Shown piece by piece: positions 1-64,000 of a stretch of DNA of 64,000 nucleotides. The notes below the pieces were generated by a model that was not told where the DNA came from, did no database searches, and saw only the letters and a list, made by a program, of their open reading frames with translations. Numbering within the stretch: position 1 is the stretch's first letter; every line of letters starts with the position of its first letter. The stretch is from positions 937,549 through 1,001,548 of the forward strand of contig NZ_CP005986.1 of NCBI RefSeq assembly GCF_000175575.2, read 5' to 3'. The position numbers were made by a program, and so were the translations under genes. This stretch comes from Acidithiobacillus caldus ATCC 51756 (lineage in GTDB: Bacteria; Pseudomonadota; Gammaproteobacteria; Acidithiobacillales; Acidithiobacillaceae).

Positions 1-130
1 CGCGCAGACAGCGACTGACCATGTCCAGATAGCGGGGTTCAAAGACGCGCAGGCCCATCCGGGCTCTGGGAAAGAGCACCGTGCTGAGCAAGAATAGGGG
101 GATCCACGTTTCGGAATCGTTTTCCATCAT
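1..130 (-). CDS. LON peptidase substrate-binding-domain protein (5' part only)
   Basis: The first about 43 codons of a leftward gene that runs off the window. The translated start contains the pattern PLFLLSTVLFPRARMGLRVF followed by EPRYLDMV, the classic opening of the Lon N-terminal (LAN/PUA-like) domain found alone in small bacterial proteins of about 200 residues. Two adjacent ATG codons exist (130 and 127); the GAGG upstream sits 2 nt from the first and 5 nt from the second, so 127 may be the true start. It diverges from hemW with a 20-bp gap. Function of the stand-alone domain is not well established; a role in protein quality control is only inferred from Lon. Confidence 0.75.
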   Translation of the reverse strand, partial: MMENDSETWIPLFLLSTVLFPRARMGLRVFEPRYLDMVSRCLR

Positions 131-150
131 GTCCTCACTCCCGCATCGCC

Positions 151-1350
151 ATGACCCTTGATCTGCAAGCACCTGCCCTGTCCGTGTACGTGCATCTGCC
201 CTGGTGTCTGGCCAAATGTCCCTACTGCGATTTCAATTCCTATGCCGCCCCGGAATTTCCGGCGGAGCATTATGTGGATGCCCTCATTGCCGACCTCGAA
301 CGGGAGCTGCCGCGGATCTGGGGACGGCCGGTGCACAGCATCTTCCTGGGAGGCGGCACACCCAGCCTGTTTCCGCCCGAGAGCATTGCCCGTCTGCTCT
401 CGGAGCTGCGTGCCCGCCTGCGCCTGATGCCCGGTCTCGAGGTCAGCCTGGAGGCCAATCCCGGAGCCAGCGAGGCGGCGCGTTTCCGCGCCTTTCGCCA
501 GGCGGGGATCACGCGCCTGTCCCTGGGGGTGCAGTCCTTTGACGACGGTTTTCTGGCCCGACTCGGCCGCATTCACGACGGCCGAGCGGCCATGGCGGCG
601 GTGTCCGCCATTTTGGAGGCGGGCTTTGCCAGCTGGAACCTGGACCTCATCTTTGCTTTGCCGGGGCAAGACCTGGCAGCGGCCCTGGCCGATCTGGAGC
701 GGGCACTGGCCTATGCGCCCCCGCACCTTTCCCTGTATCAACTCACCCTGGAGGCCGGCACTCCCTTTGCACGCCAGGCCCCATCGGGGCTGCCCGGGGA
801 AGATCTGGCCGCGGACATGGAACTGGCCCTGCGCGAGCGGCTGCAGGAGGCGGGACTTGCGCGCTATGAGATTTCTGCCCACGCCCGCCCGGGACAGGAA
901 TGCTGGCACAATCGGAATTATTGGCGCTTTGGCGACTACGTGGGTATCGGGGCTGGCGCGCACGGCAAGATCACCCTGCCGGGCCAGGGTATCTGGCGCA
1001 GCCAGAAGCCGGCGCGACCGGAGTCCTACCTGAGCGATGCCTTGGGTCCTGCTGCACAGATCGGACGCGGCCACTGGGTAGCGCCGGCGGAGCGACCCTT
1101 CGAGTTTCTGCTCAACACCCTGCGCCTGCTGGAGGGCTTTAGCTGTGCGCAGTTTGAGGCCGGCACCGGTCTGCCCTGTCTGCAGATCGAGCCGCAACTG
1201 CGCCGTGCCCGGAAGGAGGGCCTGCTGACCTTTGAGGACGGGCGCTGGCGTCCCACGCGCTTTGGCTTGGATTGGCACAATGAGCTCTGCGGCCGTTTTC
1301 TGCCGCGCAGCCCCAGACGCCCAGCGACCCACGCCCATGAACCGAGCTAG
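151..1350 (+). CDS. hemW: Radical SAM haem chaperone HemW
   Basis: A 399-residue member of the HemW/HemN-like radical SAM family. The SAM [4Fe-4S] motif C19-x3-C23-x2-C26 is intact, followed by a GGGTPS motif near residues 67-72 that contacts SAM, and a HemW-type C-terminal region. It lacks the extended N-terminus of true coproporphyrinogen III oxidase HemN, so a haem-trafficking role in the cytoplasm or at the membrane is expected rather than oxidase activity. The start at 151 gives the family-typical opening, in which the protein goes almost directly into the radical SAM barrel. Its stop codon overlaps the stop codon of the convergent ferritin-like gene. Confidence 0.93.
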   Translation: MTLDLQAPALSVYVHLPWCLAKCPYCDFNSYAAPEFPAEHYVDALIADLERELPRIWGRPVHSIFLGGGTPSLFPPESIARLLSELRARLRLMPGLEVSLEANPGASEAARFRAFRQAGITRLSLGVQSFDDGFLARLGRIHDGRAAMAAVSAILEAGFASWNLDLIFALPGQDLAAALADLERALAYAPPHLSLYQLTLEAGTPFARQAPSGLPGEDLAADMELALRERLQEAGLARYEISAHARPGQECWHNRNYWRFGDYVGIGAGAHGKITLPGQGIWRSQKPARPESYLSDALGPAAQIGRGHWVAPAERPFEFLLNTLRLLEGFSCAQFEAGTGLPCLQIEPQLRRARKEGLLTFEDGRWRPTRFGLDWHNELCGRFLPRSPRRPATHAHEPS

Positions 1351-1658
1351 TCGCGGCCCATGGCCTCGGCCTCATGACCGGTGATGGAGCCGTCCTTGAA
1401 GAGGTACTCGCGCAATTCCTGGTCCAACCGGGGCAGCTTGCGCCGCAGCCATTCCAGGACCATGGCGGCGTGCTCGATTTCCTCGTCGCGGTTGTGCTCC
1501 AGCACCGACTTCAGGCTGGGGTCGGTGCAGGCATCGGCGCGCTGCTGGTACCAGTCGACGGCCTCGAGCTCTTCCATCAGCGAGACGATGGCGCGGTGGA
1601 TGTCGAGGGTGTCCTTGCTGAGCTTCTCAGGGGCTTCGTGCAGACCTTCGTGCGCCAC
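1347..1658 (-). CDS. Encapsulated-ferritin (EncFtn)-type protein
   Basis: A 103-residue all-helical ferritin-like protein. It has a GTG start at 1658 preceded by an AGGAGGG ribosome site; a much longer frame reading upstream through the rsuA-like gene is spurious. The two signature helices of the EncFtn family are clear: MEELEAVDWY (residues 28-37) and NRDEEIEHAAM (56-66). The predicted ferroxidase ligands E30, E60 and H63, with neighbouring E29, E32 and W36, are all conserved. Such proteins form decamers that oxidise Fe(II) and are normally cargo of an encapsulin nanocompartment. Here no encapsulin gene is adjacent, and the C-terminus (GHEAEAMGRD) shows no obvious encapsulin-targeting peptide. 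It is transcribed alone, 22 bp from the divergent pseudouridine synthase. Confidence 0.85.
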   Translation of the reverse strand: MAHEGLHEAPEKLSKDTLDIHRAIVSLMEELEAVDWYQQRADACTDPSLKSVLEHNRDEEIEHAAMVLEWLRRKLPRLDQELREYLFKDGSITGHEAEAMGRD

Positions 1659-1680
1659 GGCTTGACCCTCCTGTACAGTG

Positions 1681-2481
1681 ATGAAGTTGCCTCGACAGCA
1701 TAGACCAAGAAAGGTGCGGGAGACAAAGCCCGACGCTGTGCCGCGCCTGGGGTTGGCGCGGGTGCTGTCCAAATGGGGCCTGTGTTCACGGACGGTGGCA
1801 GCGCAATGGATCCGCGCCGGGCGGGTGGCGGTGGACGGGCGCATCGTCCGCGACCCCGAGGCGCCGCAGCGAGGTCTGGATCTGTGGATCAGCATCGATG
1901 GGATTCCCCAGCAACGGGCCCGACGCCAGGTGCTCATGCTGCATAAGAAAAGGGGAGTCGTGGTATCCCGCAGCGATGAGCGCGGTCGACCCACCGTCTT
2001 CGCCGATATACCGCAGGAGCCCTGGCTCGCGCCCATTGGCCGGCTGGATCGCGCCAGCAGCGGGCTGCTACTGTTCAGCAACGATCCGATCTGGAGTCAG
2101 CGTCTGCTTGACCCCGCCGGACATCTACCCAAAACCTACCGGGTGCAGATTCGCCCACCCTTGGCGGCCGAGGCGCTACACCATATCGCCACCGCATCGG
2201 TACTGGACGGACGACCTTGCCTGCCCATGGAAGTACGTGCGGTGGCCTGTGGCGGCAAGACGCAATGGCTGGAGTTCGTTCTGCAGGAAGGGCGCAATCG
2301 CCAGATCCGCCGCCTCCTGGAGGCCCAGGGGGTAGAGGTGTTGCGCCTCATTCGTATTGCCTTTGGTTCCGTGATCCTGGGAGATCTGGCCCCGGGCAGC
2401 TGGCGCTGGCTGAGCGAGGCGGAGATCACCGCGCTGGAATCCATGGGCAATGATGAGCTAAGAAAAACTTATGATACTTGA
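1681..2481 (+). CDS. RsuA/RluB-family pseudouridine synthase
   Basis: About 266 residues. An S4 RNA-binding domain (about residues 26-70; LARVLSKWGLCSR) is followed by the RsuA-type catalytic domain with motif GRLDRASSGLLL, whose Asp is the catalytic nucleophile, and the downstream EGRNRQIRRLLEAQG motif. It isomerises uridine in rRNA; whether the substrate is 16S (RsuA), 23S (RluB) or another site (RluE/RluF) cannot be decided here. ATG 1681 is used; a GTG sits just before it at 1678, and an internal GTG near 1738 would also leave S4 intact. No strong ribosome site is visible. The stop is followed directly by the promoter of the next small gene. Confidence 0.85.
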   Translation: MKLPRQHRPRKVRETKPDAVPRLGLARVLSKWGLCSRTVAAQWIRAGRVAVDGRIVRDPEAPQRGLDLWISIDGIPQQRARRQVLMLHKKRGVVVSRSDERGRPTVFADIPQEPWLAPIGRLDRASSGLLLFSNDPIWSQRLLDPAGHLPKTYRVQIRPPLAAEALHHIATASVLDGRPCLPMEVRAVACGGKTQWLEFVLQEGRNRQIRRLLEAQGVEVLRLIRIAFGSVILGDLAPGSWRWLSEAEITALESMGNDELRKTYDT

Positions 2482-2518
2482 CTATCTCATAATATACCTG
2501 TATGTTAGTTACAACTAA
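2478..2518 (+). promoter_or_regulatory. Sigma-70-type promoter with palindromic operator
   Basis: TTGACT (2478-2483), 17-bp spacer, TATGTT (2501-2506). Immediately downstream and overlapping the -10 is a perfect inverted repeat, TTAGTT-AC-AACTAA (2505-2518), placed where a repressor would block initiation. The small gene at 2544 is the only downstream target before a terminator. Confidence 0.55.
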
Positions 2519-2543
2519 TGTACTGATGGAATGGAGGTGAACG

Positions 2544-2705
2544 ATGGAACTTTGGGAACTGGAGCGTGAGATGGATTTTGTCCGCGCGGTGCAGGAGGCG
2601 GAGGCGCGCGGTGCCGACTTCAGCCATGTCAGCGACGAGGAACTGCGGATGCAGTACCTGGCGGGTAAGGATCTGACCGAGTTGAGCGAAAAGCGCGCCG
2701 CCTGA
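2544..2705 (+). CDS. Small acidic protein of unknown function (53 aa)
   Basis: ATG 2544 is preceded by GGAGGTGAACG, an excellent ribosome site. The 53-residue product is highly charged and probably alpha-helical (about 14 Glu/Asp), with no Cys and no membrane segment. I do not recognise a family. The gene is a self-contained unit: its own promoter with a perfect palindrome upstream and a strong rho-independent terminator 28 bp after the stop. This makes it a convincing real gene despite its size. A role as a small regulator or adaptor would be a guess. Confidence 0.65.
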   Translation: MELWELEREMDFVRAVQEAEARGADFSHVSDEELRMQYLAGKDLTELSEKRAA

Positions 2706-2732
2706 TCTTCAGGGACGGGCAGATCCCATCCA

Positions 2733-2760
2733 GGCCAGCCTTCGGGCTGGCCCTTTTTCT
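2733..2760 (+). terminator. Rho-independent terminator
   Basis: Perfect 8-bp stem GGCCAGCC / GGCTGGCC with a TTCG tetraloop, followed by CTTTTTCT. It ends the small-gene transcript and insulates the efflux pump promoter that starts a few bases downstream. Confidence 0.9.
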
Positions 2761-2766
2761 GTGGGC

Positions 2767-2795
2767 TTGCGGACCGACCGTTCGGTCGGTACACT
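2767..2795 (+). promoter_or_regulatory. Efflux-pump promoter with TetR-type operator in the spacer
   Basis: Proposed -35 TTGCGG (2767-2772), exactly 17 bp, proposed -10 TACACT (2790-2795). The spacer is an inverted repeat, ACCGACCG-TT-CGGTCGGT (2773-2790). Its 14-bp core ACCGACCGTTCGGT matches the cores at 16525-16538 and 17207-17220 at 12 of 14 positions in all three. Confidence 0.7.
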
Positions 2796-2823
2796 GGGTG
2801 CGCTGAGAATCAGGAGCTTTCTC

Positions 2824-4368
2824 ATGACGCAGACTTCCACGGTTTCCGGTCCAGGCAAGGGATCCGTCGTCACCATCACCATCGCGGTCATGTTGGCGGT
2901 GGTCATGCAGGTGCTCGATCTGACCATCGTCAATGTCGCGCTCACCTACATGCGTGGCTCCCTCCAGGCCAACAGCGATCAGATCACCTGGGTTCTGACC
3001 AGCTACATGGTGGCCAATGTCGTCATCCTGCCGCTGACGGGACTGCTGGTGGAGCGCTATGGACAGCGCACCGTCATGCTCTGGAGTGTGGTGGGGTTTG
3101 TCGTGGCCTCTGTGCTCTGTGGCCAGTCGCATAGCCTTCCGGAGATCGTCCTCTGGCGCCTCTTGCAGGGGGTGTTCGGCGCCTCTTTGGCGCCCGTTGG
3201 ACAAACCATCATGCTCGGTGCCTATCCTCCGGAAAATCGCGGGCAAGCCATGGCCATCCTCGGCATGGGTATCATGTTGGGACCGATTCTGGGGCCAACC
3301 CTGGGTGGATATCTGACGGATACGCTCAGCTGGCGGTGGGTCTTTTACGTCAACGTCCCCTTTGGAATCCTTGCCTTCCTGCTCATGCAGGCCGTGCCCG
3401 ATGGTGGTCGAAGCGACCATCCGCGGCCGGTGGACTGGCTTGGCTTCGGTCTCATGGCGTTGGGTCTCGGCGCGCTGCAGGCGGTCTTGAGCCTTGGTAA
3501 TCAGGACGACTGGTTCAGCTCGCACACCATCATCATCCTGACGCTCGTGTCGGTGTTGGGTCTGGCCTTCTTCCTCTGGCGTTCCCTGGACATCCGCCAC
3601 CCCGTGGTAAATCTGCGCCTGCTGCGCGATCGCAATCTCGCCATCGGCAGTATGGGCATCGCCATCTTTGGTCTGGCGCTCTTCGGCACCATGGTGATCT
3701 TGCCCATCATGCTCGAGGACTACCTGCGCTACGAGGCCTTTACCACGGGCCTCGTCATGGCGCCCCAGGGTCTCGGCGCCATGCTGGCCATGATGCTGGC
3801 AGGACGCCTTCTGGGACGCGGCATCAATCCGCGGGACATCGTCATCGTCGGGATTTTCTTCGGCGCCCTCGGAACCTGGTTTACCACCCTCTATAACCTC
3901 GATATCAGCATGGCCTGGGTCATCTGGCCTGCCTTCATCCGCGGTATCGGTTTCGGTTTTGTCACCATTCCGCTCTTTACCCTGGCCTTCAGTACCCTGG
4001 ACAAATCGCAGCAGGCGGAAGGTTCGGGCATTTTCAATCTGATGCGGACCCTTGGCGGGAGTATCGGTATCGCCATCGTCTCGACGGTGATGACGGAGCA
4101 GAGGCAGGTCGCCTGGAACCAGATGGGCGGTCACATGAGCAATTTCAATCCGGCCATGAGGCATTATCTCAGTGCCGCGGGCCTGGACCGAGATCCCACC
4201 ACCTGGCACATTCTGGGCCAGATCGTGCTGCTACCGCAGGCGGGCATGCGCGGTATCCTGGACGCCTTCGTTCTGGTGCTCTATGGCTTTTTGGTACTCT
4301 TGCCGCTTGTACTCTTTTTGAAAAAGCCAGCGGACAAGGCCGCCACCGCCGCACCTCCGGCGGAGTGA
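2824..4368 (+). CDS. DHA2-family multidrug efflux MFS transporter (EmrB/QacA type)
   Basis: About 514 residues with roughly 14 hydrophobic segments. It has DHA2 signatures: a first helix with LDLTIVNVAL, then WVLTSYMVANVVILPLTGLL and the loop-2/3 motif ERYGQR. It should act as an inner-membrane proton-driven exporter of lipophilic or aromatic toxicants. The start at ATG 2824 has CAGGAG upstream; the frame stays open further upstream but would run through the operator. No EmrA-type membrane-fusion partner lies next to it. The operator in its promoter is the one found at the tetR and dienelactone hydrolase promoters 14 kb away, so co-regulation is likely. Confidence 0.88.
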   Translation: MTQTSTVSGPGKGSVVTITIAVMLAVVMQVLDLTIVNVALTYMRGSLQANSDQITWVLTSYMVANVVILPLTGLLVERYGQRTVMLWSVVGFVVASVLCGQSHSLPEIVLWRLLQGVFGASLAPVGQTIMLGAYPPENRGQAMAILGMGIMLGPILGPTLGGYLTDTLSWRWVFYVNVPFGILAFLLMQAVPDGGRSDHPRPVDWLGFGLMALGLGALQAVLSLGNQDDWFSSHTIIILTLVSVLGLAFFLWRSLDIRHPVVNLRLLRDRNLAIGSMGIAIFGLALFGTMVILPIMLEDYLRYEAFTTGLVMAPQGLGAMLAMMLAGRLLGRGINPRDIVIVGIFFGALGTWFTTLYNLDISMAWVIWPAFIRGIGFGFVTIPLFTLAFSTLDKSQQAEGSGIFNLMRTLGGSIGIAIVSTVMTEQRQVAWNQMGGHMSNFNPAMRHYLSAAGLDRDPTTWHILGQIVLLPQAGMRGILDAFVLVLYGFLVLLPLVLFLKKPADKAATAAPPAE

Positions 4369-4396
4369 GGCACGTGATGGCGTTGCCCGTATGGAT

Positions 4397-5350
4397 TCAG
4401 TGGGCGGCGGTGCGTTCCAGCTGTGGCGCACCCGGTAGCCACAGCGTGCGAGCAAAGCCCCAATCCAGGAGTTTGAGGCTCTGCCAGGATGCCTTCCAGA
4501 AACCGCGGGCTTCGTCGTGGAAGGAAGGAACGCCGAGGACCACGGCAATGAGCTTGACGCCATCCTGCGTTCCCGTGGCCACCAGACAGTGCCCTGCGGC
4601 ATCGGTATAGCCACTCTTCATCCCCGTGATGAAAGGCACACGCCCCACCAAAAGATTGGGGTTGGGGTAGGTGATGCCGCCGTAGGTGAAATGCTCGTGC
4701 TGGAAGAAGGGCATGTACTGCGGGAACTGGGTCATGATGGCCCGGGTGAGCAGGGCAATATCGTAGGGGCTGGCGGTGTTGTTGGGATGCGGTAGGCCAT
4801 CGGGGTCGTAGAATTGCGTGGAGAGCATCCCCAATTGGCGCGCCGTGCGGTTCATCTTGCGGACGAAGGCAGGCACACTGCCGGAAACGAGGTGCGCCGC
4901 TTCCACCGCGGCATCGTTGCCCGATGGTACGGTCATACCGAGGATCATCTGGGCGACGGTGAAGGGCACCCCGGCGCGCAGATCCATGGTGGATCCGCCC
5001 GTGTGCAGGGCCGCCGGGCAGGGTTTGAATTGCTGCTGCAAGCTCAGGTGCCCGCTCTGCAGATCTTGAAAGAGCAGGTAGAGGGTCATCAACTTGGTGA
5101 TACTGGCAATGGCGTAGGGCCGATAGGCGTGCTTCGTTGCTAGAATCTGCCCGGTCTCGGCATTCATGAGAATGTAGGCCCGCGCATCGATGACGGGGAG
5201 CCCCGCCTGCACGATATTCTGTGCCCGTGCACTGGTGCTATGGAGCAGCATGGCGCAGGCAACCAGGGACAGGAGCAGTGGCACGATATGGGCCATCTGC
5301 GCTGCGGTCCAGCGGAGATACGGGACGGGCATGGCGTTTTTTGCTAGCAT
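4397..5350 (-). CDS. D-alanyl-D-alanine carboxypeptidase (PBP5/6-like)
   Basis: 317 residues with an N-terminal signal peptide (hydrophobic stretch about residues 20-40, ending SARAQ). It carries the three serine penicillin-binding motifs: SITK (S-x-x-K), SGN and KSG in GMKSGYTDAAG, where a Ser replaces the usual Thr of KTG. It trims the terminal D-Ala from peptidoglycan pentapeptides in the periplasm. The protein stops shortly after the catalytic domain, so it lacks the C-terminal beta-domain and amphipathic membrane anchor of E. coli DacA. Several in-frame ATGs near the start make the exact N-terminus uncertain. It is convergent with the efflux pump and divergent from the TSUP permease. Confidence 0.88.
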   Translation of the reverse strand: MLAKNAMPVPYLRWTAAQMAHIVPLLLSLVACAMLLHSTSARAQNIVQAGLPVIDARAYILMNAETGQILATKHAYRPYAIASITKLMTLYLLFQDLQSGHLSLQQQFKPCPAALHTGGSTMDLRAGVPFTVAQMILGMTVPSGNDAAVEAAHLVSGSVPAFVRKMNRTARQLGMLSTQFYDPDGLPHPNNTASPYDIALLTRAIMTQFPQYMPFFQHEHFTYGGITYPNPNLLVGRVPFITGMKSGYTDAAGHCLVATGTQDGVKLIAVVLGVPSFHDEARGFWKASWQSLKLLDWGFARTLWLPGAPQLERTAAH

Positions 5351-5492
5351 GGTCTTGCTCCGACCGGGCTTGGAGTAGGTTGGGAAGATGGACGTCCAGG
5401 TCTCTGGGATATTAGGCCCTTTTCTCTTTTCTGCCTAGCCCTGAGGGGGCTCAGGCTGGTCCTCGGGATCAAGAACAGGTAGACTGGTCGGT

Positions 5493-6254
5493 ATGTTTAC
5501 CCAACACTCCCTGGCTTGGTCTTCTCTGTGGCAGCATCCTGAGCTTCTCGGCATGGCCGCCCTCGTCGTGCTGTTGGCCTTTTATGTGCGCGCCGTCATC
5601 GGTTTTGGTTCGGGTCTCATTTCCGTCGCCCTGCTTGCGCTCATCTTTCCGGTCAAGGAAGTCGTGCCGGTGGTGCTGCTCCTGGATCTGGTGGGCTCCG
5701 TTCTGCTGGGCGCCTACGATTTTCACGAGATCCGCTGGCCGGAGTTGCGTTGGCTCGTGCCCGGCAGCCTCCTGGGTCTGGCCGCGGGCGCCTTCATCCT
5801 CGCCGATACCGATGCCCAGAGCCTGACCCGTTTCTTGGGACTCTTCATTCTGGCCTACGTGGTCTACGCCTTGGTTCTGAAGCCCGAGAAACTGCCCCGT
5901 CTGAGTCTGCCCTGGGGTTTACCCCTCGGCATCTTCGGTGGAGTCATCGGTAGTCTCTACGGCGGTGGCGGGCCGCCCATCGTTGCCTACCTGCAGATGC
6001 GTCATCTGGACAAGCGGGCCTTTCGCGCGACCTTTCAGGGTATTGCGCTTGCGGACAATATCGTGCGACTTTTTTTGTACATCGGATTGTCGCTGCTGAC
6101 GCTGCCTCTGGCCATCAGCTTCGTGTTCCTCGTGCCACCCGTGCTGCTGGGCTTGTGGGCAGGCAACCGTCTGCACTTTCGTATTCCGCAGCGCGCTTTT
6201 TTGCTGTCCACTCTGGCCCTGCTGACCATCGTTGGAATTCAGTACCTCATCTGA
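5493..6254 (+). CDS. TSUP-family (TauE/SafE) membrane permease
   Basis: 253 residues, 7-8 predicted membrane helices, with the TSUP half-motifs GFGSGLISVALLALIFP near the N-terminus and GGVIGSLYGGGGPPIVAYL in the second half. The family exports sulfite or organosulfonates, or takes up sulfur-containing or other anions; the substrate cannot be told from sequence. In a sulfur-oxidising host, sulfite or sulfonate traffic would make sense but is inference. The following methyltransferase begins 17 bp after the stop, so the two are probably cotranscribed. Confidence 0.82.
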   Translation: MFTQHSLAWSSLWQHPELLGMAALVVLLAFYVRAVIGFGSGLISVALLALIFPVKEVVPVVLLLDLVGSVLLGAYDFHEIRWPELRWLVPGSLLGLAAGAFILADTDAQSLTRFLGLFILAYVVYALVLKPEKLPRLSLPWGLPLGIFGGVIGSLYGGGGPPIVAYLQMRHLDKRAFRATFQGIALADNIVRLFLYIGLSLLTLPLAISFVFLVPPVLLGLWAGNRLHFRIPQRAFLLSTLALLTIVGIQYLI

Positions 6255-6270
6255 TATCGGGAGAACCATC

Positions 6271-7278
6271 GTGGCAAGAACCCCTCTGGATGAATTACGC
6301 AAACGCGCCCAGGGCGCACTGTCTCTGGATGTCGCTTTCATCGGCGTCGTCAACGGCCTCTTTTCTGCCCTGCACGACCTGGGCGGCGCGCAGGTTCAGG
6401 GCCTGGCAGAAAAAACGGGGATGGATGCCGGCTATCTGCAGCGCTGGTGCGACGCAGCCTACGCCTTTGGCTGGCTGGAGCGCAAAGGCGATGCATTCCT
6501 CCTGAGCGACGACGGAGCGGCCATGCGACCGGAGGCAGAGGACAGCACCATGGCCCTGGCCATTGGTGCCGTTTTGTCCGCCCACATGGCTGAGCGCGCA
6601 GCGGGGCTGATGCGTAGCGGTGAGCGTCCTGGTGAGAAAGTGCTGGCCGAACGCGAAACCATACTGCCCTGGTTTGGTGCCATGCTCGAGCACAACTTCC
6701 GGCGCAGCTTTGAAGAGAAGGTGCTGCCGGCCGTGCCCATTTTTGCGGAAATAAACGAACGCCAGGGGCTTGCCGTGGATCTTGGCTGCGGCAACGGCTG
6801 GTATCTGCGCGCGCTTCTGGGGCGTTGCCGCTCCCTGCGCGGCCTCGGGCTCGACGGTTTTGACGAAAACATACGTGAGGCCCAGCGCCTCGCCCAACGG
6901 GAGGGCCTCGGCGATCGTCTGCACTTTGCCCAGGGCGACATCCATCGCTTTGCACTACCGGAGCCCGCCGATCTCATCGCCATGAATCGCGCCCTGCACC
7001 ACGTCTGGGAAGCGCGCGGCAGCCTCTTGGAGCGTTTGCACGGCGAACTGCGCCCCGGTGGGGCTCTGGTCATCTGGGAACCGTCCTGGCCCGAGGATAC
7101 TGCGGTTTTGCGCGAGCCAGCGTATCGCACCATGGCCTTCCAGAACCTCTCCGAGCACATCCAGGGCAATCATTTCCTGCACCCTGAAGAAATTGCCGAG
7201 GCGCTAACCGCTGCCGGCTTTGCCGCCAGCATCCATCGCGTGGGTAGCGATGCGGTGGTGGTCGGCCGACGCCCCTGA
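6271..7278 (+). CDS. SAM-dependent methyltransferase with winged-helix N-terminus
   Basis: 335 residues from GTG 6271, chosen for the GGGAG ribosome site 10 nt upstream; an in-frame ATG at 6232 would overlap the permease and has no ribosome site. The N-terminal 90 residues resemble the winged-helix/dimerisation domain of plant-type O-methyltransferases. The class I Rossmann motif VDLGCGNGWYLRAL (near residue 165) binds SAM, and NRALHHVWE and RPGGALVIWEP form the later core. Substrate unknown; small-molecule O- or C-methylation is the usual role. It likely shares a transcript with the TSUP permease. Confidence 0.78.
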   Translation: MARTPLDELRKRAQGALSLDVAFIGVVNGLFSALHDLGGAQVQGLAEKTGMDAGYLQRWCDAAYAFGWLERKGDAFLLSDDGAAMRPEAEDSTMALAIGAVLSAHMAERAAGLMRSGERPGEKVLAERETILPWFGAMLEHNFRRSFEEKVLPAVPIFAEINERQGLAVDLGCGNGWYLRALLGRCRSLRGLGLDGFDENIREAQRLAQREGLGDRLHFAQGDIHRFALPEPADLIAMNRALHHVWEARGSLLERLHGELRPGGALVIWEPSWPEDTAVLREPAYRTMAFQNLSEHIQGNHFLHPEEIAEALTAAGFAASIHRVGSDAVVVGRRP

Positions 7279-7296
7279 GGGAGAGACCCGGGGCCA

Positions 7297-7325
7297 TTGC
7301 TTTTTTCTGCCGCGCGCACTATCCT
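7297..7325 (+). promoter_or_regulatory. Promoter of tRNA-Ala
   Basis: TTGCTT (7297-7302), 17-bp spacer, TATCCT (7320-7325), ending 10 bp before the mature tRNA 5' end. This is the spacing expected for a short tRNA leader. Confidence 0.6.
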
Positions 7326-7335
7326 GCGGCGATAT

Positions 7336-7411
<76 letters not shown>

Positions 7412-7423
7412 TACCTATGTGAG

Positions 7424-7451
7424 GGCTCGGATAGTCTCCGAGCCATTTTTT
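7424..7451 (+). terminator. Rho-independent terminator of tRNA-Ala
   Basis: 8-bp stem GGCTCGGA / TCCGAGCC with a 5-nt loop, followed by ATTTTTT. It lies 12 bp after the tRNA CCA end. Confidence 0.9.
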
Positions 7452-7576
7452 CGCCTGCGGTCCCCGCGCCGCGCGGGGTTCCGGCCAGCTGTGCTGCCGG
7501 GTGGCTGCCAGCCGGATCGTCGCGAATCGACCACGATCTCTGCCGGGCCCGTCCATATCCTCCGTTTGGCCTGCGG

Positions 7577-8278
7577 CTAGGACAAGTGCCGGTGTGCCTC
7601 CTGCCATTGGGGTAGTAGCGCCTCTACCCGGCTATAAAAACGGTTGTTGTGATGGCGCTCGTGAAAATGGACCAACTCGTGTACCACCACGTATTCCAGG
7701 CAGTGCTCCGGGTGGTGGATCAACTCGAGGTTCAGGGTGATACGGCGGGTGCGGGTGCTGCAGCTACCCCAGCGCGTTTTCATGGGGCGAATGTGCCAGG
7801 CGACCTCGGTAAGCCCAAGTGGGCGCCGGTACACCTCCACCAGCGGCGCAATGCGCAGCGCCAGTTGATCGTGGTAAAAGCTCTGCAGCAAATGGGCGCG
7901 CTCTGCGGCGGTACTGGGTTTTTGGGTCCATAGCCGCAGTTCCCCGTCAACCAGACGTACCGTCGACGACCTCGCACCGGACCGCACGCGCAGGGGATAC
8001 GGCACGCCAAAGATCCGGATCCGCTCGCCGTCGGTAAAGCGGTTTTGATCCTGCTCTCTGGTAGCCAAAAGCCGCGCACGTTGGGTGTCGATCCACGCCC
8101 TGCGCTCATGGAGCAGGGCGAGTACCGCAGAAAGCGGCATCCCGAGGGGTGCGGTGACCTCGATATCGCCGCCAGGCGGGCGTATGCGTAGATAGCTGTG
8201 GCGATTGGGTTTGAACAATACGCGAACTTCAAGTCCACGCCAGACCAGGTGATTTTCCCTTCCCCTCCCGCGCAGCAT
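7577..8278 (-). CDS. YgjP-type zinc metallopeptidase (M48/SprT-like)
   Basis: 233 residues, single domain. The C-terminal region carries the metal-binding HExxH as HELVH, followed by FHERHHNNRFY, with a third ligand expected in the H-x-x-R-F segment. The preceding motif KTRWGSCS is diagnostic of the YgjP/DUF45 family. These are predicted cytosolic metal-dependent hydrolases; biological substrates are not known. It starts 10 bp after the pyrC stop and is probably the last gene of the operon with pyrC and the small exported protein. Confidence 0.82.
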   Translation of the reverse strand: MLRGRGRENHLVWRGLEVRVLFKPNRHSYLRIRPPGGDIEVTAPLGMPLSAVLALLHERRAWIDTQRARLLATREQDQNRFTDGERIRIFGVPYPLRVRSGARSSTVRLVDGELRLWTQKPSTAAERAHLLQSFYHDQLALRIAPLVEVYRRPLGLTEVAWHIRPMKTRWGSCSTRTRRITLNLELIHHPEHCLEYVVVHELVHFHERHHNNRFYSRVEALLPQWQEAHRHLS

Positions 8279-8288
8279 GGGCAGGAAA

Positions 8289-9371
8289 CTAGTCCGGATC
8301 GGGTAAGCAGGACCAGGCGACGCTCTCCCCCGCCCGCAGGGGCACCAGACGATCGCCGGCGAGATTCAGGGACTCGGGCATGGTCCAGGGGCGTCGCACC
8401 AGCCGGATGTGGTCGGTATTCTCGGGTAATCCATAAAAACGCGGACCGTTACGACTGGCAAAGGCTTCCAGTCGATCCAGAGCGTTGGCGGCAGCAAAAA
8501 CCTCGGCGTACAGTTCGATGGCGGCCGGTGCGGAATAGATGCCGGCGCAGCCGCAGGCGGATTCCTTTTGCCCGCGCGGGTGCGGGGCGCTGTCCGTCCC
8601 CAGGAAGAACTCCGGCGCCCCGCTGGTGGCTGCTGCCACCAGGGCCTGGCGATGGCGTTCACGCTTCAACACCGGCAGGCAGTAGTGGTGCGGACGGATA
8701 CCACCCTGAAAGAGGGCGTTGCGATTGTGAAGCAGGTGATGGACCGTGATGGTGGCGGCCAGCCGCTGGGAGTGGCCGCGCACGAAGTCCGCCGCCTCTG
8801 CCGTCGTGATGTGCTCGAGCACGACCTTGAGCCCCGGAAAGTCCGCCAGCACAGGCGTGAGTATCCGTTCGATGAATACGGCTTCGCGATCGAATATATC
8901 CACCTCGGGGTCGGTCACTTCGCCGTGTAGCAGGAGGGGCAGACCGTGTTTTTCCATGGCGGCGAGCACCGGATAGACCCGGCGGATGTCGCGAACGCCG
9001 TTCTCGGAATTGGTGGTCGCTCCCGCTGGATAATACTTGATACCGTGGACGAAACCGCTGTGTACCGCGGCCTCGATTTCCCCCACGGGCGTGGCTTCCG
9101 TGAGGTAGAGGGTCATGAGGGGTTGAAAATCGGAGGACGCCGGCAGGGCAGCCAGGATCCACTCACGATAGGCAGCGGCCGCAGCCACGGTGGTAACGGG
9201 CGGTTTCAGGTTGGGCATGACGATGGCGCGGGCAAAACATCGGGCCGTGGCCGGCAGGACGGCGGCGAGGAGTTCGTTGTCGCGTAGATGCAGATGCCAA
9301 TCGTCGGGACGGATGAGCCGCAGTTGCTCCGTACCGGCGGACTCGTCTGCGGGTGGCACGGACGCAATCAT
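8289..9371 (-). CDS. pyrC: Dihydroorotase
   Basis: 360 residues. It catalyses reversible cyclisation of carbamoyl-aspartate to dihydroorotate in pyrimidine biosynthesis. All class II dihydroorotase landmarks are visible: DDWHLHLRD (HxH Zn ligands), the carboxylated Lys in [22 protein letters not shown] and GTDSAPHP with the catalytic Asp. Length matches the E. coli-type enzyme. The start codon overlaps the stop of the upstream small gene (ATGA), indicating translational coupling. Confidence 0.95.
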
Positions 9372-9676
9372 GGCTGCGGGGGGGACGACTGCGCCGCCTG
9401 CGCGCGCAACTGTTGCTGGATCGCTTCCTGCTGGATCTGCAGCTGGTTGTCCTTCAGTCGCTGGGCCTCACGCCGTTGTTCCTGCTGCAGGGCGGATTCC
9501 TGCTGATCCAGCTCCATCTGATTCAGCTGCAACCGTTGCTCGTTGATGGCGCTTTGCAGCGCCAGTTGGGCCGGATCGTTCTGCGTGGCGGGCGCTATAT
9601 ACACCGATGCCTGCGTCATGCTCACCATACCGGCCACGAGCAGGGGAAGGGCTGCCCAGCAATGCCTACGTCCCAT
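9368..9676 (-). CDS. Small exported Gln-rich coiled-coil protein
   Basis: 102 residues from ATG 9676 with GGGAGAAG upstream. The N-terminus is a signal peptide (hydrophobic core residues 6-18, cleavage probably after TQA near residue 22). The mature part is a charged, Gln-rich helix (repeated QxxL, QQE, RRE patterns) predicted to form a coiled coil, ending in a Pro/Ser tail. No family recognised. Coupled to pyrC by a 4-bp overlap, but the products have no evident functional link. Confidence 0.6.
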
Positions 9677-9846
9677 GGCTCTTCTCCCGAAGCGTGCACA
9701 GCCCCGGAGTATACCAGATCCCGACACCACCGAGATAAGCCCTCACTGCCTACGGCTCGCCGTCCGCAAACCGTTAGGCGCGACACGCTTCCAGGGTGGC
9801 TGTGCCTGGTGCTGGGCGAGCGCTTATCCCGAGAAAGTCGCACGGT

Positions 9847-10320
9847 TTACCTCGACTCCGTACCGGGCACCAGAAATACCGGCTCTTGGTCGGCGGGCAT
9901 GGTGGCGAGCTCTTCTTCCGTCATCCGAGCGTAAATTTCGAGGAGATAACCCGTGGGATCGCGCAGCCAGAGTTCGTGCAGAGGTGTGCCGCGCCAGGTG
10001 CTGCGCGGCGGCTTGACCACCTCGGCACCGGCGGCCACGGCGCGATGGTAGGCGGCGATCACCGCTTCCTTGCTCCGCACTCCCAGGCCCACGTGGTAGA
10101 GGCTGTAGGTGTCGAGGGGCTCGTCCCGGTCGTTGACGAGAATCACCAGATTCAGGCAGAGATCGGGGACGATGAAGGTGCTGAAGCGCGCCGTCTGTTG
10201 TCTGGGCTCAACCCCGAAAAAGTCCCGATAGAAGGCCGTGCTGCGGGCAAGATCGGTTACCCGGAAGCTCAGATGAAATTCCTGGCGAGCGGGCACCAGG
10301 GGAGACAACTCGGTGGACAT
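9847..10320 (-). CDS. VOC/glyoxalase-fold protein of the ars operon
   Basis: 157 residues from ATG 10320 (GAGG 8 nt upstream). A single VOC domain with the beta-alpha-beta opening FRVTDLARSTAFYRDFFGVEP, then YHVGLGV and a C-terminal DPTGYLLEIY with the second-half metal ligand Glu. It lies 10 bp after arsC, so it is part of the arsR-arsC operon. VOC proteins in ars operons include the C-As lyase ArsI, but the vicinal cysteines of ArsI are absent here. An ArsI activity is therefore unlikely and the substrate is unknown. A role in handling arsenate-derived or thiol-conjugated compounds is a guess. Confidence 0.65.
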   Translation of the reverse strand: MSTELSPLVPARQEFHLSFRVTDLARSTAFYRDFFGVEPRQQTARFSTFIVPDLCLNLVILVNDRDEPLDTYSLYHVGLGVRSKEAVIAAYHRAVAAGAEVVKPPRSTWRGTPLHELWLRDPTGYLLEIYARMTEEELATMPADQEPVFLVPGTESR

Positions 10321-10330
10321 GCAGTAATCC

Positions 10331-10822
10331 TCAGGGTTCACTGTGACCAATGCGTTCCAGTTCCGTGCGCAGGCGACTGGGATCTTCGGCTAGCCATTCG
10401 GCGACGGGCAGTTGCAAAAGCGCCTCGATGCGATGGCGCAGGATTCGATAGGCTTTCTCGAAAGCGGCCTCGATTTCCGCCTCGCTGCCGGTCGCCTTGG
10501 CGGGATCGTCTACCCCCCAATGGGCGCGCAGGGCAGGGCCGAGATAGGCCGGGCAGGTCTCGCCAGCGGCACTGGCGCAGACGGTGATGACGATATCCGG
10601 GGTAGTGGGCAGATCGTCCCAGGACTTGCTGGCGAGACCTTCGGTAGAGAAGCCTTCCCGCTGCAGGAGGGCAACACTGCGCGGATGCACATAACCTGCC
10701 GGATGGCTGCCGGCGCTGCCGGCGTGGAGCCTGCCCTGGGCAAGGCCGTTGAGGGTGGCTTCGGCCAGGATGGAACGACAGGAGTTGCCGGTGCACAGAA
10801 AGAGGATCTCGGGGGTTTTCAT
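10331..10822 (-). CDS. arsC: Arsenate reductase, thioredoxin-coupled type
   Basis: 163 residues, ATG 10822 behind GAGGTGACACCG. The low-molecular-weight-phosphatase P-loop CTGNSCRS starts at C10. Two further cysteines, C82 and C90, provide the relay disulfide of the Bacillus/Staphylococcus ArsC class, which uses thioredoxin. It reduces As(V) to As(III) in the cytoplasm for export by ArsB encoded divergently. Preceded by arsR with a 5-bp gap. Confidence 0.92.
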   Translation of the reverse strand: MKTPEILFLCTGNSCRSILAEATLNGLAQGRLHAGSAGSHPAGYVHPRSVALLQREGFSTEGLASKSWDDLPTTPDIVITVCASAAGETCPAYLGPALRAHWGVDDPAKATGSEAEIEAAFEKAYRILRHRIEALLQLPVAEWLAEDPSRLRTELERIGHSEP

Positions 10823-10827
10823 CGGTG

Positions 10828-11193
10828 TCACCTCGGTGGGGCGGCGGAAGCGGTGGCTGCTGCGCTGGATTCGGACTCGTCGGGGATAGTGCAGGATTGG
10901 GTGCCGCGACAGCAGTTTTCGGTAAGGTAGGCGACCAGGGAGCGCACCACGGGCATCTGCGCCCGGTAGCGCTGGAAACGTCCCTCGCGGTGGACGATGA
11001 CGAGATCGGCGTGCTGCAGAACCTTGAGGTGAAAGGATACGCCGTTGTGCAGTTGCCCGATCCGTTCGGCAATCTGGCCGGAGAAAAGGCCTTCCGGCTC
11101 GTGCTCCACCAGTAGGCGAAAAATGGCGAGCCGCACCGGCGAGGCCAGGGCCTCGAGGCGGGCGACAATGCGATCGCTGTGCTCTTCGGTCAT
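10828..11193 (-). CDS. arsR: Arsenic-responsive ArsR-family repressor
   Basis: 121 residues from ATG 11193. A winged-helix DNA-binding domain covers residues 10-85 (LASPVRLAIFRLL and NGVSFHLKVLQHADLV). The alpha-3 CxC site of E. coli-type ArsR is missing. Instead cysteines cluster at 94, 95 and 101 in NCCRGTQSC, the As(III) site described for Acidithiobacillus ferrooxidans ArsR (C95, C96, C102). A low-complexity Ser/Ala tail follows. It should repress both its own operon and the divergent arsB. Confidence 0.92.
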   Translation of the reverse strand: MTEEHSDRIVARLEALASPVRLAIFRLLVEHEPEGLFSGQIAERIGQLHNGVSFHLKVLQHADLVIVHREGRFQRYRAQMPVVRSLVAYLTENCCRGTQSCTIPDESESSAAATASAAPPR

Positions 11194-11206
11194 GGGATTC
11201 CAATGG

Positions 11207-11231
11207 TTCAAGTTAGATTGAATTATTGACA
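11207..11231. promoter_or_regulatory. ArsR operator region between arsR and arsB
   Basis: Inverted repeat TTCAA-N6-TTGAA (11207-11222) lies in the 89-bp divergent intergenic region, directly next to a TTGACA (11226-11231) that may be the -35 of the arsB promoter. No strong -10 is evident at the expected distance, so the promoter part is tentative. Confidence 0.5.
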
Positions 11232-11282
11232 AATGTTTTTGGCTCGTCAAGACTACCGGCAATTTCACCCAAGGAGTACAGG

Positions 11283-12590
11283 ATGCTTGCCCTGGCCATC
11301 TTCGTTGTGACCCTGATCCTCGTCATCTGGCAGCCCAAGGGACTCCAGATCGGTTGGAGTGCCATGGGCGGTGCGGTCGTCGCCCTGGCCACCGGGGTCA
11401 TCACCTGGAGCGATATTCCTGTGGTCTGGCATATCGTCTGGGATGCTACCTTTACCTTCGTCGCCCTCATCATCATCTCCCTGATTCTGGACGAAGCCGG
11501 TTTCTTCCATTGGGCGGCTCTGCACGTGGCGCGCTGGGGCGGTGGGCGTGGGCGTCGGCTCTTCCCCCTCATCGTCCTGCTGGGGGCGATGATTTCTGCC
11601 GTATTCGCCAACGACGGGGCGGCGCTGCTGCTCACCCCCATCGTCATGGCCATCCTGTTGCGGCTCGACTTCTCACCCAAGGCCACCTTCGCCTTTGTCA
11701 TCGCCACCGGTTTTGTGGCCGATACCACCAGTCTGCCGCTGATGATCTCTAACCTCGTCAACATCGTCAGCGCCAATTATTTCAATATCACGTTTGATCG
11801 CTATGCCCTGGTGATGGTACCGGTGGATCTGGTGGCACTGGCGGCCACCCTGGGGGTGCTCTGGCTTTACTTTCGTCGCTCCGTGCCCGCGTCCTATCCT
11901 ACCGCCCACCTCGACGCTCCGCGCACGGCCATCCAGGATCCTGTGGTCTTCCGTGCCGCCTTTCCGGTGCTGGTTTTGCTACTAATCGCCTACTTCGTTA
12001 CCGCGCAGTGGCAGGTACCGGTATCGGTGGTGACGGGGGCTGGGGCGCTGATCCTCCTCGCTTTGGCCGGACGTTGGTTGCAGGGCGGGCGCGGCGCCCG
12101 CATTCCCGTACGCAAGGTCTTGCACGAGGCCCCCTGGCAGATCGTGATTTTCAGCCTCGGGATGTATCTGGTGGTCTATGGGCTGCGCAATGCCGGTTTG
12201 ACCAACTATGTGGCCATGGCCCTGGCGTATCTGGCGGCACAAGGTACCGTTCTGGCGGCGATTGGGTCAGGCTTCCTGGCCGCGGCGCTGTCCTCGGTGA
12301 TGAACAACATGCCGGCGGTTTTGGTGGGCGCCTTGGCCATCCACCAACTGCCGGTGGCCACGGATCCGTTGATACGGGAAATCTTCGTCTACGCCAACAT
12401 CATCGGTTGCGATCTTGGCCCCAAGTTCACGCCCATCGGCAGTCTGGCCACCCTGCTCTGGCTGCATGTGCTGGGCCGCAAAGGCATGACCGTGACCTGG
12501 GGCCAATACATGCGCACCGGACTCCTCATCACCCCGCCGGTACTGTTCCTGACGCTGCTGGCCTTGGCGGCTTGGTTGCCACTACTCTGA
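11283..12590 (+). CDS. arsB: Arsenite efflux permease ArsB
   Basis: 435 residues, about 12 membrane segments, ATG 11283 behind AAGGAGTACAGG; family proteins are about 430 residues. Hallmarks include [33 protein letters not shown] and [16 protein letters not shown], the two inverted half-repeats of the ArsB/NhaD ion-transporter fold. It exports As(III)/Sb(III) across the inner membrane, on its own or with an ArsA ATPase (none here). Divergent from arsR-arsC-VOC, sharing the operator region. Confidence 0.93.
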
Positions 12591-12680
12591 AAAAGGCGTT
12601 TGAGAAATTTTGTCTTCCCTCGGGTCATGCGCGAACGGTTCGGCCATGGCCGGATGTTGCGACCCGGTGAGGTCCGCCAC

Positions 12681-12791
12681 CGCAATCCCTGCCAAACGCG
12701 GCACACCTGCGCTTCCATGTTGCGGACTGCCGGGGAAGATCCTAGGTGGATTGCCGGCCAGATGGGGTATGAAGACGGGGTACGACTCGAC
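12681..12791 (+). pseudogene. Tyrosine recombinase (phage integrase) C-terminal remnant
   Basis: Only a short stretch of a phage-type integrase is recognisable: NPCQTRHTCASMLRTAGEDP followed by RWIAGQMGYED. It aligns with the catalytic R-H-x-x-x-S/A box and the following helix, while the rest of the domain, including the Tyr nucleophile, is missing. The flanks (12591-12680 and 12792-12918) hold no other gene that I can see. The fragment points toward the 3' end of the tRNA-Leu gene 130 bp away, the usual position for an integrase next to its tRNA attachment site. Confidence 0.7.
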
Positions 12792-12918
12792 TGGGGTAGG
12801 CTCATCAGGTGCCCCATGTCAACCCATCTGCCTAGAGCAGGACTCTCGCCCTTTGGTCACCATTGGATCAAAAGAACGGGGCGGCGAAGCATAGGGCTGG
12901 AAATGGCAATCTCATGGA

Positions 12919-13003
12919 TGGTGCGAAAGGGGAGACTCGAACTCCCACGCCTTGCGGCGCTGGAACCTAAATCCAGTGCGTCTACCAATTCCGCCACTCT
13001 CGC
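12919..13003 (-). tRNA. tRNA-Leu (anticodon TAG)
   Basis: 85 nt with encoded CCA. Acceptor GCGAGAG pairs with CTTTCGC. Long variable arm and anticodon loop TTTAGGT between CTGGA and TCCAG. Reads CUA codons. Confidence 0.95.
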
Positions 13004-13012
13004 CTTTACGCT

Positions 13013-13041
13013 ATCTTAAGCACTAACCGCTCTTTTCACAA
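13013..13041 (-). promoter_or_regulatory. Promoter of tRNA-Leu(TAG)
   Basis: On the minus strand TTGTGA (13041-13036), 17-bp spacer, TAAGAT (13018-13013), ending 9 bp before the tRNA. It lies in the short gap before the plus-strand gene at 13055. Confidence 0.6.
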
Positions 13042-13054
13042 CGACGAGGATCCC

Positions 13055-13687
13055 ATGGCCAAGTCATCATCCCAACCCTCTCGGTTGCGTCGCCTTCTGG
13101 CTGTCGAGTCGGCGCGGATCATGGCGGAGGAGGGCATTGCGGACTACCGCTTTGCCAAGGAGAAGGCGGCCCGCCGCCTGGGTAGCGGCAGCACCCAGCA
13201 AGATTGGCCCAGCAACTCGGAGATCCAGGCCGAACTCAAGGCGCGGTTGCAGCTGTTTCACGGCGAATCCCAACCCCTCGAACTGCGCCGCCTTCGGGAG
13301 GTTGCGCTGGAGGCCATGGTCTGGCTCAAGGATTTTCGTCCCTTGCTGGCAGGTGCGGTACTCAACGGCACGGCCACGCGCCATAGCGCCATCGTTCTGC
13401 ATCTCTTTGCCGATACCCCGGAGAGCGTCATCTTTTTTCTCATGGATCAGCAGGTGGCCTATGAAGAGGGCTGGCAGCGGCTGCATTTCGGCGACGAAGC
13501 GCCCCAGGAGTATCCCCAGATCCGCATGACCCGTGGGGGGGCAAAATTGCGTCTGGTCATCTTTGCTCCCGACGAGGATCGGCGCCGTCCGGCATCGGCG
13601 GTGGACGGTAAGCCTCTACAGCGGGTCAACGCCCAGCAGTTGCAACGTTTGCTGGATTCCGAGGCATCACTGCCCGCTTATTCCTGA
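13055..13687 (+). CDS. Conserved hypothetical protein, nucleotidyltransferase-like
   Basis: 210 residues. It begins RLRRLLAVESARIMAEEGIADYRFAKEKAARRLG-type helical residues, then LRRLREVALEAMVWLKDFRPLLAGAVLNG, then a mixed alpha/beta part with HSAIVLHLFADTPESVIFFL. The pattern fits a conserved proteobacterial hypothetical family that has been likened to minimal nucleotidyltransferases (G-x-V-L-N-G, then D-x-P-E). I can see no catalytic DxD with certainty. It overlaps the convergent DMT exporter by 10 bp at the stops. Cytoplasmic, function unknown. Confidence 0.65.
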   Translation: MAKSSSQPSRLRRLLAVESARIMAEEGIADYRFAKEKAARRLGSGSTQQDWPSNSEIQAELKARLQLFHGESQPLELRRLREVALEAMVWLKDFRPLLAGAVLNGTATRHSAIVLHLFADTPESVIFFLMDQQVAYEEGWQRLHFGDEAPQEYPQIRMTRGGAKLRLVIFAPDEDRRRPASAVDGKPLQRVNAQQLQRLLDSEASLPAYS

Positions 13688-14598
13688 GGTGTCGGTAAAA
13701 CCTCTGGACTGGGCGTTGGACGAAGGTGCTGCCAACTTACCAGACTGAGGGCGATGAAGATGGCGATCATGCCCAGGCTTTCCCAGCCGCCCGGTACCTC
13801 GTCCAGCTGCCACCAGGCCGCGAGGACGCCGATGAGCGGCGCCAGCAGCATGGCCATGCCGGCTACCCCCGACGGTAGATGCTTGAGGGCATAGGCCCAA
13901 AGCAGGTAGGCAATGGCCGTACCCGGTATGACATTGTAGACTAGGGCGGCGGTGAAGAGCGGGCTCCACTGGATACGCAGGGGGTCTATCCAAAGGCTTA
14001 CGACAATGAGACCGACGGCGCCCAAGGCCGTCTGCCAGAAAGTCGCGTTGAGGAGATCCTGGCCCGGTGGCATGTGGCGTTTTTGCCAGATGGCGGCCCC
14101 CGCCCACAGTAGGCCCGATAACAGCGCAAAGGCCGGTCCTTGCCAGGCGCCATGAAAATCCCACGGGCTCAATATGCACAAGAGCCCCAGTAGCGCCAGA
14201 AGGAGCGCTGGCCAATGCAGTCCGTGCAGACGCTCCCCCAAAAGTGGCCAAGCCAGCAGCATGAGCCAGATGGGCATCATGTACACGAGGATGGCCGTCT
14301 TTCCCGCGCCGCCATATTCCAGGGCCCAGAGGGTGAAACCCACAAAGCCTGTGCTCTGCAGCAGGCCAAAGGGCAGGACGTAGCGTAGGGGAGGTCGCCG
14401 CAGGGGACGTTTCAGGAGCAGTAGCAAGGGGAGGAGCACGACCGCCCCCAGGGCCACGCGTAGTGCCGCAAAGATCAGGGGTGGGCAGTCCTCTATGGCT
14501 ACCTTCATGACCACCCAGTTGTAGCCCCAGATCAGGGCAATGGTGACGATGGCGGCAAGGGGAAGCCAGGGAGCAGGGGTCGGGGAGTGAGTGCGCAT
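13678..14598 (-). CDS. EamA/DMT-family transporter
   Basis: 306 residues, ten predicted helices arranged as two EamA repeats (IWGYNWVVMKVAI in the first; GLLWAGAAIWQKR in the second). Inner-membrane exporter of metabolites, amino acids or drugs; the substrate cannot be predicted. Basic N-terminus, Pro-rich C-terminus. It stands alone between the OYE operon and the convergent hypothetical gene, with an 80-bp gap from the OYE stop. Confidence 0.82.
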   Translation of the reverse strand: MRTHSPTPAPWLPLAAIVTIALIWGYNWVVMKVAIEDCPPLIFAALRVALGAVVLLPLLLLLKRPLRRPPLRYVLPFGLLQSTGFVGFTLWALEYGGAGKTAILVYMMPIWLMLLAWPLLGERLHGLHWPALLLALLGLLCILSPWDFHGAWQGPAFALLSGLLWAGAAIWQKRHMPPGQDLLNATFWQTALGAVGLIVVSLWIDPLRIQWSPLFTAALVYNVIPGTAIAYLLWAYALKHLPSGVAGMAMLLAPLIGVLAAWWQLDEVPGGWESLGMIAIFIALSLVSWQHLRPTPSPEVLPTPQE

Positions 14599-14677
14599 GA
14601 AAGTCCGCGGGCGGCCAAAAAAGATCGGGAAAGACCACCGCGCCGCTACGGTGGCCTCTCCCGTATCTTAGAATAGC

Positions 14678-15754
14678 CTAATGATGCACTTTGGCGCGAT
14701 CGTAGGCAGCCGGCCACGGCCAGTCGACGCCCAACCGTGCGGCCGCCTGCAAGGGCCAGTATGGATTACGCAGCAGTTCCCGCGCCAGAGCCACGGCGTC
14801 CGCCTGTTCCGTGACGAGAATGTGCTCTGCCTGCATGGCCTCAGTGATGAGGCCGACGGCGACGGTAGGAATGCCGACGGCCCGACGGATGGCTGCGGCG
14901 AAGGGCGTCTGGAAGCCGGGGCCAGCGGGGATTTTCGCGTCTGGAGTCAGGCCGCCGCTACTGCAGTGTACGACATCCACGCCGCAGGCCTGGAGTTCCC
15001 GACTGAAGGCGATGGACTGCTCCAGATCCCAGCCTCCCTCCACCCAATCCGTGGCCGATATGCGCACCCAGAGGGGGAGCTCCTCGGGCCAGACGGCGCG
15101 TACCGCGGTCGCCACCTCCAGCGGAAAGCGCACACGTCCGGAAAAATCGCCGCCGTAAGCGTCGTCCCGTCGGTTGCTGATGGGGGAGAGGAAACTGTGC
15201 AGGAGATAGCCATGGGCCATGTGCAGTTCCAGCACCTGAAAGCCGGCCCGGTGCGCACGCCGGGCGGCCGCCACGAAGTCCGCCTTCACCCGCTCCATAT
15301 CCTCTGTGCTGAGGGGACGGGGGATGGTGTGGGAAGGGCTGAAGGCCAATGCACTGGGGGCTACCGGCTGCCAGCCCAGTTCCGCCTCGGGTGGGATGGG
15401 TTGACCTCCATGGAAGGGGGCTGCCGTCGAGGCCTTGCGGCCCGCATGGGCGATCTGTATGCCGGCAACGGCACCTTGCTCCTGCAAAAAGCGAACGATG
15501 GGCGCCAGGGCGTCGGCCTGGACATCGTTCCAGATGCCCAGATCTTGTGGCGATATGCGACCTTCCGGACTTACCGCCGATGCCTCCACCAAAATGAGGC
15601 CTGCTCCGCCCACGGCACGACTGCCCAGGTGCACCCGGTGCCAGTCTCCGGCGACGCCATCGGGAGTCGAATACTGGCACATGGGGGCCATTACGATCCG
15701 GTTGCGTAAGGTGACGGAACGCAGTGTCCAGGGGGTGAACAGACGCTGGGTCAC
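14678..15754 (-). CDS. Old yellow enzyme (YqjM/NamA-type NADPH dehydrogenase)
   Basis: 358 residues, FMN-dependent TIM-barrel ene-reductase. Class III (YqjM-like) markers are visible: MAPMCQYS with the thiol-sensing Cys near residue 26, QIAHAGRKAS, HMAHGYLLHSFLSP with the substrate His pair, and SNRRDDAYGG. It reduces electrophilic alkenes, quinones and nitro compounds. Its start overlaps the stop of the dienelactone hydrolase gene by 4 bp (ATGA), so they form one operon behind a TetR-type operator. In E. coli an OYE (nemA) is likewise controlled by a TetR repressor, NemR. Confidence 0.9.
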   Translation of the reverse strand: MTQRLFTPWTLRSVTLRNRIVMAPMCQYSTPDGVAGDWHRVHLGSRAVGGAGLILVEASAVSPEGRISPQDLGIWNDVQADALAPIVRFLQEQGAVAGIQIAHAGRKASTAAPFHGGQPIPPEAELGWQPVAPSALAFSPSHTIPRPLSTEDMERVKADFVAAARRAHRAGFQVLELHMAHGYLLHSFLSPISNRRDDAYGGDFSGRVRFPLEVATAVRAVWPEELPLWVRISATDWVEGGWDLEQSIAFSRELQACGVDVVHCSSGGLTPDAKIPAGPGFQTPFAAAIRRAVGIPTVAVGLITEAMQAEHILVTEQADAVALARELLRNPYWPLQAAARLGVDWPWPAAYDRAKVHH

Positions 15755-16479
15755 GCCTGCACTCCCAAGCCGCGCCCGAGATGCGCCAGGGTCATTTCCC
15801 AGCCCTCCTGCGCCGGTCCGGCGCGGTAGCTGTCGCGGCGGTCACTGAAGAAGCCGTGCGGGGCCTCCGGAAAGACCGTGAGCGTATAACGCTTCTTGGC
15901 GGTGCTCAGGGCCGCAGCGATGCGGCCATGCTCTTCCGGGGTAATGGAGCTGTCCTCGGCGCCGTAGAGCAGGAGCAGGGGAGCCTGCATCTGGTTCACG
16001 TGACCCAGGAGCGGCGGACGTCCGGCAGGGTCTTTATCCGGGGCGATACCGCCGCCGTAAAAAGCTACGGTCGCCGCCACGCGCTCAGCGAGCTGGGCAT
16101 TGGCGAGGAAGGCATAGCGCCCACCCATACAAAAGCCCAGCACACCGACCTTTGGACCACGTACCTCAGGACGCTGGAGTACACTCGCCACGGTGGTTTG
16201 GGCTTCCGCCATGACCTGGTCGTCCTTGAGCGTGCGCAGGTGCCCGATGGCGCCGTCGAAGTCCGTGTATTCATAGACCTTGCCGTGATAGATGTCGGGC
16301 ACGATGGCGCAGTAACCGGCCTTGGCGAGGCGCTCTGCCAGCTCTCGAAAATGCTCGTTCACGCCAAAGGCCTCGATGAATACGAGTACCGCGGGGTGCG
16401 GTCCAGGATTCGTGGGGCGCGCGTACCAGGCGCGAAGCGAAGGGTTCAGTTCCAGCCACTCGGATTGTATTGCAGACAT
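15751..16479 (-). CDS. Dienelactone hydrolase family protein
   Basis: 242 residues, alpha/beta hydrolase. The nucleophile elbow is GFCMGG (Cys nucleophile as in dienelactone hydrolases), with the acid in YGAEDSSITPEE and the His in PEAPHGFF. It cleaves lactones or activated esters in the cytoplasm; no aromatic-degradation genes are nearby, so the natural substrate is unclear. First gene of a two-gene operon with the OYE. CAGGAG precedes the ATG, and the promoter carries the TetR-type palindrome. Confidence 0.9.
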   Translation of the reverse strand: MSAIQSEWLELNPSLRAWYARPTNPGPHPAVLVFIEAFGVNEHFRELAERLAKAGYCAIVPDIYHGKVYEYTDFDGAIGHLRTLKDDQVMAEAQTTVASVLQRPEVRGPKVGVLGFCMGGRYAFLANAQLAERVAATVAFYGGGIAPDKDPAGRPPLLGHVNQMQAPLLLLYGAEDSSITPEEHGRIAAALSTAKKRYTLTVFPEAPHGFFSDRRDSYRAGPAQEGWEMTLAHLGRGLGVQA

Positions 16480-16519
16480 GGAATCTCCTGTTGCTATTCA
16501 CGGGGTGGGCGACACCATT

Positions 16520-16549
16520 ATCCTACCGACCGATCGGTACTTTCGTAAA
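16520..16549 (-). promoter_or_regulatory. Promoter/operator of the dienelactone hydrolase-OYE operon
   Basis: Minus strand: proposed -35 TTTACG (16549-16544), 18-bp spacer, -10 TAGGAT (16525-16520). The palindrome TACCG-N6-CGGTA (16524-16539; core ACCGACCGATCGGT) fills the spacer, the same placement as at the efflux-pump and tetR promoters. Confidence 0.65.
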
Positions 16550-16577
16550 GTCTCTGGAGAGGGCTCGAATCCAGGAC

Positions 16578-17192
16578 TCAGGGACGCAAGGAGCCCAGGT
16601 ACAGGCGGAGCTGCCCAAGGCAGCGCCGGTACGCATCCACCGACTGGGCATTTTTGCCAAGACCGACGCAACCCTCGACTCCGGCAACGATGAACAGGGC
16701 CGCCTCAGCGGCGACGACATCGCCACGCACGTGACCCGCCTCCTGACCGCGTGCCAGGGCTTGGGCAAGCACCTCCGTCCAGCGCTCGAGGATCACCTGC
16801 AGGGCTTGGCGAAATTGCTCGTCCAGCGGGCTCATTTCTTGAATCAGGTTGTTGAGGGGGCAGCCGTAGCGCAAAACCCGTTCGTCCGCGCTGGCGATCT
16901 TGTCGCAGAGGATTTTGTCCAGTTGCTCCAGAGGGTCATCGCCCTCGCTGAGGGGCGCAAACCAGCGTCTTGCCAGATCGGGAGCGATTACGTCGTGCAC
17001 CACCGCAAGGCCAAGTTCCTGCTTGGTGCCGAAGTGGTGGTACAGCGCGCCCTTGCTCACAGAGGTCTTGGCCAGGATGCGCTCCAGACTTGCCGCCTGA
17101 AAGCCGCATTCCAGTATCTCAGCGTAGGCTGCTGCGAGCAGGTCGTTGCGCGTCTGCTCCGGATTACGAGATTTTCTCAGTGTGTCCACCAT
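16578..17192 (-). CDS. TetR-family repressor (NemR/AcrR-like)
   Basis: 204 residues from ATG 17192. The N-terminal TetR helix-turn-helix spans about residues 12-58 (LLAAAYAEILECGFQAASLE, then SKGALYHHFGTKQEL). The C-terminal ligand domain contains the family motif GCPLNNLIQEMSP and several cysteines. It is divergent from nothing but sits head-to-tail upstream of the hydrolase/OYE operon (the operon starts 98 bp beyond its stop). It very probably represses that operon, its own gene and the efflux pump at 2824. There is no ribosome site: the promoter -10 lies only 9 bp before the ATG, so the mRNA should be leaderless or nearly so. Confidence 0.85.
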   Translation of the reverse strand: MVDTLRKSRNPEQTRNDLLAAAYAEILECGFQAASLERILAKTSVSKGALYHHFGTKQELGLAVVHDVIAPDLARRWFAPLSEGDDPLEQLDKILCDKIASADERVLRYGCPLNNLIQEMSPLDEQFRQALQVILERWTEVLAQALARGQEAGHVRGDVVAAEAALFIVAGVEGCVGLGKNAQSVDAYRRCLGQLRLYLGSLRP

Positions 17193-17201
17193 GGTCTGAT
17201 C

Positions 17202-17230
17202 AAAATACCGACCAATCGGTATTTCGTCAA
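17202..17230 (-). promoter_or_regulatory. tetR promoter with autoregulatory operator
   Basis: Minus strand: TTGACG (17230-17225), 17-bp spacer, TATTTT (17207-17202). A perfect 8-bp inverted repeat, AAATACCG-N6-CGGTATTT (17203-17224), covers the spacer and most of the -10. The predicted transcription start falls about 3 nt before the ATG at 17192. Confidence 0.75.
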
Positions 17231-18273
17231 GACCTTGTATGCGTCCACCACCTTTGGCACTGGGGCTGATGTTGCAGGAGGAAGGATAGCGGTGGTTGTT
17301 GGCCGAGTCGATGGTGTGGTCGTTCGGCGTTGTAGAAGACGAGCCACTCGGCGAGTTTTTGGTTGAAGCGGGCGAGGTCGGTGAAGAGCAGGTCTTCGTG
17401 GTAGTCGACGAAGGATTCCTGGATGGTGCGATTGAAGCGTTCGGCATGGGCATTCATTTTTGGGGTCTTGGGGTAGGTATACCAACGGGCGATCTGCTGT
17501 TCCGTGAGGGTTTGGGCGAAGCCCGCCTCAAACTCGGAGCCGTTGTCGGAGAGCAGCACCTGGGGCTTTTGCGGGAGCAGATCCAGGACGGCGGCGAGGG
17601 CCGCCTGGGTGTGGCGTGTGGCTTTGCTGGGTAAAGCGACGGCCAAGGCAAAGGCGCTGGCTGGATCGATGAAGGTGACGAGGTAGCGTTTCAGCCCGTC
17701 GCGAACCCGCTCGATAGTGTCCACCGCCAGGCACTGCAAGGCAGTGGTGGCCACCCCCTTGGGCTTGCGCGGCTTGCGAGAACGCCGCACAGGCTTGGGG
17801 CGACCACGGGCATCGAGGCGCGCGGGGCTGTGGCGCATTTTATCCGGTGCACGGGCGATGATTCTGCCGAGGGTGGACACCGATGGCAGCGCGATACCCT
17901 TCTCCGCACACCAGGGGCGCAGCAGGACGTGCAGCTTGTCCTTGCCGAGATTGGGGTGAAGGGTACGTAGCCGCCGAATTTCCGCTACCAGCCTGGGGTC
18001 GGTCTTGGGGCTGCGTCGGCGTTTGGGCGCGCTGGACTGGCTGGCCAGGGCGGCGGGATTGCCGCCTTCGGCCTTCAAGGCCGCTCGCCACCGATAGAGC
18101 GTCCTTCGGGACACCCCAAAGGCATCGCAGGCGGCCACCAAACCGTGTTTGTCCCAGAACTGTACAATTCTGAGTCGCTCTTGCGCATCTTTCGGAGTCA
18201 TCTCCCAACGATGCCCCAAGCCCGCTACCCGGTAAAACCCTCGGATCCGGTACCCGACATGTTGAACCTGCAT
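17227..18273 (-). CDS. IS481/IS3-type transposase (DDE integrase fold)
   Basis: 348 residues from ATG 18273 with GGGAGGAG upstream. An N-terminal helix-turn-helix (RRTLYRWRAALKAEG) is followed by the retroviral integrase core. Catalytic acidic residues are in CLAVDTIE, LLSDNGSEF and MNAHAERFNRTIQE (D, D, E). The single-frame layout without a programmed frameshift fits IS481 better than IS3. The reading frame runs through the left terminal repeat and borrows its stop codon from flanking DNA at 17227-17229, about 7 bp outside the element. This suggests the native C-terminus may differ slightly. Confidence 0.88.
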   Translation of the reverse strand: MQVQHVGYRIRGFYRVAGLGHRWEMTPKDAQERLRIVQFWDKHGLVAACDAFGVSRRTLYRWRAALKAEGGNPAALASQSSAPKRRRSPKTDPRLVAEIRRLRTLHPNLGKDKLHVLLRPWCAEKGIALPSVSTLGRIIARAPDKMRHSPARLDARGRPKPVRRSRKPRKPKGVATTALQCLAVDTIERVRDGLKRYLVTFIDPASAFALAVALPSKATRHTQAALAAVLDLLPQKPQVLLSDNGSEFEAGFAQTLTEQQIARWYTYPKTPKMNAHAERFNRTIQESFVDYHEDLLFTDLARFNQKLAEWLVFYNAERPHHRLGQQPPLSFLLQHQPQCQRWWTHTRS

Positions 18274-18322
18274 GGCACTCCTCCCTCGCCAAAGAAGTGC
18301 CAAAGGTTTGTGAACTTATGCA
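17236..18322 (-). mobile_element. IS481-family insertion sequence
   Basis: About 1087 bp bounded by imperfect inverted repeats of 26-27 bp. The left end begins TGTATGCG and the right end (reverse complement) TGCATAAG, and both reach the shared block ACCTTTGGCACT. No clear target duplication is visible. The left end lies 5 bp from the -35 of the tetR promoter, so insertion has replaced everything upstream of that promoter. Confidence 0.8.
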
Positions 18323-18382
18323 CGCCTGCGCGGAGATCTGTTCCTACCGCTCCGCTGTTCGCAGAGGCGAGCATCCGGATAC

Positions 18383-18535
18383 GTGGACGATTTCCGTCGG
18401 AGTGGTGCTTACGCCCTGAGCCTTCGTTCTCCCAACAGTCTGGACCGGGAGGAGGGATATCGGCTACCGACGCGGGAACTCGGGCGTGACATTTGGGTCT
18501 GTGCCTTTGAAGAGGCGCGGGAGCCGACACCGTGA
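18383..18535 (+). CDS. Possible small ORF or 3' remnant upstream of the 43-aa membrane protein
   Basis: A 50-codon frame (GTG 18383) encoding a charged, Arg/Glu-rich peptide ending AFEEAREPTP. The open frame continues upstream to the IS481 right end. It could therefore be the 3' end of a gene truncated by the insertion rather than a complete small gene. Its stop overlaps the start of the next small gene by 4 bp (GTGA), which argues for genuine coding. No family recognised. Confidence 0.35.
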   Translation: MDDFRRSGAYALSLRSPNSLDREEGYRLPTRELGRDIWVCAFEEAREPTP

Positions 18536-18663
18536 GCGATAAAGAGCAATCACCCCAGAGCGAGTACGTGCAGGCACGCAGAATTCTCGGCGTCGCCCTG
18601 ATCAGCGGTGCCGTCACCATCGGCAGCGCGCTATTGCTGTTATTGCTGTGGTGGCTGCGCTGA
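18532..18663 (+). CDS. Small single-pass membrane protein (43 aa)
   Basis: GTG 18532 with GGGAG 8 nt upstream. Hydrophilic N-terminus (about residues 1-16), then one strongly hydrophobic helix from about residue 18 to 40 ending WWLR. This is the layout of small subunits or regulators of membrane complexes (CydX-like size and topology), but no sequence match is claimed. Coupled to the preceding frame by a 4-bp overlap. Confidence 0.5.
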   Translation: MSDKEQSPQSEYVQARRILGVALISGAVTIGSALLLLLLWWLR

Positions 18664-18823
18664 TCGTCGCCAAGGCTACCCTATTCAACGCATCCCAACC
18701 CCCGTTTTTTGCGTATTAACAATGACCTCTTATTAAGAACTGGATCCAGGCGTCTTCCAACGCTTGCAAAAAATGCGTGTGGCCACCGTCCATAGTCGCT
18801 GGAGTGTGTTCAGGAGGTGAGCT

Positions 18824-19405
18824 GTGGCTGCGGAACGCGGTGGCGGTGTGCGTTTGCTGCGATACAGGGCTAGCGTGTTGTGGTTGGCGCTGCTCTTGTT
18901 GGCCTTTTCGGCGCAGGCTCTGGGGGTAGACGAGGGGAATCTGCAGGTTGAGGTACAGCGGGTTGCCGATGGCTTCGCGGTATATGCGGTATTCCCGGTA
19001 GCGGTGACGCCAGCTCGAGCCTTTGCGGTGATGACGGATTACGGGCATATGGCGCAGTTCATCCCGCAGATGCACAAAAGCCAGGTGCTGTGGCGTGACG
19101 GAGCGCACGAGTCGGTACTCCAGGAAGGGTCCATCAAACTCCTGTGGTTACGTATCCCCACCTTTGTGGTGATGTCCGTGCATCGGCTGTCGGATCGAGC
19201 GGTGCGCTTTCACAGTACCGGAGGGAGCATGGCGATCCGCGGGCAGGCCGAGGTCCGCGCGTCGGCCGACGGCAGCGTGGTGGAGTATCGCGCCACACTG
19301 GAACCCCAGACCCTGGTGCCCATGGGTCTTGCCCAGAATCTCGTGGCTCGCTACATCCGCGGGCAGATGGAGGCCTTACGCGCGGAAATGCTGCGGTTTG
19401 GGTGA
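18824..19405 (+). CDS. Exported SRPBCC/START-like domain protein
   Basis: 193 residues from GTG 18824, chosen for the AGGAGGTGAGCT ribosome site. The signal peptide (hydrophobic residues 17-30, SAQA cleavage) suggests a periplasmic location. The mature part has the helix-grip pattern of polyketide cyclase/coenzyme Q-binding proteins (VTPARAFAVMTDYGHMAQFIPQM, later VEYRATLEP and the C-terminal helix). It likely binds a hydrophobic ligand; which one is unknown. Followed after 95 bp by the exported truncated haemoglobin. Confidence 0.7.
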   Translation: MAAERGGGVRLLRYRASVLWLALLLLAFSAQALGVDEGNLQVEVQRVADGFAVYAVFPVAVTPARAFAVMTDYGHMAQFIPQMHKSQVLWRDGAHESVLQEGSIKLLWLRIPTFVVMSVHRLSDRAVRFHSTGGSMAIRGQAEVRASADGSVVEYRATLEPQTLVPMGLAQNLVARYIRGQMEALRAEMLRFG

Positions 19406-19500
19406 CGGGCGCCTACATCCAAAAGTCTGCCGCTGTCGTAGTGTGGGTGGGCAGCATGCGATTGCCCACGTTTCCTTCCTTCCTGATCGTGGAGTGTGTT

Positions 19501-20019
19501 ATGTCGAAAGAGAGTCGTTATCCTAACTTGAAGCCGTATCTCGCTTTTGCTGTTGCCTCGGTCTTTGCCCTGAATGTCGGCGTTGCCGCTGCGGCGGACA
19601 GCCACGCCACCCCCGAGTCCATCCAGAAAGCCGACATCAAACTGCCCATAAAGAACTACATCGCTGAATTCGGCGGCGTGGAAGGAGTCAAGGCCCTCAT
19701 CGATACCTTCGTGAGCAAGGTGGCCGCCGATCCGCATATCAATGTCTACTTTGCCAAGACCAATATTCCGCACCTCAAGTACGAGCTGACCCAGCAGGTC
19801 TGTGAGATTGTGGGCGGCCCCTGCACCTACACGGGGCAGAGCATGGATCAGTCGCATCGCGGTTTGCAGGTTACCACGGCCGCCTTCAACTATCTCGCGC
19901 AGGATATGATCGACGCGATGGACGAGCGAGGTATCCCCATCGCCGCCCAGAACTACCTGCTGCGGCAGTTGGCTGCCATGGAGCCCCAGATCGTCACGGC
20001 CAAAGGGCCTTTGGGCTAA
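19501..20019 (+). CDS. Exported group 1 truncated haemoglobin-like protein
   Basis: 172 residues from ATG 19501. An unusual N-terminal extension with a hydrophobic signal sequence (about residues 12-32, ending AAAA-D) precedes a trHb domain. That domain has the usual FGGVEGVKALIDTFVSKVAADPHINVYFA opening and the QSHRGLQVTTAAFNYL segment containing the expected proximal haem His. Typical trHbs are cytosolic and about 120-130 residues; export would place it in the periplasm, for NO, O2 or redox handling. Two cysteines (VCEIVGGPC) lie before the proximal region. Probably its own transcription unit, with the SRPBCC gene upstream. Confidence 0.82.
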   Translation: MSKESRYPNLKPYLAFAVASVFALNVGVAAAADSHATPESIQKADIKLPIKNYIAEFGGVEGVKALIDTFVSKVAADPHINVYFAKTNIPHLKYELTQQVCEIVGGPCTYTGQSMDQSHRGLQVTTAAFNYLAQDMIDAMDERGIPIAAQNYLLRQLAAMEPQIVTAKGPLG

Positions 20020-20112
20020 GACGTCGCGCCGTTACGGTAGCGGCGGGTGACAGGGAATCCGGCTGTCCCTATCCTAGGGGCGCCCCTGTCCCTGTCGCCA
20101 TGCGAGGATTCC

Positions 20113-20850
20113 ATGACCGATGTTCTGGCCTTACTGCAGTCTCACCGATCTATCCGCCGTTTCCGGCCCGACCCACTTCCCGATGGTCTGCTGGAGACCA
20201 TCGTCCGTTGTGGTCAGCAGGCTGCGAGTTCCAGCAATATCCAGGCCTACCGCATCATCAACGTCACCGACGCCAGCCTGCGCGATACCCTGGCTGAGCT
20301 TGCGGGGCAACAGGAGTACGTGCGCCTTGCGCCGGTTTTTCTGGTGTTCTGTGCGGATCTGCGCCGGGCCCAGAAGGTCTGCGATCGCATCGGCCCGCCC
20401 TTCGTCCCCGGAATGACGGAGCACTTCATCATTGCTACCGTCGATACGGCGCTGTGCGGACAGAACTGCGTCGTTGCCGCAGAGTCCCAGGGACTCGGCT
20501 GTTGCTATATCGGCGCGGTTCGTAATCATCCGGCGGAAATCTCCGCACTGCTGGCGCTGCCGGAGCAGGTGTATCCCCTTTTTGGTTTGTGCATCGGTTA
20601 TCCCGACCAGACCGTGGAGGTCAAGCCGAGATTGCCCCTGGGCGCGGTACTCCAGGAAAATCGCTACAGCGAGGAGCACGACGCGGAGCTCATCGCCGAG
20701 TACGATGCGACCATGCAGGCCTACTATGGATCGCGCTCGGACCACCGCAAGGACAGCAGCTGGAGTCGCGAGATTGCGGCACTCGCCGGTCGCGAGGCGC
20801 GCCCACACATGGCTGCCTTCTTGAAGGAGCGTGGATTCCTGCTGCGATGA
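20113..20850 (+). CDS. Flavin-dependent nitroreductase (NfsA/FRP type)
   Basis: 245 residues from ATG 20113 (GAGGATTCC upstream). Nitroreductase fold with FMN-binding HRSIRRF near the N-terminus, QAASSSNIQAYR, and the later GLGCCYIGAVRN and GLCIGYPDQ motifs of the NfsA group. It uses NADPH to reduce nitroaromatics, quinones or flavins in the cytoplasm. The next gene, a lipoprotein esterase, starts 9 bp later, so both are likely cotranscribed. Confidence 0.85.
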   Translation: MTDVLALLQSHRSIRRFRPDPLPDGLLETIVRCGQQAASSSNIQAYRIINVTDASLRDTLAELAGQQEYVRLAPVFLVFCADLRRAQKVCDRIGPPFVPGMTEHFIIATVDTALCGQNCVVAAESQGLGCCYIGAVRNHPAEISALLALPEQVYPLFGLCIGYPDQTVEVKPRLPLGAVLQENRYSEEHDAELIAEYDATMQAYYGSRSDHRKDSSWSREIAALAGREARPHMAAFLKERGFLLR

Positions 20851-20859
20851 TACCACCTC

Positions 20860-21822
20860 ATGGATGAATCGCCGGTCTTTCGGCGAAGACGGCGCTGGTG
20901 GCCGCCGCTGTTTTCTGTTTATGCGTTGCTCCTCGCGGCGTGCTCGCCCGTGGGTGCCCTCAACGCACTGACGCCGCAGCGGAGTTTCGTTCTCGATGCG
21001 GCGGTGGCCTATGGTTCGGGTGAGCGGGAGCGACTGGACATCTACCAGCCAAGTGGCCCCGCCATGGCCGGTGAGCCCGTGGTGGTTTTTCTGTATGGTG
21101 GCTCCTGGAACAGCGGCCGGCGCGAGGAGTACCGTTTCCTGGGCGAAGCCCTGGCGTCCGCAGGTGTGCTCACGGTAATCCCCGATTACCGCCTCTACCC
21201 CGAGGTGACCTATCCGAGCTTTCTCGAAGATAATGCGCGGGCCGTAGCCTGGGTGTTCCAGCACATCCACCGTTACGGGGGAAATCCGCAGAACGTCTTT
21301 CTCATGGGCCACAGTGCCGGTGCTTACAATGCCGCTATGCTGGCCTTGGACCCGCGCTGGCTCGGCGCGCGTGGACTATCTCCCGCCAGCTTGCGCGGCT
21401 GGATTGGTCTTGCCGGTCCTTACGATTTCTACCCCATCACCTATCGGAATGTCCGCCCGATTTTCCACCACCCGGACTATCCCGCCCGCAGTCAGCCCGT
21501 GGACTTTGTCGGCGACGACTCGCAGGTCCCCGTCTTCCTCGGCGCTGCCCGCCACGATCACCTGGTAGACCCAAAGCGCAATACCGAGGGTCTTGCCACC
21601 CTTTTGCGAGGGGCGGGGACTCCGGGGGTGGAGCGTATCTACACCGGGGTGGGGCACCAAACCCTCATCGGCGCTTTTGCCCGAACCCTGCGCTGGATGG
21701 CCCCGGTGCGTCAGGATGTGCTGCGGTTCATCGCCCAGGAGTCGCAGTCGTCTGGGGTCCGGACGGCGACAGCAGCTGCGCCAGTGGCATCCAGGTCCCG
21801 CGATTCCGGCTCAGGGCGTTGA
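20860..21822 (+). CDS. Lipoprotein alpha/beta-hydrolase (esterase)
   Basis: 320 residues. Basic N-terminus, hydrophobic helix and a lipobox-like LAAC (Cys near residue 28) indicate a lipoprotein or membrane-tethered enzyme. The hydrolase core shows FLYGGSWNSGRREEYRFLG (oxyanion region), the nucleophile elbow GHSAG, Asp in AARHDHLVDP and His in GVGHQTL, which together resemble HSL/BD-FAE-type carboxylesterases. The last 32 codons overlap the convergent exonuclease/GIY-YIG gene by 95 bp, so the C-terminal tail may be dispensable. Substrate unknown. Confidence 0.78.
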   Translation: MDESPVFRRRRRWWPPLFSVYALLLAACSPVGALNALTPQRSFVLDAAVAYGSGERERLDIYQPSGPAMAGEPVVVFLYGGSWNSGRREEYRFLGEALASAGVLTVIPDYRLYPEVTYPSFLEDNARAVAWVFQHIHRYGGNPQNVFLMGHSAGAYNAAMLALDPRWLGARGLSPASLRGWIGLAGPYDFYPITYRNVRPIFHHPDYPARSQPVDFVGDDSQVPVFLGAARHDHLVDPKRNTEGLATLLRGAGTPGVERIYTGVGHQTLIGAFARTLRWMAPVRQDVLRFIAQESQSSGVRTATAAAPVASRSRDSGSGR

Positions 21823-23242
21823 AGCAGATACGGTAGATATCCATGTCGAACTCGCCCTCGCGCCTCTCCCAAAGGGTTGCCAGATCCGCGGGGTCGGCAC
21901 GGTAACCGCAATGGATCCACTGCCAGAGTAGGTGGTAAAGGCGTTGTCCACCTCCCTCCTCCACCAGGACCATGGGGCCATCCCATGGCCAATGCTCGAT
22001 GCGCAGATGGCGCAGGGCCGCAGACAGACGCAGGTCGTGGAGCAGGCGGCTCTCCGCGCCACAGCAGGCCCCCCGGCACTGCTTGAGCTGGTGGGCGAAG
22101 CAAGGCCCGCTCGTGGGTTTTTCCAGTCCCAGGGCCTTCAGGCATAGGCCGTGGCGCCGAGCCAGGCGGCGCAGACTCTGGCGCGCCCGGTAGGCGTTGG
22201 CAAAACTGCCGTAGAGTTCGCCACCATCGCAATCGCGGAGGGGGACGATCCGCGGCGAACCACGTTCGATACCCTCCCAGGCGATGGTGAAGAGGTTTTC
22301 CCGCCGACGCAGGCGGCGATTGAGGATGGGCTGCCGTTCCTTGATGAGGCGCGCCTCCAACAGCAGGGCCGAGAGTTCCGTCGGCGTCTCGATCCACTCC
22401 AGACGTCGGATCTGCTGCACGAGACGCATTTCCCGCTGCTGGCTAGTAGCCGCATAGAAGTGATCCCAGACCCGTTCACGCAGACGGATACTCTTGCCCA
22501 CGTAGAGCAGGCTGTCGGCCTCGTCGTAGCAGAGGTAGACGCCAGGGCGGTCGGGCAGGGCATCCAGCGTTTGCGCATCGAGACTGCCGGGCAGGGCTGG
22601 GCGTTGCCACTGCTGGCGACAGGCCTCGAGGAGCCGCGCGGGTTGTTCCGAATAGAGCCGGGCCAGAAAAATCGCCACAGTGCGGGCATCGGTCAGGGCC
22701 CGGTGGCGCCCAGCGCTGTGCAGTTGCAGACGCTCGATGATGGCATCCAAACCGTGGCGCTTTTCGTCGGGAAAGAGGCTACGCGAAAGCCGAAGGGTGC
22801 AGAGGACATCCGCGGTGAAGACCTGTCCCAGACGACGCCATTCCTGACGCAGGAAAGCGAGATCGGTGCGGGCGTCGTGGGCGATAAGCAACCGACCCGC
22901 AAGCTTTTCCCGCAGAGGCTCGGCTACCTGCGCGAAGGTCGGCGCATGGGCGAGGTCGGCTGGGTCGATGCCCGTCAGCGTCGATATCGCGGGGCTGAGG
23001 CGTATTTCTGGGTTGATCAGAGTGGACCAGACCTCGGGTTCACCGGCCGGCGCCACGAGGATTATGCCCACCTCGATGATGCGGTCGCGCTCCAGGTGAC
23101 CGCCGGTATTCTCGAGATCGATGAAGGCGAGGGTGGTGTCGAGTTCTTGCGCCAAATCCCTCAGTGCCGTCGCGGTCGCGCTTGAGAGCGGTGAGGGCAG
23201 GGTGCCCTCGGCAACGGAGTTACTGGCGTGCTGCCCAGGCAT
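21728..23242 (-). CDS. DnaQ-like 3'-5' exonuclease fused to GIY-YIG (UvrC/Cho-like) endonuclease
   Basis: 504 residues in two modules. Residues 37-195 form a DEDDh exonuclease: D42/E44 in IDLENTG, the D123-D127 region, and H180/D185 in GRHRALTDA. Residues 230-310 form a GIY-YIG nuclease (GVYLCYD, YVGKSIRLRERV, E297), followed by a UvrC-like C-terminal region with Cys-rich GPCFAHQLKQCRGACCG. The fusion is known in proteobacteria and is thought to act in DNA repair as an alternative to UvrC/Cho. The start overlaps the DUF2237 gene by 23 bp and has no good ribosome site, so translation may depend on coupling. Confidence 0.85.
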   Translation of the reverse strand: MPGQHASNSVAEGTLPSPLSSATATALRDLAQELDTTLAFIDLENTGGHLERDRIIEVGIILVAPAGEPEVWSTLINPEIRLSPAISTLTGIDPADLAHAPTFAQVAEPLREKLAGRLLIAHDARTDLAFLRQEWRRLGQVFTADVLCTLRLSRSLFPDEKRHGLDAIIERLQLHSAGRHRALTDARTVAIFLARLYSEQPARLLEACRQQWQRPALPGSLDAQTLDALPDRPGVYLCYDEADSLLYVGKSIRLRERVWDHFYAATSQQREMRLVQQIRRLEWIETPTELSALLLEARLIKERQPILNRRLRRRENLFTIAWEGIERGSPRIVPLRDCDGGELYGSFANAYRARQSLRRLARRHGLCLKALGLEKPTSGPCFAHQLKQCRGACCGAESRLLHDLRLSAALRHLRIEHWPWDGPMVLVEEGGGQRLYHLLWQWIHCGYRADPADLATLWERREGEFDMDIYRICFNALSRNRGTWMPLAQLLSPSGPQTTATPGR

Positions 23243-23588
23243 GGGCGAGCAGGTCGTCGCGATTCAGTACCTTCAGACAAACGGCATCCGTCGCCTCCAG
23301 CACGACGGGAGGGGCGCAGCCCGCCAGGAGGGCTTCCTTCCAGCGCAGGGCGCACAGACACCAGTGGTCGCCCGGTTGCAGGCCCGGGAAGTCCCACTGT
23401 GGCCGGGGTGTGATGAGGTCGTTGCCGCGGTCTCGAGAAAAGGTCAGGAATGCCTCGGTGACTACGGCACAGACGCCGTGCATACCGCCGTCCTCGCGCC
23501 CGGCGCGGCAAAAACCATCGCGGTAGAAGCCAGTCTTCGGCGCAAAACCGCAGGCGAGCAGGGCGGTGCCCAGAACATTCTCGCTCAT
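23220..23588 (-). CDS. DUF2237 family protein
   Basis: 122 residues from ATG 23588. Near full-length match to the DUF2237 pattern: NVLGTALLACG, TGFYRDGFC, HGVCAVVTEAFLTFSRDRGND, PGLQPGDHWCLCALRWKEAL and APPVVLEATD, with conserved cysteines that could bind a metal. Cytoplasmic, function unknown. Translationally coupled to the upstream small membrane protein (ATGA overlap) and overlapping the downstream nuclease gene, so the three form an operon. Confidence 0.85.
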   Translation of the reverse strand: MSENVLGTALLACGFAPKTGFYRDGFCRAGREDGGMHGVCAVVTEAFLTFSRDRGNDLITPRPQWDFPGLQPGDHWCLCALRWKEALLAGCAPPVVLEATDAVCLKVLNRDDLLAHAWAARQ

Positions 23589-23815
23589 GGTCGTGGCCGC
23601 CAAAGACTACGGAGGATGAGCACGGCGGCCCCCAAGGCGAGAATGGGGGCTCCACGGATCTCCCAGTCGGTCTTGTTGATCATGAAACTGCTGCGCGGAT
23701 ACGGAAACATCCCGGAACCCTGCAGAAAAAAGAGCAGACCGGCAAATATCAGAAAGAGACCGAGGAGCAACAGGAGGGCACGAAGGAATTTCTTCACGGG
23801 GTCAGGCACTCCCAT
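23585..23815 (-). CDS. Small two-helix membrane protein (76 aa)
   Basis: Two hydrophobic segments (about residues 10-31 and 53-70) separated by a short polar loop with MINKTDWEIRGAP, a pattern seen in small inner-membrane proteins of unknown function. The start is uncertain, since in-frame GTG codons exist just downstream and no ribosome site is clear. First gene of the DUF2237/nuclease operon. Confidence 0.5.
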   Translation of the reverse strand: MGVPDPVKKFLRALLLLLGLFLIFAGLLFFLQGSGMFPYPRSSFMINKTDWEIRGAPILALGAAVLILRSLWRPRP

Positions 23816-23913
23816 CGGACGACGGAAAGCTCCAGCCTAACCCCAAGACGCATCGGGCTCAAGGGCTGGCGCGGGCCGCAGCAGCACCACCAGGCACGAC
23901 GCCACAGCGCCCG

Positions 23914-24123
23914 TCAATGTCCGCGCACATCCTCCGGCCCGATCCACTCATAACGCATCGTAACCGAGTGGGCTTGCTGCGCCTGCGGCAGCAGTTTCAG
24001 CAGCTCCGCACCGCCGGCGCCAACGAGGGCAGCATTTTCCCGCAGATCGGCGGCGATGGCCTCGGCTTCTTCCACACTGAGTTCCAGCACGACGGAGGAT
24101 TTTTTCTCTTCCAGAATTTTCAT
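23914..24123 (-). CDS. Small conserved-looking hypothetical protein (69 aa)
   Basis: ATG 24123 behind GAGGAGTACGAGC. Begins KILEEKKSSVVLELSVEEAE, a beta-strand followed by an acidic helix, with a C-terminal strand HSVTMRYEWIGP. No Cys and no membrane segment. Same opening architecture (charged strand, then helix) as the neighbouring 64-residue protein, 11 bp upstream. No family recognised. Confidence 0.55.
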   Translation of the reverse strand: MKILEEKKSSVVLELSVEEAEAIAADLRENAALVGAGGAELLKLLPQAQQAHSVTMRYEWIGPEDVRGH

Positions 24124-24134
24124 GCTCGTACTCC

Positions 24135-24329
24135 TCAATTGAACACATTCTTGGGTTGACGAAAATTATCGTCCATACGATAGTCCTGTTCCGCAAGAAG
24201 GTAGGCCATATCCAAGGTCGCCTTGCCAAATTGGTCGGCTTTCTTGACTATGGGTTCCACAATCTTCGCGAGATCCTTTTTGTCGAGTTCCAAGCGGATT
24301 ACGTATTGATTGCTGAATACCTTGTTCAT
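24135..24329 (-). CDS. Small hypothetical protein (64 aa)
   Basis: ATG 24329 with GGGAGGCCGAT upstream. Opens with the strand YVIRLELDKKDL and a Lys-rich helix, then ATLDMAYLLAEQDYRMDD. Lower GC than its surroundings. Cotranscribed with the 69-residue protein. Function unknown; the pair could be a small two-protein module, but no toxin or antitoxin fold is recognisable. Confidence 0.55.
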   Translation of the reverse strand: MNKVFSNQYVIRLELDKKDLAKIVEPIVKKADQFGKATLDMAYLLAEQDYRMDDNFRQPKNVFN

Positions 24330-24442
24330 ATCGGCCTCCCAAAGTTTCTCACTGAATTTTTTGACCATGAAAAATCCATTGGGTTCCACCGCTGGATATA
24401 TCCCCCGCGCTGGCTGGGTTCAAGGCTTTTGTATCGATGTCT

Positions 24443-24868
24443 TTAATTGCGTCGGGATACCAGATAATAGGCGATACCCACGACCAGGACGGCGGCGATG
24501 ATCATCCAGTAAAAACCGAGACCCTGCCAGGCTCCGCTGTGCCCGGTATCTCCTTCCACGGGGATGAGGATGAGTTGACGCAGGAGCGTGATGAGCGCCA
24601 CTTCGACGAACACGGTCAGTGGAATGGTGCCATCGCGCAGGTAGGTCGTTTCTGCGCCGATGAGGGAGGATAGTACCCACAGAATGAAGAGCGTCCCCAG
24701 GGCATGAAGAAAGGCCAGGGTGAGGTTGTGCGCGTGCAGGCCGTGCCATACATCCTTGCCAAACTGAACGATGACCAGAATGCTTGCTCCTGCCAAAGCC
24801 AGGGCAATGAAAAGGTGGATGAGATCGTTCAGCTTTTGCAGCAGACGACTGAACCAGGGGCGATACAC
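24443..24868 (-). CDS. PsiE-like four-helix membrane protein
   Basis: 141 residues with four hydrophobic helices. The pattern LIHLFIALALAGASILVI, then ALGTLFILWVLSSLIGAE, VFVEVALITLLRQLILIPVE and a final helix YWMIIAAVLVVGIAYYLV matches the phosphate-starvation-inducible PsiE family. Its molecular role is unknown. No ribosome site precedes the ATG; it follows the 90-residue gene by 15 bp and may be translated from that message. Confidence 0.65.
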   Translation of the reverse strand: MYRPWFSRLLQKLNDLIHLFIALALAGASILVIVQFGKDVWHGLHAHNLTLAFLHALGTLFILWVLSSLIGAETTYLRDGTIPLTVFVEVALITLLRQLILIPVEGDTGHSGAWQGLGFYWMIIAAVLVVGIAYYLVSRRN

Positions 24869-24883
24869 GTGCCGTGCCTGTGC

Positions 24884-25156
24884 TTATTCGGCGATGACTT
24901 CCAGTGCTCCGGCATCCAGGAATGCCGCTTCCGCCATGGCGGCCCGAGTCTCGTCCAGACCGCGAATGGTGCAGGCCACCACATCCTTTTCGGCATAGAT
25001 GGCGTGCTCCAACGGGCATCCTTCGGCGAGGATCTGTTCCAGGACCTCATAATACTCGGCAGGCCCGGATCGCGGCGCTTCCAGAGCGCTGCGCAGGCGT
25101 GCCAAGGCGTCACGGGCAGCATCCCTGTCGGGAAAGAGCACTTTGAGAGCAAACAT
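24884..25156 (-). CDS. Hypothetical protein (90 aa), alpha/beta
   Basis: Begins MFALKVLFPDRDAARDALAR, with alternating strands and helices ending GALEVIAE; two cysteines. Ferredoxin-like or signal-transduction-like alpha/beta folds are possible, but no family is recognised. It sits between hdeD-like and psiE-like genes in one strand-uniform cassette, 17 bp after the hdeD-like stop. Confidence 0.55.
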   Translation of the reverse strand: MFALKVLFPDRDAARDALARLRSALEAPRSGPAEYYEVLEQILAEGCPLEHAIYAEKDVVACTIRGLDETRAAMAEAAFLDAGALEVIAE

Positions 25157-25173
25157 GAGTTGTCCTTGGGATA

Positions 25174-25737
25174 TCAGAGGGGTTTGGATGGCGGTAGGGC
25201 GCGGCGGAGCATCAGCAGCACGATACCGTCGAATATGAGATTCACGCCGACGAAAATACCCACCAGAATCAAGGATCCCTGTGGCCAGGTGACGATGAAG
25301 AGGAAGGCGATGGCAATATCTACCACGCCACTGAAATAGAACCAGCCACGCCCAAGACCGTCGAGCGAGCGCGGACGGTTGAAATTTCGGTAGGCATCGA
25401 TGAGAAAATACAGGATGAACAACAAACCGATACTGGCGATACCGGCGTGGGGCAGTGCCACCATGATGGCTCCGGTAGCCAGCAGCAGCAGAGGCCGCAG
25501 CCAGTCGCCCAAATTCTGGGAGCGCAGCTCGAAACTGTGCGCGAGCCAGGCAGCGCCGCCAAGAATCAGTACGGCGGCAATGAGTCCGTCCGTGAGGGCA
25601 GACAGGAAGAGGGGGCTGACGATACCCAAAAAGCCGAGCAGGATGAGAAAGATGGCTACGGGTGTCAAAAACTTACCAAGCATCTTTTGCTCCGTCTCGA
25701 TGACGGTTTTGAAGTCCGGTGGCGTTTTCCAATCCAT
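25174..25737 (-). CDS. HdeD-family (DUF308) acid-resistance membrane protein
   Basis: 187 residues from ATG 25737 (AAGGATCCCGTC upstream). Six hydrophobic helices in three repeated hairpins, each opening with the DUF308 pattern (LLLGFLGIVSPLF, GGAAWLAHSF, GIFVGVNLIFDGIVLLML). In E. coli HdeD contributes to acid resistance at high cell density. In an acidophile a membrane acid-stress role is plausible but inferred. First gene of a leftward cassette with small unknown proteins. Confidence 0.82.
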   Translation of the reverse strand: MDWKTPPDFKTVIETEQKMLGKFLTPVAIFLILLGFLGIVSPLFLSALTDGLIAAVLILGGAAWLAHSFELRSQNLGDWLRPLLLLATGAIMVALPHAGIASIGLLFILYFLIDAYRNFNRPRSLDGLGRGWFYFSGVVDIAIAFLFIVTWPQGSLILVGIFVGVNLIFDGIVLLMLRRALPPSKPL

Positions 25738-25811
25738 GACGGGATCCTTATGCAGTGGCCCTTGTGACAGTCTAGCACAGGCGCCCTGGACGTCCGCCAG
25801 ATCACTGCGCC

Positions 25812-26351
25812 TCAAGTCGCTTTGACCGAATCCTTGCTCTGGCGAAGGATGCGTTGCTGACCTGCTTCCAGGGCCTCCCAATAGCGTTCCTCGGGTTGCA
25901 TTTTCTGGATCTGCTCGCGCAGCACCGCAGCGCCCACGGGATGGGGTCGGCCCTGATCTCGCCGAATCAATTCCACCAGAGGTTCCGATGCAAAATACTG
26001 GATGGCCATGTCGCGCACCCCAAGACTGGCAAGCCAAGCGGATTCTTCTTCGAGTCTTTTGGGGTCGAGGTGCGTGTCGGCAAGAATCAGCACATCCTGG
26101 TCCAGAGCCTGGCGCAGGGCCTCTTCCCAGAGCCGCTGTACCTGTTCCTCTTTGGCAGGATCCCACTGGCTCCAGGAAAAATCCGCACGGTTATCCGCCG
26201 CGAAAACCTCCTGGCGCAGGCGATCCCTTTCAATGATGCGGATTTTGAGTTCAGGGTAACGTGTGCACTGGGTCTGTGCCCAGGACGACTTTCCGGAAGC
26301 ACTGGTGCCTACGGTAAAAATAGCCAAGACATCCGCATTCATTGCCTGCAT
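25812..26351 (-). CDS. P-loop kinase, polynucleotide-kinase-like
   Basis: 179 residues. Walker A GTSASGKSSWA near the N-terminus, IIERDRLRQEVF (the D-x-x-R typical of T4 PNK/zeta-toxin-like kinases), a VLILADTHL Walker B-like strand, and a lid region with RRDQGRPHPVG. It may phosphorylate nucleic-acid 5' ends or small molecules; specificity is unknown. Two ATGs nine bases apart (26351, 26342) are both possible starts. Confidence 0.65.
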   Translation of the reverse strand: MQAMNADVLAIFTVGTSASGKSSWAQTQCTRYPELKIRIIERDRLRQEVFAADNRADFSWSQWDPAKEEQVQRLWEEALRQALDQDVLILADTHLDPKRLEEESAWLASLGVRDMAIQYFASEPLVELIRRDQGRPHPVGAAVLREQIQKMQPEERYWEALEAGQQRILRQSKDSVKAT

Positions 26352-26548
26352 CTACCCGTTTCGCGGACTTGCCGCAACCTGAAGTCTGGGGAGGGCACCT
26401 CATCGTGGAGCACGTTTTCCGCAGTGCCGCCGTCCGGGGCCGTTACTGCGGGCCATGGACAAAAACTGCCGCATCCCGCAAGATACCGCCAGTTGAAGCG
26501 AGGGAAGAGACCCTGATGCTACCGCGAGAACTGTCCCACAAGGGAGTG

Positions 26549-26635
26549 TGGTACCGAGGACTGGATTCGAACCAGCACAGGCTTTCGCCCACTAGGACCT
26601 GAACCTAGCGCGTCTACCAATTCCGCCACCTCGGC
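26549..26635 (-). tRNA. tRNA-Leu (anticodon CAG)
   Basis: 87 nt with encoded CCA. Acceptor GCCGAGG pairs with CCTCGGT (G-U at the first pair). Long variable arm; anticodon loop TTCAGGT between CTAGG and CCTAG. Reads CUG codons. Confidence 0.95.
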
Positions 26636-26644
26636 GTGGACGGA

Positions 26645-26673
26645 ATCATCTTTTATCGAGGAGCTTTTGTCAA
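26645..26673 (-). promoter_or_regulatory. Promoter of tRNA-Leu(CAG), overlapping the rnr start codon
   Basis: Minus strand: consensus TTGACA (26673-26668), 17-bp spacer, GATGAT (26650-26645), ending 10 bp before the tRNA. The -35 shares its last base position with the A of the rnr ATG, and the whole promoter covers the rnr ribosome site. Confidence 0.65.
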
Positions 26674-28901
26674 TGCCGGAGTCTGAAACCGACACGCCGC
26701 TCGCTGCACGCGATCCCATGTATGAGCGGGAAAAGGAAAAATACGAACGTCCCATCGTCAGTCGGGAATTCATTCTGAGCTACCTCGAGAATCTTGGGCA
26801 GCCAGCGCGCCTGGAAGACCTCATCGACGAATTGGAGATCGCCGAGGAGGATCAGGAGGCTTTCCGCCGCCGCCTGCGGGCCATGGAGCGGGATGGTCAG
26901 CTGGTGCGCAACCGCCGGGGTGCCTACGGCATAGTCGAGTCCATGGAGCTCATCCGTGGTACCGTCAGTGCCCATCCCGATGGATTCGGATTCCTGGTGC
27001 CCGATAACGGCGACAAGGACCTTTTCCTGTCGCCGCGGGAGATGCGCAAGGTCTTTCACGGCGACGTCGTCTTGGGGCGGATCGTGGGCGAAGATCGGCG
27101 GGGACGCCTGGAAGGCGCGGTGGTGCGCATCCTCGAACGCGCCCTGACCCAGGTGGTGGGCCGGTATTTTGCCGATACCTCGGTGCACTATGTGATTCCC
27201 GAAGATCGCCGCATTCCTCAGGAATTCGCCGTGGTGCCCAGTGAGGAATTGCAGCCCGTACATGGGCAGATCGTCATCCTCGAGATTACCAAATATCCCG
27301 ACGGTCGGAACCTGCCCGAGGGGCGTGTGGTGGAGATCCTGGGCGAACACATGGCCCCCGGCATGGAAGTGGAAATTGCCGTGCGCAGCTACGGGCTGCC
27401 CTTCCAGTGGCCAGCGGCCGTGGAGGCGGAAAGTGCCGGGTTTCAGCCACAGGTACCGGAATCCATGAAGGAAGGACGACGCGACCTGCGCCATCTGCCG
27501 CTGGTGACCATCGATGGCGCCGATGCCAAGGATTTCGATGACGCCGTCTATGCCGAAACCCGCGAGGAAGGCGGTTTTCGCCTGTTTGTCGCCATCGCCG
27601 ATGTGGCGACCTATGTCCGCCCCGGCAGTGCCCTAGACGAGGAGGCGCGCAAGCGCGGGAATTCGGTCTATTTTCCGCGGCGGGTGATTCCCATGTTGCC
27701 GGAGGTGCTCTCCAACGGCCTGTGTTCTCTGAACCCCCAGGTGGATCGCCTGTGCATGGTCTGCGAGATGGAGCTGGACGCCCAGGGTAATCTGGAGCAG
27801 TTCCGTTTCGCCCGGGCCGTGATGCGCTCCCAGCGCCGCTTCACCTACGACGAGGTCGCTGCCATCCTGGGTGGCGACTCGGACCTGCGGGAGCGGGAGG
27901 CAGAGCTCGTACCGCATCTGGAAACCCTGCAACGTCTCTACGAGGCGCTGGCCAGGGCGCGGGAGGCGCGGGGTACCATCGAGTTCGATACCCAGGAAAC
28001 GCGCATCGTCTACAACGAGCAGGGCCGGATCGAAAACATCGTGCCGCTGCAGCGCAATGTCGCCCATCGCATGATCGAGGAGTGCATGCTGGCCGCCAAC
28101 GTCTGTGCGGCGCAGTTCTTCCGCATCCACGAACTCCCCATGCTCTATCGGGTACACCCGGAGCCCAACGTCGACAAGATCGAGGATCTGCGGCGATTCC
28201 TGGGCGAACTGGGCGTGCCGGTGCGTATTCCGGCCCGACCACGCAGTGCCGATCTTGCCCGGGTCATCGAGGAGACCCGCGATCGGGCCGATGCCAGCCT
28301 CATCCAGACGGTGATCCTGCGCAGTCTTTCTCAGGCCTTCTACACCGTCGATACCAGCATGCACTTCGGTCTGGCCTTCCCGGCCTACACCCACTTCACC
28401 TCCCCCATCCGCCGCTATCCGGACCTCATCGTCCACCGTGGGATCCAGGAGCTTTTGGACAGCGCCGCAGAGGGGCGCGAACCCCGTTGGCTCAGCGTGG
28501 CCGAATTGAAGGAACTGGGGCAACACTGCTCGATGACGGAGCGCCGCGCCGATGAAGCCAGCCGGGAAGCGGTGCAGTGGCTCAAGTGCGAGTTCATGCT
28601 GGATAAGGTGGGGCAGACCTTCACGGGGATCATCACCGGGGTTACGGGCTTTGGGCTCTTCGTTGCCCTGCGGGAAGTGTATGTCGAGGGCCTGGTACAC
28701 ATCAGCACCCTGGGCGAGGACTACTATCACTTCGACGCCCAGCACTACCGCATCGTCGGCGACCGCAGTAAGGAGAGCTTTCAGCTGGGCGGGGAGATCC
28801 CCGTGCGCCTGGTGCAGGTCAACCTCGACGAGCGCAAGATCGAGTTCGAGCGTGTCCCCCCCGAGGGGGAGGGTGGGCGCAAGCGGCGCCGGCGGCATTG
28901 A
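26673..28901 (+). CDS. rnr: Ribonuclease R
   Basis: 742 residues from ATG 26673 (GAGGAG 9 nt upstream); a TTG two codons earlier is possible. Domains: N-terminal winged helix (about 20-85), two cold-shock OB domains, the RNB catalytic domain with DGADAKDFDDAV acidic cluster (metal-binding Asp residues) and HFTSPIRRYPDL, and a C-terminal S1 domain (GVTGFGLFVALREVYVEGL). Processive 3'-5' exoribonuclease that degrades structured RNA, including rRNA and tRNA. The short Lys/Arg-rich tail KRRRRH is typical. It is divergent from tRNA-Leu and has no promoter that I can place with confidence. Confidence 0.95.
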   Translation: MPESETDTPLAARDPMYEREKEKYERPIVSREFILSYLENLGQPARLEDLIDELEIAEEDQEAFRRRLRAMERDGQLVRNRRGAYGIVESMELIRGTVSAHPDGFGFLVPDNGDKDLFLSPREMRKVFHGDVVLGRIVGEDRRGRLEGAVVRILERALTQVVGRYFADTSVHYVIPEDRRIPQEFAVVPSEELQPVHGQIVILEITKYPDGRNLPEGRVVEILGEHMAPGMEVEIAVRSYGLPFQWPAAVEAESAGFQPQVPESMKEGRRDLRHLPLVTIDGADAKDFDDAVYAETREEGGFRLFVAIADVATYVRPGSALDEEARKRGNSVYFPRRVIPMLPEVLSNGLCSLNPQVDRLCMVCEMELDAQGNLEQFRFARAVMRSQRRFTYDEVAAILGGDSDLREREAELVPHLETLQRLYEALARAREARGTIEFDTQETRIVYNEQGRIENIVPLQRNVAHRMIEECMLAANVCAAQFFRIHELPMLYRVHPEPNVDKIEDLRRFLGELGVPVRIPARPRSADLARVIEETRDRADASLIQTVILRSLSQAFYTVDTSMHFGLAFPAYTHFTSPIRRYPDLIVHRGIQELLDSAAEGREPRWLSVAELKELGQHCSMTERRADEASREAVQWLKCEFMLDKVGQTFTGIITGVTGFGLFVALREVYVEGLVHISTLGEDYYHFDAQHYRIVGDRSKESFQLGGEIPVRLVQVNLDERKIEFERVPPEGEGGRKRRRRH

Positions 28902-28907
28902 GTCCTG

Positions 28908-29684
28908 TCAGGGGGCGATCATGTCATTCTTGAGGTAGGCCGGGTCGTAGTCAAAGACGACCTCACGATCTGGCGCAAGAAGATCGATATCCTTGTCCGC
29001 ATACTCAAGACGACTCAAAAAATCCTTGATCAGTTGTATCCGGGCCGTTTTCTTTTCGTCGCTGTGGACGATAGTCCATGGGCACAGATGGGTGTGACTG
29101 CGGGCGAACATGACGTTGCGGGCCTCGCTGTAGTCCTTCCAGTGCTTTAGGGCCTGTTCATCGATGGGGCTGATTTTCCATTGCTTCAGGGGATCGTCAC
29201 GACGCGCCGCCAGTCGAGCTTTTTGCTCTTTTTTGGTGATGTCCAGATAGTATTTGCGCAGAAGGATACCCGAGCGGGTGAGCATGGACTCGAAATCGTT
29301 CACTTCCGCAAAGAATTCCTCGTAATCGCGGTCGCTACAAAAACCCATGACCTTTTCTACACCGGCACGGTTGTACCAGCTGCGATTGAAGATCACGAAT
29401 TCCGCCGCTGCCGGCAAATGCGCGACGTAACGCTGGAAATACCACTCCGTCTGCTCGCGGTCCGAGGGTTTGGGGAGGGCCACCACGCGCGTTTCCCGGG
29501 GGCTCAGGTGGGCGATGATGCGTTTGATGGTGCTGTCCTTGCCGGCCCCGTCGCGCCCCTCCAGGATCAACAGGATGCGCTCGCCACGCTTGATGATGTG
29601 CCGTTGCAGTTTGACCAGCTCGATCTGGAGGAGGTGTAGGGTTGCCTTGTACTGGTTCTGGGCCTTGTCGACAGAGTGGTTCAT
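28908..29684 (-). CDS. ppk2: Polyphosphate kinase 2
   Basis: 258 residues, class I PPK2 of single-domain size. Walker A GRDGAGKDST at residues 43-52, Walker B region FVIFNRSWYNRAGVE, and a lid with KKEQKARLAARRDDPLKQWK. It transfers phosphate between polyphosphate and nucleoside diphosphates (usually making GTP or ATP). Convergent with rnr, 6 bp between stops. It lies 12 bp downstream of the flavoprotein gene and may share its transcript. Confidence 0.92.
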   Translation of the reverse strand: MNHSVDKAQNQYKATLHLLQIELVKLQRHIIKRGERILLILEGRDGAGKDSTIKRIIAHLSPRETRVVALPKPSDREQTEWYFQRYVAHLPAAAEFVIFNRSWYNRAGVEKVMGFCSDRDYEEFFAEVNDFESMLTRSGILLRKYYLDITKKEQKARLAARRDDPLKQWKISPIDEQALKHWKDYSEARNVMFARSHTHLCPWTIVHSDEKKTARIQLIKDFLSRLEYADKDIDLLAPDREVVFDYDPAYLKNDMIAP

Positions 29685-29696
29685 GGGCAGATCCTT

Positions 29697-31085
29697 TCAG
29701 AAGAGACTGCGGGCGGCCTTGCCGATACCCTCGGCACTCATGGGGTGCTGATCGGCAAAGCGCGCCAGGTCATAAGCGCTGAGCCCGCCCTGGATGGCCA
29801 TGCCGATCTCCCCGATCAAGTGGCCGGCGTCTATGCCCACGACCCAGGCTCCCACCAGACGCAAACTGCCGGGCTCAAAGAACAGGCGGATCTCTCCGTC
29901 CATGCGCTCCAGGATCTGGGCGCGGGAGTCCTCGGCAAAGGCGTAGTGACCGGTCACGAGCTCGATATTGGCGGCCTTGGCCCGGGCCGGTGTGATGCCG
30001 ATACTGGCCGCCGCCGGAAGGGTGAAGATGGTGGTGGGGACGTTGACGAAATCGGCATAGTCCATGGGGACGTCGCCGCCGAGTATGTTATGTGCCGCCA
30101 CCAGCGACTGGCGCACCGCGGCATGAAAGAGCGGCACGCGACCGTTGACATCGCCGCAGGCGTAGATGTGAGGATGCTGCGTGCGCAGGTCAGGACCCAC
30201 GGATATTCCGTGCCGGTCCACAACGATTCCGAGACCGTCCAGCCCCTCCGGCAGCACCGGGCGCCGGCCCACGGCCAGGACCACCACGTCGGCATGGATC
30301 TGGGCACTCATGCCATCACGCCGGTAGTGAACTATGCGCTTGCCAGCGGCCGTTGCCTCCAGGGATTCCACCTCGACTCCCATCATCAGATGGATACGCG
30401 GATGCAGGAGGGGAACCAATTGGTCCACCATCCCCGGGTCCATGCCCTGGAGCACCTGACCGCCTTTTTGCAGCAGGGTGACCTGGCTGCCCAGGGCGGC
30501 GAAAAAGCTGGCCGTCTCCAGGCCAATATAGCCACCGCCGATGATGACCAGGTGGGCGGGCAGATTTTTCAGTGTCGGGTCGGGCTTGTAGAGGTCGTGG
30601 CTGGTCAGGGCCAGTTCGGCGCCGGGCAGAGGCGGCACGAAGACCTCGGAGCCGCTGGCGATGATGATGTGGCGGCAGTGAAAGCGCTCATCTCCCCGTT
30701 CGCCGTGCACCTGCACGGTGTGCGCATCGATGAAGCGCGCCACACCCTGAATGAGGCGGAGATCGGGTACGGCAGCCAATTCGGCGGCATGCTGCGCGTA
30801 GCGGCGGTTCTGTACCGCGTCTTTGTGGGCAACGACGGCGGCGTAATCCGGGCAGATCCTCCCCGGCAGACCCAGGTGCTGGAACTTTTCCTGATCGAGG
30901 TAAAGTGCCGCCGTCTCCCGGACGGCCTTGGAGGGCACGCAGCCCTCATACAGACAGTTTCCACTCATGACGCCCTTGGGGTCGACCATCACCACCCGGG
31001 CGCCCGCCCTGGCCAGGCGAAAGGCCGCAGGATAGGCGCCGCCGCCGGCGCCAATGGTCAGGAGATCTACCTCGGTGTCTGCCAT
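29697..31085 (-). CDS. Dihydrolipoamide dehydrogenase-like flavoprotein disulfide reductase
   Basis: 462 residues from ATG 31085 with AGGAGGACTGGC upstream. FAD-binding GAGGGAYPAAFRLARAG (an unusual Gly-Gly-Ala-Tyr where GPGGY is usual), the redox disulfide motif GNCLYEGCVPSKA, NAD-binding GGGYIGLETA, second FAD motif YACGDVNG, and C-terminal QHPMSAEG with the His/Glu pair. It belongs with Lpd and mercuric reductase-like enzymes. No lipoyl-dependent complex genes are adjacent, so the partner is unknown and a sulfur-metabolism or detoxification role is possible. Confidence 0.82.
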   Translation of the reverse strand: MADTEVDLLTIGAGGGAYPAAFRLARAGARVVMVDPKGVMSGNCLYEGCVPSKAVRETAALYLDQEKFQHLGLPGRICPDYAAVVAHKDAVQNRRYAQHAAELAAVPDLRLIQGVARFIDAHTVQVHGERGDERFHCRHIIIASGSEVFVPPLPGAELALTSHDLYKPDPTLKNLPAHLVIIGGGYIGLETASFFAALGSQVTLLQKGGQVLQGMDPGMVDQLVPLLHPRIHLMMGVEVESLEATAAGKRIVHYRRDGMSAQIHADVVVLAVGRRPVLPEGLDGLGIVVDRHGISVGPDLRTQHPHIYACGDVNGRVPLFHAAVRQSLVAAHNILGGDVPMDYADFVNVPTTIFTLPAAASIGITPARAKAANIELVTGHYAFAEDSRAQILERMDGEIRLFFEPGSLRLVGAWVVGIDAGHLIGEIGMAIQGGLSAYDLARFADQHPMSAEGIGKAARSLF

Positions 31086-31288
31086 GCCAGTCCTCCTTTG
31101 TCGTGCCTCGACTGAGTATAGCAAGTTTGAGATCTGGCGCTCTTTTTATGATGGCTCGTGTGACCCCCCGAGCGCAGAACGGCGGTTTCCCGATGGCCGC
31201 TGTGCCGATGGTGGCGCAAAAACGTGCCAGGGGAATGAAATGTGTTAGCATCCCATGCAGATATCTGGCGCGGCGTACGGGGGGAGCC

Positions 31289-32344
31289 ATGGAAAGAACG
31301 GTAGGAGCCATCCTGGGTGCCCTGATTGGCGATGCCCTGGCTACGGGTTGTCATTGGTACTACGACCTTCCCACCATGCGTCGGGTCTGCGGCGATTGGG
31401 TGAGGGATTATCGCCGCCCGGCCCCGGGTCACTACCACGACGGTCTCGAAGCCGGCGAGTGTTCCCAAAGCGGCTGGTTGCTGGTGCTGCTCATGGAATC
31501 CGTACTTGCGCAAAAGGGCTACGACGAGGCAGACTTCACTCGCCGTCTCGACGAGCTGCTTTTCCCCGAGTTGGATGGGAGCCCGCGGCAGGGGCCTGGC
31601 GGCTACACCAGCCAGTCCATTCGTGAGGCCTGGCGCAAACGCGTCGTCGAGGGGCGCCCCTGGGGCGAGTGTGCGGGCTTTGCCGACACCACTGAGGGCG
31701 TCGAGCGGGTCATCCCTCTGGTGGCGCTGCTGCACCGGGATCTTTCCGAAATGGCCAAGGCTGTGCTTGCACACATCGCCCTGACCCAGAAAGACGTTAC
31801 GGTGCTTGCCATGAGTCTCGCCTACGCCAGTGTCCTCGCCTTGCTTCTGCGTGGCGAGCCCTTTGATGCGCGGATCTCCCAGCGACTCATGGCGGCGGTG
31901 CAGGCTGGCGAGCTGCCTTTCCATACGGTCACGGGCGGAGATCTGGCGGCCTTGCCGCAGGACGAGCGCCCGTTGCGGCCCGGTGAACTGCCCTCTCCCG
32001 ACGCACTGCTGACCCCCGGCACCATTGCCCTTGCGGCCGCTGATCCCGCCATCGTCATCGAACCCGCCTGGAAGGCAAGCCTCGTCTACGGTATGCCCTG
32101 CGCCATCTACCACCAGCTGCCCGCGGTGTACTACCTGACGGCACGTTTCCCCGGTGACTTCGAGGGAGCGGTACTGCATGCCGTCAACGGCGGCGGCCAG
32201 AACCTTTCCCGCGCCATGCTTACCGGGGCGCTCATGGGGGCGCAGGTTGGTCTTGCCGGGATCCCTGAGCGCTTCGTGCGCGGATTGCGCGGGAGCGAAC
32301 GCTACCTGGCGATGGCGCGCGAGCTGGCGGCGCTCGCCAGCTAG
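31289..32344 (+). CDS. ADP-ribosylglycohydrolase family protein
   Basis: 351 residues from ATG 31289. It opens with the family pattern ERTVGAILGALIGDALA and later has the metal-site AVNGGGQNLSRAMLTGALMGA region (Asp replaced by Asn-Gly-Gly-Gln in the usual GGDTDT box). The frame remains open to about 31103, but the family starts here. Members remove ADP-ribose from proteins, RNA or small molecules, and some do other hydrolase chemistry. The altered Mg-binding box makes catalytic class uncertain. Its stop overlaps the convergent CinA-like gene by 4 bp. Confidence 0.78.
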   Translation: MERTVGAILGALIGDALATGCHWYYDLPTMRRVCGDWVRDYRRPAPGHYHDGLEAGECSQSGWLLVLLMESVLAQKGYDEADFTRRLDELLFPELDGSPRQGPGGYTSQSIREAWRKRVVEGRPWGECAGFADTTEGVERVIPLVALLHRDLSEMAKAVLAHIALTQKDVTVLAMSLAYASVLALLLRGEPFDARISQRLMAAVQAGELPFHTVTGGDLAALPQDERPLRPGELPSPDALLTPGTIALAAADPAIVIEPAWKASLVYGMPCAIYHQLPAVYYLTARFPGDFEGAVLHAVNGGGQNLSRAMLTGALMGAQVGLAGIPERFVRGLRGSERYLAMARELAALAS

Positions 32345-33096
32345 GGCCTGCGCGGGGCGAGAAGAATCTCCAGTTTCAAGCCACGCCCGCGCAGTGCCTC
32401 CAGCAGTGTGGGCCAGGCCGGTTCCAGGGCCGCGGCGGGTCCGCGGATGCCAAGTTCGATACGGCTGTGGCCATCGCGGAAGCTCGGCAGGCTGGAGAAT
32501 TCGAGGTCGGGATGGGCGCGGCAGAAGTCCTCCATCCAGAGGACGAGATCGCTTTCGCGAACGGCGTCCAGCAGCACCCGTCCCTCCGCCTGCGTCGCCC
32601 GAGGTGGAAAGTAGCGTTCCAGAACCCACTGGCTCATGGGTTCGGCCATTTGCGGGAAGCCGGGGAAAAAGTATCCGCCGGCCACGGAAAACCCCGGGAT
32701 CTCGTTGATGGGGTTGGGAATGAGGGCTGCTCCCTCGGGTAGGTCGGCCATGCGGATGCGGATGGGCTCCGCTTCGGCACCGAAGCGCCGGCGGATGATG
32801 GCATCGGCTTCAGGGTGGCGGCTCAGGCTGCGCCCCGTGGCTGCGGCGGCACAGGCGCGGGTCAGATCGTCGGGAGTGGCGCCCAGCCCGCCAAAGGAGA
32901 AAAAGGGGATCTCCGCAGCAAAGGCCCAGCACAACTGGCTCAGGAGCAGTTCCCAGCGATCTGGAACGATGAGGCAGTAGGCGACATCGTAACCGCGCTC
33001 CAACAGTTGCTCGCGGCTGCGTGGGAAGTGCCGGTCCTGGCGCTTGCCCAGCAGGATCTCACTGCCGATGATGAGCAGACCTATCTCGGCGCGCAT
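32341..33096 (-). CDS. CinA/MoaB-like molybdopterin-binding domain protein
   Basis: 251 residues from ATG 33096. Begins [18 protein letters not shown], then GYDVAYCLIVPDR and FFSFGGLGATPDDLTRAC, the CinA N-terminal (MoCF) signature. Unlike CinA it lacks the C-terminal nicotinamide-nucleotide amidase domain. CinA-N domains can hydrolyse ADP-ribose; whether this one does is unknown, but the convergent neighbour is an ADP-ribosylglycohydrolase. Its start overlaps the 3' end of purN by 16 bp, indicating cotranscription. Confidence 0.82.
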   Translation of the reverse strand: MRAEIGLLIIGSEILLGKRQDRHFPRSREQLLERGYDVAYCLIVPDRWELLLSQLCWAFAAEIPFFSFGGLGATPDDLTRACAAAATGRSLSRHPEADAIIRRRFGAEAEPIRIRMADLPEGAALIPNPINEIPGFSVAGGYFFPGFPQMAEPMSQWVLERYFPPRATQAEGRVLLDAVRESDLVLWMEDFCRAHPDLEFSSLPSFRDGHSRIELGIRGPAAALEPAWPTLLEALRGRGLKLEILLAPRRP

Positions 33097-33755
33097 GCGC
33101 TGTCCTCCGAGTGGGTTGCCAAAAGACATCGCTCACGCATGGGTGGGAACTCCCGCCAGCGCAGGCTTTCGCCATCCAGAACCAGCTGCCCTCGGCAGAG
33201 CCAGGCAAGAGCCTGGGGATACAGGCGATGTTCTGCCGCCAGCACCTTGCCGGCAAGCGTTGCCTCGTCGTCTTCGGGGGCTACGGGTACTGCCGCCTGG
33301 GCGATGATGGGCCCACCGTCCAGTTCGGCGGTGACGAAATGCACGGTAGCCCCGTGCCAGCACACGCCCGCCTGCAGGGCACGACGGTGGGTGTGCAGAC
33401 CGGTGAAGGCGGGCAGCAGGGAAGGGTGGATATTGACGAGACGCCCACGATGCCGGTCGACGAAGCCTGGGGTGAAGGCACGCATGAAGCCGGCCAGCAC
33501 GATCCAGTCGCTGGACCACTTGGCAATGGCCTCGCTCAATGCGATCTCGAAGTCTTCTCGGCTGGAGAACAGGCGGTGATCCACCACCTGGGTGGTGAGT
33601 CCAGCACGACGGGCAATTTCCAATCCTGCGGCTTCGGGTCGATTGCTGATGACCCCGACTATACGGCCCGGGATCTGGCCACGGGCGCAGGCGTCCTGAA
33701 TTGCCTGAAGATTGCTGCCGCGCCCAGAAATCAGTACGACCAGGCGGTCAGTCAA
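33081..33755 (-). CDS. purN: Phosphoribosylglycinamide formyltransferase
   Basis: 224 residues. Formyl-transfers to GAR in purine synthesis using 10-formyl-THF. Motifs: [12 protein letters not shown] (phosphate loop), [17 protein letters not shown] with the catalytic Asn/His, and [17 protein letters not shown] with the catalytic Asp. Length is about 10-15 residues over the E. coli enzyme owing to a Cys-containing C-terminal tail. Overlaps purM by 8 bp at its 5' end, the conserved purMN arrangement. Confidence 0.95.
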
Positions 33756-34785
33756 GATAGACCACCCCGGCCGACTCCCCGCGCTCCTGCAGGCGTCCGA
33801 TGACCCAAGCCTGTTCGCCTGCCGCCGCCAGACAGGCCAGGGCGCGCTCGCGTTCCGCCCAGGGGACGATGGCTACCATGCCGATGCCGAGATTGAAGAC
33901 GCGCCGCATCTCGTGCAGTTCTACCTGCCCCTGCTCCTGCAACCAATGGAAGATCGCCGGCCACGGCCGGGCCCTCGGATCGATGACTGCCGCAAGGCCT
34001 GCTGGAAGCGATCGTGGCAGGTTTTCGTCCAGGCCGCCGCCGGTGATGTGGGCCAGGGCGTGTACCGGAACTTCCCGGCGTAGGGCTTGGACGCTGCGCA
34101 CATAAATGCGGGTGGGCCGGAGCAGGAGATCCAGTAGGTTCTCTCCCTCGATCTGCAGGTGGCGGTGCGCCCCGGCCCGCACCAGGATCTCCCGGATAAG
34201 GGAGAAACCATTGCTGTGCGGGCCGGATGAAGCGATACCGATGACGGCATCGCCCAGGCCGCAACGGCTGCCGTCCAGAATCGCGCTGCGCTCGACGATT
34301 CCCACGGCAAAACCGGCGAGATCGTAATGTTCATTGGGATACATGCCCGGCATTTCCGCCGTCTCGCCCCCCAGGAGGGCACAGCCGGCCTGACGACAGC
34401 CCTCGGCGATGCCGGTGATGACCGTCGCTGCAACCTGCGGATCCAGCTTGCTGCAGGCGTAGTAATCCAGGAACCAGAGCGGCTCGGCGCCACTGACCAG
34501 GATGTCGTTGACGCACATGGCGACGAGATCGATACCGATGCCCTCGTGCCGCTGCGCCTCCAGTGCCAGGAGAAGTTTGGTGCCGACTCCATCGGTGCCG
34601 GAAACCAGTACCGGTTCGCGGTAGCCTTGGGGCAGCGCGAAGAGCCCACCAAAGCCGCCAATGCCGCCGATGACCTCAGGCCTGTGGGTGGCGACCGCCA
34701 GACCTTTGATCCGATCCACCAGGGCATTGGCGGCCTCGATATCGACTCCGGCGTCTTTATAGGAAAGGGGGGTTGGCTGGTCCAC
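33748..34785 (-). CDS. purM: Phosphoribosylformylglycinamidine cyclo-ligase (AIR synthetase)
   Basis: 345 residues. ATP-dependent closure of the imidazole ring in purine synthesis. Conserved [59 protein letters not shown] and [13 protein letters not shown] motifs span the whole protein. Full length for the family. First gene of purM-purN-CinA-like. Confidence 0.96.
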
Positions 34786-34880
34786 GGCTGCGTCCTCGAT
34801 GATTAGCCGGGATGGTAAGCAGCGCCGCCGTGGCTGTCAAAAACCCAATGCGCAAAGAGACGGCCGAAGCGGCGGTTTCC

Positions 34881-34908
34881 AAAAAAAGAGGCGGCAGTCG
34901 CCGCCTCT
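34881..34908 (-). terminator. Rho-independent terminator of sodB
   Basis: On the minus strand AGAGGCGGC, loop GACT, GCCGCCTCT (9-bp perfect stem) followed by a run of six or more T. Lies 46 bp past the sodB stop and upstream of purM. Confidence 0.92.
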
Positions 34909-34954
34909 TGCCGTGTCTTGGCCATTCCGGACCGGGTGCTGCCGGTCCGAGCCC

Positions 34955-35572
34955 TCAGAACCGCTTGAAGATCTGTCCGCTCTTGGCCGCCTGGTAGCGC
35001 GCCTCGACCACGGGCCAGTTGATGTTCTTGTGCAGGGACGCCAGATAATCGGGCCGACCCAGGGCCTTCCAGTCCACCATGTAGGCGTGTTCCCAGACGT
35101 CCACCACCACGAGGGGAACGAAGCCGCCGATGTTGCCATCCTCGTGCAGCTGGATGAAGTGGTTGTTGATCTGCCCGGTGGTGCCGTCGTAGTAACAGAT
35201 AGCCCAGCCGATGGCGCGGCTTTTGGCTGCAGACATCAGGTCTTCGTGCCAGGCGTCAGCGCTGCCGAACTGCTCGGCCACCGCTGCCTTGAAGTGCGGT
35301 GCCTGGTCCATGGTGGTGCCTGGCTTGAGCTGGGCAAAGTAATACTCGTGCAGAACCATGCCGTTGTATTCGAAACCGAAGCGACGGCGACGGTCGGCAT
35401 AGGCGAGCGTCCCGGTCTTGCCGGCGGCGCGCATCTCCTCGAGTTCCTTGTGCAGGGCGTTGCTCTGGGTTACGTAGCCTTTGTACAAACCCCAGTGATC
35501 GTTGATCTGATCGTCACTGATACCATCCAGACCACTTGGCTTGAGCTCTTCACGCACAGTGTATTCGGACAT
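34955..35572 (-). CDS. sodB: Superoxide dismutase (Fe/Mn type)
   Basis: 205 residues from ATG 35572 (GGAG 9 nt upstream; an ATG 9 bases earlier is too close to the ribosome site). Metal ligands are recognisable: His in INDHWGLYKGYV, His in GMVLHEYYF, and Asp/His in VVVDVWEHAYMVDW. The sequence is a diverged, acidophile-type SOD, and Fe versus Mn preference cannot be settled by eye. Cytoplasmic. Monocistronic, with a clear promoter and terminator. Confidence 0.92.
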   Translation of the reverse strand: MSEYTVREELKPSGLDGISDDQINDHWGLYKGYVTQSNALHKELEEMRAAGKTGTLAYADRRRRFGFEYNGMVLHEYYFAQLKPGTTMDQAPHFKAAVAEQFGSADAWHEDLMSAAKSRAIGWAICYYDGTTGQINNHFIQLHEDGNIGGFVPLVVVDVWEHAYMVDWKALGRPDYLASLHKNINWPVVEARYQAAKSGQIFKRF

Positions 35573-35622
35573 TGCCTTCATCTCCTGTCACGGTCATGGG
35601 AATGTTGCTGCTTTCGCTGCAA

Positions 35623-35651
35623 ATTGTAGACGGGGGGCGCAGGCCCTGCAA
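35623..35651 (-). promoter_or_regulatory. Putative sodB promoter
   Basis: Minus strand: TTGCAG (35651-35646), 17-bp spacer, TACAAT (35628-35623), about 50 bp before the sodB start. Confidence 0.5.
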
Positions 35652-35809
35652 ACGATAACCACATCCGTTGCCAGACGGTTGCTGGGCTGCGCGGCCTACC
35701 ATGCTTTGGTACACTGCCTTTGGTGCAGGCGGAATGGTAGCGACCTCATGCCCGACAGGAAGAACAGACCCAGTCCGAAGGACCCGGGCGTCGCGGAGAC
35801 GCCGAGAGA

Positions 35810-36514
35810 ATGACCAGCGCCGCAGCCGAACAATTGCTCTTGCCCCTGGGACAGCTAGGCGACATTCCGGTGTGGCCCTTCCTACCCCTGGATCGCCAGG
35901 AGGCTTTGGCGGTGTTGACGGAGCTTGGCGATGGCGAGGGAGCCTTTGTCCACGGTCCGGCTGCCGTGGGCAAAACTCACCTTTTGCAGTGGCTGGCACT
36001 GGCGCGGGGCAGCTGGAACCCCTATCTCGACTGTGCCGAGGCTTCGGCAGCGAGCCTCTGCGGAGCGGCTGAGGAATGCTGGTGCAGCGCCGCACTCCTG
36101 TGCCTGGACAACGTCGCGGCCTGGGCCGGTGATCGCCAGGCGGAAAGCTGGCTTTATCGCATCTACAACGGCCGCCGGGAGAGGAGGCGGCCGACGGTAC
36201 TGGCAGCGCGGCAAGCGCCGGCGGAGATTGCCTGGGCTTTGCCGGACTGGGCGAGTCGTGCCTCGGCCCTCGTGCCTGTGGCCCTCGGCGTACCCGATGA
36301 AGCCGGGATTCGGGCCATCCTGCAGCAGGTAGGTGCGCGCCAGGGCATGGCCTGGCCGGATGCCCTCCTCGACCATCTTCTGCGGCATCATACGCGGGAC
36401 CTGGGCGCCTTGCTCGTCCTCCTGGACGAGTTCGCCGCCTGGCTGTGGCAGCGGCACGGGCGCCCGAGCCCGGCACGCCTGCGCCAGTTTCTTGCCAGTC
36501 GAGGTATGCCGTGA
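35810..36514 (+). CDS. hda: DnaA-homologue regulator Hda
   Basis: 234 residues. The N-terminal QLLLPLG (residues 8-14) is a beta-clamp-binding motif, as in Hda. The AAA+ domain has Walker A at 49-56 (GPAAVGKT), then CLDNVAAW (Walker B-like) and a C-terminal helical lid. It lacks the DnaA DNA-binding domain IV. Hda with the sliding clamp promotes DnaA-ATP hydrolysis to prevent re-initiation. Next gene overlaps by 4 bp (GTGA). A short open frame ends in ATGA overlap upstream (35747-35813), but I see no family for it. Confidence 0.85.
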   Translation: MTSAAAEQLLLPLGQLGDIPVWPFLPLDRQEALAVLTELGDGEGAFVHGPAAVGKTHLLQWLALARGSWNPYLDCAEASAASLCGAAEECWCSAALLCLDNVAAWAGDRQAESWLYRIYNGRRERRRPTVLAARQAPAEIAWALPDWASRASALVPVALGVPDEAGIRAILQQVGARQGMAWPDALLDHLLRHHTRDLGALLVLLDEFAAWLWQRHGRPSPARLRQFLASRGMP

Positions 36515-37392
36515 ACGATCCCGATGGGCGCGGCATGTTGCGACGCAAGGCGGTGACGCGGGCCTTGCGGAGCCGGCCTGGTCAGGCGGGGTGGCAGCGT
36601 CTGGCACTGCGATTCGCGCGTGCAGGCCACGGTTTCTGGTTGGACGACTGCATCGATCGGGCCTCGCTCCTCGCCTATACCACCCTCCTGGGTATCGTGC
36701 CCTTTGCCGTGGTCGTGTTCAGCCTCTGGAACCTGGTGGGTTTCGACGACAGCCTGCGCATCCAACTGAATGAGCTTGTGTTGCGCAGCTTCATGCCCAG
36801 CGTCGGAGAAACGGTGCTGCGCCAGATCGATCGGCTGGCAGCGCGGGGTACACAGCTTGGCTATTTTGGTGTGGCTGGTCTGGCGGTGACGGCCATTCTC
36901 TTGATACAGGCCATCGAGCGTCACCTCAACGCCATCTGGGGGGTCAGTCCCGGCAGTCGTTGGCGCCGGATCCTACGTTATCTCCTGATCCTGGTTTTCG
37001 GTCCCCTCGGGCTCGCCGCCAGTCTGGTCTTGCTGGGTCCCATTGGTGCCATGCTGCAGTGGTTCGGGCCCCTGCCCAAAGCCCTGACCGGGCTCACGGC
37101 GCTGGTGGCCTTCTCGGTGGAGGCGGGCCTGCTGTCCCTTGTCTATCTCAGTCTGCCGGCGGCTCGGGTCACGCTGCGCGACGCGTTTCTGGGCGGCTTC
37201 GCGGCGGCGCTCCTGCTGAGTTCGGGCAAGCTACTGCTGGGACTCTATCTGCGCTTTTCGACTTTCGAATCCCTCTACGGCGCCCTGGCCGCCTTTCCCA
37301 TTTTCCTGCTGTGGCTCTTTCTCGCCTGGTGCGGAGTGCTCTTCGGAGCCGAGCTCGCCGCCGCGCGGGAGGGTAGAGCGCCGGCTGCCTAA
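36511..37392 (+). CDS. YihY/BrkB-family inner membrane protein
   Basis: 293 residues from GTG 36511, overlapping the hda stop; an ATG at 36535 is an alternative. Six hydrophobic helices with YihY signatures RASLLAYTTLLGIVPFAVVV, AILLIQAIERHLNAIWGV, and FPIFLLWLFLAWCGVLFGAEL near the C-terminus. The family was once annotated ribonuclease BN in error; its members are membrane proteins of unsettled function, possibly transporters. Coupled to hda. Confidence 0.85.
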   Translation: MNDPDGRGMLRRKAVTRALRSRPGQAGWQRLALRFARAGHGFWLDDCIDRASLLAYTTLLGIVPFAVVVFSLWNLVGFDDSLRIQLNELVLRSFMPSVGETVLRQIDRLAARGTQLGYFGVAGLAVTAILLIQAIERHLNAIWGVSPGSRWRRILRYLLILVFGPLGLAASLVLLGPIGAMLQWFGPLPKALTGLTALVAFSVEAGLLSLVYLSLPAARVTLRDAFLGGFAAALLLSSGKLLLGLYLRFSTFESLYGALAAFPIFLLWLFLAWCGVLFGAELAAAREGRAPAA

Positions 37393-37402
37393 ATCGCTAC
37401 AC

Positions 37403-37431
37403 TTTACTTGCTTCGACGCTCTCGCTAATAT
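37403..37431 (+). promoter_or_regulatory. Putative promoter of the yceD-rpmF-fab cluster
   Basis: TTTACT (37403-37408), 17-bp spacer, TAATAT (37426-37431), in the only notable gap (48 bp) upstream of the cluster. The predicted transcription start lies only about 3 nt before the first ATG of yceD. Confidence 0.45.
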
Positions 37432-37440
37432 GCCCGCCTC

Positions 37441-37950
37441 ATGCCTGCGCCAGACTCCGCTAGTTTCATGATTTCGCGCGTATCTCCAGCGGGAGACCGC
37501 CTTCAGGGTGTGCCGTTAGTGCACGAGTGGCGGCGTCTGCGGGCGGTATGCGTGGGTGTGGATGCGGTCTGCGCGGATCTTTCGCTGTGCCGGCGCGGGC
37601 AGGGAGTGCTGGCCACAGGGACGATCCGGGTGGCGCTGCGACTGCGCTGCGAGCGCTGCCAGGGGGAGCTTCCTTGGCAGGCGGAGCTCCCGGTACGGAC
37701 GGCCTTGGCCGCTTCGGAAGCGGCGGCGGCAACGGTGGACCCGGCGGCAGAGCCGGTCCTTGCCGCGGGCGGTGTGGTGGATGTGCAGGACTGGTTGGAG
37801 GAGGAGGTGCTCCTCTCCTTGCCGCTTCTGCCGCGCTGTGAGCAGTGGTCCAGCGGTCGCTGCCCCGTATCGGGCGTGACCGTAGAGCCCGTGGAATTCA
37901 AACACGAATATTTGTCTGGAGAATCTAGAGATGGCCGTTCCACAGAGTAA
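37441..37950 (+). CDS. yceD: YceD (DUF177) ribosome-biogenesis-linked protein
   Basis: 169 residues; an internal ATG at 37468 is an equally good start. The family motif [12 protein letters not shown] with its CxxC, a conserved acidic stretch, and a C-terminal [12 protein letters not shown] region fit YceD. YceD has been linked to 23S rRNA processing and always precedes rpmF in proteobacteria. Here it overlaps rpmF by 20 bp. Ala/Gly-rich linker between residues 88 and 112. Confidence 0.8.
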
Positions 37951-38116
37951 AACCTCCAAGTCCCGGCGCAACATGCGGCGCGCCCACGATTTTCTGGTGG
38001 CGACGAATCGCTCCACCTGTGCCAACTGCGGCGCTGCCAAGCTGCCGCACCACGTCTGTCCCGAGTGCGGTCATTACAAGGGTCGCGCAGTCGTGCGCAA
38101 GGCCGTCGAGGCCTGA
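37931..38116 (+). CDS. rpmF: 50S ribosomal protein L32
   Basis: 61 residues, family-typical length. Opens [19 protein letters not shown] and has the zinc-ribbon cysteine pairs CANC and CPEC. Overlaps yceD; plsX follows after 27 bp. Confidence 0.97.
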
Positions 38117-38143
38117 TCGTCCGGTGCGTCGAGGGAACCGATC

Positions 38144-39169
38144 TTGACGCGTATTGCGGTAGATGCCATGAGCGGGGACTCGGGTCCGCGCACGGTGGTG
38201 CGCGCTCTGGCGAGTCTCATAAAAAACCACCCGGACGTGGATTTTCAACTGGTGGGGGACGCGGAGATCCTGCGGCGGGAAATAGCGCACTCGCGACTGA
38301 AGGGATCGACGCGGATCGAGGTCTGTCCGGCTTCTCAGGTCATCGCCATGAACGAGTCCCCGGCCCAGGCTCTGCGCAGCAAGCGGGATTCCTCCATGCA
38401 TGTAGCCATCAACCGCCTGCGCACGGGCGCCGCCGATGCTGTGGTGAGTGCGGGCAATACTGGTGCGCTCATGGCCATGGGGAAGGTGTTCCTGCGCACC
38501 CTGCCCGGCGTCGATCGACCTGCCATAGCCACGTTTCTGCCCTCCCAGAACGGCCGCGTGTTGATGCTGGATCTCGGTGCCAATGTCGACTGCCACGCCG
38601 AGCACCTGCTGCAGTTTGCGGTGATGGGCTCGGTACTGTTCCAGCAGGTAACGGGTACGGTGGCTCCGCGCGTGGGTTTACTCAATATCGGTTCCGAGGA
38701 AATAAAAGGGAACGAGTTGGTCAAGGCAGCCGGCTCGTTGCTGCGCGCGAGTCATCTGAATTTCATCGGCAATGTCGAGGGTTCCGATATCTACGGGGGT
38801 CAATGCGACGTGGTGGTCTGTGACGGTTTCGTGGGCAATGTGGCCCTGAAGACCTCCGAGGGCCTAGCAGCCATGATCCGTAACGAGTTGCGCCACATGT
38901 ACTCGGGCAGCCTCTACGGGCGCCTGGCCTACCTCATCAATCGGCCCATCCTGCAGAAGCTGCGCCGGCGTCTGGATTCGCGGCAATACAACGGGGCCAC
39001 GCTCATCGGTCTCAACGGTATCGTCATCAAGAGCCACGGCAACGCCGATCGCTACGCCTTTGCGCGCGCGGTGGAAGTAGCCATTGCCGAGGCTCGGCAA
39101 GGTCTCACGGCCGAGATTGCCAAGGTCATCCAGGAGGGATTGGCTCAGGCCATCCGCAGCAGCGCGTGA
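38144..39169 (+). CDS. plsX: Phosphate acyltransferase PlsX
   Basis: 341 residues from TTG 38144 (GAGG 9 nt upstream). Makes acyl-phosphate from acyl-ACP for phospholipid synthesis. Conserved [43 protein letters not shown] and [14 protein letters not shown] motifs. Peripheral membrane enzyme. Stop overlaps the fabH start (GTGA). Confidence 0.95.
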
Positions 39170-40110
39170 CGTCCCCATACAGCCGCCTGCAGGGAACCGG
39201 CTCCTATCTTCCCGAGCGGGTCCTCAGCAATGACGAGATCAGCCAAAGGGTGGATACCAGCGACGAGTGGATCGTGGCGCGCACGGGTATCCACAGCCGT
39301 CACATCGCAGCGGCGGATGAGGGCGTGGTGGACATGGCCACGGTGGCGGCACGACGCGCCCTGGAAGCAGCCGGACTGGGGGCGGATGCACTGGACCTGA
39401 TCGTCGTTGCAACGACGACGCCAGATCAGATCTTTCCCAGTACCGCCTGCCTCCTGCAGAGTCGTCTCGGCAACCGCGGCGCTGCCGCCTTTGATGTGCA
39501 GGCGGTCTGCACCGGATTCATCTACGCCCTGGCCACGGCGGATCGCTTCATCCGCAGCGGTGGCGCACGCCACGCCCTGGTGGTGGGTGTCGAGAAGATG
39601 TCGCGCATCGTGGACTGGGACGATCGCAGCACCTGTATACTGTTTGGCGATGGTGCCGGAGCCGTGGTGCTATCGGCCAGCGACGTGCCCGGTATCCTTT
39701 CCACCCACCTGCACGCCGACGGTCGCTATGCCGACCTGCTTCAGGTGCCCGTGGACGCCGATTACCTCACCATGCAAGGCAATGCGGTGTTCCGTATGGC
39801 CGTGCGTACTCTGGAGGAGATCGTCCAGGAGACCCTGGTTGCCAATGACCTGGAAGGTAGCGACATCGACTGGCTGGTGCCGCACCAGGCCAATATCCGC
39901 ATCATCCAGGCTACGGCAGACAAACTCGGACTGCCCATGGAGCGGGTAGTGACGACGGTGGCGCACCACGGCAATGTGTCGGCGGCATCGGTGCCCTTGG
40001 CCCTGGACGATGCCGCCCGGCGTCACTGCTTTCGGCCCGGGCAGCGGCTCCTGCTGGAAGCCTTTGGCGGGGGGTTTACCTGGGGTTCGGCTTTGTTGCG
40101 CTGGCTGTAG
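39166..40110 (+). CDS. fabH: 3-oxoacyl-ACP synthase III
   Basis: 314 residues from GTG 39166. Condenses acetyl-CoA with malonyl-ACP to start fatty-acid synthesis. Catalytic triad C115 (AVCTGF), H240 ([10 protein letters not shown]) and N270 ([11 protein letters not shown]) are all present, and [16 protein letters not shown] is the usual core. Translationally coupled to plsX. Confidence 0.96.
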
Positions 40111-40146
40111 TCAGCGGGCGCCAACGCTTCATCTAAGGAGGTTGTC

Positions 40147-41085
40147 TTGCTCGGTTCCGTTGCCTTCGTTTTTCCAGGTCAGGGCTCACAGTCCCAGGGA
40201 ATGCTCGCTGACCTTGGATCGTCCCATCCTCTCGTGGCAGAGCTCTTTGCCGAGGCTTCCGATCTCCTCCACGAGGATCTCTGGAAGCTGGTACAGGAAG
40301 GCCCGGCAGAGCGCCTCCAGCAGACCCAGTGGACCCAGCCCATCATGCTGGCGGCGGGCTTCGCCGTGTATCGGGTGTGGGAGGAGGAGGGCGGTGCCAG
40401 CCCCGATTTTCTGGCTGGCCACTCCTTAGGTGAGTATACGGCGCTGGTGGCCGCCGACGCCCTGGATTTTTCCGCAGCCATCCCGCTGGTGGCCACGCGC
40501 GGGCGCCTGATGCAGGCGGCAGTGCCCGAGGGAGAGGGGGCCATGGCCGCCCTGATCGGCCTGGCCGATGAGGATGTGCGTGCCCTCTGCCAGGAACTGG
40601 CGCAAGGCGCGGTGCTGTCGGCGGCCAACTACAACGCACCGGGACAGGTGGTGGTGGCCGGTGAAAAAGCCGCCGTGGATCGTTTGGTGGAAGCGGCGCG
40701 GAGCGCCGGCGTCAAGCGGGTCGTGGTGCTGCCCGTCAGTGTGCCGAGTCACTGCGCGCTGATGGCGCCGGCGCAGGAAGCCTTCCGCGAAGCCCTGGAG
40801 GCCGTGGAGTTTCGCGCGCCCAAGGCGATGGTCGTGCACAATGCCGATGTGCAAAGCTACAGCAGCCCCGCTGCCATTCGCGACGCGCTCCTGCGGCAGT
40901 TGACGGCGCCAGTGCGCTGGACGGAGACCATACGCTTCCTCGCGCGCCAGGGAGCCACCACCTTTGTGGAGATGGGACCCGGACGCGTGCTGTCTGGGCT
41001 TGGAAAACGCATCGAGCCGAGCCTGACCATGGTACACGTAGAGGACCGCAAGAGCCTCAGATCCACCCTGGAACTGCTGGGATGA
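40147..41085 (+). CDS. fabD: Malonyl-CoA:ACP transacylase
   Basis: 312 residues from TTG 40147 with AAGGAGG five bases upstream. Active-site S93 in GHSLGEY, H202 in PSHCALM and the QPIMLAAG and FPGQGSQ motifs are intact. Supplies malonyl-ACP. fabG overlaps its stop by 4 bp. Confidence 0.96.
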   Translation: MLGSVAFVFPGQGSQSQGMLADLGSSHPLVAELFAEASDLLHEDLWKLVQEGPAERLQQTQWTQPIMLAAGFAVYRVWEEEGGASPDFLAGHSLGEYTALVAADALDFSAAIPLVATRGRLMQAAVPEGEGAMAALIGLADEDVRALCQELAQGAVLSAANYNAPGQVVVAGEKAAVDRLVEAARSAGVKRVVVLPVSVPSHCALMAPAQEAFREALEAVEFRAPKAMVVHNADVQSYSSPAAIRDALLRQLTAPVRWTETIRFLARQGATTFVEMGPGRVLSGLGKRIEPSLTMVHVEDRKSLRSTLELLG

Positions 41086-41831
41086 GCGCGGCCATGGAAT
41101 TGCAGGGAAAGGTTGCATTGGTGACGGGGGCGAGCCGCGGTATCGGCGCCGCCATTGCCGAGCGGCTGGCGGCGGCGGGCGCGCGCGTCGTGGGTACGGC
41201 GACCAGTGCCGCTAGTGCCGAAGTCATTGGCGCGCGCCTGGGGGATCGGGGCGGACTGGGTATGGTCCTCGACGTCACCGACGATGCCGCCATGGATGCC
41301 GTTGTGCGTGAGATCGTCGCCCAGCTGGGGTCGGTGGACATCCTGGTCAATAATGCCGGCATCACCCGCGATCAACTGCTGCTGCGCATGAAGGACGACG
41401 ACTGGGATCGTGTGCTCGACACCAATCTGCGCGCCGTCTACCGCCTGAGTCGCCTGTGCCTGCGCGGTATGCTCAAGGCGCAGTGTGGACGCATCATCAA
41501 CGTTACCTCGGTGGTGGGCAGCATGGGCAATCCCGGGCAGAGCAACTATGCCGCGGCCAAGGCCGGCGTGGCCGGATTTACCCGGGCACTGGCGCGGGAA
41601 GTGGCGGCGCGGGGCATTACCGTCAACTGCGTGGCGCCGGGCTTCATCGAAACCGACATGACCGCTGCTTTACCCGCGGCGCAGCGCGAGGCGCTACTGG
41701 CCCAGATTCCCGCGGCACGTCTTGGGCAGGCGCAGGAAGTGGCCGCGGCGGTGGCCTGGCTGGCCGGGCCGCAGACCGCCTATATCACCGGCCAGAGCCT
41801 ACACATCAATGGCGGTTTGTGGATGGAATGA
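41082..41831 (+). CDS. fabG: 3-oxoacyl-ACP reductase
   Basis: 249 residues, SDR fold. NADPH loop TGASRGIG, NNAG motif, and catalytic S143, Y156 and K160 are present; C-terminal YITGQSLHINGGLWM is FabG-typical. Reduces beta-ketoacyl-ACP. ATGA overlap with fabD. Confidence 0.96.
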   Translation: MSAAMELQGKVALVTGASRGIGAAIAERLAAAGARVVGTATSAASAEVIGARLGDRGGLGMVLDVTDDAAMDAVVREIVAQLGSVDILVNNAGITRDQLLLRMKDDDWDRVLDTNLRAVYRLSRLCLRGMLKAQCGRIINVTSVVGSMGNPGQSNYAAAKAGVAGFTRALAREVAARGITVNCVAPGFIETDMTAALPAAQREALLAQIPAARLGQAQEVAAAVAWLAGPQTAYITGQSLHINGGLWME

Positions 41832-41860
41832 ATCCGTCAACGGACCTTTTTACCTTTACA

Positions 41861-41881
41861 GGACCGCAGTCGCTGTGGTCC
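41861..41881 (+). other. Hairpin between fabG and acpP
   Basis: Imperfect inverted repeat GGACC-g-CAG-tcg-CTG-t-GGTCC in the 93-bp gap. No T-run follows, so it is not a standard terminator. It could be an RNA-processing or stability element that lets acpP be expressed above its neighbours. Confidence 0.35.
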
Positions 41882-41924
41882 AATCTGGCGGAAAATAACT
41901 TTCACCAACAGAGGAGCTTCTCCC

Positions 41925-42173
41925 ATGGATGATGTGGCAGCACGTGTGAAGAAAGTGGTCGTGGAACAGCTGGGAGTCAACGAGGATGAGGTCACCAACG
42001 AGGCGTCCTTCGTGGACGATCTGGGTGCAGATTCCCTGGACACCGTGGAACTGGTGATGGCCCTGGAAGAAGAGTTCGACTGTGAGATTCCGGACGAAGA
42101 AGCTGAAAAGATTGCCACCGTGCAGCAGGCCATTGATTACATCAGCGCGCATTTGCCCAAGCAGGATGCCTGA
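41925..42173 (+). CDS. acpP: Acyl carrier protein
   Basis: 82 residues, acidic. The phosphopantetheine attachment Ser is S37 in [20 protein letters not shown]. Ribosome site AGAGGAG. Full ATG start, unlike most neighbours. Confidence 0.97.
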
Positions 42174-42212
42174 GGCAAGCCGCGGCATCGATCCTTGGCG
42201 GGAGACTTTTTC

Positions 42213-43454
42213 TTGAAAAGACGGGTGGTTGTCACTGGGCTCGGAATCGTTTCGCCGGTGGGTGTTGGGGTGCCGCAGGCCTGGGACAACATCGTTGCCG
42301 GGCGCAGCGGTATCGCCCGCGTCACGCGCATCGATCCGACCCCCTATGCCTCCCAGATTGCCGGTGAGGTGAAGGGTTTTGACGTGGGGCAATATCTGCC
42401 CGTCAAAGAAGCCCGCAAGATGGAGCCTTTCATTCACTACGGTCTGGCAGCAGCCATGGAGGCCGTGGAAGATGCGGGCTTGCAGATCGACGAGGGAATT
42501 TCCGAACGGGTAGGGGTGTCCATCGGTTCGGGAATCGGCGGTTTGCCCGGCATCGAAGCCGAGCACCAGGTGGTGATGGAAAGCGGACCGCGGCGCATTT
42601 CGCCCTTTTTCATCCCGCGCTGCATCATCAATATGGTGTCTGGGCACGTTTCCATTCTCTACGGTGCCAAGGGCCCCAATATCGCCATGGCAACCGCCTG
42701 CTCCACCGCCACGCATTCCATTGGTGAGGCCGCGCGACTCATCGAGTACGGTGATGCGGACGTGATGATCGCCGGTGGCGCCGAAGCGGCCATCAGCCCC
42801 CTGGGTCTGGGCGGGTTCTCGGCAGCGCGGGCGCTGTCTACCCGCAACGACGATCCCGAGGCGGCCAGCCGTCCTTGGGACAAGGATCGCGACGGCTTCG
42901 TCCTGGCCGAAGGGGCGGGCGTGCTGATCCTGGAGGAGCGCGAGTTTGCCCTGCGTCGCGGCGCGCGGATCTACGCGGAACTGGCAGGCTACGGCATGAG
43001 TGCCGACGCCTATCACATGACCCAGCCCGTGGCCGGGGGTGAGGGTGCGGCGCGCTGCATGCGTCTGGCCTTGCGCAACGCCGGTGCCGAGCCCGAAGAG
43101 GTGGGGTACATCAATGCCCACGGTACCTCGACACCCCTCGGTGACCTTGCCGAGACTCAGGCGGTGCATGCCGTCTTTGGCGATCACGCCCGACGACTCG
43201 CCATGAGTTCGACGAAATCCATGACCGGGCATCTGCTGGGCGCCGCGGGTGGTATCGAGGCGGTGTTTACGGTGCTCGCGCTTCACCACGGTATACTTCC
43301 CCCCACCATCAACTTGCACGAACCGAGTGGCGGCTGCGATCTGGATTACGTGCCGCTGGTGGCACGCCATAGCCAGGTGGAAGTGGCCCTCAGCAACTCC
43401 TTCGGTTTTGGGGGTACCAACAGCACGCTGGTGCTGCGGCGTCACCGCGACTGA
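42213..43454 (+). CDS. fabF: 3-oxoacyl-ACP synthase II
   Basis: 413 residues from TTG 42213 (GGGAG 8 nt upstream); an in-frame TTG at 42195 lies before the ribosome site. Condensing enzyme with C163 ([10 protein letters not shown]) and the two catalytic His in [11 protein letters not shown] and [14 protein letters not shown]. Elongates acyl chains. Confidence 0.96.
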
Positions 43455-43461
43455 GGATCCG

Positions 43462-44337
43462 GTGACTCCTCTCCTCGCCCTGGAAAGGGGAGAGATCGTC
43501 ACAGCGCAGGGCCCGTGTGCACCTAGCTCTGTCTCTCGAGCGGCGGCCTATGGTGACGGCATTTTCGAGACCATTGCCGTGGTGGATGGTCGGCCGTTGT
43601 TCTGGCGACACCATTTGCGGCGCATGGCCGGCGGGGCGGCGCTTCTGGGAATTGCGCCGCCGCCGCCGAAGTTCTGGGCGGCAAGCTGGCGACGTCTGCG
43701 TCAGGGCCTGGAACCTCGGGCTCTGCCGGTGCGCTGCGTGCTCAAACTGACCCTGGTGCGGGCCGAGGGGCGAGGCTACCGGACACCCGCGAGTTCCCCC
43801 GGCGAAGCCAGCCTGAGCCTGTGGGAGTGGCCCAGGCGGCCCGCCGGGCTCTGGCAGGAAGGTATCGTCGTCGGTCCATGCCCCCTACCCCTGCAGACAG
43901 GAGCGTCCTACCTTACCGTGAAAAGTCTCAATCGGCTCAACCAGATCATGGCTCGGCGAGTCTGTCCGGCAGAGTGGGATGAGGCTTGGTTGTGCGATGC
44001 CCACGGGGGACTCCGCGAGGGTATCCAGTCCAATCTCTTCTGGCGTCGTGGCGATACCATCCTCACCCCCGATCTTTGGGACGGCGGCATCCCTGGCATA
44101 CAAAGGGATGTGATCCTGGACGCGCTGCGCCGACGCGGCTGGTCGGTGGAATACACCCGTGTCCGAGCCGAGGCCCTGGCGACCGCCGATGAGGTCTTTT
44201 TCTGCAATTCTCTCATCGGGGTCTGGGCGGTACGTGACTGCGCCGGTCAAAGGCTTCCGGGCGCCGAGGGGGCGCTGGCACGCAAGCTCTTGGCAAGACA
44301 CCGTGAACTGGGCCTGGGGGCAACGTGGGGAGATTGA
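43462..44337 (+). CDS. pabC: Aminodeoxychorismate lyase (branched-chain aminotransferase fold)
   Basis: 291 residues from GTG 43462 (GAGG upstream). PLP fold-type IV enzyme: AAAYGDGIFETIAV at the start, the PLP Lys in TVKSLNRLNQIMA, EGIQSNLFWRRGD and GIPGIQRD. Converts 4-amino-4-deoxychorismate to p-aminobenzoate for folate. Position between fabF and mltG is the classic pabC slot. Overlaps mltG by 13 bp. Confidence 0.9.
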   Translation: MTPLLALERGEIVTAQGPCAPSSVSRAAAYGDGIFETIAVVDGRPLFWRHHLRRMAGGAALLGIAPPPPKFWAASWRRLRQGLEPRALPVRCVLKLTLVRAEGRGYRTPASSPGEASLSLWEWPRRPAGLWQEGIVVGPCPLPLQTGASYLTVKSLNRLNQIMARRVCPAEWDEAWLCDAHGGLREGIQSNLFWRRGDTILTPDLWDGGIPGIQRDVILDALRRRGWSVEYTRVRAEALATADEVFFCNSLIGVWAVRDCAGQRLPGAEGALARKLLARHRELGLGATWGD

Positions 44338-45332
44338 TTCGCGCCTCTCTAAAGGCCTTTTTGCTGCTCTTCCTGCTGGTGGTGGGCGATTTCCTGTATG
44401 CCCTCTACTGGCCACGCACCATCGGGCCTACGGATGTGGTGATTTTTCGGGGTAGTGGCGCCGATGCGGTCTTTGCCCAGTTGGAAAAGGCCGAGGTCCT
44501 GGCCCAGCCGTGGATGTTCCGCCTGTCCTGGGTGCTGCGGGGACGCCCGCCGCTGCATGCGGGACTATATCGTTTTCAGGGACGCGTGCGGGGCCTGACC
44601 ATTTTGGACGACCTCATCGCCGGCCGTTCGGTACCTCTGAACTTCACCATCGTCCCAGGCACTCGCTTGCAGCAGGTCTACGATCTGGCCCGCCAGGCCC
44701 CATACCTGGACGCACACAGCCTGCCGCCTCGGGAAGCACTCGCGGTCCTGCTGCGACAGGCGGGCTGGCGGCGGGTGCGCTCGGCAGAGGGCCTTCTACA
44801 GCCCGACAGCTACCGCTATGTGCCCGGCGATCCGGCCACGGCCGTGCTGCTGCGCGCCGCCCGCGGGATGCATCGTGAGCTGGAGCGCCTATGGGCCGGT
44901 CGCGCGCCGGATCTGCCACTGCAGACACCCTACCAGGCCCTGATTCTTGCGTCCATCGTCCAGAAGGAAGGCGCGCCAGCCGCCCAGCAAGAACGGATCG
45001 CTGCCGTTTTCCTCAATCGGCTGCGCCTGGGGATGCCGCTGCAATCGGATCCCACGGTAATTTACGCCCTGGGCGACCAGTACCGCGGCAAACTGAGTCC
45101 CGCGGACATGCGGGTGGCCAGTCCCTACAATACCTATCTGCACCCTGGTCTGCCGCCGACGCCCATCTCCATGCCCGGCCTCCAGGCTTTGGCGGCGGTA
45201 CTGCACCCGGCCCAGACCAAGGATCTCTATTTCATAGCCAAGGATGGCCAGTATCACTACTCGCAGGATTATGCCGAGCATCTGCGCCAGATACGCCACT
45301 ATCTGCAGGGAGGGAAGGCAGCCCATGGCTGA
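44325..45332 (+). CDS. mltG: Endolytic murein transglycosylase MltG
   Basis: 335 residues from GTG 44325. N-terminal membrane anchor (residues 8-28), a LysM-like segment, and the YceG catalytic domain with LASIVQKEG (catalytic Glu), VFLNRLRLGMPLQSDPTVIYALG and SPYNTYLHPGLPPTPI. Cleaves nascent glycan strands in the periplasm. Overlaps tmk by 8 bp. Confidence 0.93.
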   Translation: MGRLIRASLKAFLLLFLLVVGDFLYALYWPRTIGPTDVVIFRGSGADAVFAQLEKAEVLAQPWMFRLSWVLRGRPPLHAGLYRFQGRVRGLTILDDLIAGRSVPLNFTIVPGTRLQQVYDLARQAPYLDAHSLPPREALAVLLRQAGWRRVRSAEGLLQPDSYRYVPGDPATAVLLRAARGMHRELERLWAGRAPDLPLQTPYQALILASIVQKEGAPAAQQERIAAVFLNRLRLGMPLQSDPTVIYALGDQYRGKLSPADMRVASPYNTYLHPGLPPTPISMPGLQALAAVLHPAQTKDLYFIAKDGQYHYSQDYAEHLRQIRHYLQGGKAAHG

Positions 45333-45978
45333 ACTGGGTGAGTTCTACCGAACGGGCTTCTTCGTGACCCTTGAAGGAATCGAGGGTGCCGGTAAAAGTA
45401 CCGCGTTGCCTTTCGTGCAGCGCTATTGCATGGACCGGGGATGGTCCGTGGAGATCACCCGAGAGCCGGGCGGTGGACCGCTGGGCGAGGCGCTGCGCGC
45501 CATTTTTCTCGATCCCGGCCTCGAGCTCAGTGTCGAGGAGGAGTTGCTACTGCTCTATGCCGGCCGTCACGAGCATCTGCGCCGCAAGATTCTGCCCGCC
45601 CTGCAGCGCGGTGCCTTGGTCCTCTGCGATCGGTTCGAGGACTCCACCTTTGCCTATCAAGGCGGCGGGCGCGCGTTTCCCATAGAGCGCATCCAGTCGC
45701 TGTCCCGCTGGACGAGGCTCCCCCGTAGCCCAGATCTGACCTTGTGGTTCGATGTGGATCCTGCCATTGGCGCCGAGCGGATTCGTGCCCGCAATCCCGA
45801 TCGTCTGGAACGGGAGTCGCTGGAGTTTTTCGAACGGGCCCGGCGCGTCTACGCTGCGCGCATGGCTGCGGAGCCGCGACGCTACCGCAGGATCTGTGCC
45901 AATGGCACGCTGGCGGAGGTGGAGCAGCAGCTGGCGTCGGTGCTCGCAGAATGCCTGCCGAGCCCTGCCCATGCGTGA
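45325..45978 (+). CDS. tmk: Thymidylate kinase
   Basis: 217 residues from ATG 45325. P-loop LEGIEGAGKST, REPGGGPLGE, CDRFEDSTFAYQGGGR and the lid region PDLTLWFDVDP fit the family. Phosphorylates dTMP to dTDP. Overlaps holB by 8 bp. Confidence 0.95.
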   Translation: MAELGEFYRTGFFVTLEGIEGAGKSTALPFVQRYCMDRGWSVEITREPGGGPLGEALRAIFLDPGLELSVEEELLLLYAGRHEHLRRKILPALQRGALVLCDRFEDSTFAYQGGGRAFPIERIQSLSRWTRLPRSPDLTLWFDVDPAIGAERIRARNPDRLERESLEFFERARRVYAARMAAEPRRYRRICANGTLAEVEQQLASVLAECLPSPAHA

Positions 45979-46954
45979 GGTGTCGGCGCTTCCCGAGCCG
46001 TATCGGCGTTACGCACAGCTCTTGCAACAGATGTTTGCAGGCAGACTGCCGCAATCGCTGCTGGCCCAGGGACATCCCGATAGCTTTCTTCCCCAGATCC
46101 TGGAGGACTTCGAGGCGGCGGCCCTGTGCCTCGAGCCGGGCGCCGATCACGCCGCCTGTGGCCAGTGCCGCTCCTGTCTTTTGCTGACGCACGCAGAGCA
46201 CCCCGATTATCGGCGCCTGGCGCCGCTGGAGGATAGGGATATCGGAATCGATGCGGTACGCGATGCGCTGGAATTTCTGGCGTATCGCCCGCAGCTCGGT
46301 GCCCGCCGTTGGCTGCGCATCGATTCTGCGGAGCGTCTTTCCGTTGCCGCTGCCAACGCGCTACTCAAAGGCCTGGAAGAGCCTGCCCCTGGGGCGCATC
46401 TCCTACTGAGTTCGGCAGCGTCCGCCCGCCTTCTGCCCACCATCCGCTCCCGCTGCCTACGCCTGCCCGCCATGCCCAAGGACCCTGCGGCCGGCCGTGC
46501 CTGGTTGGTGGAACAGGGCGTGACAGCGGAGGAAGCAGCACAGCTCATTCAGTTCTGTAGCGATCGACTGTTACTGGCGATGCGCCTGCATACCCAAGGC
46601 TGGCTCGGACAACGGCACATTGCCCTGGAAAAACTTCTGGAGCTGCGCCATCGTCCCCAAGCCAATGCCCTTTTTCGTCTGGTGGACCACTGGAGCAAAA
46701 GCGAACAGTTGCCTTTCTTTCGCGAACTCATGCTCAGCGTCTACGGCGATATGCTGTCTCTCCACCTGGGTCTGGACAAGATCCGTAATGTCGACTACAT
46801 CCAAGCATTGCGGGATGCAGCGGCGCACTGGGCGGTATCCCATATCTGGGCCGAATTGCAGGGCTGGTTGACGCTGGAGCGGGAACAGCGGCAGCATCTT
46901 CAGGTCCAGTATATTCTGGAAGAGCGTCTTTGGCGCTGGGTAAGCAACGGGTAA
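45971..46954 (+). CDS. holB: DNA polymerase III delta' subunit
   Basis: 327 residues from ATG 45971; the frame is open further upstream inside tmk but is not coding there. AAA+ clamp-loader subunit. The zinc-binding C-x8-C-style cluster is seen as CGQCRSC, with RIDSAERLSVAAANALLKGLEEP (sensor/Walker B region) and IRSRCLRL (SRC motif). The Walker A loop is degenerate, as in other delta' subunits. The tmk-holB-pilZ order is conserved in gammaproteobacteria. Confidence 0.9.
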   Translation: MREVSALPEPYRRYAQLLQQMFAGRLPQSLLAQGHPDSFLPQILEDFEAAALCLEPGADHAACGQCRSCLLLTHAEHPDYRRLAPLEDRDIGIDAVRDALEFLAYRPQLGARRWLRIDSAERLSVAAANALLKGLEEPAPGAHLLLSSAASARLLPTIRSRCLRLPAMPKDPAAGRAWLVEQGVTAEEAAQLIQFCSDRLLLAMRLHTQGWLGQRHIALEKLLELRHRPQANALFRLVDHWSKSEQLPFFRELMLSVYGDMLSLHLGLDKIRNVDYIQALRDAAAHWAVSHIWAELQGWLTLEREQRQHLQVQYILEERLWRWVSNG

Positions 46955-46964
46955 GGGGGTGGCC

Positions 46965-47318
46965 ATGGATGGCGGCAGTGAGAGCACGGGGGCGCGGGCT
47001 TTGTCTGTGGTGCTGCGTGATGCAGCCTCGGTGCAGCGCTACTTCATGCCCCGCATTCGCGGTGGAGGAGTACTGGTCGAAACCCCAAACCTGTTGCCCA
47101 TGGGCACCGAGGTGCTGCTCATGATCAGCCTTCCGGACAACCAGCCGCGCGCGCCCGTAACAGGTCGAGTGGTTTGGGTAACCCCCAGGGACAATCGCGA
47201 CGGCTATCCGGCAGCCATTGGTATCCGCTTCATGAACGATCGCTCGGGCGTGCTCACCCGCATCCAGAACATCCTCTCTGGCCTCCCGGAGCACGCCGGC
47301 CCCGTACTGACCTTCTGA
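46965..47318 (+). CDS. pilZ: PilZ-domain protein (type IV pilus PilZ type)
   Basis: 117 residues from ATG 46965 (AAGGGGGTGGCC upstream). Resembles the founding PilZ of Pseudomonas: RGGGVLVETPNLLPMGTEV, APVTGRVVWVTPRDNRDGYPAAIGIRF. It lacks the RxxxR and D/NxSxxG c-di-GMP-binding residues, as that PilZ also does, so it should act by protein contact in type IV pilus assembly. Last gene of the cluster. Confidence 0.88.
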   Translation: MDGGSESTGARALSVVLRDAASVQRYFMPRIRGGGVLVETPNLLPMGTEVLLMISLPDNQPRAPVTGRVVWVTPRDNRDGYPAAIGIRFMNDRSGVLTRIQNILSGLPEHAGPVLTF

Positions 47319-47341
47319 GAGCCGGGACGCCTCCCTGAGGC

Positions 47342-47370
47342 TTGCTCCGGTGGCGGTCCTGCATTACTGT
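47342..47370 (+). promoter_or_regulatory. Promoter of tRNA-Ser
   Basis: TTGCTC (47342-47347), 17-bp spacer, TACTGT (47365-47370), ending 11 bp before the tRNA. Confidence 0.6.
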
Positions 47371-47381
47371 AGGCACCTGTT

Positions 47382-47473
47382 GGAGAGGTACCGAAGTGGC
47401 CATAACGGCGCCGACTCGAAATCGGATGGGGGTTAATAGCCCCACGTGGGTTCGAATCCCACCCTCTCCGCCA
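47382..47473 (+). tRNA. tRNA-Ser (anticodon CGA)
   Basis: 92 nt with encoded CCA. Acceptor GGAGAGG pairs with CCTCTCC. Long variable arm; anticodon loop CTCGAAA. Reads UCG codons. Confidence 0.94.
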
Positions 47474-47648
47474 ATCACAAATCCCGCTACCAATCCGTTA
47501 TTGAACTCGCATTCCACCACAAAATGCCTTGGTCGGACATGGTGGCTGAAGATTCGATCCCTTGTGCAGCATCGGCTCAGGTTACGGACCACAGACACTG
47601 GTGGTTCCTTTCCGGGCGTTGCCCGGTGTCCAAGCGTCTACGCGCAAT

Positions 47649-47686
47649 AACGCGATGGGAGGTTCAACGGAACCCATCGCGTTTTT
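47649..47686 (+). terminator. Strong hairpin terminator between tRNA-Ser and dabA
   Basis: 11-bp perfect stem AACGCGATGGG / CCCATCGCGTT with a 13-nt loop, followed on the plus strand by TTT. It lies between convergent units and could work for both. The rest of the gap (47474-47734) shows no gene. Confidence 0.65.
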
Positions 47687-47734
47687 GCCAGAGGGATGGC
47701 CGGGGAGGAGAGGATTTTCCCTGCCCGTTGCCTA

Positions 47735-50140
47735 TCAGATGGCTACCCAATCCTGCTCGCCGCGCCGCTCCCAGAGATCGCCCTGCGGCCCGATCTGGAC
47801 GATGCTGAGCCAGCGGTGGTTTACCAGTCGTCCCAACGTCTCGTTACCAGCAATGATGCGATCCATGGCATCCTGCGGCGCTTCGACGAATGCCGTTAGG
47901 CGCAAGGGCTCGTGCTGCAGCCCGCTGTTGCTGTCGCGAAGGGATTGCTCGGACAGGCCGACACGCAGATCGCCACCGTTACCCTCGAGAACACCGATGG
48001 TCCCACCCACCACATTGTGCAGGACTTTGTTGCCGCAGCCCTGCCGCTGGTTGTCGACGATGGAGCCGTAGTACTGGAGATTGATCCAGTTGGCCACCAC
48101 CAACGGTGCCGTAAGGATCAGGGTCAGCACCGCGTAGTCCGGGTCCTTGGACACGTCGTAATCGTGGAGGAAGGCGCGGCCGGCGAGATTCATCTCTCGG
48201 GTACGCCAGCGTGGTGCGGCGATGAATGCGGCATTTCCTGCCAGTGCCCACTCTGGCCGTACCTGCGACCAGTCGCGTCCGCGCTGCTCCAGATTGCGGG
48301 CCACCGCCTCTGGATCCCGCAGATCCGGCTCGAGGCGCAGCATTCGCTCGAGACGGGTAAGGTTGGCCGCTTGTTCCAGCGCCGCGCGTAACTCAGCCAC
48401 CAAGGCTTTGTCCAGGCGGGGATCGTCCAAGCCCCCCAGAATATTCACCCGATCCGTGGTGGTGTCGTGGAGCGCCGCCAGGAAGCGGCAGCGGTCATCG
48501 ATATCCCATCCCTTGTCCACCAGTGCCCGACGTACCTGTGGATCGTTCAGCAGATCAGCTGCGGCCCGCGCGTTGACTTCGCCGGTCTGCCCGGCGCAGG
48601 CGCCGCAGTCCAGTCCGGCTCGGTGCGGATTGTTGGTGGTGGAACTCCCGTGTCCGACAAGGAGCACGATGGGCGCGACGCCGCGATTCAATCCGAGGCC
48701 CGTCAGAATGAACTCCGCCATGGCGACGCGTTGTTCCAGCGTCAGGGACGTCGGCAGCACGCAGCGAATGCTGGAGCGCTCACGTTCCGTCAGCCCCGCC
48801 TCATCCGGCGGCAACGAGGGACGGTGCCAGGCCAGGGTGTCCGCCAGCAGTCGACCGACGTAGGAAAGGCCAGCCGTTTCCACGAAGGAAAAACAGGAAG
48901 CCGCGGAGAGCTTGAAGTGCTTCCACTCCGCTCCTCGGCGCAGTCGCCGGAAACGCCGCTGGACCGTTTCTGCAGGGGCCTCTTCCGTGACATGCACCTG
49001 GGGATTGAGTAGCACCGGGGACTGGGTTCTGGGGGCGTGATCTCCCTGTCGCTGATAATCCAGGAGCACCCCAAAGAAGCCCGCGAAGCCGATGGTATCC
49101 AGTGTCGGCATGACGCTCTCGAGGTGGCGCCGGAAGACCTCGGAGCGGACATCGATACAAAAGGCTGCCTGTACCCGGGGCGTGGACGGTTTCTGGACAG
49201 GCTGGCGGCGGATGCTGGTAGCCACCTGCCGCCGATAGGCGATCTCGGACGCGCGCAGGAGCACCTCTCCGCGCCGGGCTTCGGCCATGTCCTCACGTTT
49301 GTCGTCGATCCTCCAAGCCTGGATCTGGCGATACCAGCGCTCCACTACCCGGGCTTCTGCCGTCTGCCGCAAGAGCGCCTCCCAGACCATGCGAATGGTC
49401 AGCAGGTCCATGAGATCGTCCTGCGTCGATCCCTGCAACTCCGCTTGCCAGAGCAGGTAGCGGCACCAGCTGGCCCACCCGCCAATGGATTTCAGCAGGA
49501 CAAACAGATAGGCCTCCTCAGCCGCTTTCGGAAGTTGGAGAATCTGCAGCGCCCATTCCCGAGCTTCGGCGCTGCGGGTTGGTGCCGCCAGAAGATCAGA
49601 GCGCATGCGCCGAAACCCCATGGCGCGGAGGGTGCGATCCACGAGGGTGTACTGTCGCCACGACCCAAAAAGGCCTTTTTCGCAATCCCTCGGGAATGGC
49701 CACAGCGACTGCCCGCGGTCGTAGTAGGCCGCAAGGAATCTACTGATCTGCTCGACAACGTACTGCGATACCGAAGGATGCCCCGGCCGATCCATGAGTT
49801 CGGGCAGGCGTGGCAGACGCATGGGCAATTCCGCCGGCTCGCGCAGATAGCTCCGCCACTGGAACTCATCCATATCCACGCCAAGATCCACGGAGGCCTG
49901 GAGGATGTCGGCCATGTTGAGTTTGCCCTTCTGGAGCAGGTCCGCATACCAGCGCCGGTCCATGATGACGCGCTCGCCGACGGTTTCCTGCAGATACGCC
50001 GCGGCATCGGCAACGGGTTGATCGGCAAAGCCCCAGTAGGGATTGACGGCGACGAAGCTATCCAGCGGCCACACCGGAGCGATTCTGCGAATCACCCGGT
50101 CATAGCGCTGCTCGGTTTTTTCCATGTTGTCGGTACTCAT
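47735..50140 (-). CDS. dabA: DabA: catalytic subunit of the inorganic carbon uptake complex (DUF2309)
   Basis: 801 residues. Beta-carbonic-anhydrase-like cytoplasmic subunit that, with the membrane subunit DabB, is thought to convert CO2 to bicarbonate vectorially using the ion gradient. The four zinc-site residues of Halothiobacillus DabA appear here as C328 and D330 (FCIDVRSE), H497 (GHGSSTTNNP) and C512 (GLDCGACAG); the 15-residue spacing of the last two is preserved. Start overlaps the dabB stop by 4 bp (ATGA). In autotrophs the pair feeds Rubisco or carboxysomes. Confidence 0.95.
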   Translation of the reverse strand: MSTDNMEKTEQRYDRVIRRIAPVWPLDSFVAVNPYWGFADQPVADAAAYLQETVGERVIMDRRWYADLLQKGKLNMADILQASVDLGVDMDEFQWRSYLREPAELPMRLPRLPELMDRPGHPSVSQYVVEQISRFLAAYYDRGQSLWPFPRDCEKGLFGSWRQYTLVDRTLRAMGFRRMRSDLLAAPTRSAEAREWALQILQLPKAAEEAYLFVLLKSIGGWASWCRYLLWQAELQGSTQDDLMDLLTIRMVWEALLRQTAEARVVERWYRQIQAWRIDDKREDMAEARRGEVLLRASEIAYRRQVATSIRRQPVQKPSTPRVQAAFCIDVRSEVFRRHLESVMPTLDTIGFAGFFGVLLDYQRQGDHAPRTQSPVLLNPQVHVTEEAPAETVQRRFRRLRRGAEWKHFKLSAASCFSFVETAGLSYVGRLLADTLAWHRPSLPPDEAGLTERERSSIRCVLPTSLTLEQRVAMAEFILTGLGLNRGVAPIVLLVGHGSSTTNNPHRAGLDCGACAGQTGEVNARAAADLLNDPQVRRALVDKGWDIDDRCRFLAALHDTTTDRVNILGGLDDPRLDKALVAELRAALEQAANLTRLERMLRLEPDLRDPEAVARNLEQRGRDWSQVRPEWALAGNAAFIAAPRWRTREMNLAGRAFLHDYDVSKDPDYAVLTLILTAPLVVANWINLQYYGSIVDNQRQGCGNKVLHNVVGGTIGVLEGNGGDLRVGLSEQSLRDSNSGLQHEPLRLTAFVEAPQDAMDRIIAGNETLGRLVNHRWLSIVQIGPQGDLWERRGEQDWVAI

Positions 50141-51831
50141 TGGGAACCTCCGGATTGACTGATGACATTCCGATTTCGCGCTACGGATTGCAAGGACTCC
50201 ACCGCGAGATTCTTGCGCGGCAGGCTAACGCCCACACGCTCGGACCAGAACCGGTGCGAGAAGCGCTCTACCCACACATCCACGTACAGGCCGTTGTAGA
50301 GGTGGGTAAAGAGCACCAACTGGACCCTCTGGGAAAGCACGCCCCGCCCCGGGCCCTGGATCCAGCTCAGGCCGAGGAAGCCCAGCATCGTCAGCCCAAG
50401 GAGCCAGAAGTAGGGTGCATTGACCGGAACCGTGGCCTGGGTCAGGTCTGCGGTAAAGCCCCAGACAAAGAGTGTGTGCAGGACGAGGTAGGTCAGACCC
50501 GCACTCACCCCCAGCAACAGCGCCATCAGGCCGTCGGCAAGGTTGTCGAACTGCAGCCCTTTGACCAGGATCTGCGCTACCGCCACGCCGACGATAAGTA
50601 CCAAGGCCATACCCTTGGGATCCCGGAACGGATCCTCACCGAACATCCAGGCTCCTCCTGCGGAAATGGCCATCCCCGCGAGTACCGCCAGCAACCACGA
50701 GGCCGTCGACGGGATCTTTTTTCCGCCGGGGGATACCTGGCGCAGCTGGTCCGTGACACTGCCCGAGGACAGGAAGGCGTGCGCCTTGTACAGGGAGTGT
50801 CCCACCAAGTGCAGCAAGGCCAGGGGAAAGAGTCCGAGCCCCAATTCCAGAGACATGAAACCCAACTGCGCTGTGGTCGACCACGCCAACATGGATTTGA
50901 TGGCCGTCTGGGTGGTCATGACCAGCGAGGCAATCAGGACGGTGGCGAGGCCCATCAAACCCAGGAACCACAGGGCGTCCGGTACCCGAACCAAGAGTGC
51001 GGACGTGCGCAATGCGATGATGGCGCCGCTATAGACCACCCCAGCGTGCATCAGCGCCGATACCGGCGTGGGGGCTTCCATGACCTGGATCAGCCAGCCC
51101 TGAAATGGAAAGTGTGCACTCTTGAGAACGACCGTGCCGACGATCAACCACGCTGCGATCTGCAAGGGGAGCGGCACTCGGTCCGCGTGTTCGACGAATT
51201 GACGCAGGGCACGGAATTGCAAGCTGCCGATCTGGGAGCCGATCAAGCCCGTGGCACCCAGCAGAAACAGATCGGCCGTCCGGCTGAACAGAGACTTCTT
51301 GTGCGCCGCCATGATGGCCTTCGGCCGCTCGCCATAGAACTTGAGCAGTTTGTTCAGGCTGAAACCGGTGGCGATGATGGCGATGGTGAACAGGCCGATG
51401 TTGCCAGACACCACCACCAGCAAGAAGAAACCGCCGGTGAAGGCGAGCAGGCGAAAGAAGCGCGCCTGATGGGGGTCGCCATCCAGGTATTCCACACTGT
51501 ATTGGGCAATCGTGAGCACCACGAACGATACCAAGGATGCCAGAATCAAGGTCAAGCCATCGACCGTCACGGAAATGGGTAGATCAAAGATAAGCCCGGG
51601 CAGGGGTAGATGGCCGATATCGAAATCTCCCCGGCTGCCCAGGAAATAGCTGAGGTCAGCCGCCAGTGCGGCCACGAGCGCCAGTGCAGCAGCCCAGCGG
51701 ACCCGCTGGCGGGTCGCCAGGGCAGCGTTGCGGGTAGCGTGCACCGAAGGCAAGGCGGTGAGGACGAGCCCCGCCGGCATCAGCGCCAGTAGGGCTCCCG
51801 TAAGCCAGGGTATAGAGATTACGGTCTGCAT
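50137..51831 (-). CDS. dabB: DabB: membrane subunit of the inorganic carbon uptake complex
   Basis: 564 residues, about 14 membrane helices, of the NuoL/MrpA (proton-conducting antiporter) family, with AHFPFQGWLIQVMEAPTPVSALMHAGVVYSGA as the core quinone-oxidoreductase-type motif. In two-gene DAB systems this subunit energises DabA rather than acting in complex I; no other nuo or mrp genes are here. ATG 51831 has AAGGAGACAGCA upstream. First gene of dabB-dabA, downstream of the LysR regulator. Confidence 0.92.
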   Translation of the reverse strand: MQTVISIPWLTGALLALMPAGLVLTALPSVHATRNAALATRQRVRWAAALALVAALAADLSYFLGSRGDFDIGHLPLPGLIFDLPISVTVDGLTLILASLVSFVVLTIAQYSVEYLDGDPHQARFFRLLAFTGGFFLLVVVSGNIGLFTIAIIATGFSLNKLLKFYGERPKAIMAAHKKSLFSRTADLFLLGATGLIGSQIGSLQFRALRQFVEHADRVPLPLQIAAWLIVGTVVLKSAHFPFQGWLIQVMEAPTPVSALMHAGVVYSGAIIALRTSALLVRVPDALWFLGLMGLATVLIASLVMTTQTAIKSMLAWSTTAQLGFMSLELGLGLFPLALLHLVGHSLYKAHAFLSSGSVTDQLRQVSPGGKKIPSTASWLLAVLAGMAISAGGAWMFGEDPFRDPKGMALVLIVGVAVAQILVKGLQFDNLADGLMALLLGVSAGLTYLVLHTLFVWGFTADLTQATVPVNAPYFWLLGLTMLGFLGLSWIQGPGRGVLSQRVQLVLFTHLYNGLYVDVWVERFSHRFWSERVGVSLPRKNLAVESLQSVARNRNVISQSGGSQ

Positions 51832-51909
51832 TGCTGTCTCCTTGGGTAGAACTGCCGAGAGAGACAGTACCGGGGCTTGTTTATTTAATCCAATTTCATT
51901 ATGTGATTA

Positions 51910-51928
51910 TTACCATTTATATTGGTAA
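51910..51928. promoter_or_regulatory. Probable LysR-type operator in front of dabB
   Basis: Inverted repeat TTACCA-N7-TGGTAA, embedded in an AT-rich stretch (51880-51935) that stands out in a GC-rich neighbourhood. It lies between the regulator stop and dabB, about 80 bp before the dabB start, where a LysR protein would activate transcription. Confidence 0.55.
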
Positions 51929-51987
51929 ATGAAACGAATGCCGAGGAGCATCCGCCGATATCGCTCCCGCGCCGGTCGCGGACCTCG

Positions 51988-52986
51988 TCACAGGTGATCG
52001 GCCAGACCCGGCCACAATTTCACCAGCCGATCCGTGATGAACTGCTCTTGCGCGATGGTGAATTCCATGAACTTCTGCGCGGTCAGGGACAGCACCCTGT
52101 CGCGCGGATATACCAGGTACCATTTTCTCAGGATGGGGAATCCCTCCGCATCCAGCACTTCGACCGGGCCCTCGGTCCCCTCCAACGCCAGGGAGTGTAT
52201 GGAGAGGATGGATATGCCCAATCCGCTGGCGATGGCGTGTTTGATGGCTTCGTTGCTACTCAACTCCATGGTGATGTTGGGGCGCAGATCCTTTTCTGCG
52301 AAAAGGCGCAGATAGGCGTGGCGCGTGCCGGATCCGGGTTCGCGGATGAGAAAGGGGGCTTCGGCGATGGCCGCCAATGGTACGGGCCTGCCCAGGCGGG
52401 TGAGGGGATGCCCACGGGGTACCATGACCGTGAGCGGATTCCAGGCGAAGGGCGTCGCCTCGACCGCCACCTCATCCGTTGGCACCTGTCCCATGACGTA
52501 CAGATCGTCCTCGGAGTCCTGGATGCGCCGGATGATTTCGTCGCGGTTACTGACGGTCATGCTGAATTGGATACCCGGAAATTGCTGGCCAAAGGCTGCG
52601 AGCAGTTCGGGCGCAATATATTTGGCCGTGGTGACGACGCCCAAACGCAGTCTGCCGCGGCGTATCCCTTTCCGGTCGGCAATCTGTGTCTCCAGATTCT
52701 CGACGATGGCGAAGATCTCACGGCAGGCGGTGTAGAGATCCTGCCCTGCATCGGTCAGGCGGATCTCCTTGCCGATCTGTTCAAACAAAGGCAGCCCCAC
52801 GATCTCCCCCAGCTTCTTCATCTGCAAGGAGACCGTCGGCTGCGCTAGGAACAGCGCATCGGCGGCCTTGGTGAAACTTCGGTGGTGGCTGACGGCCAGG
52901 AATACCTGCAACTGCCGAAAGGTGATCTGGCGCAGCAGAGTACTGAGAGACCGGGACTGCGCTCCTCGCGACGGTAGATTTTCCAT
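51988..52986 (-). CDS. LysR-family regulator (CbbR-like) of the dab operon
   Basis: 332 residues from ATG 52986. N-terminal winged helix ITFRQLQVFLAVSHHRSFTK, AADALFLAQPTVSLQMKKLG; C-terminal effector domain with LRLGVVTTAKYIAPELLAAF and GREP-like FLIREPGSGTR. CbbR proteins share the TAKY/APxLL region and control carbon-fixation genes. Here the gene sits immediately upstream of dabBA in the same orientation, so it is a good candidate activator responding to carbon status. The frame is open 75 codons further upstream, but the family starts at ENLPSRGAQ. Confidence 0.88.
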   Translation of the reverse strand: MENLPSRGAQSRSLSTLLRQITFRQLQVFLAVSHHRSFTKAADALFLAQPTVSLQMKKLGEIVGLPLFEQIGKEIRLTDAGQDLYTACREIFAIVENLETQIADRKGIRRGRLRLGVVTTAKYIAPELLAAFGQQFPGIQFSMTVSNRDEIIRRIQDSEDDLYVMGQVPTDEVAVEATPFAWNPLTVMVPRGHPLTRLGRPVPLAAIAEAPFLIREPGSGTRHAYLRLFAEKDLRPNITMELSSNEAIKHAIASGLGISILSIHSLALEGTEGPVEVLDAEGFPILRKWYLVYPRDRVLSLTAQKFMEFTIAQEQFITDRLVKLWPGLADHL

Positions 52987-53062
52987 GGGCGAAGCGTACT
53001 CCCCTAGGGTAGACGTTGGCGAGGTGGATGTGCAGTGGAGCGGAACGTCATCCCCCCGGGGA

Positions 53063-54391
53063 TCAGGGGTAACTGGGCAAGAACGGCTCGCCGTCGATGG
53101 GAGCGAAGGCGCAGCGTCCGCGCCCTTGCGCCTTGGCCCAGTAGAGGGCCCGATCGGCGCGTGCCAGGGCCAGAGCCGTGGGCTGATCCTCTGCCAGTAG
53201 TGGGGTAGCACCCAGGCTGACGGAGAGACACACGTGTTCCCGACCGGACAGGGCTACCTCGGTACCACAGATCCGGCTCAGGATCCGGCCCAGTATATCG
53301 TAGCCCTCCTCGGGACAGCACTTGCGAAAGACGATGGCGAACTCGTCCCCGCCCAGACGACCGAAGAGGTCGGTACTGCGCAATACGTCCCGGATGATCT
53401 CGGCGGTGGTCCTGAGGACTTTATCTCCAGCCAGATGCCCGAATCGATCGTTGACGGCTTTGAAGTGATCGAGGTCGACGATCACCAGCAGGCTCTCCTC
53501 GGGATAGCGCCGCAGATGCCGGATGTACTTGCCCGTCTGCTCCAGAAAGGCCCGACGGTTCAGCGTATCCGTCAAATCGTCCCAGGTCGCCAGCCGAGTC
53601 AGCGCCGCCTTGGCCTCTACCTCCGCCGTCACATCGCGGAAGATTCCTTCCACACCGAGCAATTCGCCCCCGGCACCCTTCAGTGCCCTGCTGGTGATGG
53701 CGACATGCACCACCCGCCCGTCCTTGTGGCGCAAGCGCGCGGGATGGTCGCGGATTTCCCCATGCTTCTGGATGGCTTCTACCACCAGTGACCGTTCCTC
53801 CGGCACCAAGTAAAAGTCCGCCGCTGGGCGTCCCAGCACTTCTTCTACGGTGTAGCCAAGCATGCGCATCGACCCGGGACCCACCATGACCAACTCCTGG
53901 CGCTCATTGGTTCGGTAGAATACGTCGTGCATATTCTCAAAGAGGCGCTGAAAGTTTTCTTCCGAAGCCTTGAGTGCGGCGTCCATCTTCAGCAGTTCCG
54001 TCACTTCCGTACCCGAGGCCAGATCGATGCGCAGGCCATTTACCCGTGTCGTGGCACTCGACACGACAACTGCGCGGATGGCACCGGTGCGCGTGCGCAG
54101 ACGAATCAGGGTAGGTGCGTTTTTTGGGTGGCTTTCCGTCAATGCGCTGAATCTATAAAGGACCAACTCTTGATCGAGGGGATGAACAAATTCGATAATG
54201 TCCTTATGTAGGAACTCCTCCGCTTCGCTGCCATCGAGCAGAGCCATGGCAGCAGTATTCAGGAAAATAATCCTGCGCTTATTGAGAATGACATGCGGGC
54301 TCGGGCAAATCCTCAAAACATCCAGTCCGCCAAGGTTCATCAGCGCGGAAATATAATCCGATCCTTCTGAAGGAGTCCCATCCGTGCGCAC
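53063..54391 (-). CDS. PAS-PAS-GGDEF diguanylate cyclase
   Basis: 442 residues from GTG 54391 (AGGAGG four bases upstream). Two PAS-like sensor domains (about 25-130 and 145-260; the second with a PAC motif VEGIFRDVTAEV), then a GGDEF domain with GRLGGDEFAIVF. An RxxD inhibitory site (RSTD) lies five residues before GGDEF, so product inhibition is expected. It makes c-di-GMP; no signal peptide or membrane helix, so it senses a cytosolic cue. Stop is 77 bp from the LysR start. Confidence 0.92.
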   Translation of the reverse strand: MRTDGTPSEGSDYISALMNLGGLDVLRICPSPHVILNKRRIIFLNTAAMALLDGSEAEEFLHKDIIEFVHPLDQELVLYRFSALTESHPKNAPTLIRLRTRTGAIRAVVVSSATTRVNGLRIDLASGTEVTELLKMDAALKASEENFQRLFENMHDVFYRTNERQELVMVGPGSMRMLGYTVEEVLGRPAADFYLVPEERSLVVEAIQKHGEIRDHPARLRHKDGRVVHVAITSRALKGAGGELLGVEGIFRDVTAEVEAKAALTRLATWDDLTDTLNRRAFLEQTGKYIRHLRRYPEESLLVIVDLDHFKAVNDRFGHLAGDKVLRTTAEIIRDVLRSTDLFGRLGGDEFAIVFRKCCPEEGYDILGRILSRICGTEVALSGREHVCLSVSLGATPLLAEDQPTALALARADRALYWAKAQGRGRCAFAPIDGEPFLPSYP

Positions 54392-54525
54392 AAAACCTCC
54401 TGTTTAAACCCATTATTTTCGCGTAGGTGGCCAGAACCCGGACACGGTGAACGAGGGCCGAACTAGATCAGCGAATCCTATCATCGCTCGTGCCCGACGT
54501 CACCTTAGCCCAGTAGCAAGCGTGA

Positions 54526-54534
54526 GAACTTATC
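54526..54534. repeat. Left target-site duplication of the IS256 element
   Basis: GAACTTATC, repeated exactly at 55954-55962 on the other side of the element. Confidence 0.9.
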
Positions 54535-55953
54535 GAGCTATGGTCAAGATTGGTGTATGAGCATTTGCTAACACGATTCAGGCGGCGTCCTGTTGAGGAT
54601 CCAGCCGGGTTTCGTTGGCAGGCATCCCATCGACAAATGTCACCCCGGCAAAGAGCTCGCGCAGTCTTTCCGGATGCTGAATCCCGCGCCAGTGTCTCTC
54701 TGCCTGCTGGATGAGCTTGTAGCTCAGGCCAAGGAAAGTGGCTCGAGAGACACAGTTTTTAGTGCGGCTGCTGCGTTGCCGTACGGTGGCGAAGGTCGAT
54801 TCGATGGCGTTGCTGCTGCGGATATGCCGCCAGTGCTCTGCCGGGAAGTCGAAGAAGGTCAGCAGCACGTCCCGGTCCTTCTCGAGCTTTGCGACCGCTC
54901 TGGGATATTTGGCCTGGTAGTCCCGCACGAAGGCTTGCCAGGCTTTCTCCGCAGCTTCACGGGTGTCGGCCATCCAGATCGCCTGCAGGGCGGCCTTGGC
55001 TTTCCCCTGAAGGCGCTTCGGTAGCTCGTTGAGGATGTTGGCCGTCTTGTGCACCCAACAGCGCTGATGACGGGTTTGTGGGTAAATCTCGTCCAGGGCG
55101 GCCCAGAAACCCATCGCCCCATCTCCTATGGCCAGTAGTGGCGCCTCCTGCAGCCCGCGGTCGCGCAAGTCCCGCAGGATCTCTAGCCAGGAGGCTTTGG
55201 ACTCCCGTAAACCGTCGGTGACCGCCACGACCTCCTTCTTGCCCTCGGCCGTCACGCCAATAATGACCAAGAGACACATCCGGGGATCGTCCTCCGCCCG
55301 CAGCTGGGTATAGACCCCGTCGGCCCACCAATAGGCGTAGCGTTTTCCCTGTAGAGACCGGCGCTGCCATTGGGCATGCTCTTGCGCCCATTCGACTTTC
55401 AAGCGTCCCAGCACGGCCGGAGAAAGCCCCTTGGCCTCCTCGCCCAGGAGAACAGACAGCGCCTCGTGCATCCGTCCCGACGATACCCCGTGCAGGTACA
55501 ACCAGGGGAGCGCTGCGGCCACGGTCCGCGACTTGCGCACGTAGGGCGGTACCAGGGAAGAACGGAAGACCACGCCCGAACCGGAGCGGTCTCGCACCTT
55601 GGGGACCTGTACAGGCACGGGGCCGACCGCTGTCAGGATCTCCCGCTCCGGCAGATATCCATTCCGCACGACGGCCCGGCGACCATCGACCATGCGTACC
55701 GCGGCATACTCCTCCAGCAGCACCTGCACCTCGCCCTCGATGGCCTGTTGGATCAGCTGGCGCGCGGACCGCCGCAATAAGCCCTCGATGTTCAGGCCCA
55801 ACTCTCCCATTCCTCCGTCGAAACCAGTACTCTCTTGCATGGCGCACTCCTCATTCGTTGCGAATCGGATCCAGAAACCCTTTTCTAGCAACAGTGCGCC
55901 ACCCTCCTCAAGCTAGTTGTAGACCTCCCGTACACCAGATTCGAGCATAGCTC
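54535..55953 (-). mobile_element. IS256-family insertion sequence, intact
   Basis: 1419 bp with imperfect terminal inverted repeats (outer end GAGCTATG on both sides, continuing through TGGTGTA) and a perfect 9-bp target duplication. Contains one full transposase gene. Inserted in the intergenic region between the diguanylate cyclase and the YceI gene. The intact duplication points to recent insertion. Confidence 0.92.
54578..55840 (-). CDS. IS256/Mutator-type transposase
   Basis: 420 residues from ATG 55840 (GAGGAGTGCGCC upstream). DDE transposase of the IS256 class. N-terminal LIQQAIEGEVQVLLEEYAAVR, catalytic Asp in YWWADGVY, second Asp in AIGDGAMGFWAAL, Glu in SSNAIESTFATVRQR. No interruption, so the element is probably active. 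Confidence 0.95.
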   Translation of the reverse strand: MQESTGFDGGMGELGLNIEGLLRRSARQLIQQAIEGEVQVLLEEYAAVRMVDGRRAVVRNGYLPEREILTAVGPVPVQVPKVRDRSGSGVVFRSSLVPPYVRKSRTVAAALPWLYLHGVSSGRMHEALSVLLGEEAKGLSPAVLGRLKVEWAQEHAQWQRRSLQGKRYAYWWADGVYTQLRAEDDPRMCLLVIIGVTAEGKKEVVAVTDGLRESKASWLEILRDLRDRGLQEAPLLAIGDGAMGFWAALDEIYPQTRHQRCWVHKTANILNELPKRLQGKAKAALQAIWMADTREAAEKAWQAFVRDYQAKYPRAVAKLEKDRDVLLTFFDFPAEHWRHIRSSNAIESTFATVRQRSSRTKNCVSRATFLGLSYKLIQQAERHWRGIQHPERLRELFAGVTFVDGMPANETRLDPQQDAA

Positions 55954-55962
55954 GAACTTATC
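55954..55962. repeat. Right target-site duplication of the IS256 element
   Basis: GAACTTATC, the partner of 54526-54534. Confidence 0.9.
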
Positions 55963-56203
55963 TGCGTGGGAGCGCTTTTTCCCTGTATCTGGAAAGGGAT
56001 CGCGATCACGGTGCAACGATATATCTGTTCTGTTATTTTTTCTTAATGCACAATGCACTCCATAGATTGGATGGTTACGTTGTCTCTTTCTTGTAACATA
56101 AAAAGAGAAGACCTTTTCCGCGGGCTGCTCCGGCGCTGGCGTCCAGTGGCTGGCGGTAGGGCCGGCACCGGCTGCATAGGCGATACACACCCATGATCCA
56201 TAA

Positions 56204-56249
56204 GGCAAGCGCCCAGCGCTGTGGAGAACACAGGCGCTGGGTGCTTGCC
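56204..56249. other. Long near-perfect hairpin
   Basis: A 46-nt inverted repeat: 16-bp outer arms GGCAAGCGCCCAGCGC and GCGCTGGGTGCTTGCC (one G-U), continuing as TGTG / CACA around a GAGAA loop with a single bulged G. No T-run follows on either strand. It could be a structured RNA, a bidirectional transcription barrier or a mobile REP-like unit. The remaining sequence from 55963 to 56317 holds no gene I can support. Confidence 0.6.
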
Positions 56250-56317
56250 GTGGACTGCATCGATGGTCGTAAAAGGACTTGTCTGACAGCGCTGGTGACT
56301 CGCCGCCGGACGAACAG

Positions 56318-56950
56318 CTATTGCTTCTCGCCCTCTACCTCGACCTTGATGGCGATGGCATTGGATAGCCCCTCGGGAAGATAGGCGTCCATACCAAAAT
56401 CCGAGCGGTGGATGGTAGTTGTCGCCACAAAGCCCGAGAGATAGCCGCCCCAGGGTTTGGGCAAATAGGGCACATTGCCGGCACCCAGCTCGTGGACCTG
56501 GAACACCACAGGCTTGGTGACCCCGTGCAGAGTCAAATTACCGTAGAGTTCTCCCGTCTTTTTCCCGGTCGGGACATACTTGGTGCTGACGAAGGTAATG
56601 TCTGGATACTGCTTGACGTCGAAGAATTCCTTGCTGCGCAGATGTTGATCGCGCAGGGGGTAATCCGTATTGATGCTGGCGGCGGGTATGGTGATGTGCA
56701 CCCGATCCTTGGCCGGGTCTTGCGCGTCGAAGGTATAGGTGCCGGAGATCTGGTCGAAGCGCCCCGTAAATTCGGTAATGCCGACGTGGCCGATGGTGAA
56801 GAGCACGTTGGTGTGCTGGGGATCGATGCGATAGGTACCGTCGGGATTGCCGTCGAGATAGGCATAGTGTTTGGCTGGCGCGGCGCAGGCCGTCCCGGCC
56901 ATCAGTACGGTGGATACGGCCAGTGCGGTCGTCAGGCGTTTTGCGAACAT
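56318..56950 (-). CDS. YceI-family periplasmic lipid-binding protein
   Basis: 210 residues with a signal peptide ending in ACAA (near residue 24). The lipocalin-like YceI fold is clear: YRIDPQHTNVLFTIGHVGITEFTGRF, DRVHITIPAASINTDYPLRDQHLRSKEFFDVKQYP, and LTLHGVTKPV. Probably binds isoprenoid quinone-like lipids in the periplasm. Ribosome site TAGGAG. It shares strand with wrbA, 15 bp downstream of its stop, and may be cotranscribed. Confidence 0.9.
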   Translation of the reverse strand: MFAKRLTTALAVSTVLMAGTACAAPAKHYAYLDGNPDGTYRIDPQHTNVLFTIGHVGITEFTGRFDQISGTYTFDAQDPAKDRVHITIPAASINTDYPLRDQHLRSKEFFDVKQYPDITFVSTKYVPTGKKTGELYGNLTLHGVTKPVVFQVHELGAGNVPYLPKPWGGYLSGFVATTTIHRSDFGMDAYLPEGLSNAIAIKVEVEGEKQ

Positions 56951-56965
56951 GGCATTTCTCCTATT

Positions 56966-57568
56966 TTACCCAAACAGTTTCTTGCTGATTTCCGCCACAT
57001 GCCGCCCCTGGAAGCGGGCAATGGCGAGTTCGTTGGCCGAAGGCATGCGGCTGCCGTCGCCCTTGGCCAGGGTGCTGGCGCCGTAGGGGGTGCCGCCGCT
57101 GATCTCGTCCATATTGAGGAGTTCTGCGCAACTGTAGGGTACGCCGACGACGATCATCCCCTGGTGAAGCAAAAAGCTGTGGAAGGACGTGATGGTGGTT
57201 TCCTGGCCGCCGTGCTGTGAAGCGGTACTGACAAAGACGCCGCCGACCTTGCCCACCAAAGCGCCCTGTTGCCAAAGATTACCCGTGCGGTCGAGAAAAT
57301 TACGCATCTGTCCGCTCATATTGCCGAAGCGCGTAGGCGTCCCAAAGAGAATGGCATCGTAGTTCGCCAGGTCGTCGGGGTGCGCTTCGGCCGCTGCTTG
57401 GGTCGTTTTGGCGTGCAGACTGGCCAGGGTCTCCGCCGGCATAGTCTCGGGGACGCGTTTGACGTCCACCTGGGTTCCGGCCACGGAACGGGCACCTTCG
57501 GCTTCCGCCTGGGCCATAGCTTCCACATGACCCCACAGGCTGTGGTATAGCACCAGAATCTTAGTCAC
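56966..57568 (-). CDS. wrbA: NAD(P)H:quinone oxidoreductase WrbA-type
   Basis: 200 residues from GTG 57568 with AAGGAGGAG upstream. Flavodoxin-fold FMN protein: [58 protein letters not shown] and HGMIVVG-type pattern match WrbA. Two-electron quinone reduction protects against redox cycling. Divergent from an HxlR-family regulator that probably controls it. Confidence 0.92.
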
Positions 57569-57637
57569 GATATCTCCTCCTTGCTGGACTCCACCTGGAG
57601 TCTGGGGTTCAATAGAGCACTCTCGATTCCCTTTGTA

Positions 57638-57649
57638 AAGTAGGTACTT
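57638..57649. promoter_or_regulatory. Candidate HxlR operator between wrbA and the regulator
   Basis: Inverted repeat AAGTA-GG-TACTT in the 94-bp divergent intergenic region, with a nearby half-site AAGTAACTA at 57652-57660 just before the regulator ATG. Confidence 0.5.
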
Positions 57650-57662
57650 CAAAGTAACTAAT

Positions 57663-58034
57663 ATGCGCCAATCCCGACAGGAACAGGCTTGCCCCATGGA
57701 CCAACTGTTGCGGCTGCTGATGGGGCCGTGGACCACCTACATCCTCTGGGTGCTGGAAAACCAGGGCACACTGCGTTTTGGCGCCCTCAAGAAAGCCATC
57801 CCCGGAATCTCGTCGCGCATGCTCACCGAGCGCCTGCGCGTTCTGGAAAGCGCACAGATCGTCTTCCGAGATTACCGCCCCACCGTCCCGCCAGAGGTGC
57901 GCTACGGTTTGACGGAGCGCGGACGGGAGCTTGGGGCAGTGCTGGCTGAACTGAACACCCTCGCCCGACGCTGGTTTGGCGATGAAGAAGATCCCGCCGT
58001 AGAGGAGCGATCCGCGCCAGCCTCGGGCTCTTGA
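57663..58034 (+). CDS. HxlR-family transcriptional regulator (YodB/QorR-like)
   Basis: 123 residues. Winged-helix HxlR domain [46 protein letters not shown] single conserved Cys at position 10 in QACPM is the thiol-sensor residue used by YodB, HypR and QorR to sense quinones or diamide. Divergent from wrbA, a quinone reductase, so quinone-responsive control is likely. No ribosome site; the ATG follows the operator region closely. Confidence 0.88.
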
Positions 58035-58216
58035 TCCATCGCCTGCGTTGACAACCTCGCCTGTCCGTTTGCTCGGTGTCTTGCCCTGTGCCGTGAATTA
58101 GCCAGGGGTTTGTAGCGCTTTTCTTCCAAAAATCGGCGCTCACGTACGCGCTAGACGGCTACCTTATGCAACTCGCGCTGCAGTCAGGTACACTGGGGTC
58201 AATATCGGGAGAGAAC

Positions 58217-58429
58217 GTGCTCAAACTCGAACAGATCCAGAAGAACGCCGCCATCACGGGCCTCGAGCCCGGGCAGGTGGTGCGCATCGTCACCACCGAG
58301 CCGGTGGGCGACAATGCTCTGACCGTCTACTATGTCGGTCAGCGCGAAAAAATGAACAGGATGCGTGCCAAATCAGCAATTCAACTGAACACCTTGCATG
58401 GTGGACGATCGACGGTCCTTTTTTTATGA
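58217..58429 (+). pseudogene. N-terminal remnant of a SNF2-type defence helicase
   Basis: From GTG 58217 (GGGAGA upstream) the first 39 codons read LKLEQIQKNAAITGLEPGQV then VRIVTTEPVGDNALTVYY, the typical start of large SNF2-like helicases found in restriction/defence islands. After about 58334 the match stops and an unrelated tail runs to a stop at 58429. More than 900 codons are missing, so this is a deletion remnant. Confidence 0.6.
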
Positions 58430-58507
58430 ATCATGCCAGTATGTCGACGATCGCCCCGCTGGCATGTGTTCACGCCGGGACGCTGACGATTGTTCTACCG
58501 ATGACGC

Positions 58508-58810
58508 TGATTAACAGACGAGGACAAGATCCGCAAAGTCATCACCGAGGAAATCCCGGCGCGGGTGGCGCAGGACAAGGCCTACCAAAACGCGCAGGCG
58601 AACTCCGACAAGCAAATCGCCAAACTGGAGCACAACAAGGCCCTCAACCGGGTGGTGTTCGAGCTGCTGTCCGACCACACCGAACTGTTCAAGCAGTTCA
58701 GCGACAACCCCAACTTCAAGCGCTGGCTGACGGACACCGTTTTCGATGCGGCCTATCAGCAGGGGACGGTTCCGCCGAAGACGCGACCGCAGACTGGGGC
58801 GTCGGCGTGA
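58508..58810 (+). pseudogene. C-terminal remnant of a type I restriction HsdR-like subunit
   Basis: The frame reads DEDKIRKVITEEIPARVAQD, then NSDKQIAKLEHNKALNRVVF and ELFKQFSDNPNFKRWLTDTV to a normal stop at 58810. This resembles the extreme C-terminus of HsdR-type subunits. There is no start codon or helicase/nuclease body, so only the 3' end remains. The HrgA-like gene follows 25 bp later. Confidence 0.6.
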
Positions 58811-58835
58811 TGACCGGGACGAGAGAGGAGTAGGT

Positions 58836-59777
58836 ATGGAATTAAATCTGGCCAAAACCGTCGTCAGCTACCTGAAGGCGCATCCGGATGAGAAATTCAC
58901 CGCGCGCCAGATCGCCGAGTGGGTGTTTGCGACCTACCCCGAGCAGTGTCAGGCCAAAAAGCAGAGCAGCCAATACCTCGAAACGGATGCCGAACTGGTA
59001 CAGCAGATCGTGCGCGAGATCAGTTCCCAGTTGCCGCGCCTGCAAAGGAAGCATCTGGAGCTGAAGACGACCGAGGGGCGGCCGCGCAAGCATTACTACT
59101 CGGACCGAACGGACAGCGCCGAGGTGGCGGCGGTCGAGTGCGAGGATGCAGCGTCAATGACGGACGCGAGCACCTTGAACATCGATGAGTGCGCGCTTTA
59201 TTCGATGTTGTCGCAGTACTTGTGGGAGGAGTTCGGAGTATTCTCCAAGCGTATCGAAGAAAAGCGCTCGTCCAACAAGCGCGGGCCCAACGGCAACCGC
59301 TGGCTGTACCCGGATGTGGTCGGCATGGAGGATTTGAGCAAGGAATAGCACCGCGAAGTGCGCGATTGCGTTACGCAGTATGCCGATAAACGCACCAAGC
59401 TGTGGTCGTTCGAGGCCAAGCTGCTGATCAACCGTTCGAACGCGCGCGAGTGCTTCTTCCAGGCGGTATCGAATTCGTCTTGGGCCAACTTCGGCTATCT
59501 GGTCGCGGCGGAAATCGGCGGCACTGATACGCTGAAGGAACTACGGATGCTGTTCGCAGCGCATGGCATTGGCTTCATCAAACTGGACATGGAAAACCCT
59601 ACAGATAGTCAAGTGCTCATTCCAGCCCGCGAGCGTGATGAGATTGATTGGGACATGGCCAATCGGCTGGCCACGGAGAACCGGGATTTCTTGGAGTACG
59701 TCAAGCTGGTGAAGCAGTTCTACCAGACCGGCGAAGCGCAGCTGGGAGACTGGGACTTTCCGGGACTAGACGATTGA
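58836..59777 (+). pseudogene. HrgA-like (COG2958) protein gene split by an in-frame amber codon
   Basis: ATG 58836 has GAGAGGAG upstream. The first 170 codons (FTARQIAEWVFATYPEQC, TDAELVQQIVREISSQLP, LKTTEGRPRKHYY) form the HARE-HTH-like N-terminus of the HrgA family, associated with restriction-modification loci. A TAG at 59346-59348 interrupts the frame. The same frame continues without shift for 142 codons (KLWSFEAKLLINRSNARECF, ANFGYLVAAEIGG) to a stop at 59777. A single C-to-T change (CAG to TAG) would explain it. Amber readthrough or reinitiation cannot be excluded. Confidence 0.75.
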
Positions 59778-59910
59778 CCATCTATTCCAAGTAGCTGATG
59801 ACGTCGAGAAGTTTTTCATTGTGGCCGGAGTGCGCACCATAGTAGCCGTCGCCTTCATGGCTTGAGCCAGCATGGTTTGTGGTTGGATATAGGTTGGATG
59901 GAAAAACAAA

Positions 59911-59948
59911 AGGCACCTAGGATAACTTACTAAGTGCCTGTTTTATTT
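59911..59948 (+). terminator. Rho-independent terminator after the HrgA-like gene
   Basis: Stem AGGCAC-c-TAG / CTA-a-GTGCCT with a 9-nt loop, followed by GTTTTATTT. It abuts the tRNA-Lys fragment. Confidence 0.75.
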
Positions 59949-59992
59949 GGTGGGTTGTGAGGGGATCGAACCCACGACCCGCTGATTAAGAG
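59948..59992 (-). repeat. 3' half of a tRNA-Lys gene: probable attachment site
   Basis: On the minus strand the sequence from CTCTTAATCAGC through the T-arm GTTCGATCC to ACAACCCACCA is the 3' half of a tRNA-Lys (anticodon CTT), including the anticodon, T-arm, acceptor strand and CCA. The 5' half is absent: upstream bases do not form the D-arm or acceptor partner. Displaced tRNA 3' ends of this kind mark one end of an element integrated by a tyrosine recombinase. By orientation, the element would extend to the right, toward an intact tRNA-Lys beyond the window. Confidence 0.8.
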
Positions 59993-60114
59993 ACAGTTGC
60001 CTGAGTATTTGTCGCTTACAAAGCATTTTAATGTTAACATATAACAGCCTGTTTTCAACAACAAAACGGTAGTTTCATTATATCCTTCAATGGGTTGTCT
60101 TGTCCCGTGTTTCT

Positions 60115-60144
60115 GGCAGAACTAGATCCAGACTAGTGCCAGAA
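60115..60144 (+). repeat. Paired 11-bp repeats, copy 1
   Basis: A 30-bp block repeated at 60299-60328 with two mismatches. It contains two tandem 11-bp units, ACTAGATCCAG (60121-60131) and ACTAGTGCCAG (60132-60142). One unit per helical turn beside an attachment site resembles integrase arm-type or excisionase binding sites. Confidence 0.75.
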
Positions 60145-60162
60145 TTGCGCAATGAGCAGCTG

Positions 60163-60186
60163 AGTTGCTCAGTTGCTCAGTTGCTC
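60163..60186 (+). repeat. Triple 8-bp tandem repeat
   Basis: Three exact copies of AGTTGCTC, in the AT-rich region between the tRNA-Lys fragment and the capsule genes. The stretch 59993-60683 as a whole contains no supported gene, only the repeats and an IS-end-like sequence. Confidence 0.8.
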
Positions 60187-60298
60187 TATCGCGTTATGCT
60201 CATCTATGTATCATCAGCTATAGAATTAACAACTTGATATTAAAAGGGTATAGGCTGCTTTTTTAACTCGTAGAAATTTTGCTAACTGTTCTTGCTTG

Positions 60299-60328
60299 GG
60301 CAGAACTAGAGCCAGACTAGAGCCAGAA
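60299..60328 (+). repeat. Paired 11-bp repeats, copy 2
   Basis: Second copy of the 30-bp block, with two identical tandem units ACTAGAGCCAG (60305-60315 and 60316-60326). Centre-to-centre distance from copy 1 is 184 bp. Confidence 0.75.
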
Positions 60329-60365
60329 AATGAGGCCTAAGCAACTGATTTCTCATCAACTGCTC

Positions 60366-60390
60366 TGAAGTGCCCTCCAAAAGTTGGACA
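60366..60390 (+). mobile_element. Solitary IS3-type terminal repeat
   Basis: A 25-bp sequence starting TGAAGTGCCC and ending AAGTTGGACA resembles the terminal inverted repeat of IS3-family elements. No transposase or second end is recognisable, so it would be a leftover of a lost or truncated copy. Confidence 0.35.
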
Positions 60391-60683
60391 GGGAGCCAAA
60401 CTCTGGGCTTCTGTACAAGGAGTCGTAAGCGTGCAGCCAACCCATCTTTTTATTACCTGACTTTTCGCTGACGCTATCCCAGGGTTTTCACCGGAGGGGG
60501 GTATCGACCACGCCCAGCGCTCCTCCATCGCCTCGGCCAGTGATCCCCACTAAAATTCCTCCTCCAGCACATACCAGAGACCAAAGGTGGTTGACGCATA
60601 GATGGGCTGGTTTCGTGAAGCTGTCAGCGCGGCAAGCTTCAAGTGCATTTCCCCGGCTTGCTGCAAGGGGGCGCATCATTCGC

Positions 60684-61724
60684 TCAGCGTACTCCAATGG
60701 CCCGCCGTAAAATCCAGCGATAAGGTTCGCGCCACCACCGCGTGCGTCCCTGATGGCTGTGCTTCCAGCGGATGAGTTCCGCCAGGGCATCCTCCACGTT
60801 TATGGGGCCGCGCCGCCCAATGTAGGTGGGGTAGCGAATCAGGGTGCCGGCGACCAAGGCATCCAGACTCAAGCGGCGTTGCCGCCGTGGTATGGGGCAG
60901 TGGTCAGTGGTAAGGCCCCAGCCCGCATAGAAGGGCTGCCCGTAGCAATGCACCTTGCGCCCCCGCAGCAGTCCCTCAAAGCCTGCCAGCGAGGTCAGCG
61001 TGTGGACTTCGTCCACAACCGCCAAGACCGCCTCCATGGGCACGCCGCGTAGCACCTCGTCGCAAAAACCGTCCGCCTCGTCCTCGCGTTTTCCCGCGGC
61101 GCGTAGCCCGGCTTCCACGTCCGGGTGGGGTTTGTACACGATGTAGGCATCGGGATTCGCGGCGCGGACCCGGCGTAAGAGTTCCAGATTGCCCCGAAAG
61201 CAGGGTGTCGCACTGTGTATGGCGGCGTCGCTCTCTACCTGACCAGGCACGATGAGCACCCGCTCCACACCCGCAGGACGCTGCCAGACCCCTAGGCCGA
61301 CATTGTATTTGCTCACTCCGGCAGCCACGATCTGGGCGCGCAGGTGTTCTGCGCGCTCCAATTCCTCGTTAGAAAATTCCGTCGTAGAGAGGATTCTCTC
61401 CAGTTCCGAAGGCGTTCGGGCATCGTAGTACATCCCCAGGCGATCTACGACCCAGGATAGGGGTCGGGTGAGCTCCGCGCCCAGCCCCACAGAACGGAGG
61501 AAACCGTCTTCCATGCGCAAGATGGTCGCTTCCGGTGGCATTCCCTCAGGTATGGGGGTCAGGCCCCATAAGATCAGCGTGGCCCTTGCGGGAATGGCGT
61601 CGACGGAGCGCACGAAGCGCAGCCGGTTGCCGGGAAAGCAACGCCGCAAATAGCGCCACTTCCACACGGGAAAAGACCAGACATAGAGGGTGTCCGGCAG
61701 GTCGGCAAAGCGCTCCCTAGCCAT
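60684..61724 (-). CDS. Capsule polysaccharide biosynthesis protein (KpsC/LipA-like)
   Basis: 346 residues from ATG 61724. Contains ILRMEDGFLRSVGLGAELTRPLSWVVD, VLIVPGQVESDAAIH, YIVYKPHPDVEAGLR and HTLTSLAGFEGLLRGRKVHCYGQPFYAGWGLT, the pattern of KpsC-type beta-Kdo transferases that build the lipid-linked Kdo linker of group 2 capsules. KpsC normally has two such modules; this protein has one. Overlaps the upstream glycosyltransferase gene by 8 bp. The region downstream to 59993 has no gene. Confidence 0.8.
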   Translation of the reverse strand: MARERFADLPDTLYVWSFPVWKWRYLRRCFPGNRLRFVRSVDAIPARATLILWGLTPIPEGMPPEATILRMEDGFLRSVGLGAELTRPLSWVVDRLGMYYDARTPSELERILSTTEFSNEELERAEHLRAQIVAAGVSKYNVGLGVWQRPAGVERVLIVPGQVESDAAIHSATPCFRGNLELLRRVRAANPDAYIVYKPHPDVEAGLRAAGKREDEADGFCDEVLRGVPMEAVLAVVDEVHTLTSLAGFEGLLRGRKVHCYGQPFYAGWGLTTDHCPIPRRQRRLSLDALVAGTLIRYPTYIGRRGPINVEDALAELIRWKHSHQGRTRWWREPYRWILRRAIGVR

Positions 61725-62916
61725 GCTGTACCGCAGATTTGCTGGGGCTTGCGCCCGGTTGCGCCTGGGACTCCAAAAAAGCATCCACCAGCGCAAAGTG
61801 ATCGGACCAGGTCCACGGGCGAAATCCGGCCATGCGGGCCCGCTGTGCCTGGCGTCGTGGACCATCCTTCAGGTAGTCTTGGATTAACTGCCGCCATCCC
61901 AGTCCATCCAAAGGGCTCAGATAATCGGGGACGTCTCCCGCCGCCTCCCGAAACGCCGGCAGGTCGCTGGCGATGACCGGGGTGCCAAGGCTCAGGGCCT
62001 CCACCAGGGGCAGACCAAAACCCTCGGCAAAAGAAGGGAACAGAAGGGCCTGGGCGTGTTTGAGCCAGGTGGCAATCTCTTCGTCGGCGCAAGGTCCCAG
62101 CTCTACCACCTGCCCCCGCAGCCAATGAGAGCGTTCCAACAGATCCAGCACCTGTTCGCACTCCCAACCCCGCCGTCCCAGGAGCACGAGCTTGGGAACG
62201 ATCTCCGCATTTCTTGCCGTCTCCAGCCAGTGGCGCCAGATCTGTAACAGCAGTAGATGGTTTTTGCGTGCCTCGATGGTACCAAGCACCACAAAGTACG
62301 GATCGGCCAATGGACGCTGCCCCGAGGCTTTGGGTAGGGAGCCGCAGCCCAGGGGCGCGACCAGCTCTGGCCCGGGTGCACGGATCCCATGCTGTGCCCA
62401 GTAGTGGTGCAAGCTTTGCCGGGTCGCCTCGGAGTTGAAGATCCGTGCCCCGGCGCTCTTGCGGATGGTCTCCAGCCTATGGGCGTGACGCACCTCTTCT
62501 CCCGGCCGACCGTATTCGGGATAGACAACGGGTATCAGATCGTGAATAAAAAACAGCGGGCGCAACCCGAGCCGTTTCAGTATGTCGCCATAGCGGGTAT
62601 CCTCGAGACCGCTGTGGCTCAGGTTGAAAAACCAGCAATCCTCACACCTGCTGGCACGCATGAGGTGGGCTCGGGCAACGGCCGAGCGGATGCGCTTGCG
62701 CCCATTGTCGCCCGTCTCCAAAATTGCCGAGAGGATGTCGCTGGATCCCTTGGCCGACAGTCGCAGCCAGCGTCCCCCGTGGCGGACGACGGCGCGTACG
62801 CGTGGACGATAGTGACGCAAATAGGCAAGGGTCACCCGGTCTATCCCGGTGGGATGCAAGCCCTCCAGATGCCGGGCGCACAGACGAGTGACGTCCACCA
62901 GAATGGGTGTGTTCAC
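61717..62916 (-). CDS. Family 1 (GT4-type) glycosyltransferase
   Basis: 399 residues from GTG 62916. An N-terminal domain with PTGIDRVTLAYLRHY and FFIHDLIPVVYPEY is followed by the GT4 core FVVLGTIEARKNHLLLLQIW and the donor site FPSFAEGFGLPLVEALSLGTPVIASD. Adds a sugar to a surface polysaccharide using a nucleotide-sugar. Translationally coupled to the upstream capsule gene by a GTGA overlap. A longer upstream open frame is antisense to that gene's reading and not credible. Confidence 0.88.
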   Translation of the reverse strand: MNTPILVDVTRLCARHLEGLHPTGIDRVTLAYLRHYRPRVRAVVRHGGRWLRLSAKGSSDILSAILETGDNGRKRIRSAVARAHLMRASRCEDCWFFNLSHSGLEDTRYGDILKRLGLRPLFFIHDLIPVVYPEYGRPGEEVRHAHRLETIRKSAGARIFNSEATRQSLHHYWAQHGIRAPGPELVAPLGCGSLPKASGQRPLADPYFVVLGTIEARKNHLLLLQIWRHWLETARNAEIVPKLVLLGRRGWECEQVLDLLERSHWLRGQVVELGPCADEEIATWLKHAQALLFPSFAEGFGLPLVEALSLGTPVIASDLPAFREAAGDVPDYLSPLDGLGWRQLIQDYLKDGPRRQAQRARMAGFRPWTWSDHFALVDAFLESQAQPGASPSKSAVQHG

Positions 62917-64000
62917 CGGGCCATTTCTCCCTTGGTCCGATGGGGATACACCAGTTCGCCCACCGTGTTGGTTCGCAGCCGGTAGCAGGTTTCGGTCACC
63001 GCCTCCGTTACGCCAGGCTCCTGAAAAAACACTCCCCGCACCTGCACGGTGGCGGCCAACGCCGTGAAAAAATCTTCCCGCAGTTGCGGATCCGGGGGCG
63101 TGCCCTGCGTCCAGAAGTCGTCCAGATTCCCCTGAAAAGTCAAGCCCGGCACGTCGAATACCGCGCTGCCCAAGGCTTTGAGAGGACGATGCAGCTGCAG
63201 CGCGCGCAGGCCCGTGCTGCTGTTGACCAGAACCACGCCGCGTGAGCGCTGGATGAGCCCGTTGAGGTCGCCCCCTCGCAGATACACCAGGCGACCTTCC
63301 ACCTGCAGCTCGCGGCGACGGCGATGCAGATAGCGCTCCCAGTCGGGCAAGGCGGGATCCCACGGGTGCTCCTTCACGACCAGAAGCGCGTCCTGCGGCG
63401 CGCAACGGAGGAAAGAATCCAAAACCAGTTCCAGGGCGGCTTCCATGCGCGTAAAGGGAGAGTAAGCCACCATCTGGAAGTCGAAATTGAGCTGAATGGG
63501 GAAAAGGTAATAAGACCGTCCGCTGTTCCAGAGCTCCTCGCATTGGGCCAGAGTGCGGGTCTTGCGCAGGCGATTACCCAGAAGCCGCCAACCACTGGCC
63601 AGGGTATACAAGATGGTGGGAGGGCGCATGTCACTGCGTTGGTAGCGGGGAAAGAAAGGCCAACCCAGTATGTTGGCGTAGTTTTGCGCAAGGTCTCCCA
63701 CGGCCATTTGATAGGCGCTATCCACAAAACGTTGCTCCCAGTCCAATACCACCGCCTGCCGGGCAATGGCGTGAATGGACTGGGCATCTTTGGGAAAGTG
63801 GGAGTTCCCGCACATCCCATCGCGCTCCAAGGTGATCCAGTCGGGGCGGAGGTAGCCAAAGTCGGTGACGGTAACGCGAATGCCGAGCCCCTGAGCGATA
63901 GCCACCGCCTCCTTGTGGTAGCGGCGCTGCTCGCCCAGAAGGAAGAGGTCCGAGACCCCCTCGCGCTGGAAAAAGTCGTGTAAGAAAGCGGGCCAATCGG
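62913..64000 (-). CDS. Capsule polysaccharide export/modification protein (KpsS-like), 5' end outside window
   Basis: At least 361 residues; the frame stays open to the window edge, where DFFQREGVSDLFLLGEQRRYHKEAVAIAQGLGI forms the expected N-terminal region. Later motifs: DFGYLRPDWITLERDGMCG, FDFQMVAYSPFTRMEAALE, VVKEHPWDPALPDW, GVVLVNSSTGLRALQLHRPLKALG. These match KpsS/LipB-type Kdo transferases acting with KpsC on the capsule lipid anchor. First visible gene of the leftward capsule operon. Confidence 0.85.
   Translation of the reverse strand, partial: DWPAFLHDFFQREGVSDLFLLGEQRRYHKEAVAIAQGLGIRVTVTDFGYLRPDWITLERDGMCGNSHFPKDAQSIHAIARQAVVLDWEQRFVDSAYQMAVGDLAQNYANILGWPFFPRYQRSDMRPPTILYTLASGWRLLGNRLRKTRTLAQCEELWNSGRSYYLFPIQLNFDFQMVAYSPFTRMEAALELVLDSFLRCAPQDALLVVKEHPWDPALPDWERYLHRRRRELQVEGRLVYLRGGDLNGLIQRSRGVVLVNSSTGLRALQLHRPLKALGSAVFDVPGLTFQGNLDDFWTQGTPPDPQLREDFFTALAATVQVRGVFFQEPGVTEAVTETCYRLRTNTVGELVYPHRTKGEMAR

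Follow-up and report, generated by a model that had tools for sequence, protein, structure and literature searches.

Two TetR-type repressors with look-alike operators in different registers are predicted for electrophile-detoxification genes and a scattered EmrAB-TolC-type pump in Acidithiobacillus caldus

We analyzed a window of 64,000 nt from Acidithiobacillus caldus ATCC 51756 (C1:937549-1001548 of the 2.99-Mb genome, designated G000), in which three promoter regions carry the same 14-bp core, and conclude that these sites likely belong to two TetR repressors whose operators resemble each other and are shifted in register: TetR-A, encoded in the window, for a set of enzymes, and TetR-B, encoded elsewhere, for emrB, emrA and tolC. 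The original prediction for this region placed an exporter, an ene-reductase and a lactone hydrolase under one repressor; our comparisons bear this out for the two enzymes, adding further genes to the set, and speak against it for the exporter, which was probably placed in the wrong regulon. Site positions, sequence classes, conservation and gene neighborhoods are shown directly; from these we infer which protein binds which site, that binding represses transcription, the inducers, and that the products of emrA, emrB and tolC form one pump.

Results

A Common 14-bp Core in Two Dyad Registers

The core ACCGACC-R-W-TCGGT is present at positions 2773-2786, 16525-16538, and 17207-17220 of the window, with 12 of 14 positions identical in the three copies and no fourth copy, all as originally noted. 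Its occurrence is not a matter of chance, as 100 dinucleotide-preserving shuffles of the window gave no copies of the 14-mer versus the three found. Genome-wide, ACCGACC-NN-TCGGT is found six times in 2.99 Mb (two for a reversed-pattern control), and one of the six is inside a reading frame. The copies beyond the window are at C1:259403, before an AhpD-like gene, at C1:2013203, before an operon encoding an outer membrane factor (OMF), an adaptor and an RND protein, and at C1:1613400. The last of these lies within a 179-aa frame that by our reading resembles a group II intron reverse transcriptase, and was set aside as a chance occurrence.

The claim that all three promoters share the same palindrome did not survive closer inspection of the dyads. 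The longest perfect inverted repeat at emrB is ACCGACCG-TT-CGGTCGGT, which spans 18 bp with a 2-bp gap and is centered at 2781.5, two bases away from the center of the 14-bp core. The repeats at 16525 (TACCGA/TCGGTA) and 17207 (AAATACCGA/TCGGTATTT) each have a 4-bp gap and are centered on the core. A shorter repeat, GACCGA-N4-TCGGTC, is also contained within the emrB site in the register of the core, and it is for this reason that emrB matches the 14-mer. The same 14 letters therefore sit in two registers, two bases apart. We refer to the N4 type, ATACCGA-N4-TCGGTAT, as class A and to the N2 type, ACYGACCG-N2-CGGTCRGT, as class B.

Less stringent patterns gave little or no excess over their controls. 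With up to three mismatches the core was found 56 times in the window (64 expected). Genome-wide, TACCGA-N4-TCGGTA with up to two mismatches was found 100 times and the 18-bp class B motif, when three mismatches were tolerated, 15 times, in both cases fewer than in the reversed controls (137 and 43, respectively), and exact ACCGA-N4-TCGGT occurred 11 times vs. eight in the control. Only tight and conserved sites are therefore informative. Five places inside long frames (C1:130632, C1:754110, C1:1227784, C1:1159030, and C1:2733370) were set aside as chance matches; further targets could be hidden among the one-mismatch class A places at C1:140024, C1:1595388, C1:1613771, C1:2770754, and C2:20245.

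That the repeat fills the spacer between the -35 and -10 hexamers, as had been proposed for all three promoters, is clear for tetR-A, whose promoter was identified by a promoter scan. The scans returned nothing over threshold around the emrB or DLH sites, and the promoters there (TTGCGG-17-TACACT for emrB and TTTACG-18-TAGGAT for DLH), both of them weak, were assigned by eye.

TetR-A and the DLH-OYE Genes

Only three proteins encoded in the genome passed as TetR_N proteins: TetR-A, TetR-B, and TetR-C. By domain search TetR-A (16578-17192, minus strand) is a TetR_N plus TetR_C_13 repressor of the NemR/AcuR-like type. On the same strand are the genes of a dienelactone hydrolase (DLH) family protein (15751-16479, minus strand; PF01738) and, with its start overlapped by the DLH gene, an OYE family ene-reductase (14678-15754, minus strand; PF00724). 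A class A operator, TACCGA-N4-TCGGTA, is predicted in the DLH-OYE promoter (16524-16539, minus strand) and another, AAATACCGA-N4-TCGGTATTT, in the spacer of the tetR-A promoter (17203-17224, minus strand). The tetR-A promoter itself, TTGACG-17-TATTTT (17202-17230, minus strand), ends 9 nt before the ATG, predicting a near-leaderless transcript.

We compared these features among 29 genomes of the Acidithiobacillus family, G000 included. TetR-A was found in 26 of them, and at all 26 loci it forms a tetR-DLH-OYE cluster (second copies in G016, L083, and G025, L084, were left out of these counts). Each of the 26 tetR-A promoters has a class A site with no more than two mismatches, for which shuffled sequences gave an expectation of 0.025, and none has a class B site. 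In all 26 orthologs the operator is in the spacer of tetR-A's own promoter, a common form of which is TTGACA-[AGATACCGATTGGTCGG]-TATCTT, and the distance from the -10 hexamer to the ATG is 6-9 nt in 24 of 26, the other two (G027 and G028) having been counted to an adjoining ATG. This conservation of class A sites at the tetR promoters of tetR-DLH-OYE clusters makes it very probable that TetR-A controls its own gene and the DLH-OYE pair, as originally suggested. The DLH gene has a class A site of its own in nine of the 26 genomes; in the 17 without one, it may be co-transcribed with tetR.

Cysteines are highly conserved in TetR-A, with Cys111 and Cys175 present in 26/26 sequences and Cys191 in 25/26. 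Cys111 is placed near the redox-active Cys106 of NemR by the limits of the phmmer match (query 12-154, chain 8-150) and is unaligned with it in an alignment of five sequences. Four plasmid records contain proteins similar to TetR-A, each with less than 60% identity.

Directly upstream of tetR-A is an IS481/IS3-like transposase frame (17227-18303, minus strand; NF033577, 180.6 bits, below the cut-off of 224), the end of which reaches the -35 hexamer. A 12-bp inverted repeat is located near both ends of this frame (arms 17250-17261 and 18296-18307). The tetR-A promoter and operator look intact despite the transposase frame.

Unlinked Genes with Class A Sites

Two class A sites outside the window precede genes for additional enzymes. 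The first, at C1:259402, is within a promoter-like sequence assigned by eye (TTGACT-17-TATGAT) before a gene we call AhpD/CMD-like from a TIGR01926 match of 44 bits (below the cut-off of 81.8) and our own reading, the product having no Pfam match. Among orthologs of at least 65% identity, a class A site with up to three mismatches is present in 13 of 14 (0.1 expected); the 16 of 30 loci with homologs of 40-58% identity were left out. One counted ortholog, that of G017, has an internal stop codon.

A second AhpD/CMD-like family (~44% identical; L185-L192 and L199) has the palindrome ATACCGACTAGTCTGTAT before the gene in nine of the 16 loci left out. This palindrome passes the class A pattern with one mismatch and is probably a third look-alike operator, a site for another regulator. 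The second TetR-A copy of G025 (L084), a paralog with 48% identity, directly adjoins an AhpD/CMD-like gene that has a CATACCAACCGGTTGGCATA site. This arrangement favors the view that such a gene is a natural partner for TetR-A-type regulators.

The other unlinked class A site, at C1:1660363, is within TTGTTT-17-TATGCT (by eye) before an aldo-keto reductase gene (PF00248), the profile matches of which include a methylglyoxal-reductase model, below its cut-off. This gene was found in three of the 29 genomes, with a class A site in G000 and G020 and none in G011. The proteins of G000 and G020, the latter of another genus, are 98% identical and the class A site is kept (L201 and L202), so the gene and its operator look like a recent transfer. 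Overall, TetR-A seems to reach both of these unlinked genes, and the combination of OYE, DLH, AhpD-like and aldo-keto reductase suggests detoxification of reactive carbonyls or enones, with the inducer putative.

The Class B Sites at emrB, emrA, tolC, and tetR-B

The exporter gene of the window, emrB (2824-4368, plus strand), encodes a DHA2-family efflux MFS permease of the EmrB subfamily (TIGR00711, 428.3 bits, above the cut-off of 230.2). Its putative promoter occupies 2767-2795 (plus strand), with the predicted class B operator (2773-2790, plus strand) in the spacer. Between an upstream small frame and this promoter is a weak intrinsic-terminator-like hairpin (2733-2752, plus strand; one found vs. 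0.3 expected). A class B site with up to two mismatches was found at 27 of 28 emrB orthologs, compared with 0.0 expected from shuffles; the sole exception is G004, although this genome has TetR-B. These counts omit a 48% homolog in G019 (L113), a second copy in G028 (L114) and further paralogs without loci. In G023 (91% complete) the class B site at emrB is kept, and searches at our thresholds returned neither TetR-B nor EmrA.

The placement of the exporter under the TetR of the window is not upheld, as the site at emrB matches the operator type of another TetR, which is seen again at emrA, at a tolC copy and, in looser form, at the promoter of tetR-B. TetR-B, probably the protein for which the emrB operator is intended, is a RutR-like TetR encoded by a frame unlinked to the window (C1:2507294-2507980), with RutR (TIGR03613) its best NCBIfam match at 64 bits, below the cut-off of 368. 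The class B site at C1:2504487, just downstream of a -10-like TATGGT (by eye), precedes the gene for an EmrA-type, HlyD-family adaptor (C1:2504605), and a class B site with up to three mismatches is present at emrA in 27/27 genomes (0.075 expected). TetR-B and EmrA were each found in 27 of the 29 genomes, the set being the same for both. In 25 of these emrA is within 5 kb of tetR-B, and in G005 and G014 the two genes are on different contigs.

The class B site at C1:2155862 precedes a TolC-type gene (start C1:2155.8 kb), where it fills a by-eye promoter spacer, as at G000 emrB. Our tolC set comprised 26 of 80 loci plus that of G000, seven of them without coverage of the start. Class B sites are present at 11 of the 20 homologs with the start covered, and all 11 represent one paralog; the nine loci without a site comprise four of a close paralog with another upstream region (L204, L206, L207, and L214) and five that are 31-51% identical. 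Acidithiobacillus sp. HP-2 has two tolC paralogs (L207 and L209), one with a class B site and one without, apparently a regulated and an unregulated outer membrane factor.

The site at the start of tetR-B (C1:2507957) has three mismatches and overlaps the longest frame at its opening codons, the true start probably being further in. While this site in G000 is imperfect (ACCGACCAAACGGTCG), the core GACCG-N2-CGGTC is present with no more than one mismatch in 22 of the 26 covered tetR-B promoters (0.25 expected). The other four have two mismatches, and when up to two are allowed chance alone would give 2.35 of 26; the promoter of the G012 gene (L138) was not covered.

The RND operon at C1:2013203 is preceded by a hybrid site, ACCGAACGGTCGGT, which directly follows a -10-like CACTAT. 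This site scores 11.3 bits as class B and 3.8 as class A, fitting the former better and neither well, and was assigned to neither.

Weight-Matrix Scores Separate emrB from the Class A Sites

With matrices built without this genus, and with emrB outside the class B training set, the emrB site of the window scored 23.7 bits as class B (rank 1) and 4.6 as class A (rank 6), and the best class B score in the window away from the three sites was 9.1. The first class B matrix, likewise built without emrB, had included a tolC locus (L205) that is probably of this genus, and its removal lowered the emrB score from 24.1 to 23.7. By the first class A matrix, emrB, at 4.6 bits, was far below tetR-A (33.9), AhpD-like (26.9), aldo-keto reductase (16.4), and DLH (16.1). 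The first class B matrix gave 24.1 for emrB, 17.0 for AhpD-like, 13.8 for aldo-keto reductase and 11.4 for DLH, with G000's own emrA, tolC and tetR-B sites at 28.8, 29.3, and 14.6, respectively.

A broader class A matrix gave 8.2 for emrB of the window (rank 5), 19.3 for DLH and 12.1 for G000's own tolC. In 18 of the 28 genomes the emrB site reached 17.7-19.3 by this matrix, as high as the G000 DLH site, and TetR-A could therefore read emrB in these relatives, and weakly in G000.

Genomes in Which TetR-A Was Not Found

Of the three genomes in which TetR-A was not found, G014 (96% complete) provides a natural test of the assignments. It yielded no OYE either, the class A site is gone from its AhpD-like promoter except for a half-site-like remnant, and its emrB gene has kept the class B site with one mismatch. 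As G014 is one lineage, this is support rather than proof. G024 (61% complete) has an OYE gene near a contig end, and because of this and its incompleteness the absence of TetR-A may be an assembly gap. G019 (71% complete) is without TetR-A, TetR-B, EmrA, OYE, and a close EmrB.

Discussion

The palindromes are genuine and look functional. In the reading we favor, TetR-A would bind ATACCGA-N4-TCGGTAT sites between the -35 and -10 hexamers. As the class A operator covers this spacer, binding should exclude RNA polymerase, and would block it at the promoters of tetR-A itself, DLH-OYE, and the AhpD-like and aldo-keto reductase genes outside the window, until TetR-A is released, probably by a reactive electrophile as in NemR and AcuR. 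The site before emrB (2773-2790) would instead be an operator of TetR-B, which would repress emrB, emrA, and a tolC copy, and this common repression would allow the parts of a scattered EmrAB-TolC pump to be made together.

It is feasible that the emrB operator is read by both repressors, linking electrophile detoxification to efflux, since in many relatives a class A half-site is nested, with a 2-bp offset, in the class B site, and class A matches with up to two mismatches occur at 19 of 28 emrB sites (0.0 expected from shuffles). However, such an overlap may simply follow from the class B consensus, as G000's own tolC also reaches 12.1 with the broad class A matrix. Moreover, the overlap is less apparent at emrA (three class A mismatches in 26 of 27 sites and two in one), is weak in G000, and is kept in G014, where TetR-A was not found, and we consider dual control to be quite unlikely. 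A more specific form of the idea, that emrB has a nested hybrid operator at which TetR-A and TetR-B compete for one promoter, coupling detoxification and efflux through near-identical overlapping codes, is a speculation to which we give little, if some, credence.

TetR-C (frame C1:1641117-1641929) is 73.5% identical to TetR-B and adjoins a desaturase-like frame. With a recognition region very similar to that of its close paralog, and found in G000 only among the 29 genomes, it could share or take over class B sites. That it is the true emrB repressor in G000 is improbable, since the emrB site is present in other genomes without TetR-C, and any class B core at TetR-C's own promoter (L142) has at least three mismatches.

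Least probable by our assessment, and very much so, is a single regulon in which the TetR of the window would act at all three sites and so on exporter, DLH, and OYE together: the common 14-bp core, the GACCGA-N4-TCGGTC repeat with its class A register and the broad-matrix scores would agree with this, but the largest emrB dyad is shifted by two bases, the narrow class A score is 4.6 vs. a class B score of 23.7-24.1, the emrB sites are closer to those of emrA and tolC, the emrB site persists in G014, and a class A match with no more than one mismatch is found at none of the 28 emrB sites.

The assignment to two repressors corrects a tempting but probably mistaken regulon and illustrates that TetR operators with a common 14-bp core can be separated by their dyad centers and by comparing related genomes. 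For the Acidithiobacillus family, which is used in bioleaching, it also yields two predicted regulons that are open to test: an electrophile-detoxification set of TetR, DLH, OYE, AhpD-like protein and sometimes aldo-keto reductase, and a tripartite pump with emrA, emrB and tolC at three loci under one operator type. Both regulons are of known kinds, and the points of interest are the scattered pump with one operator type and the operator codes two bases apart. Neither has been reported in Acidithiobacillus, as far as the accessible parts of the open-licence PMC literature show.

Comparison with Known Systems

The likeness to NemR and nemA that had been suggested for this region is real in several respects, as the E. 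coli NemR is also a TetR_C_13 repressor beside an OYE-family reductase, and in the nemR promoter (TTGCAC-[TAGACCGACTGGTCTAC]-TACACT-7 nt-ATG, by eye in the MG1655 record) the operator fills the 17-bp spacer as it does in tetR-A; the efflux pump added in the original prediction probably does not belong to this regulon. TetR-A and NemR have 27% identity over 146 residues, and the NemR half-site is TAGACC, compared with TACCGA for class A. The OYE of the window is 30% identical to NemA and below the NCBI cut-off for N-ethylmaleimide reductase and so by cut-off is not a NemA ortholog. Unlike in nemRA(-gloA), a DLH gene lies between tetR-A and the OYE gene, and we noticed no glyoxalase gene beside the class A and B sites that we inspected. 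NemR has been called a homolog of AltR, with a box of two 8-bp arms separated by N6 in the accessible part of that report (PMC13178969); the portions available of three other reports (PMC3739934, PMC9600549, and PMC10891134) give no operator sequence.

The closest NCBIfam model to TetR-A is that of AcuR (NF051457), at 88.9 bits, far below its cut-off of 247. According to the available text on Rhodobacter sphaeroides, the AcuR operator, TAATAGAC-N6-GTCTATTA, overlaps the promoter of a leaderless operon (PMC3017554). This resembles TetR-A in the arms-N6-arms layout and in the distance of 6-9 nt from the -10 hexamer to the ATG, and differs at positions -6 to -4 relative to the center, which read CCG in class A and GAC in the AcuR operator described there (PMC3017554). 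The tetR-DLH-OYE cluster also differs from acuR-acuI-dddL of R. sphaeroides in having no acuI or dddL.

For an exporter, a TetR-type box between the -35 and -10 hexamers has been described for DitR and the MFS operon mfsBC of Stenotrophomonas maltophilia, although the DitR box, CATAC-N5-GTATG, is unrelated to class A or B and the sections available mention no ene-reductase (PMC9342713). TetR-B and E. coli RutR share 32% identity across 143 residues, while the predicted targets of TetR-B are efflux rather than pyrimidine genes. The E. coli RutR box, TTGACCA-N2-TGGTCAA, has the same register as class B. We found no perfect palindrome with 6-bp arms in the E. coli rutA-rutR region. The pump itself corresponds to E. 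coli EmrAB-TolC in combining an EmrB-subfamily permease and an HlyD-family adaptor, TolC-type being our own reading of the third sequence. It differs from EmrAB-TolC in that its genes are at three unlinked places with a common operator and in that the predicted regulator is of the TetR type, whereas EmrAB in E. coli is regulated by the MarR-type EmrR.
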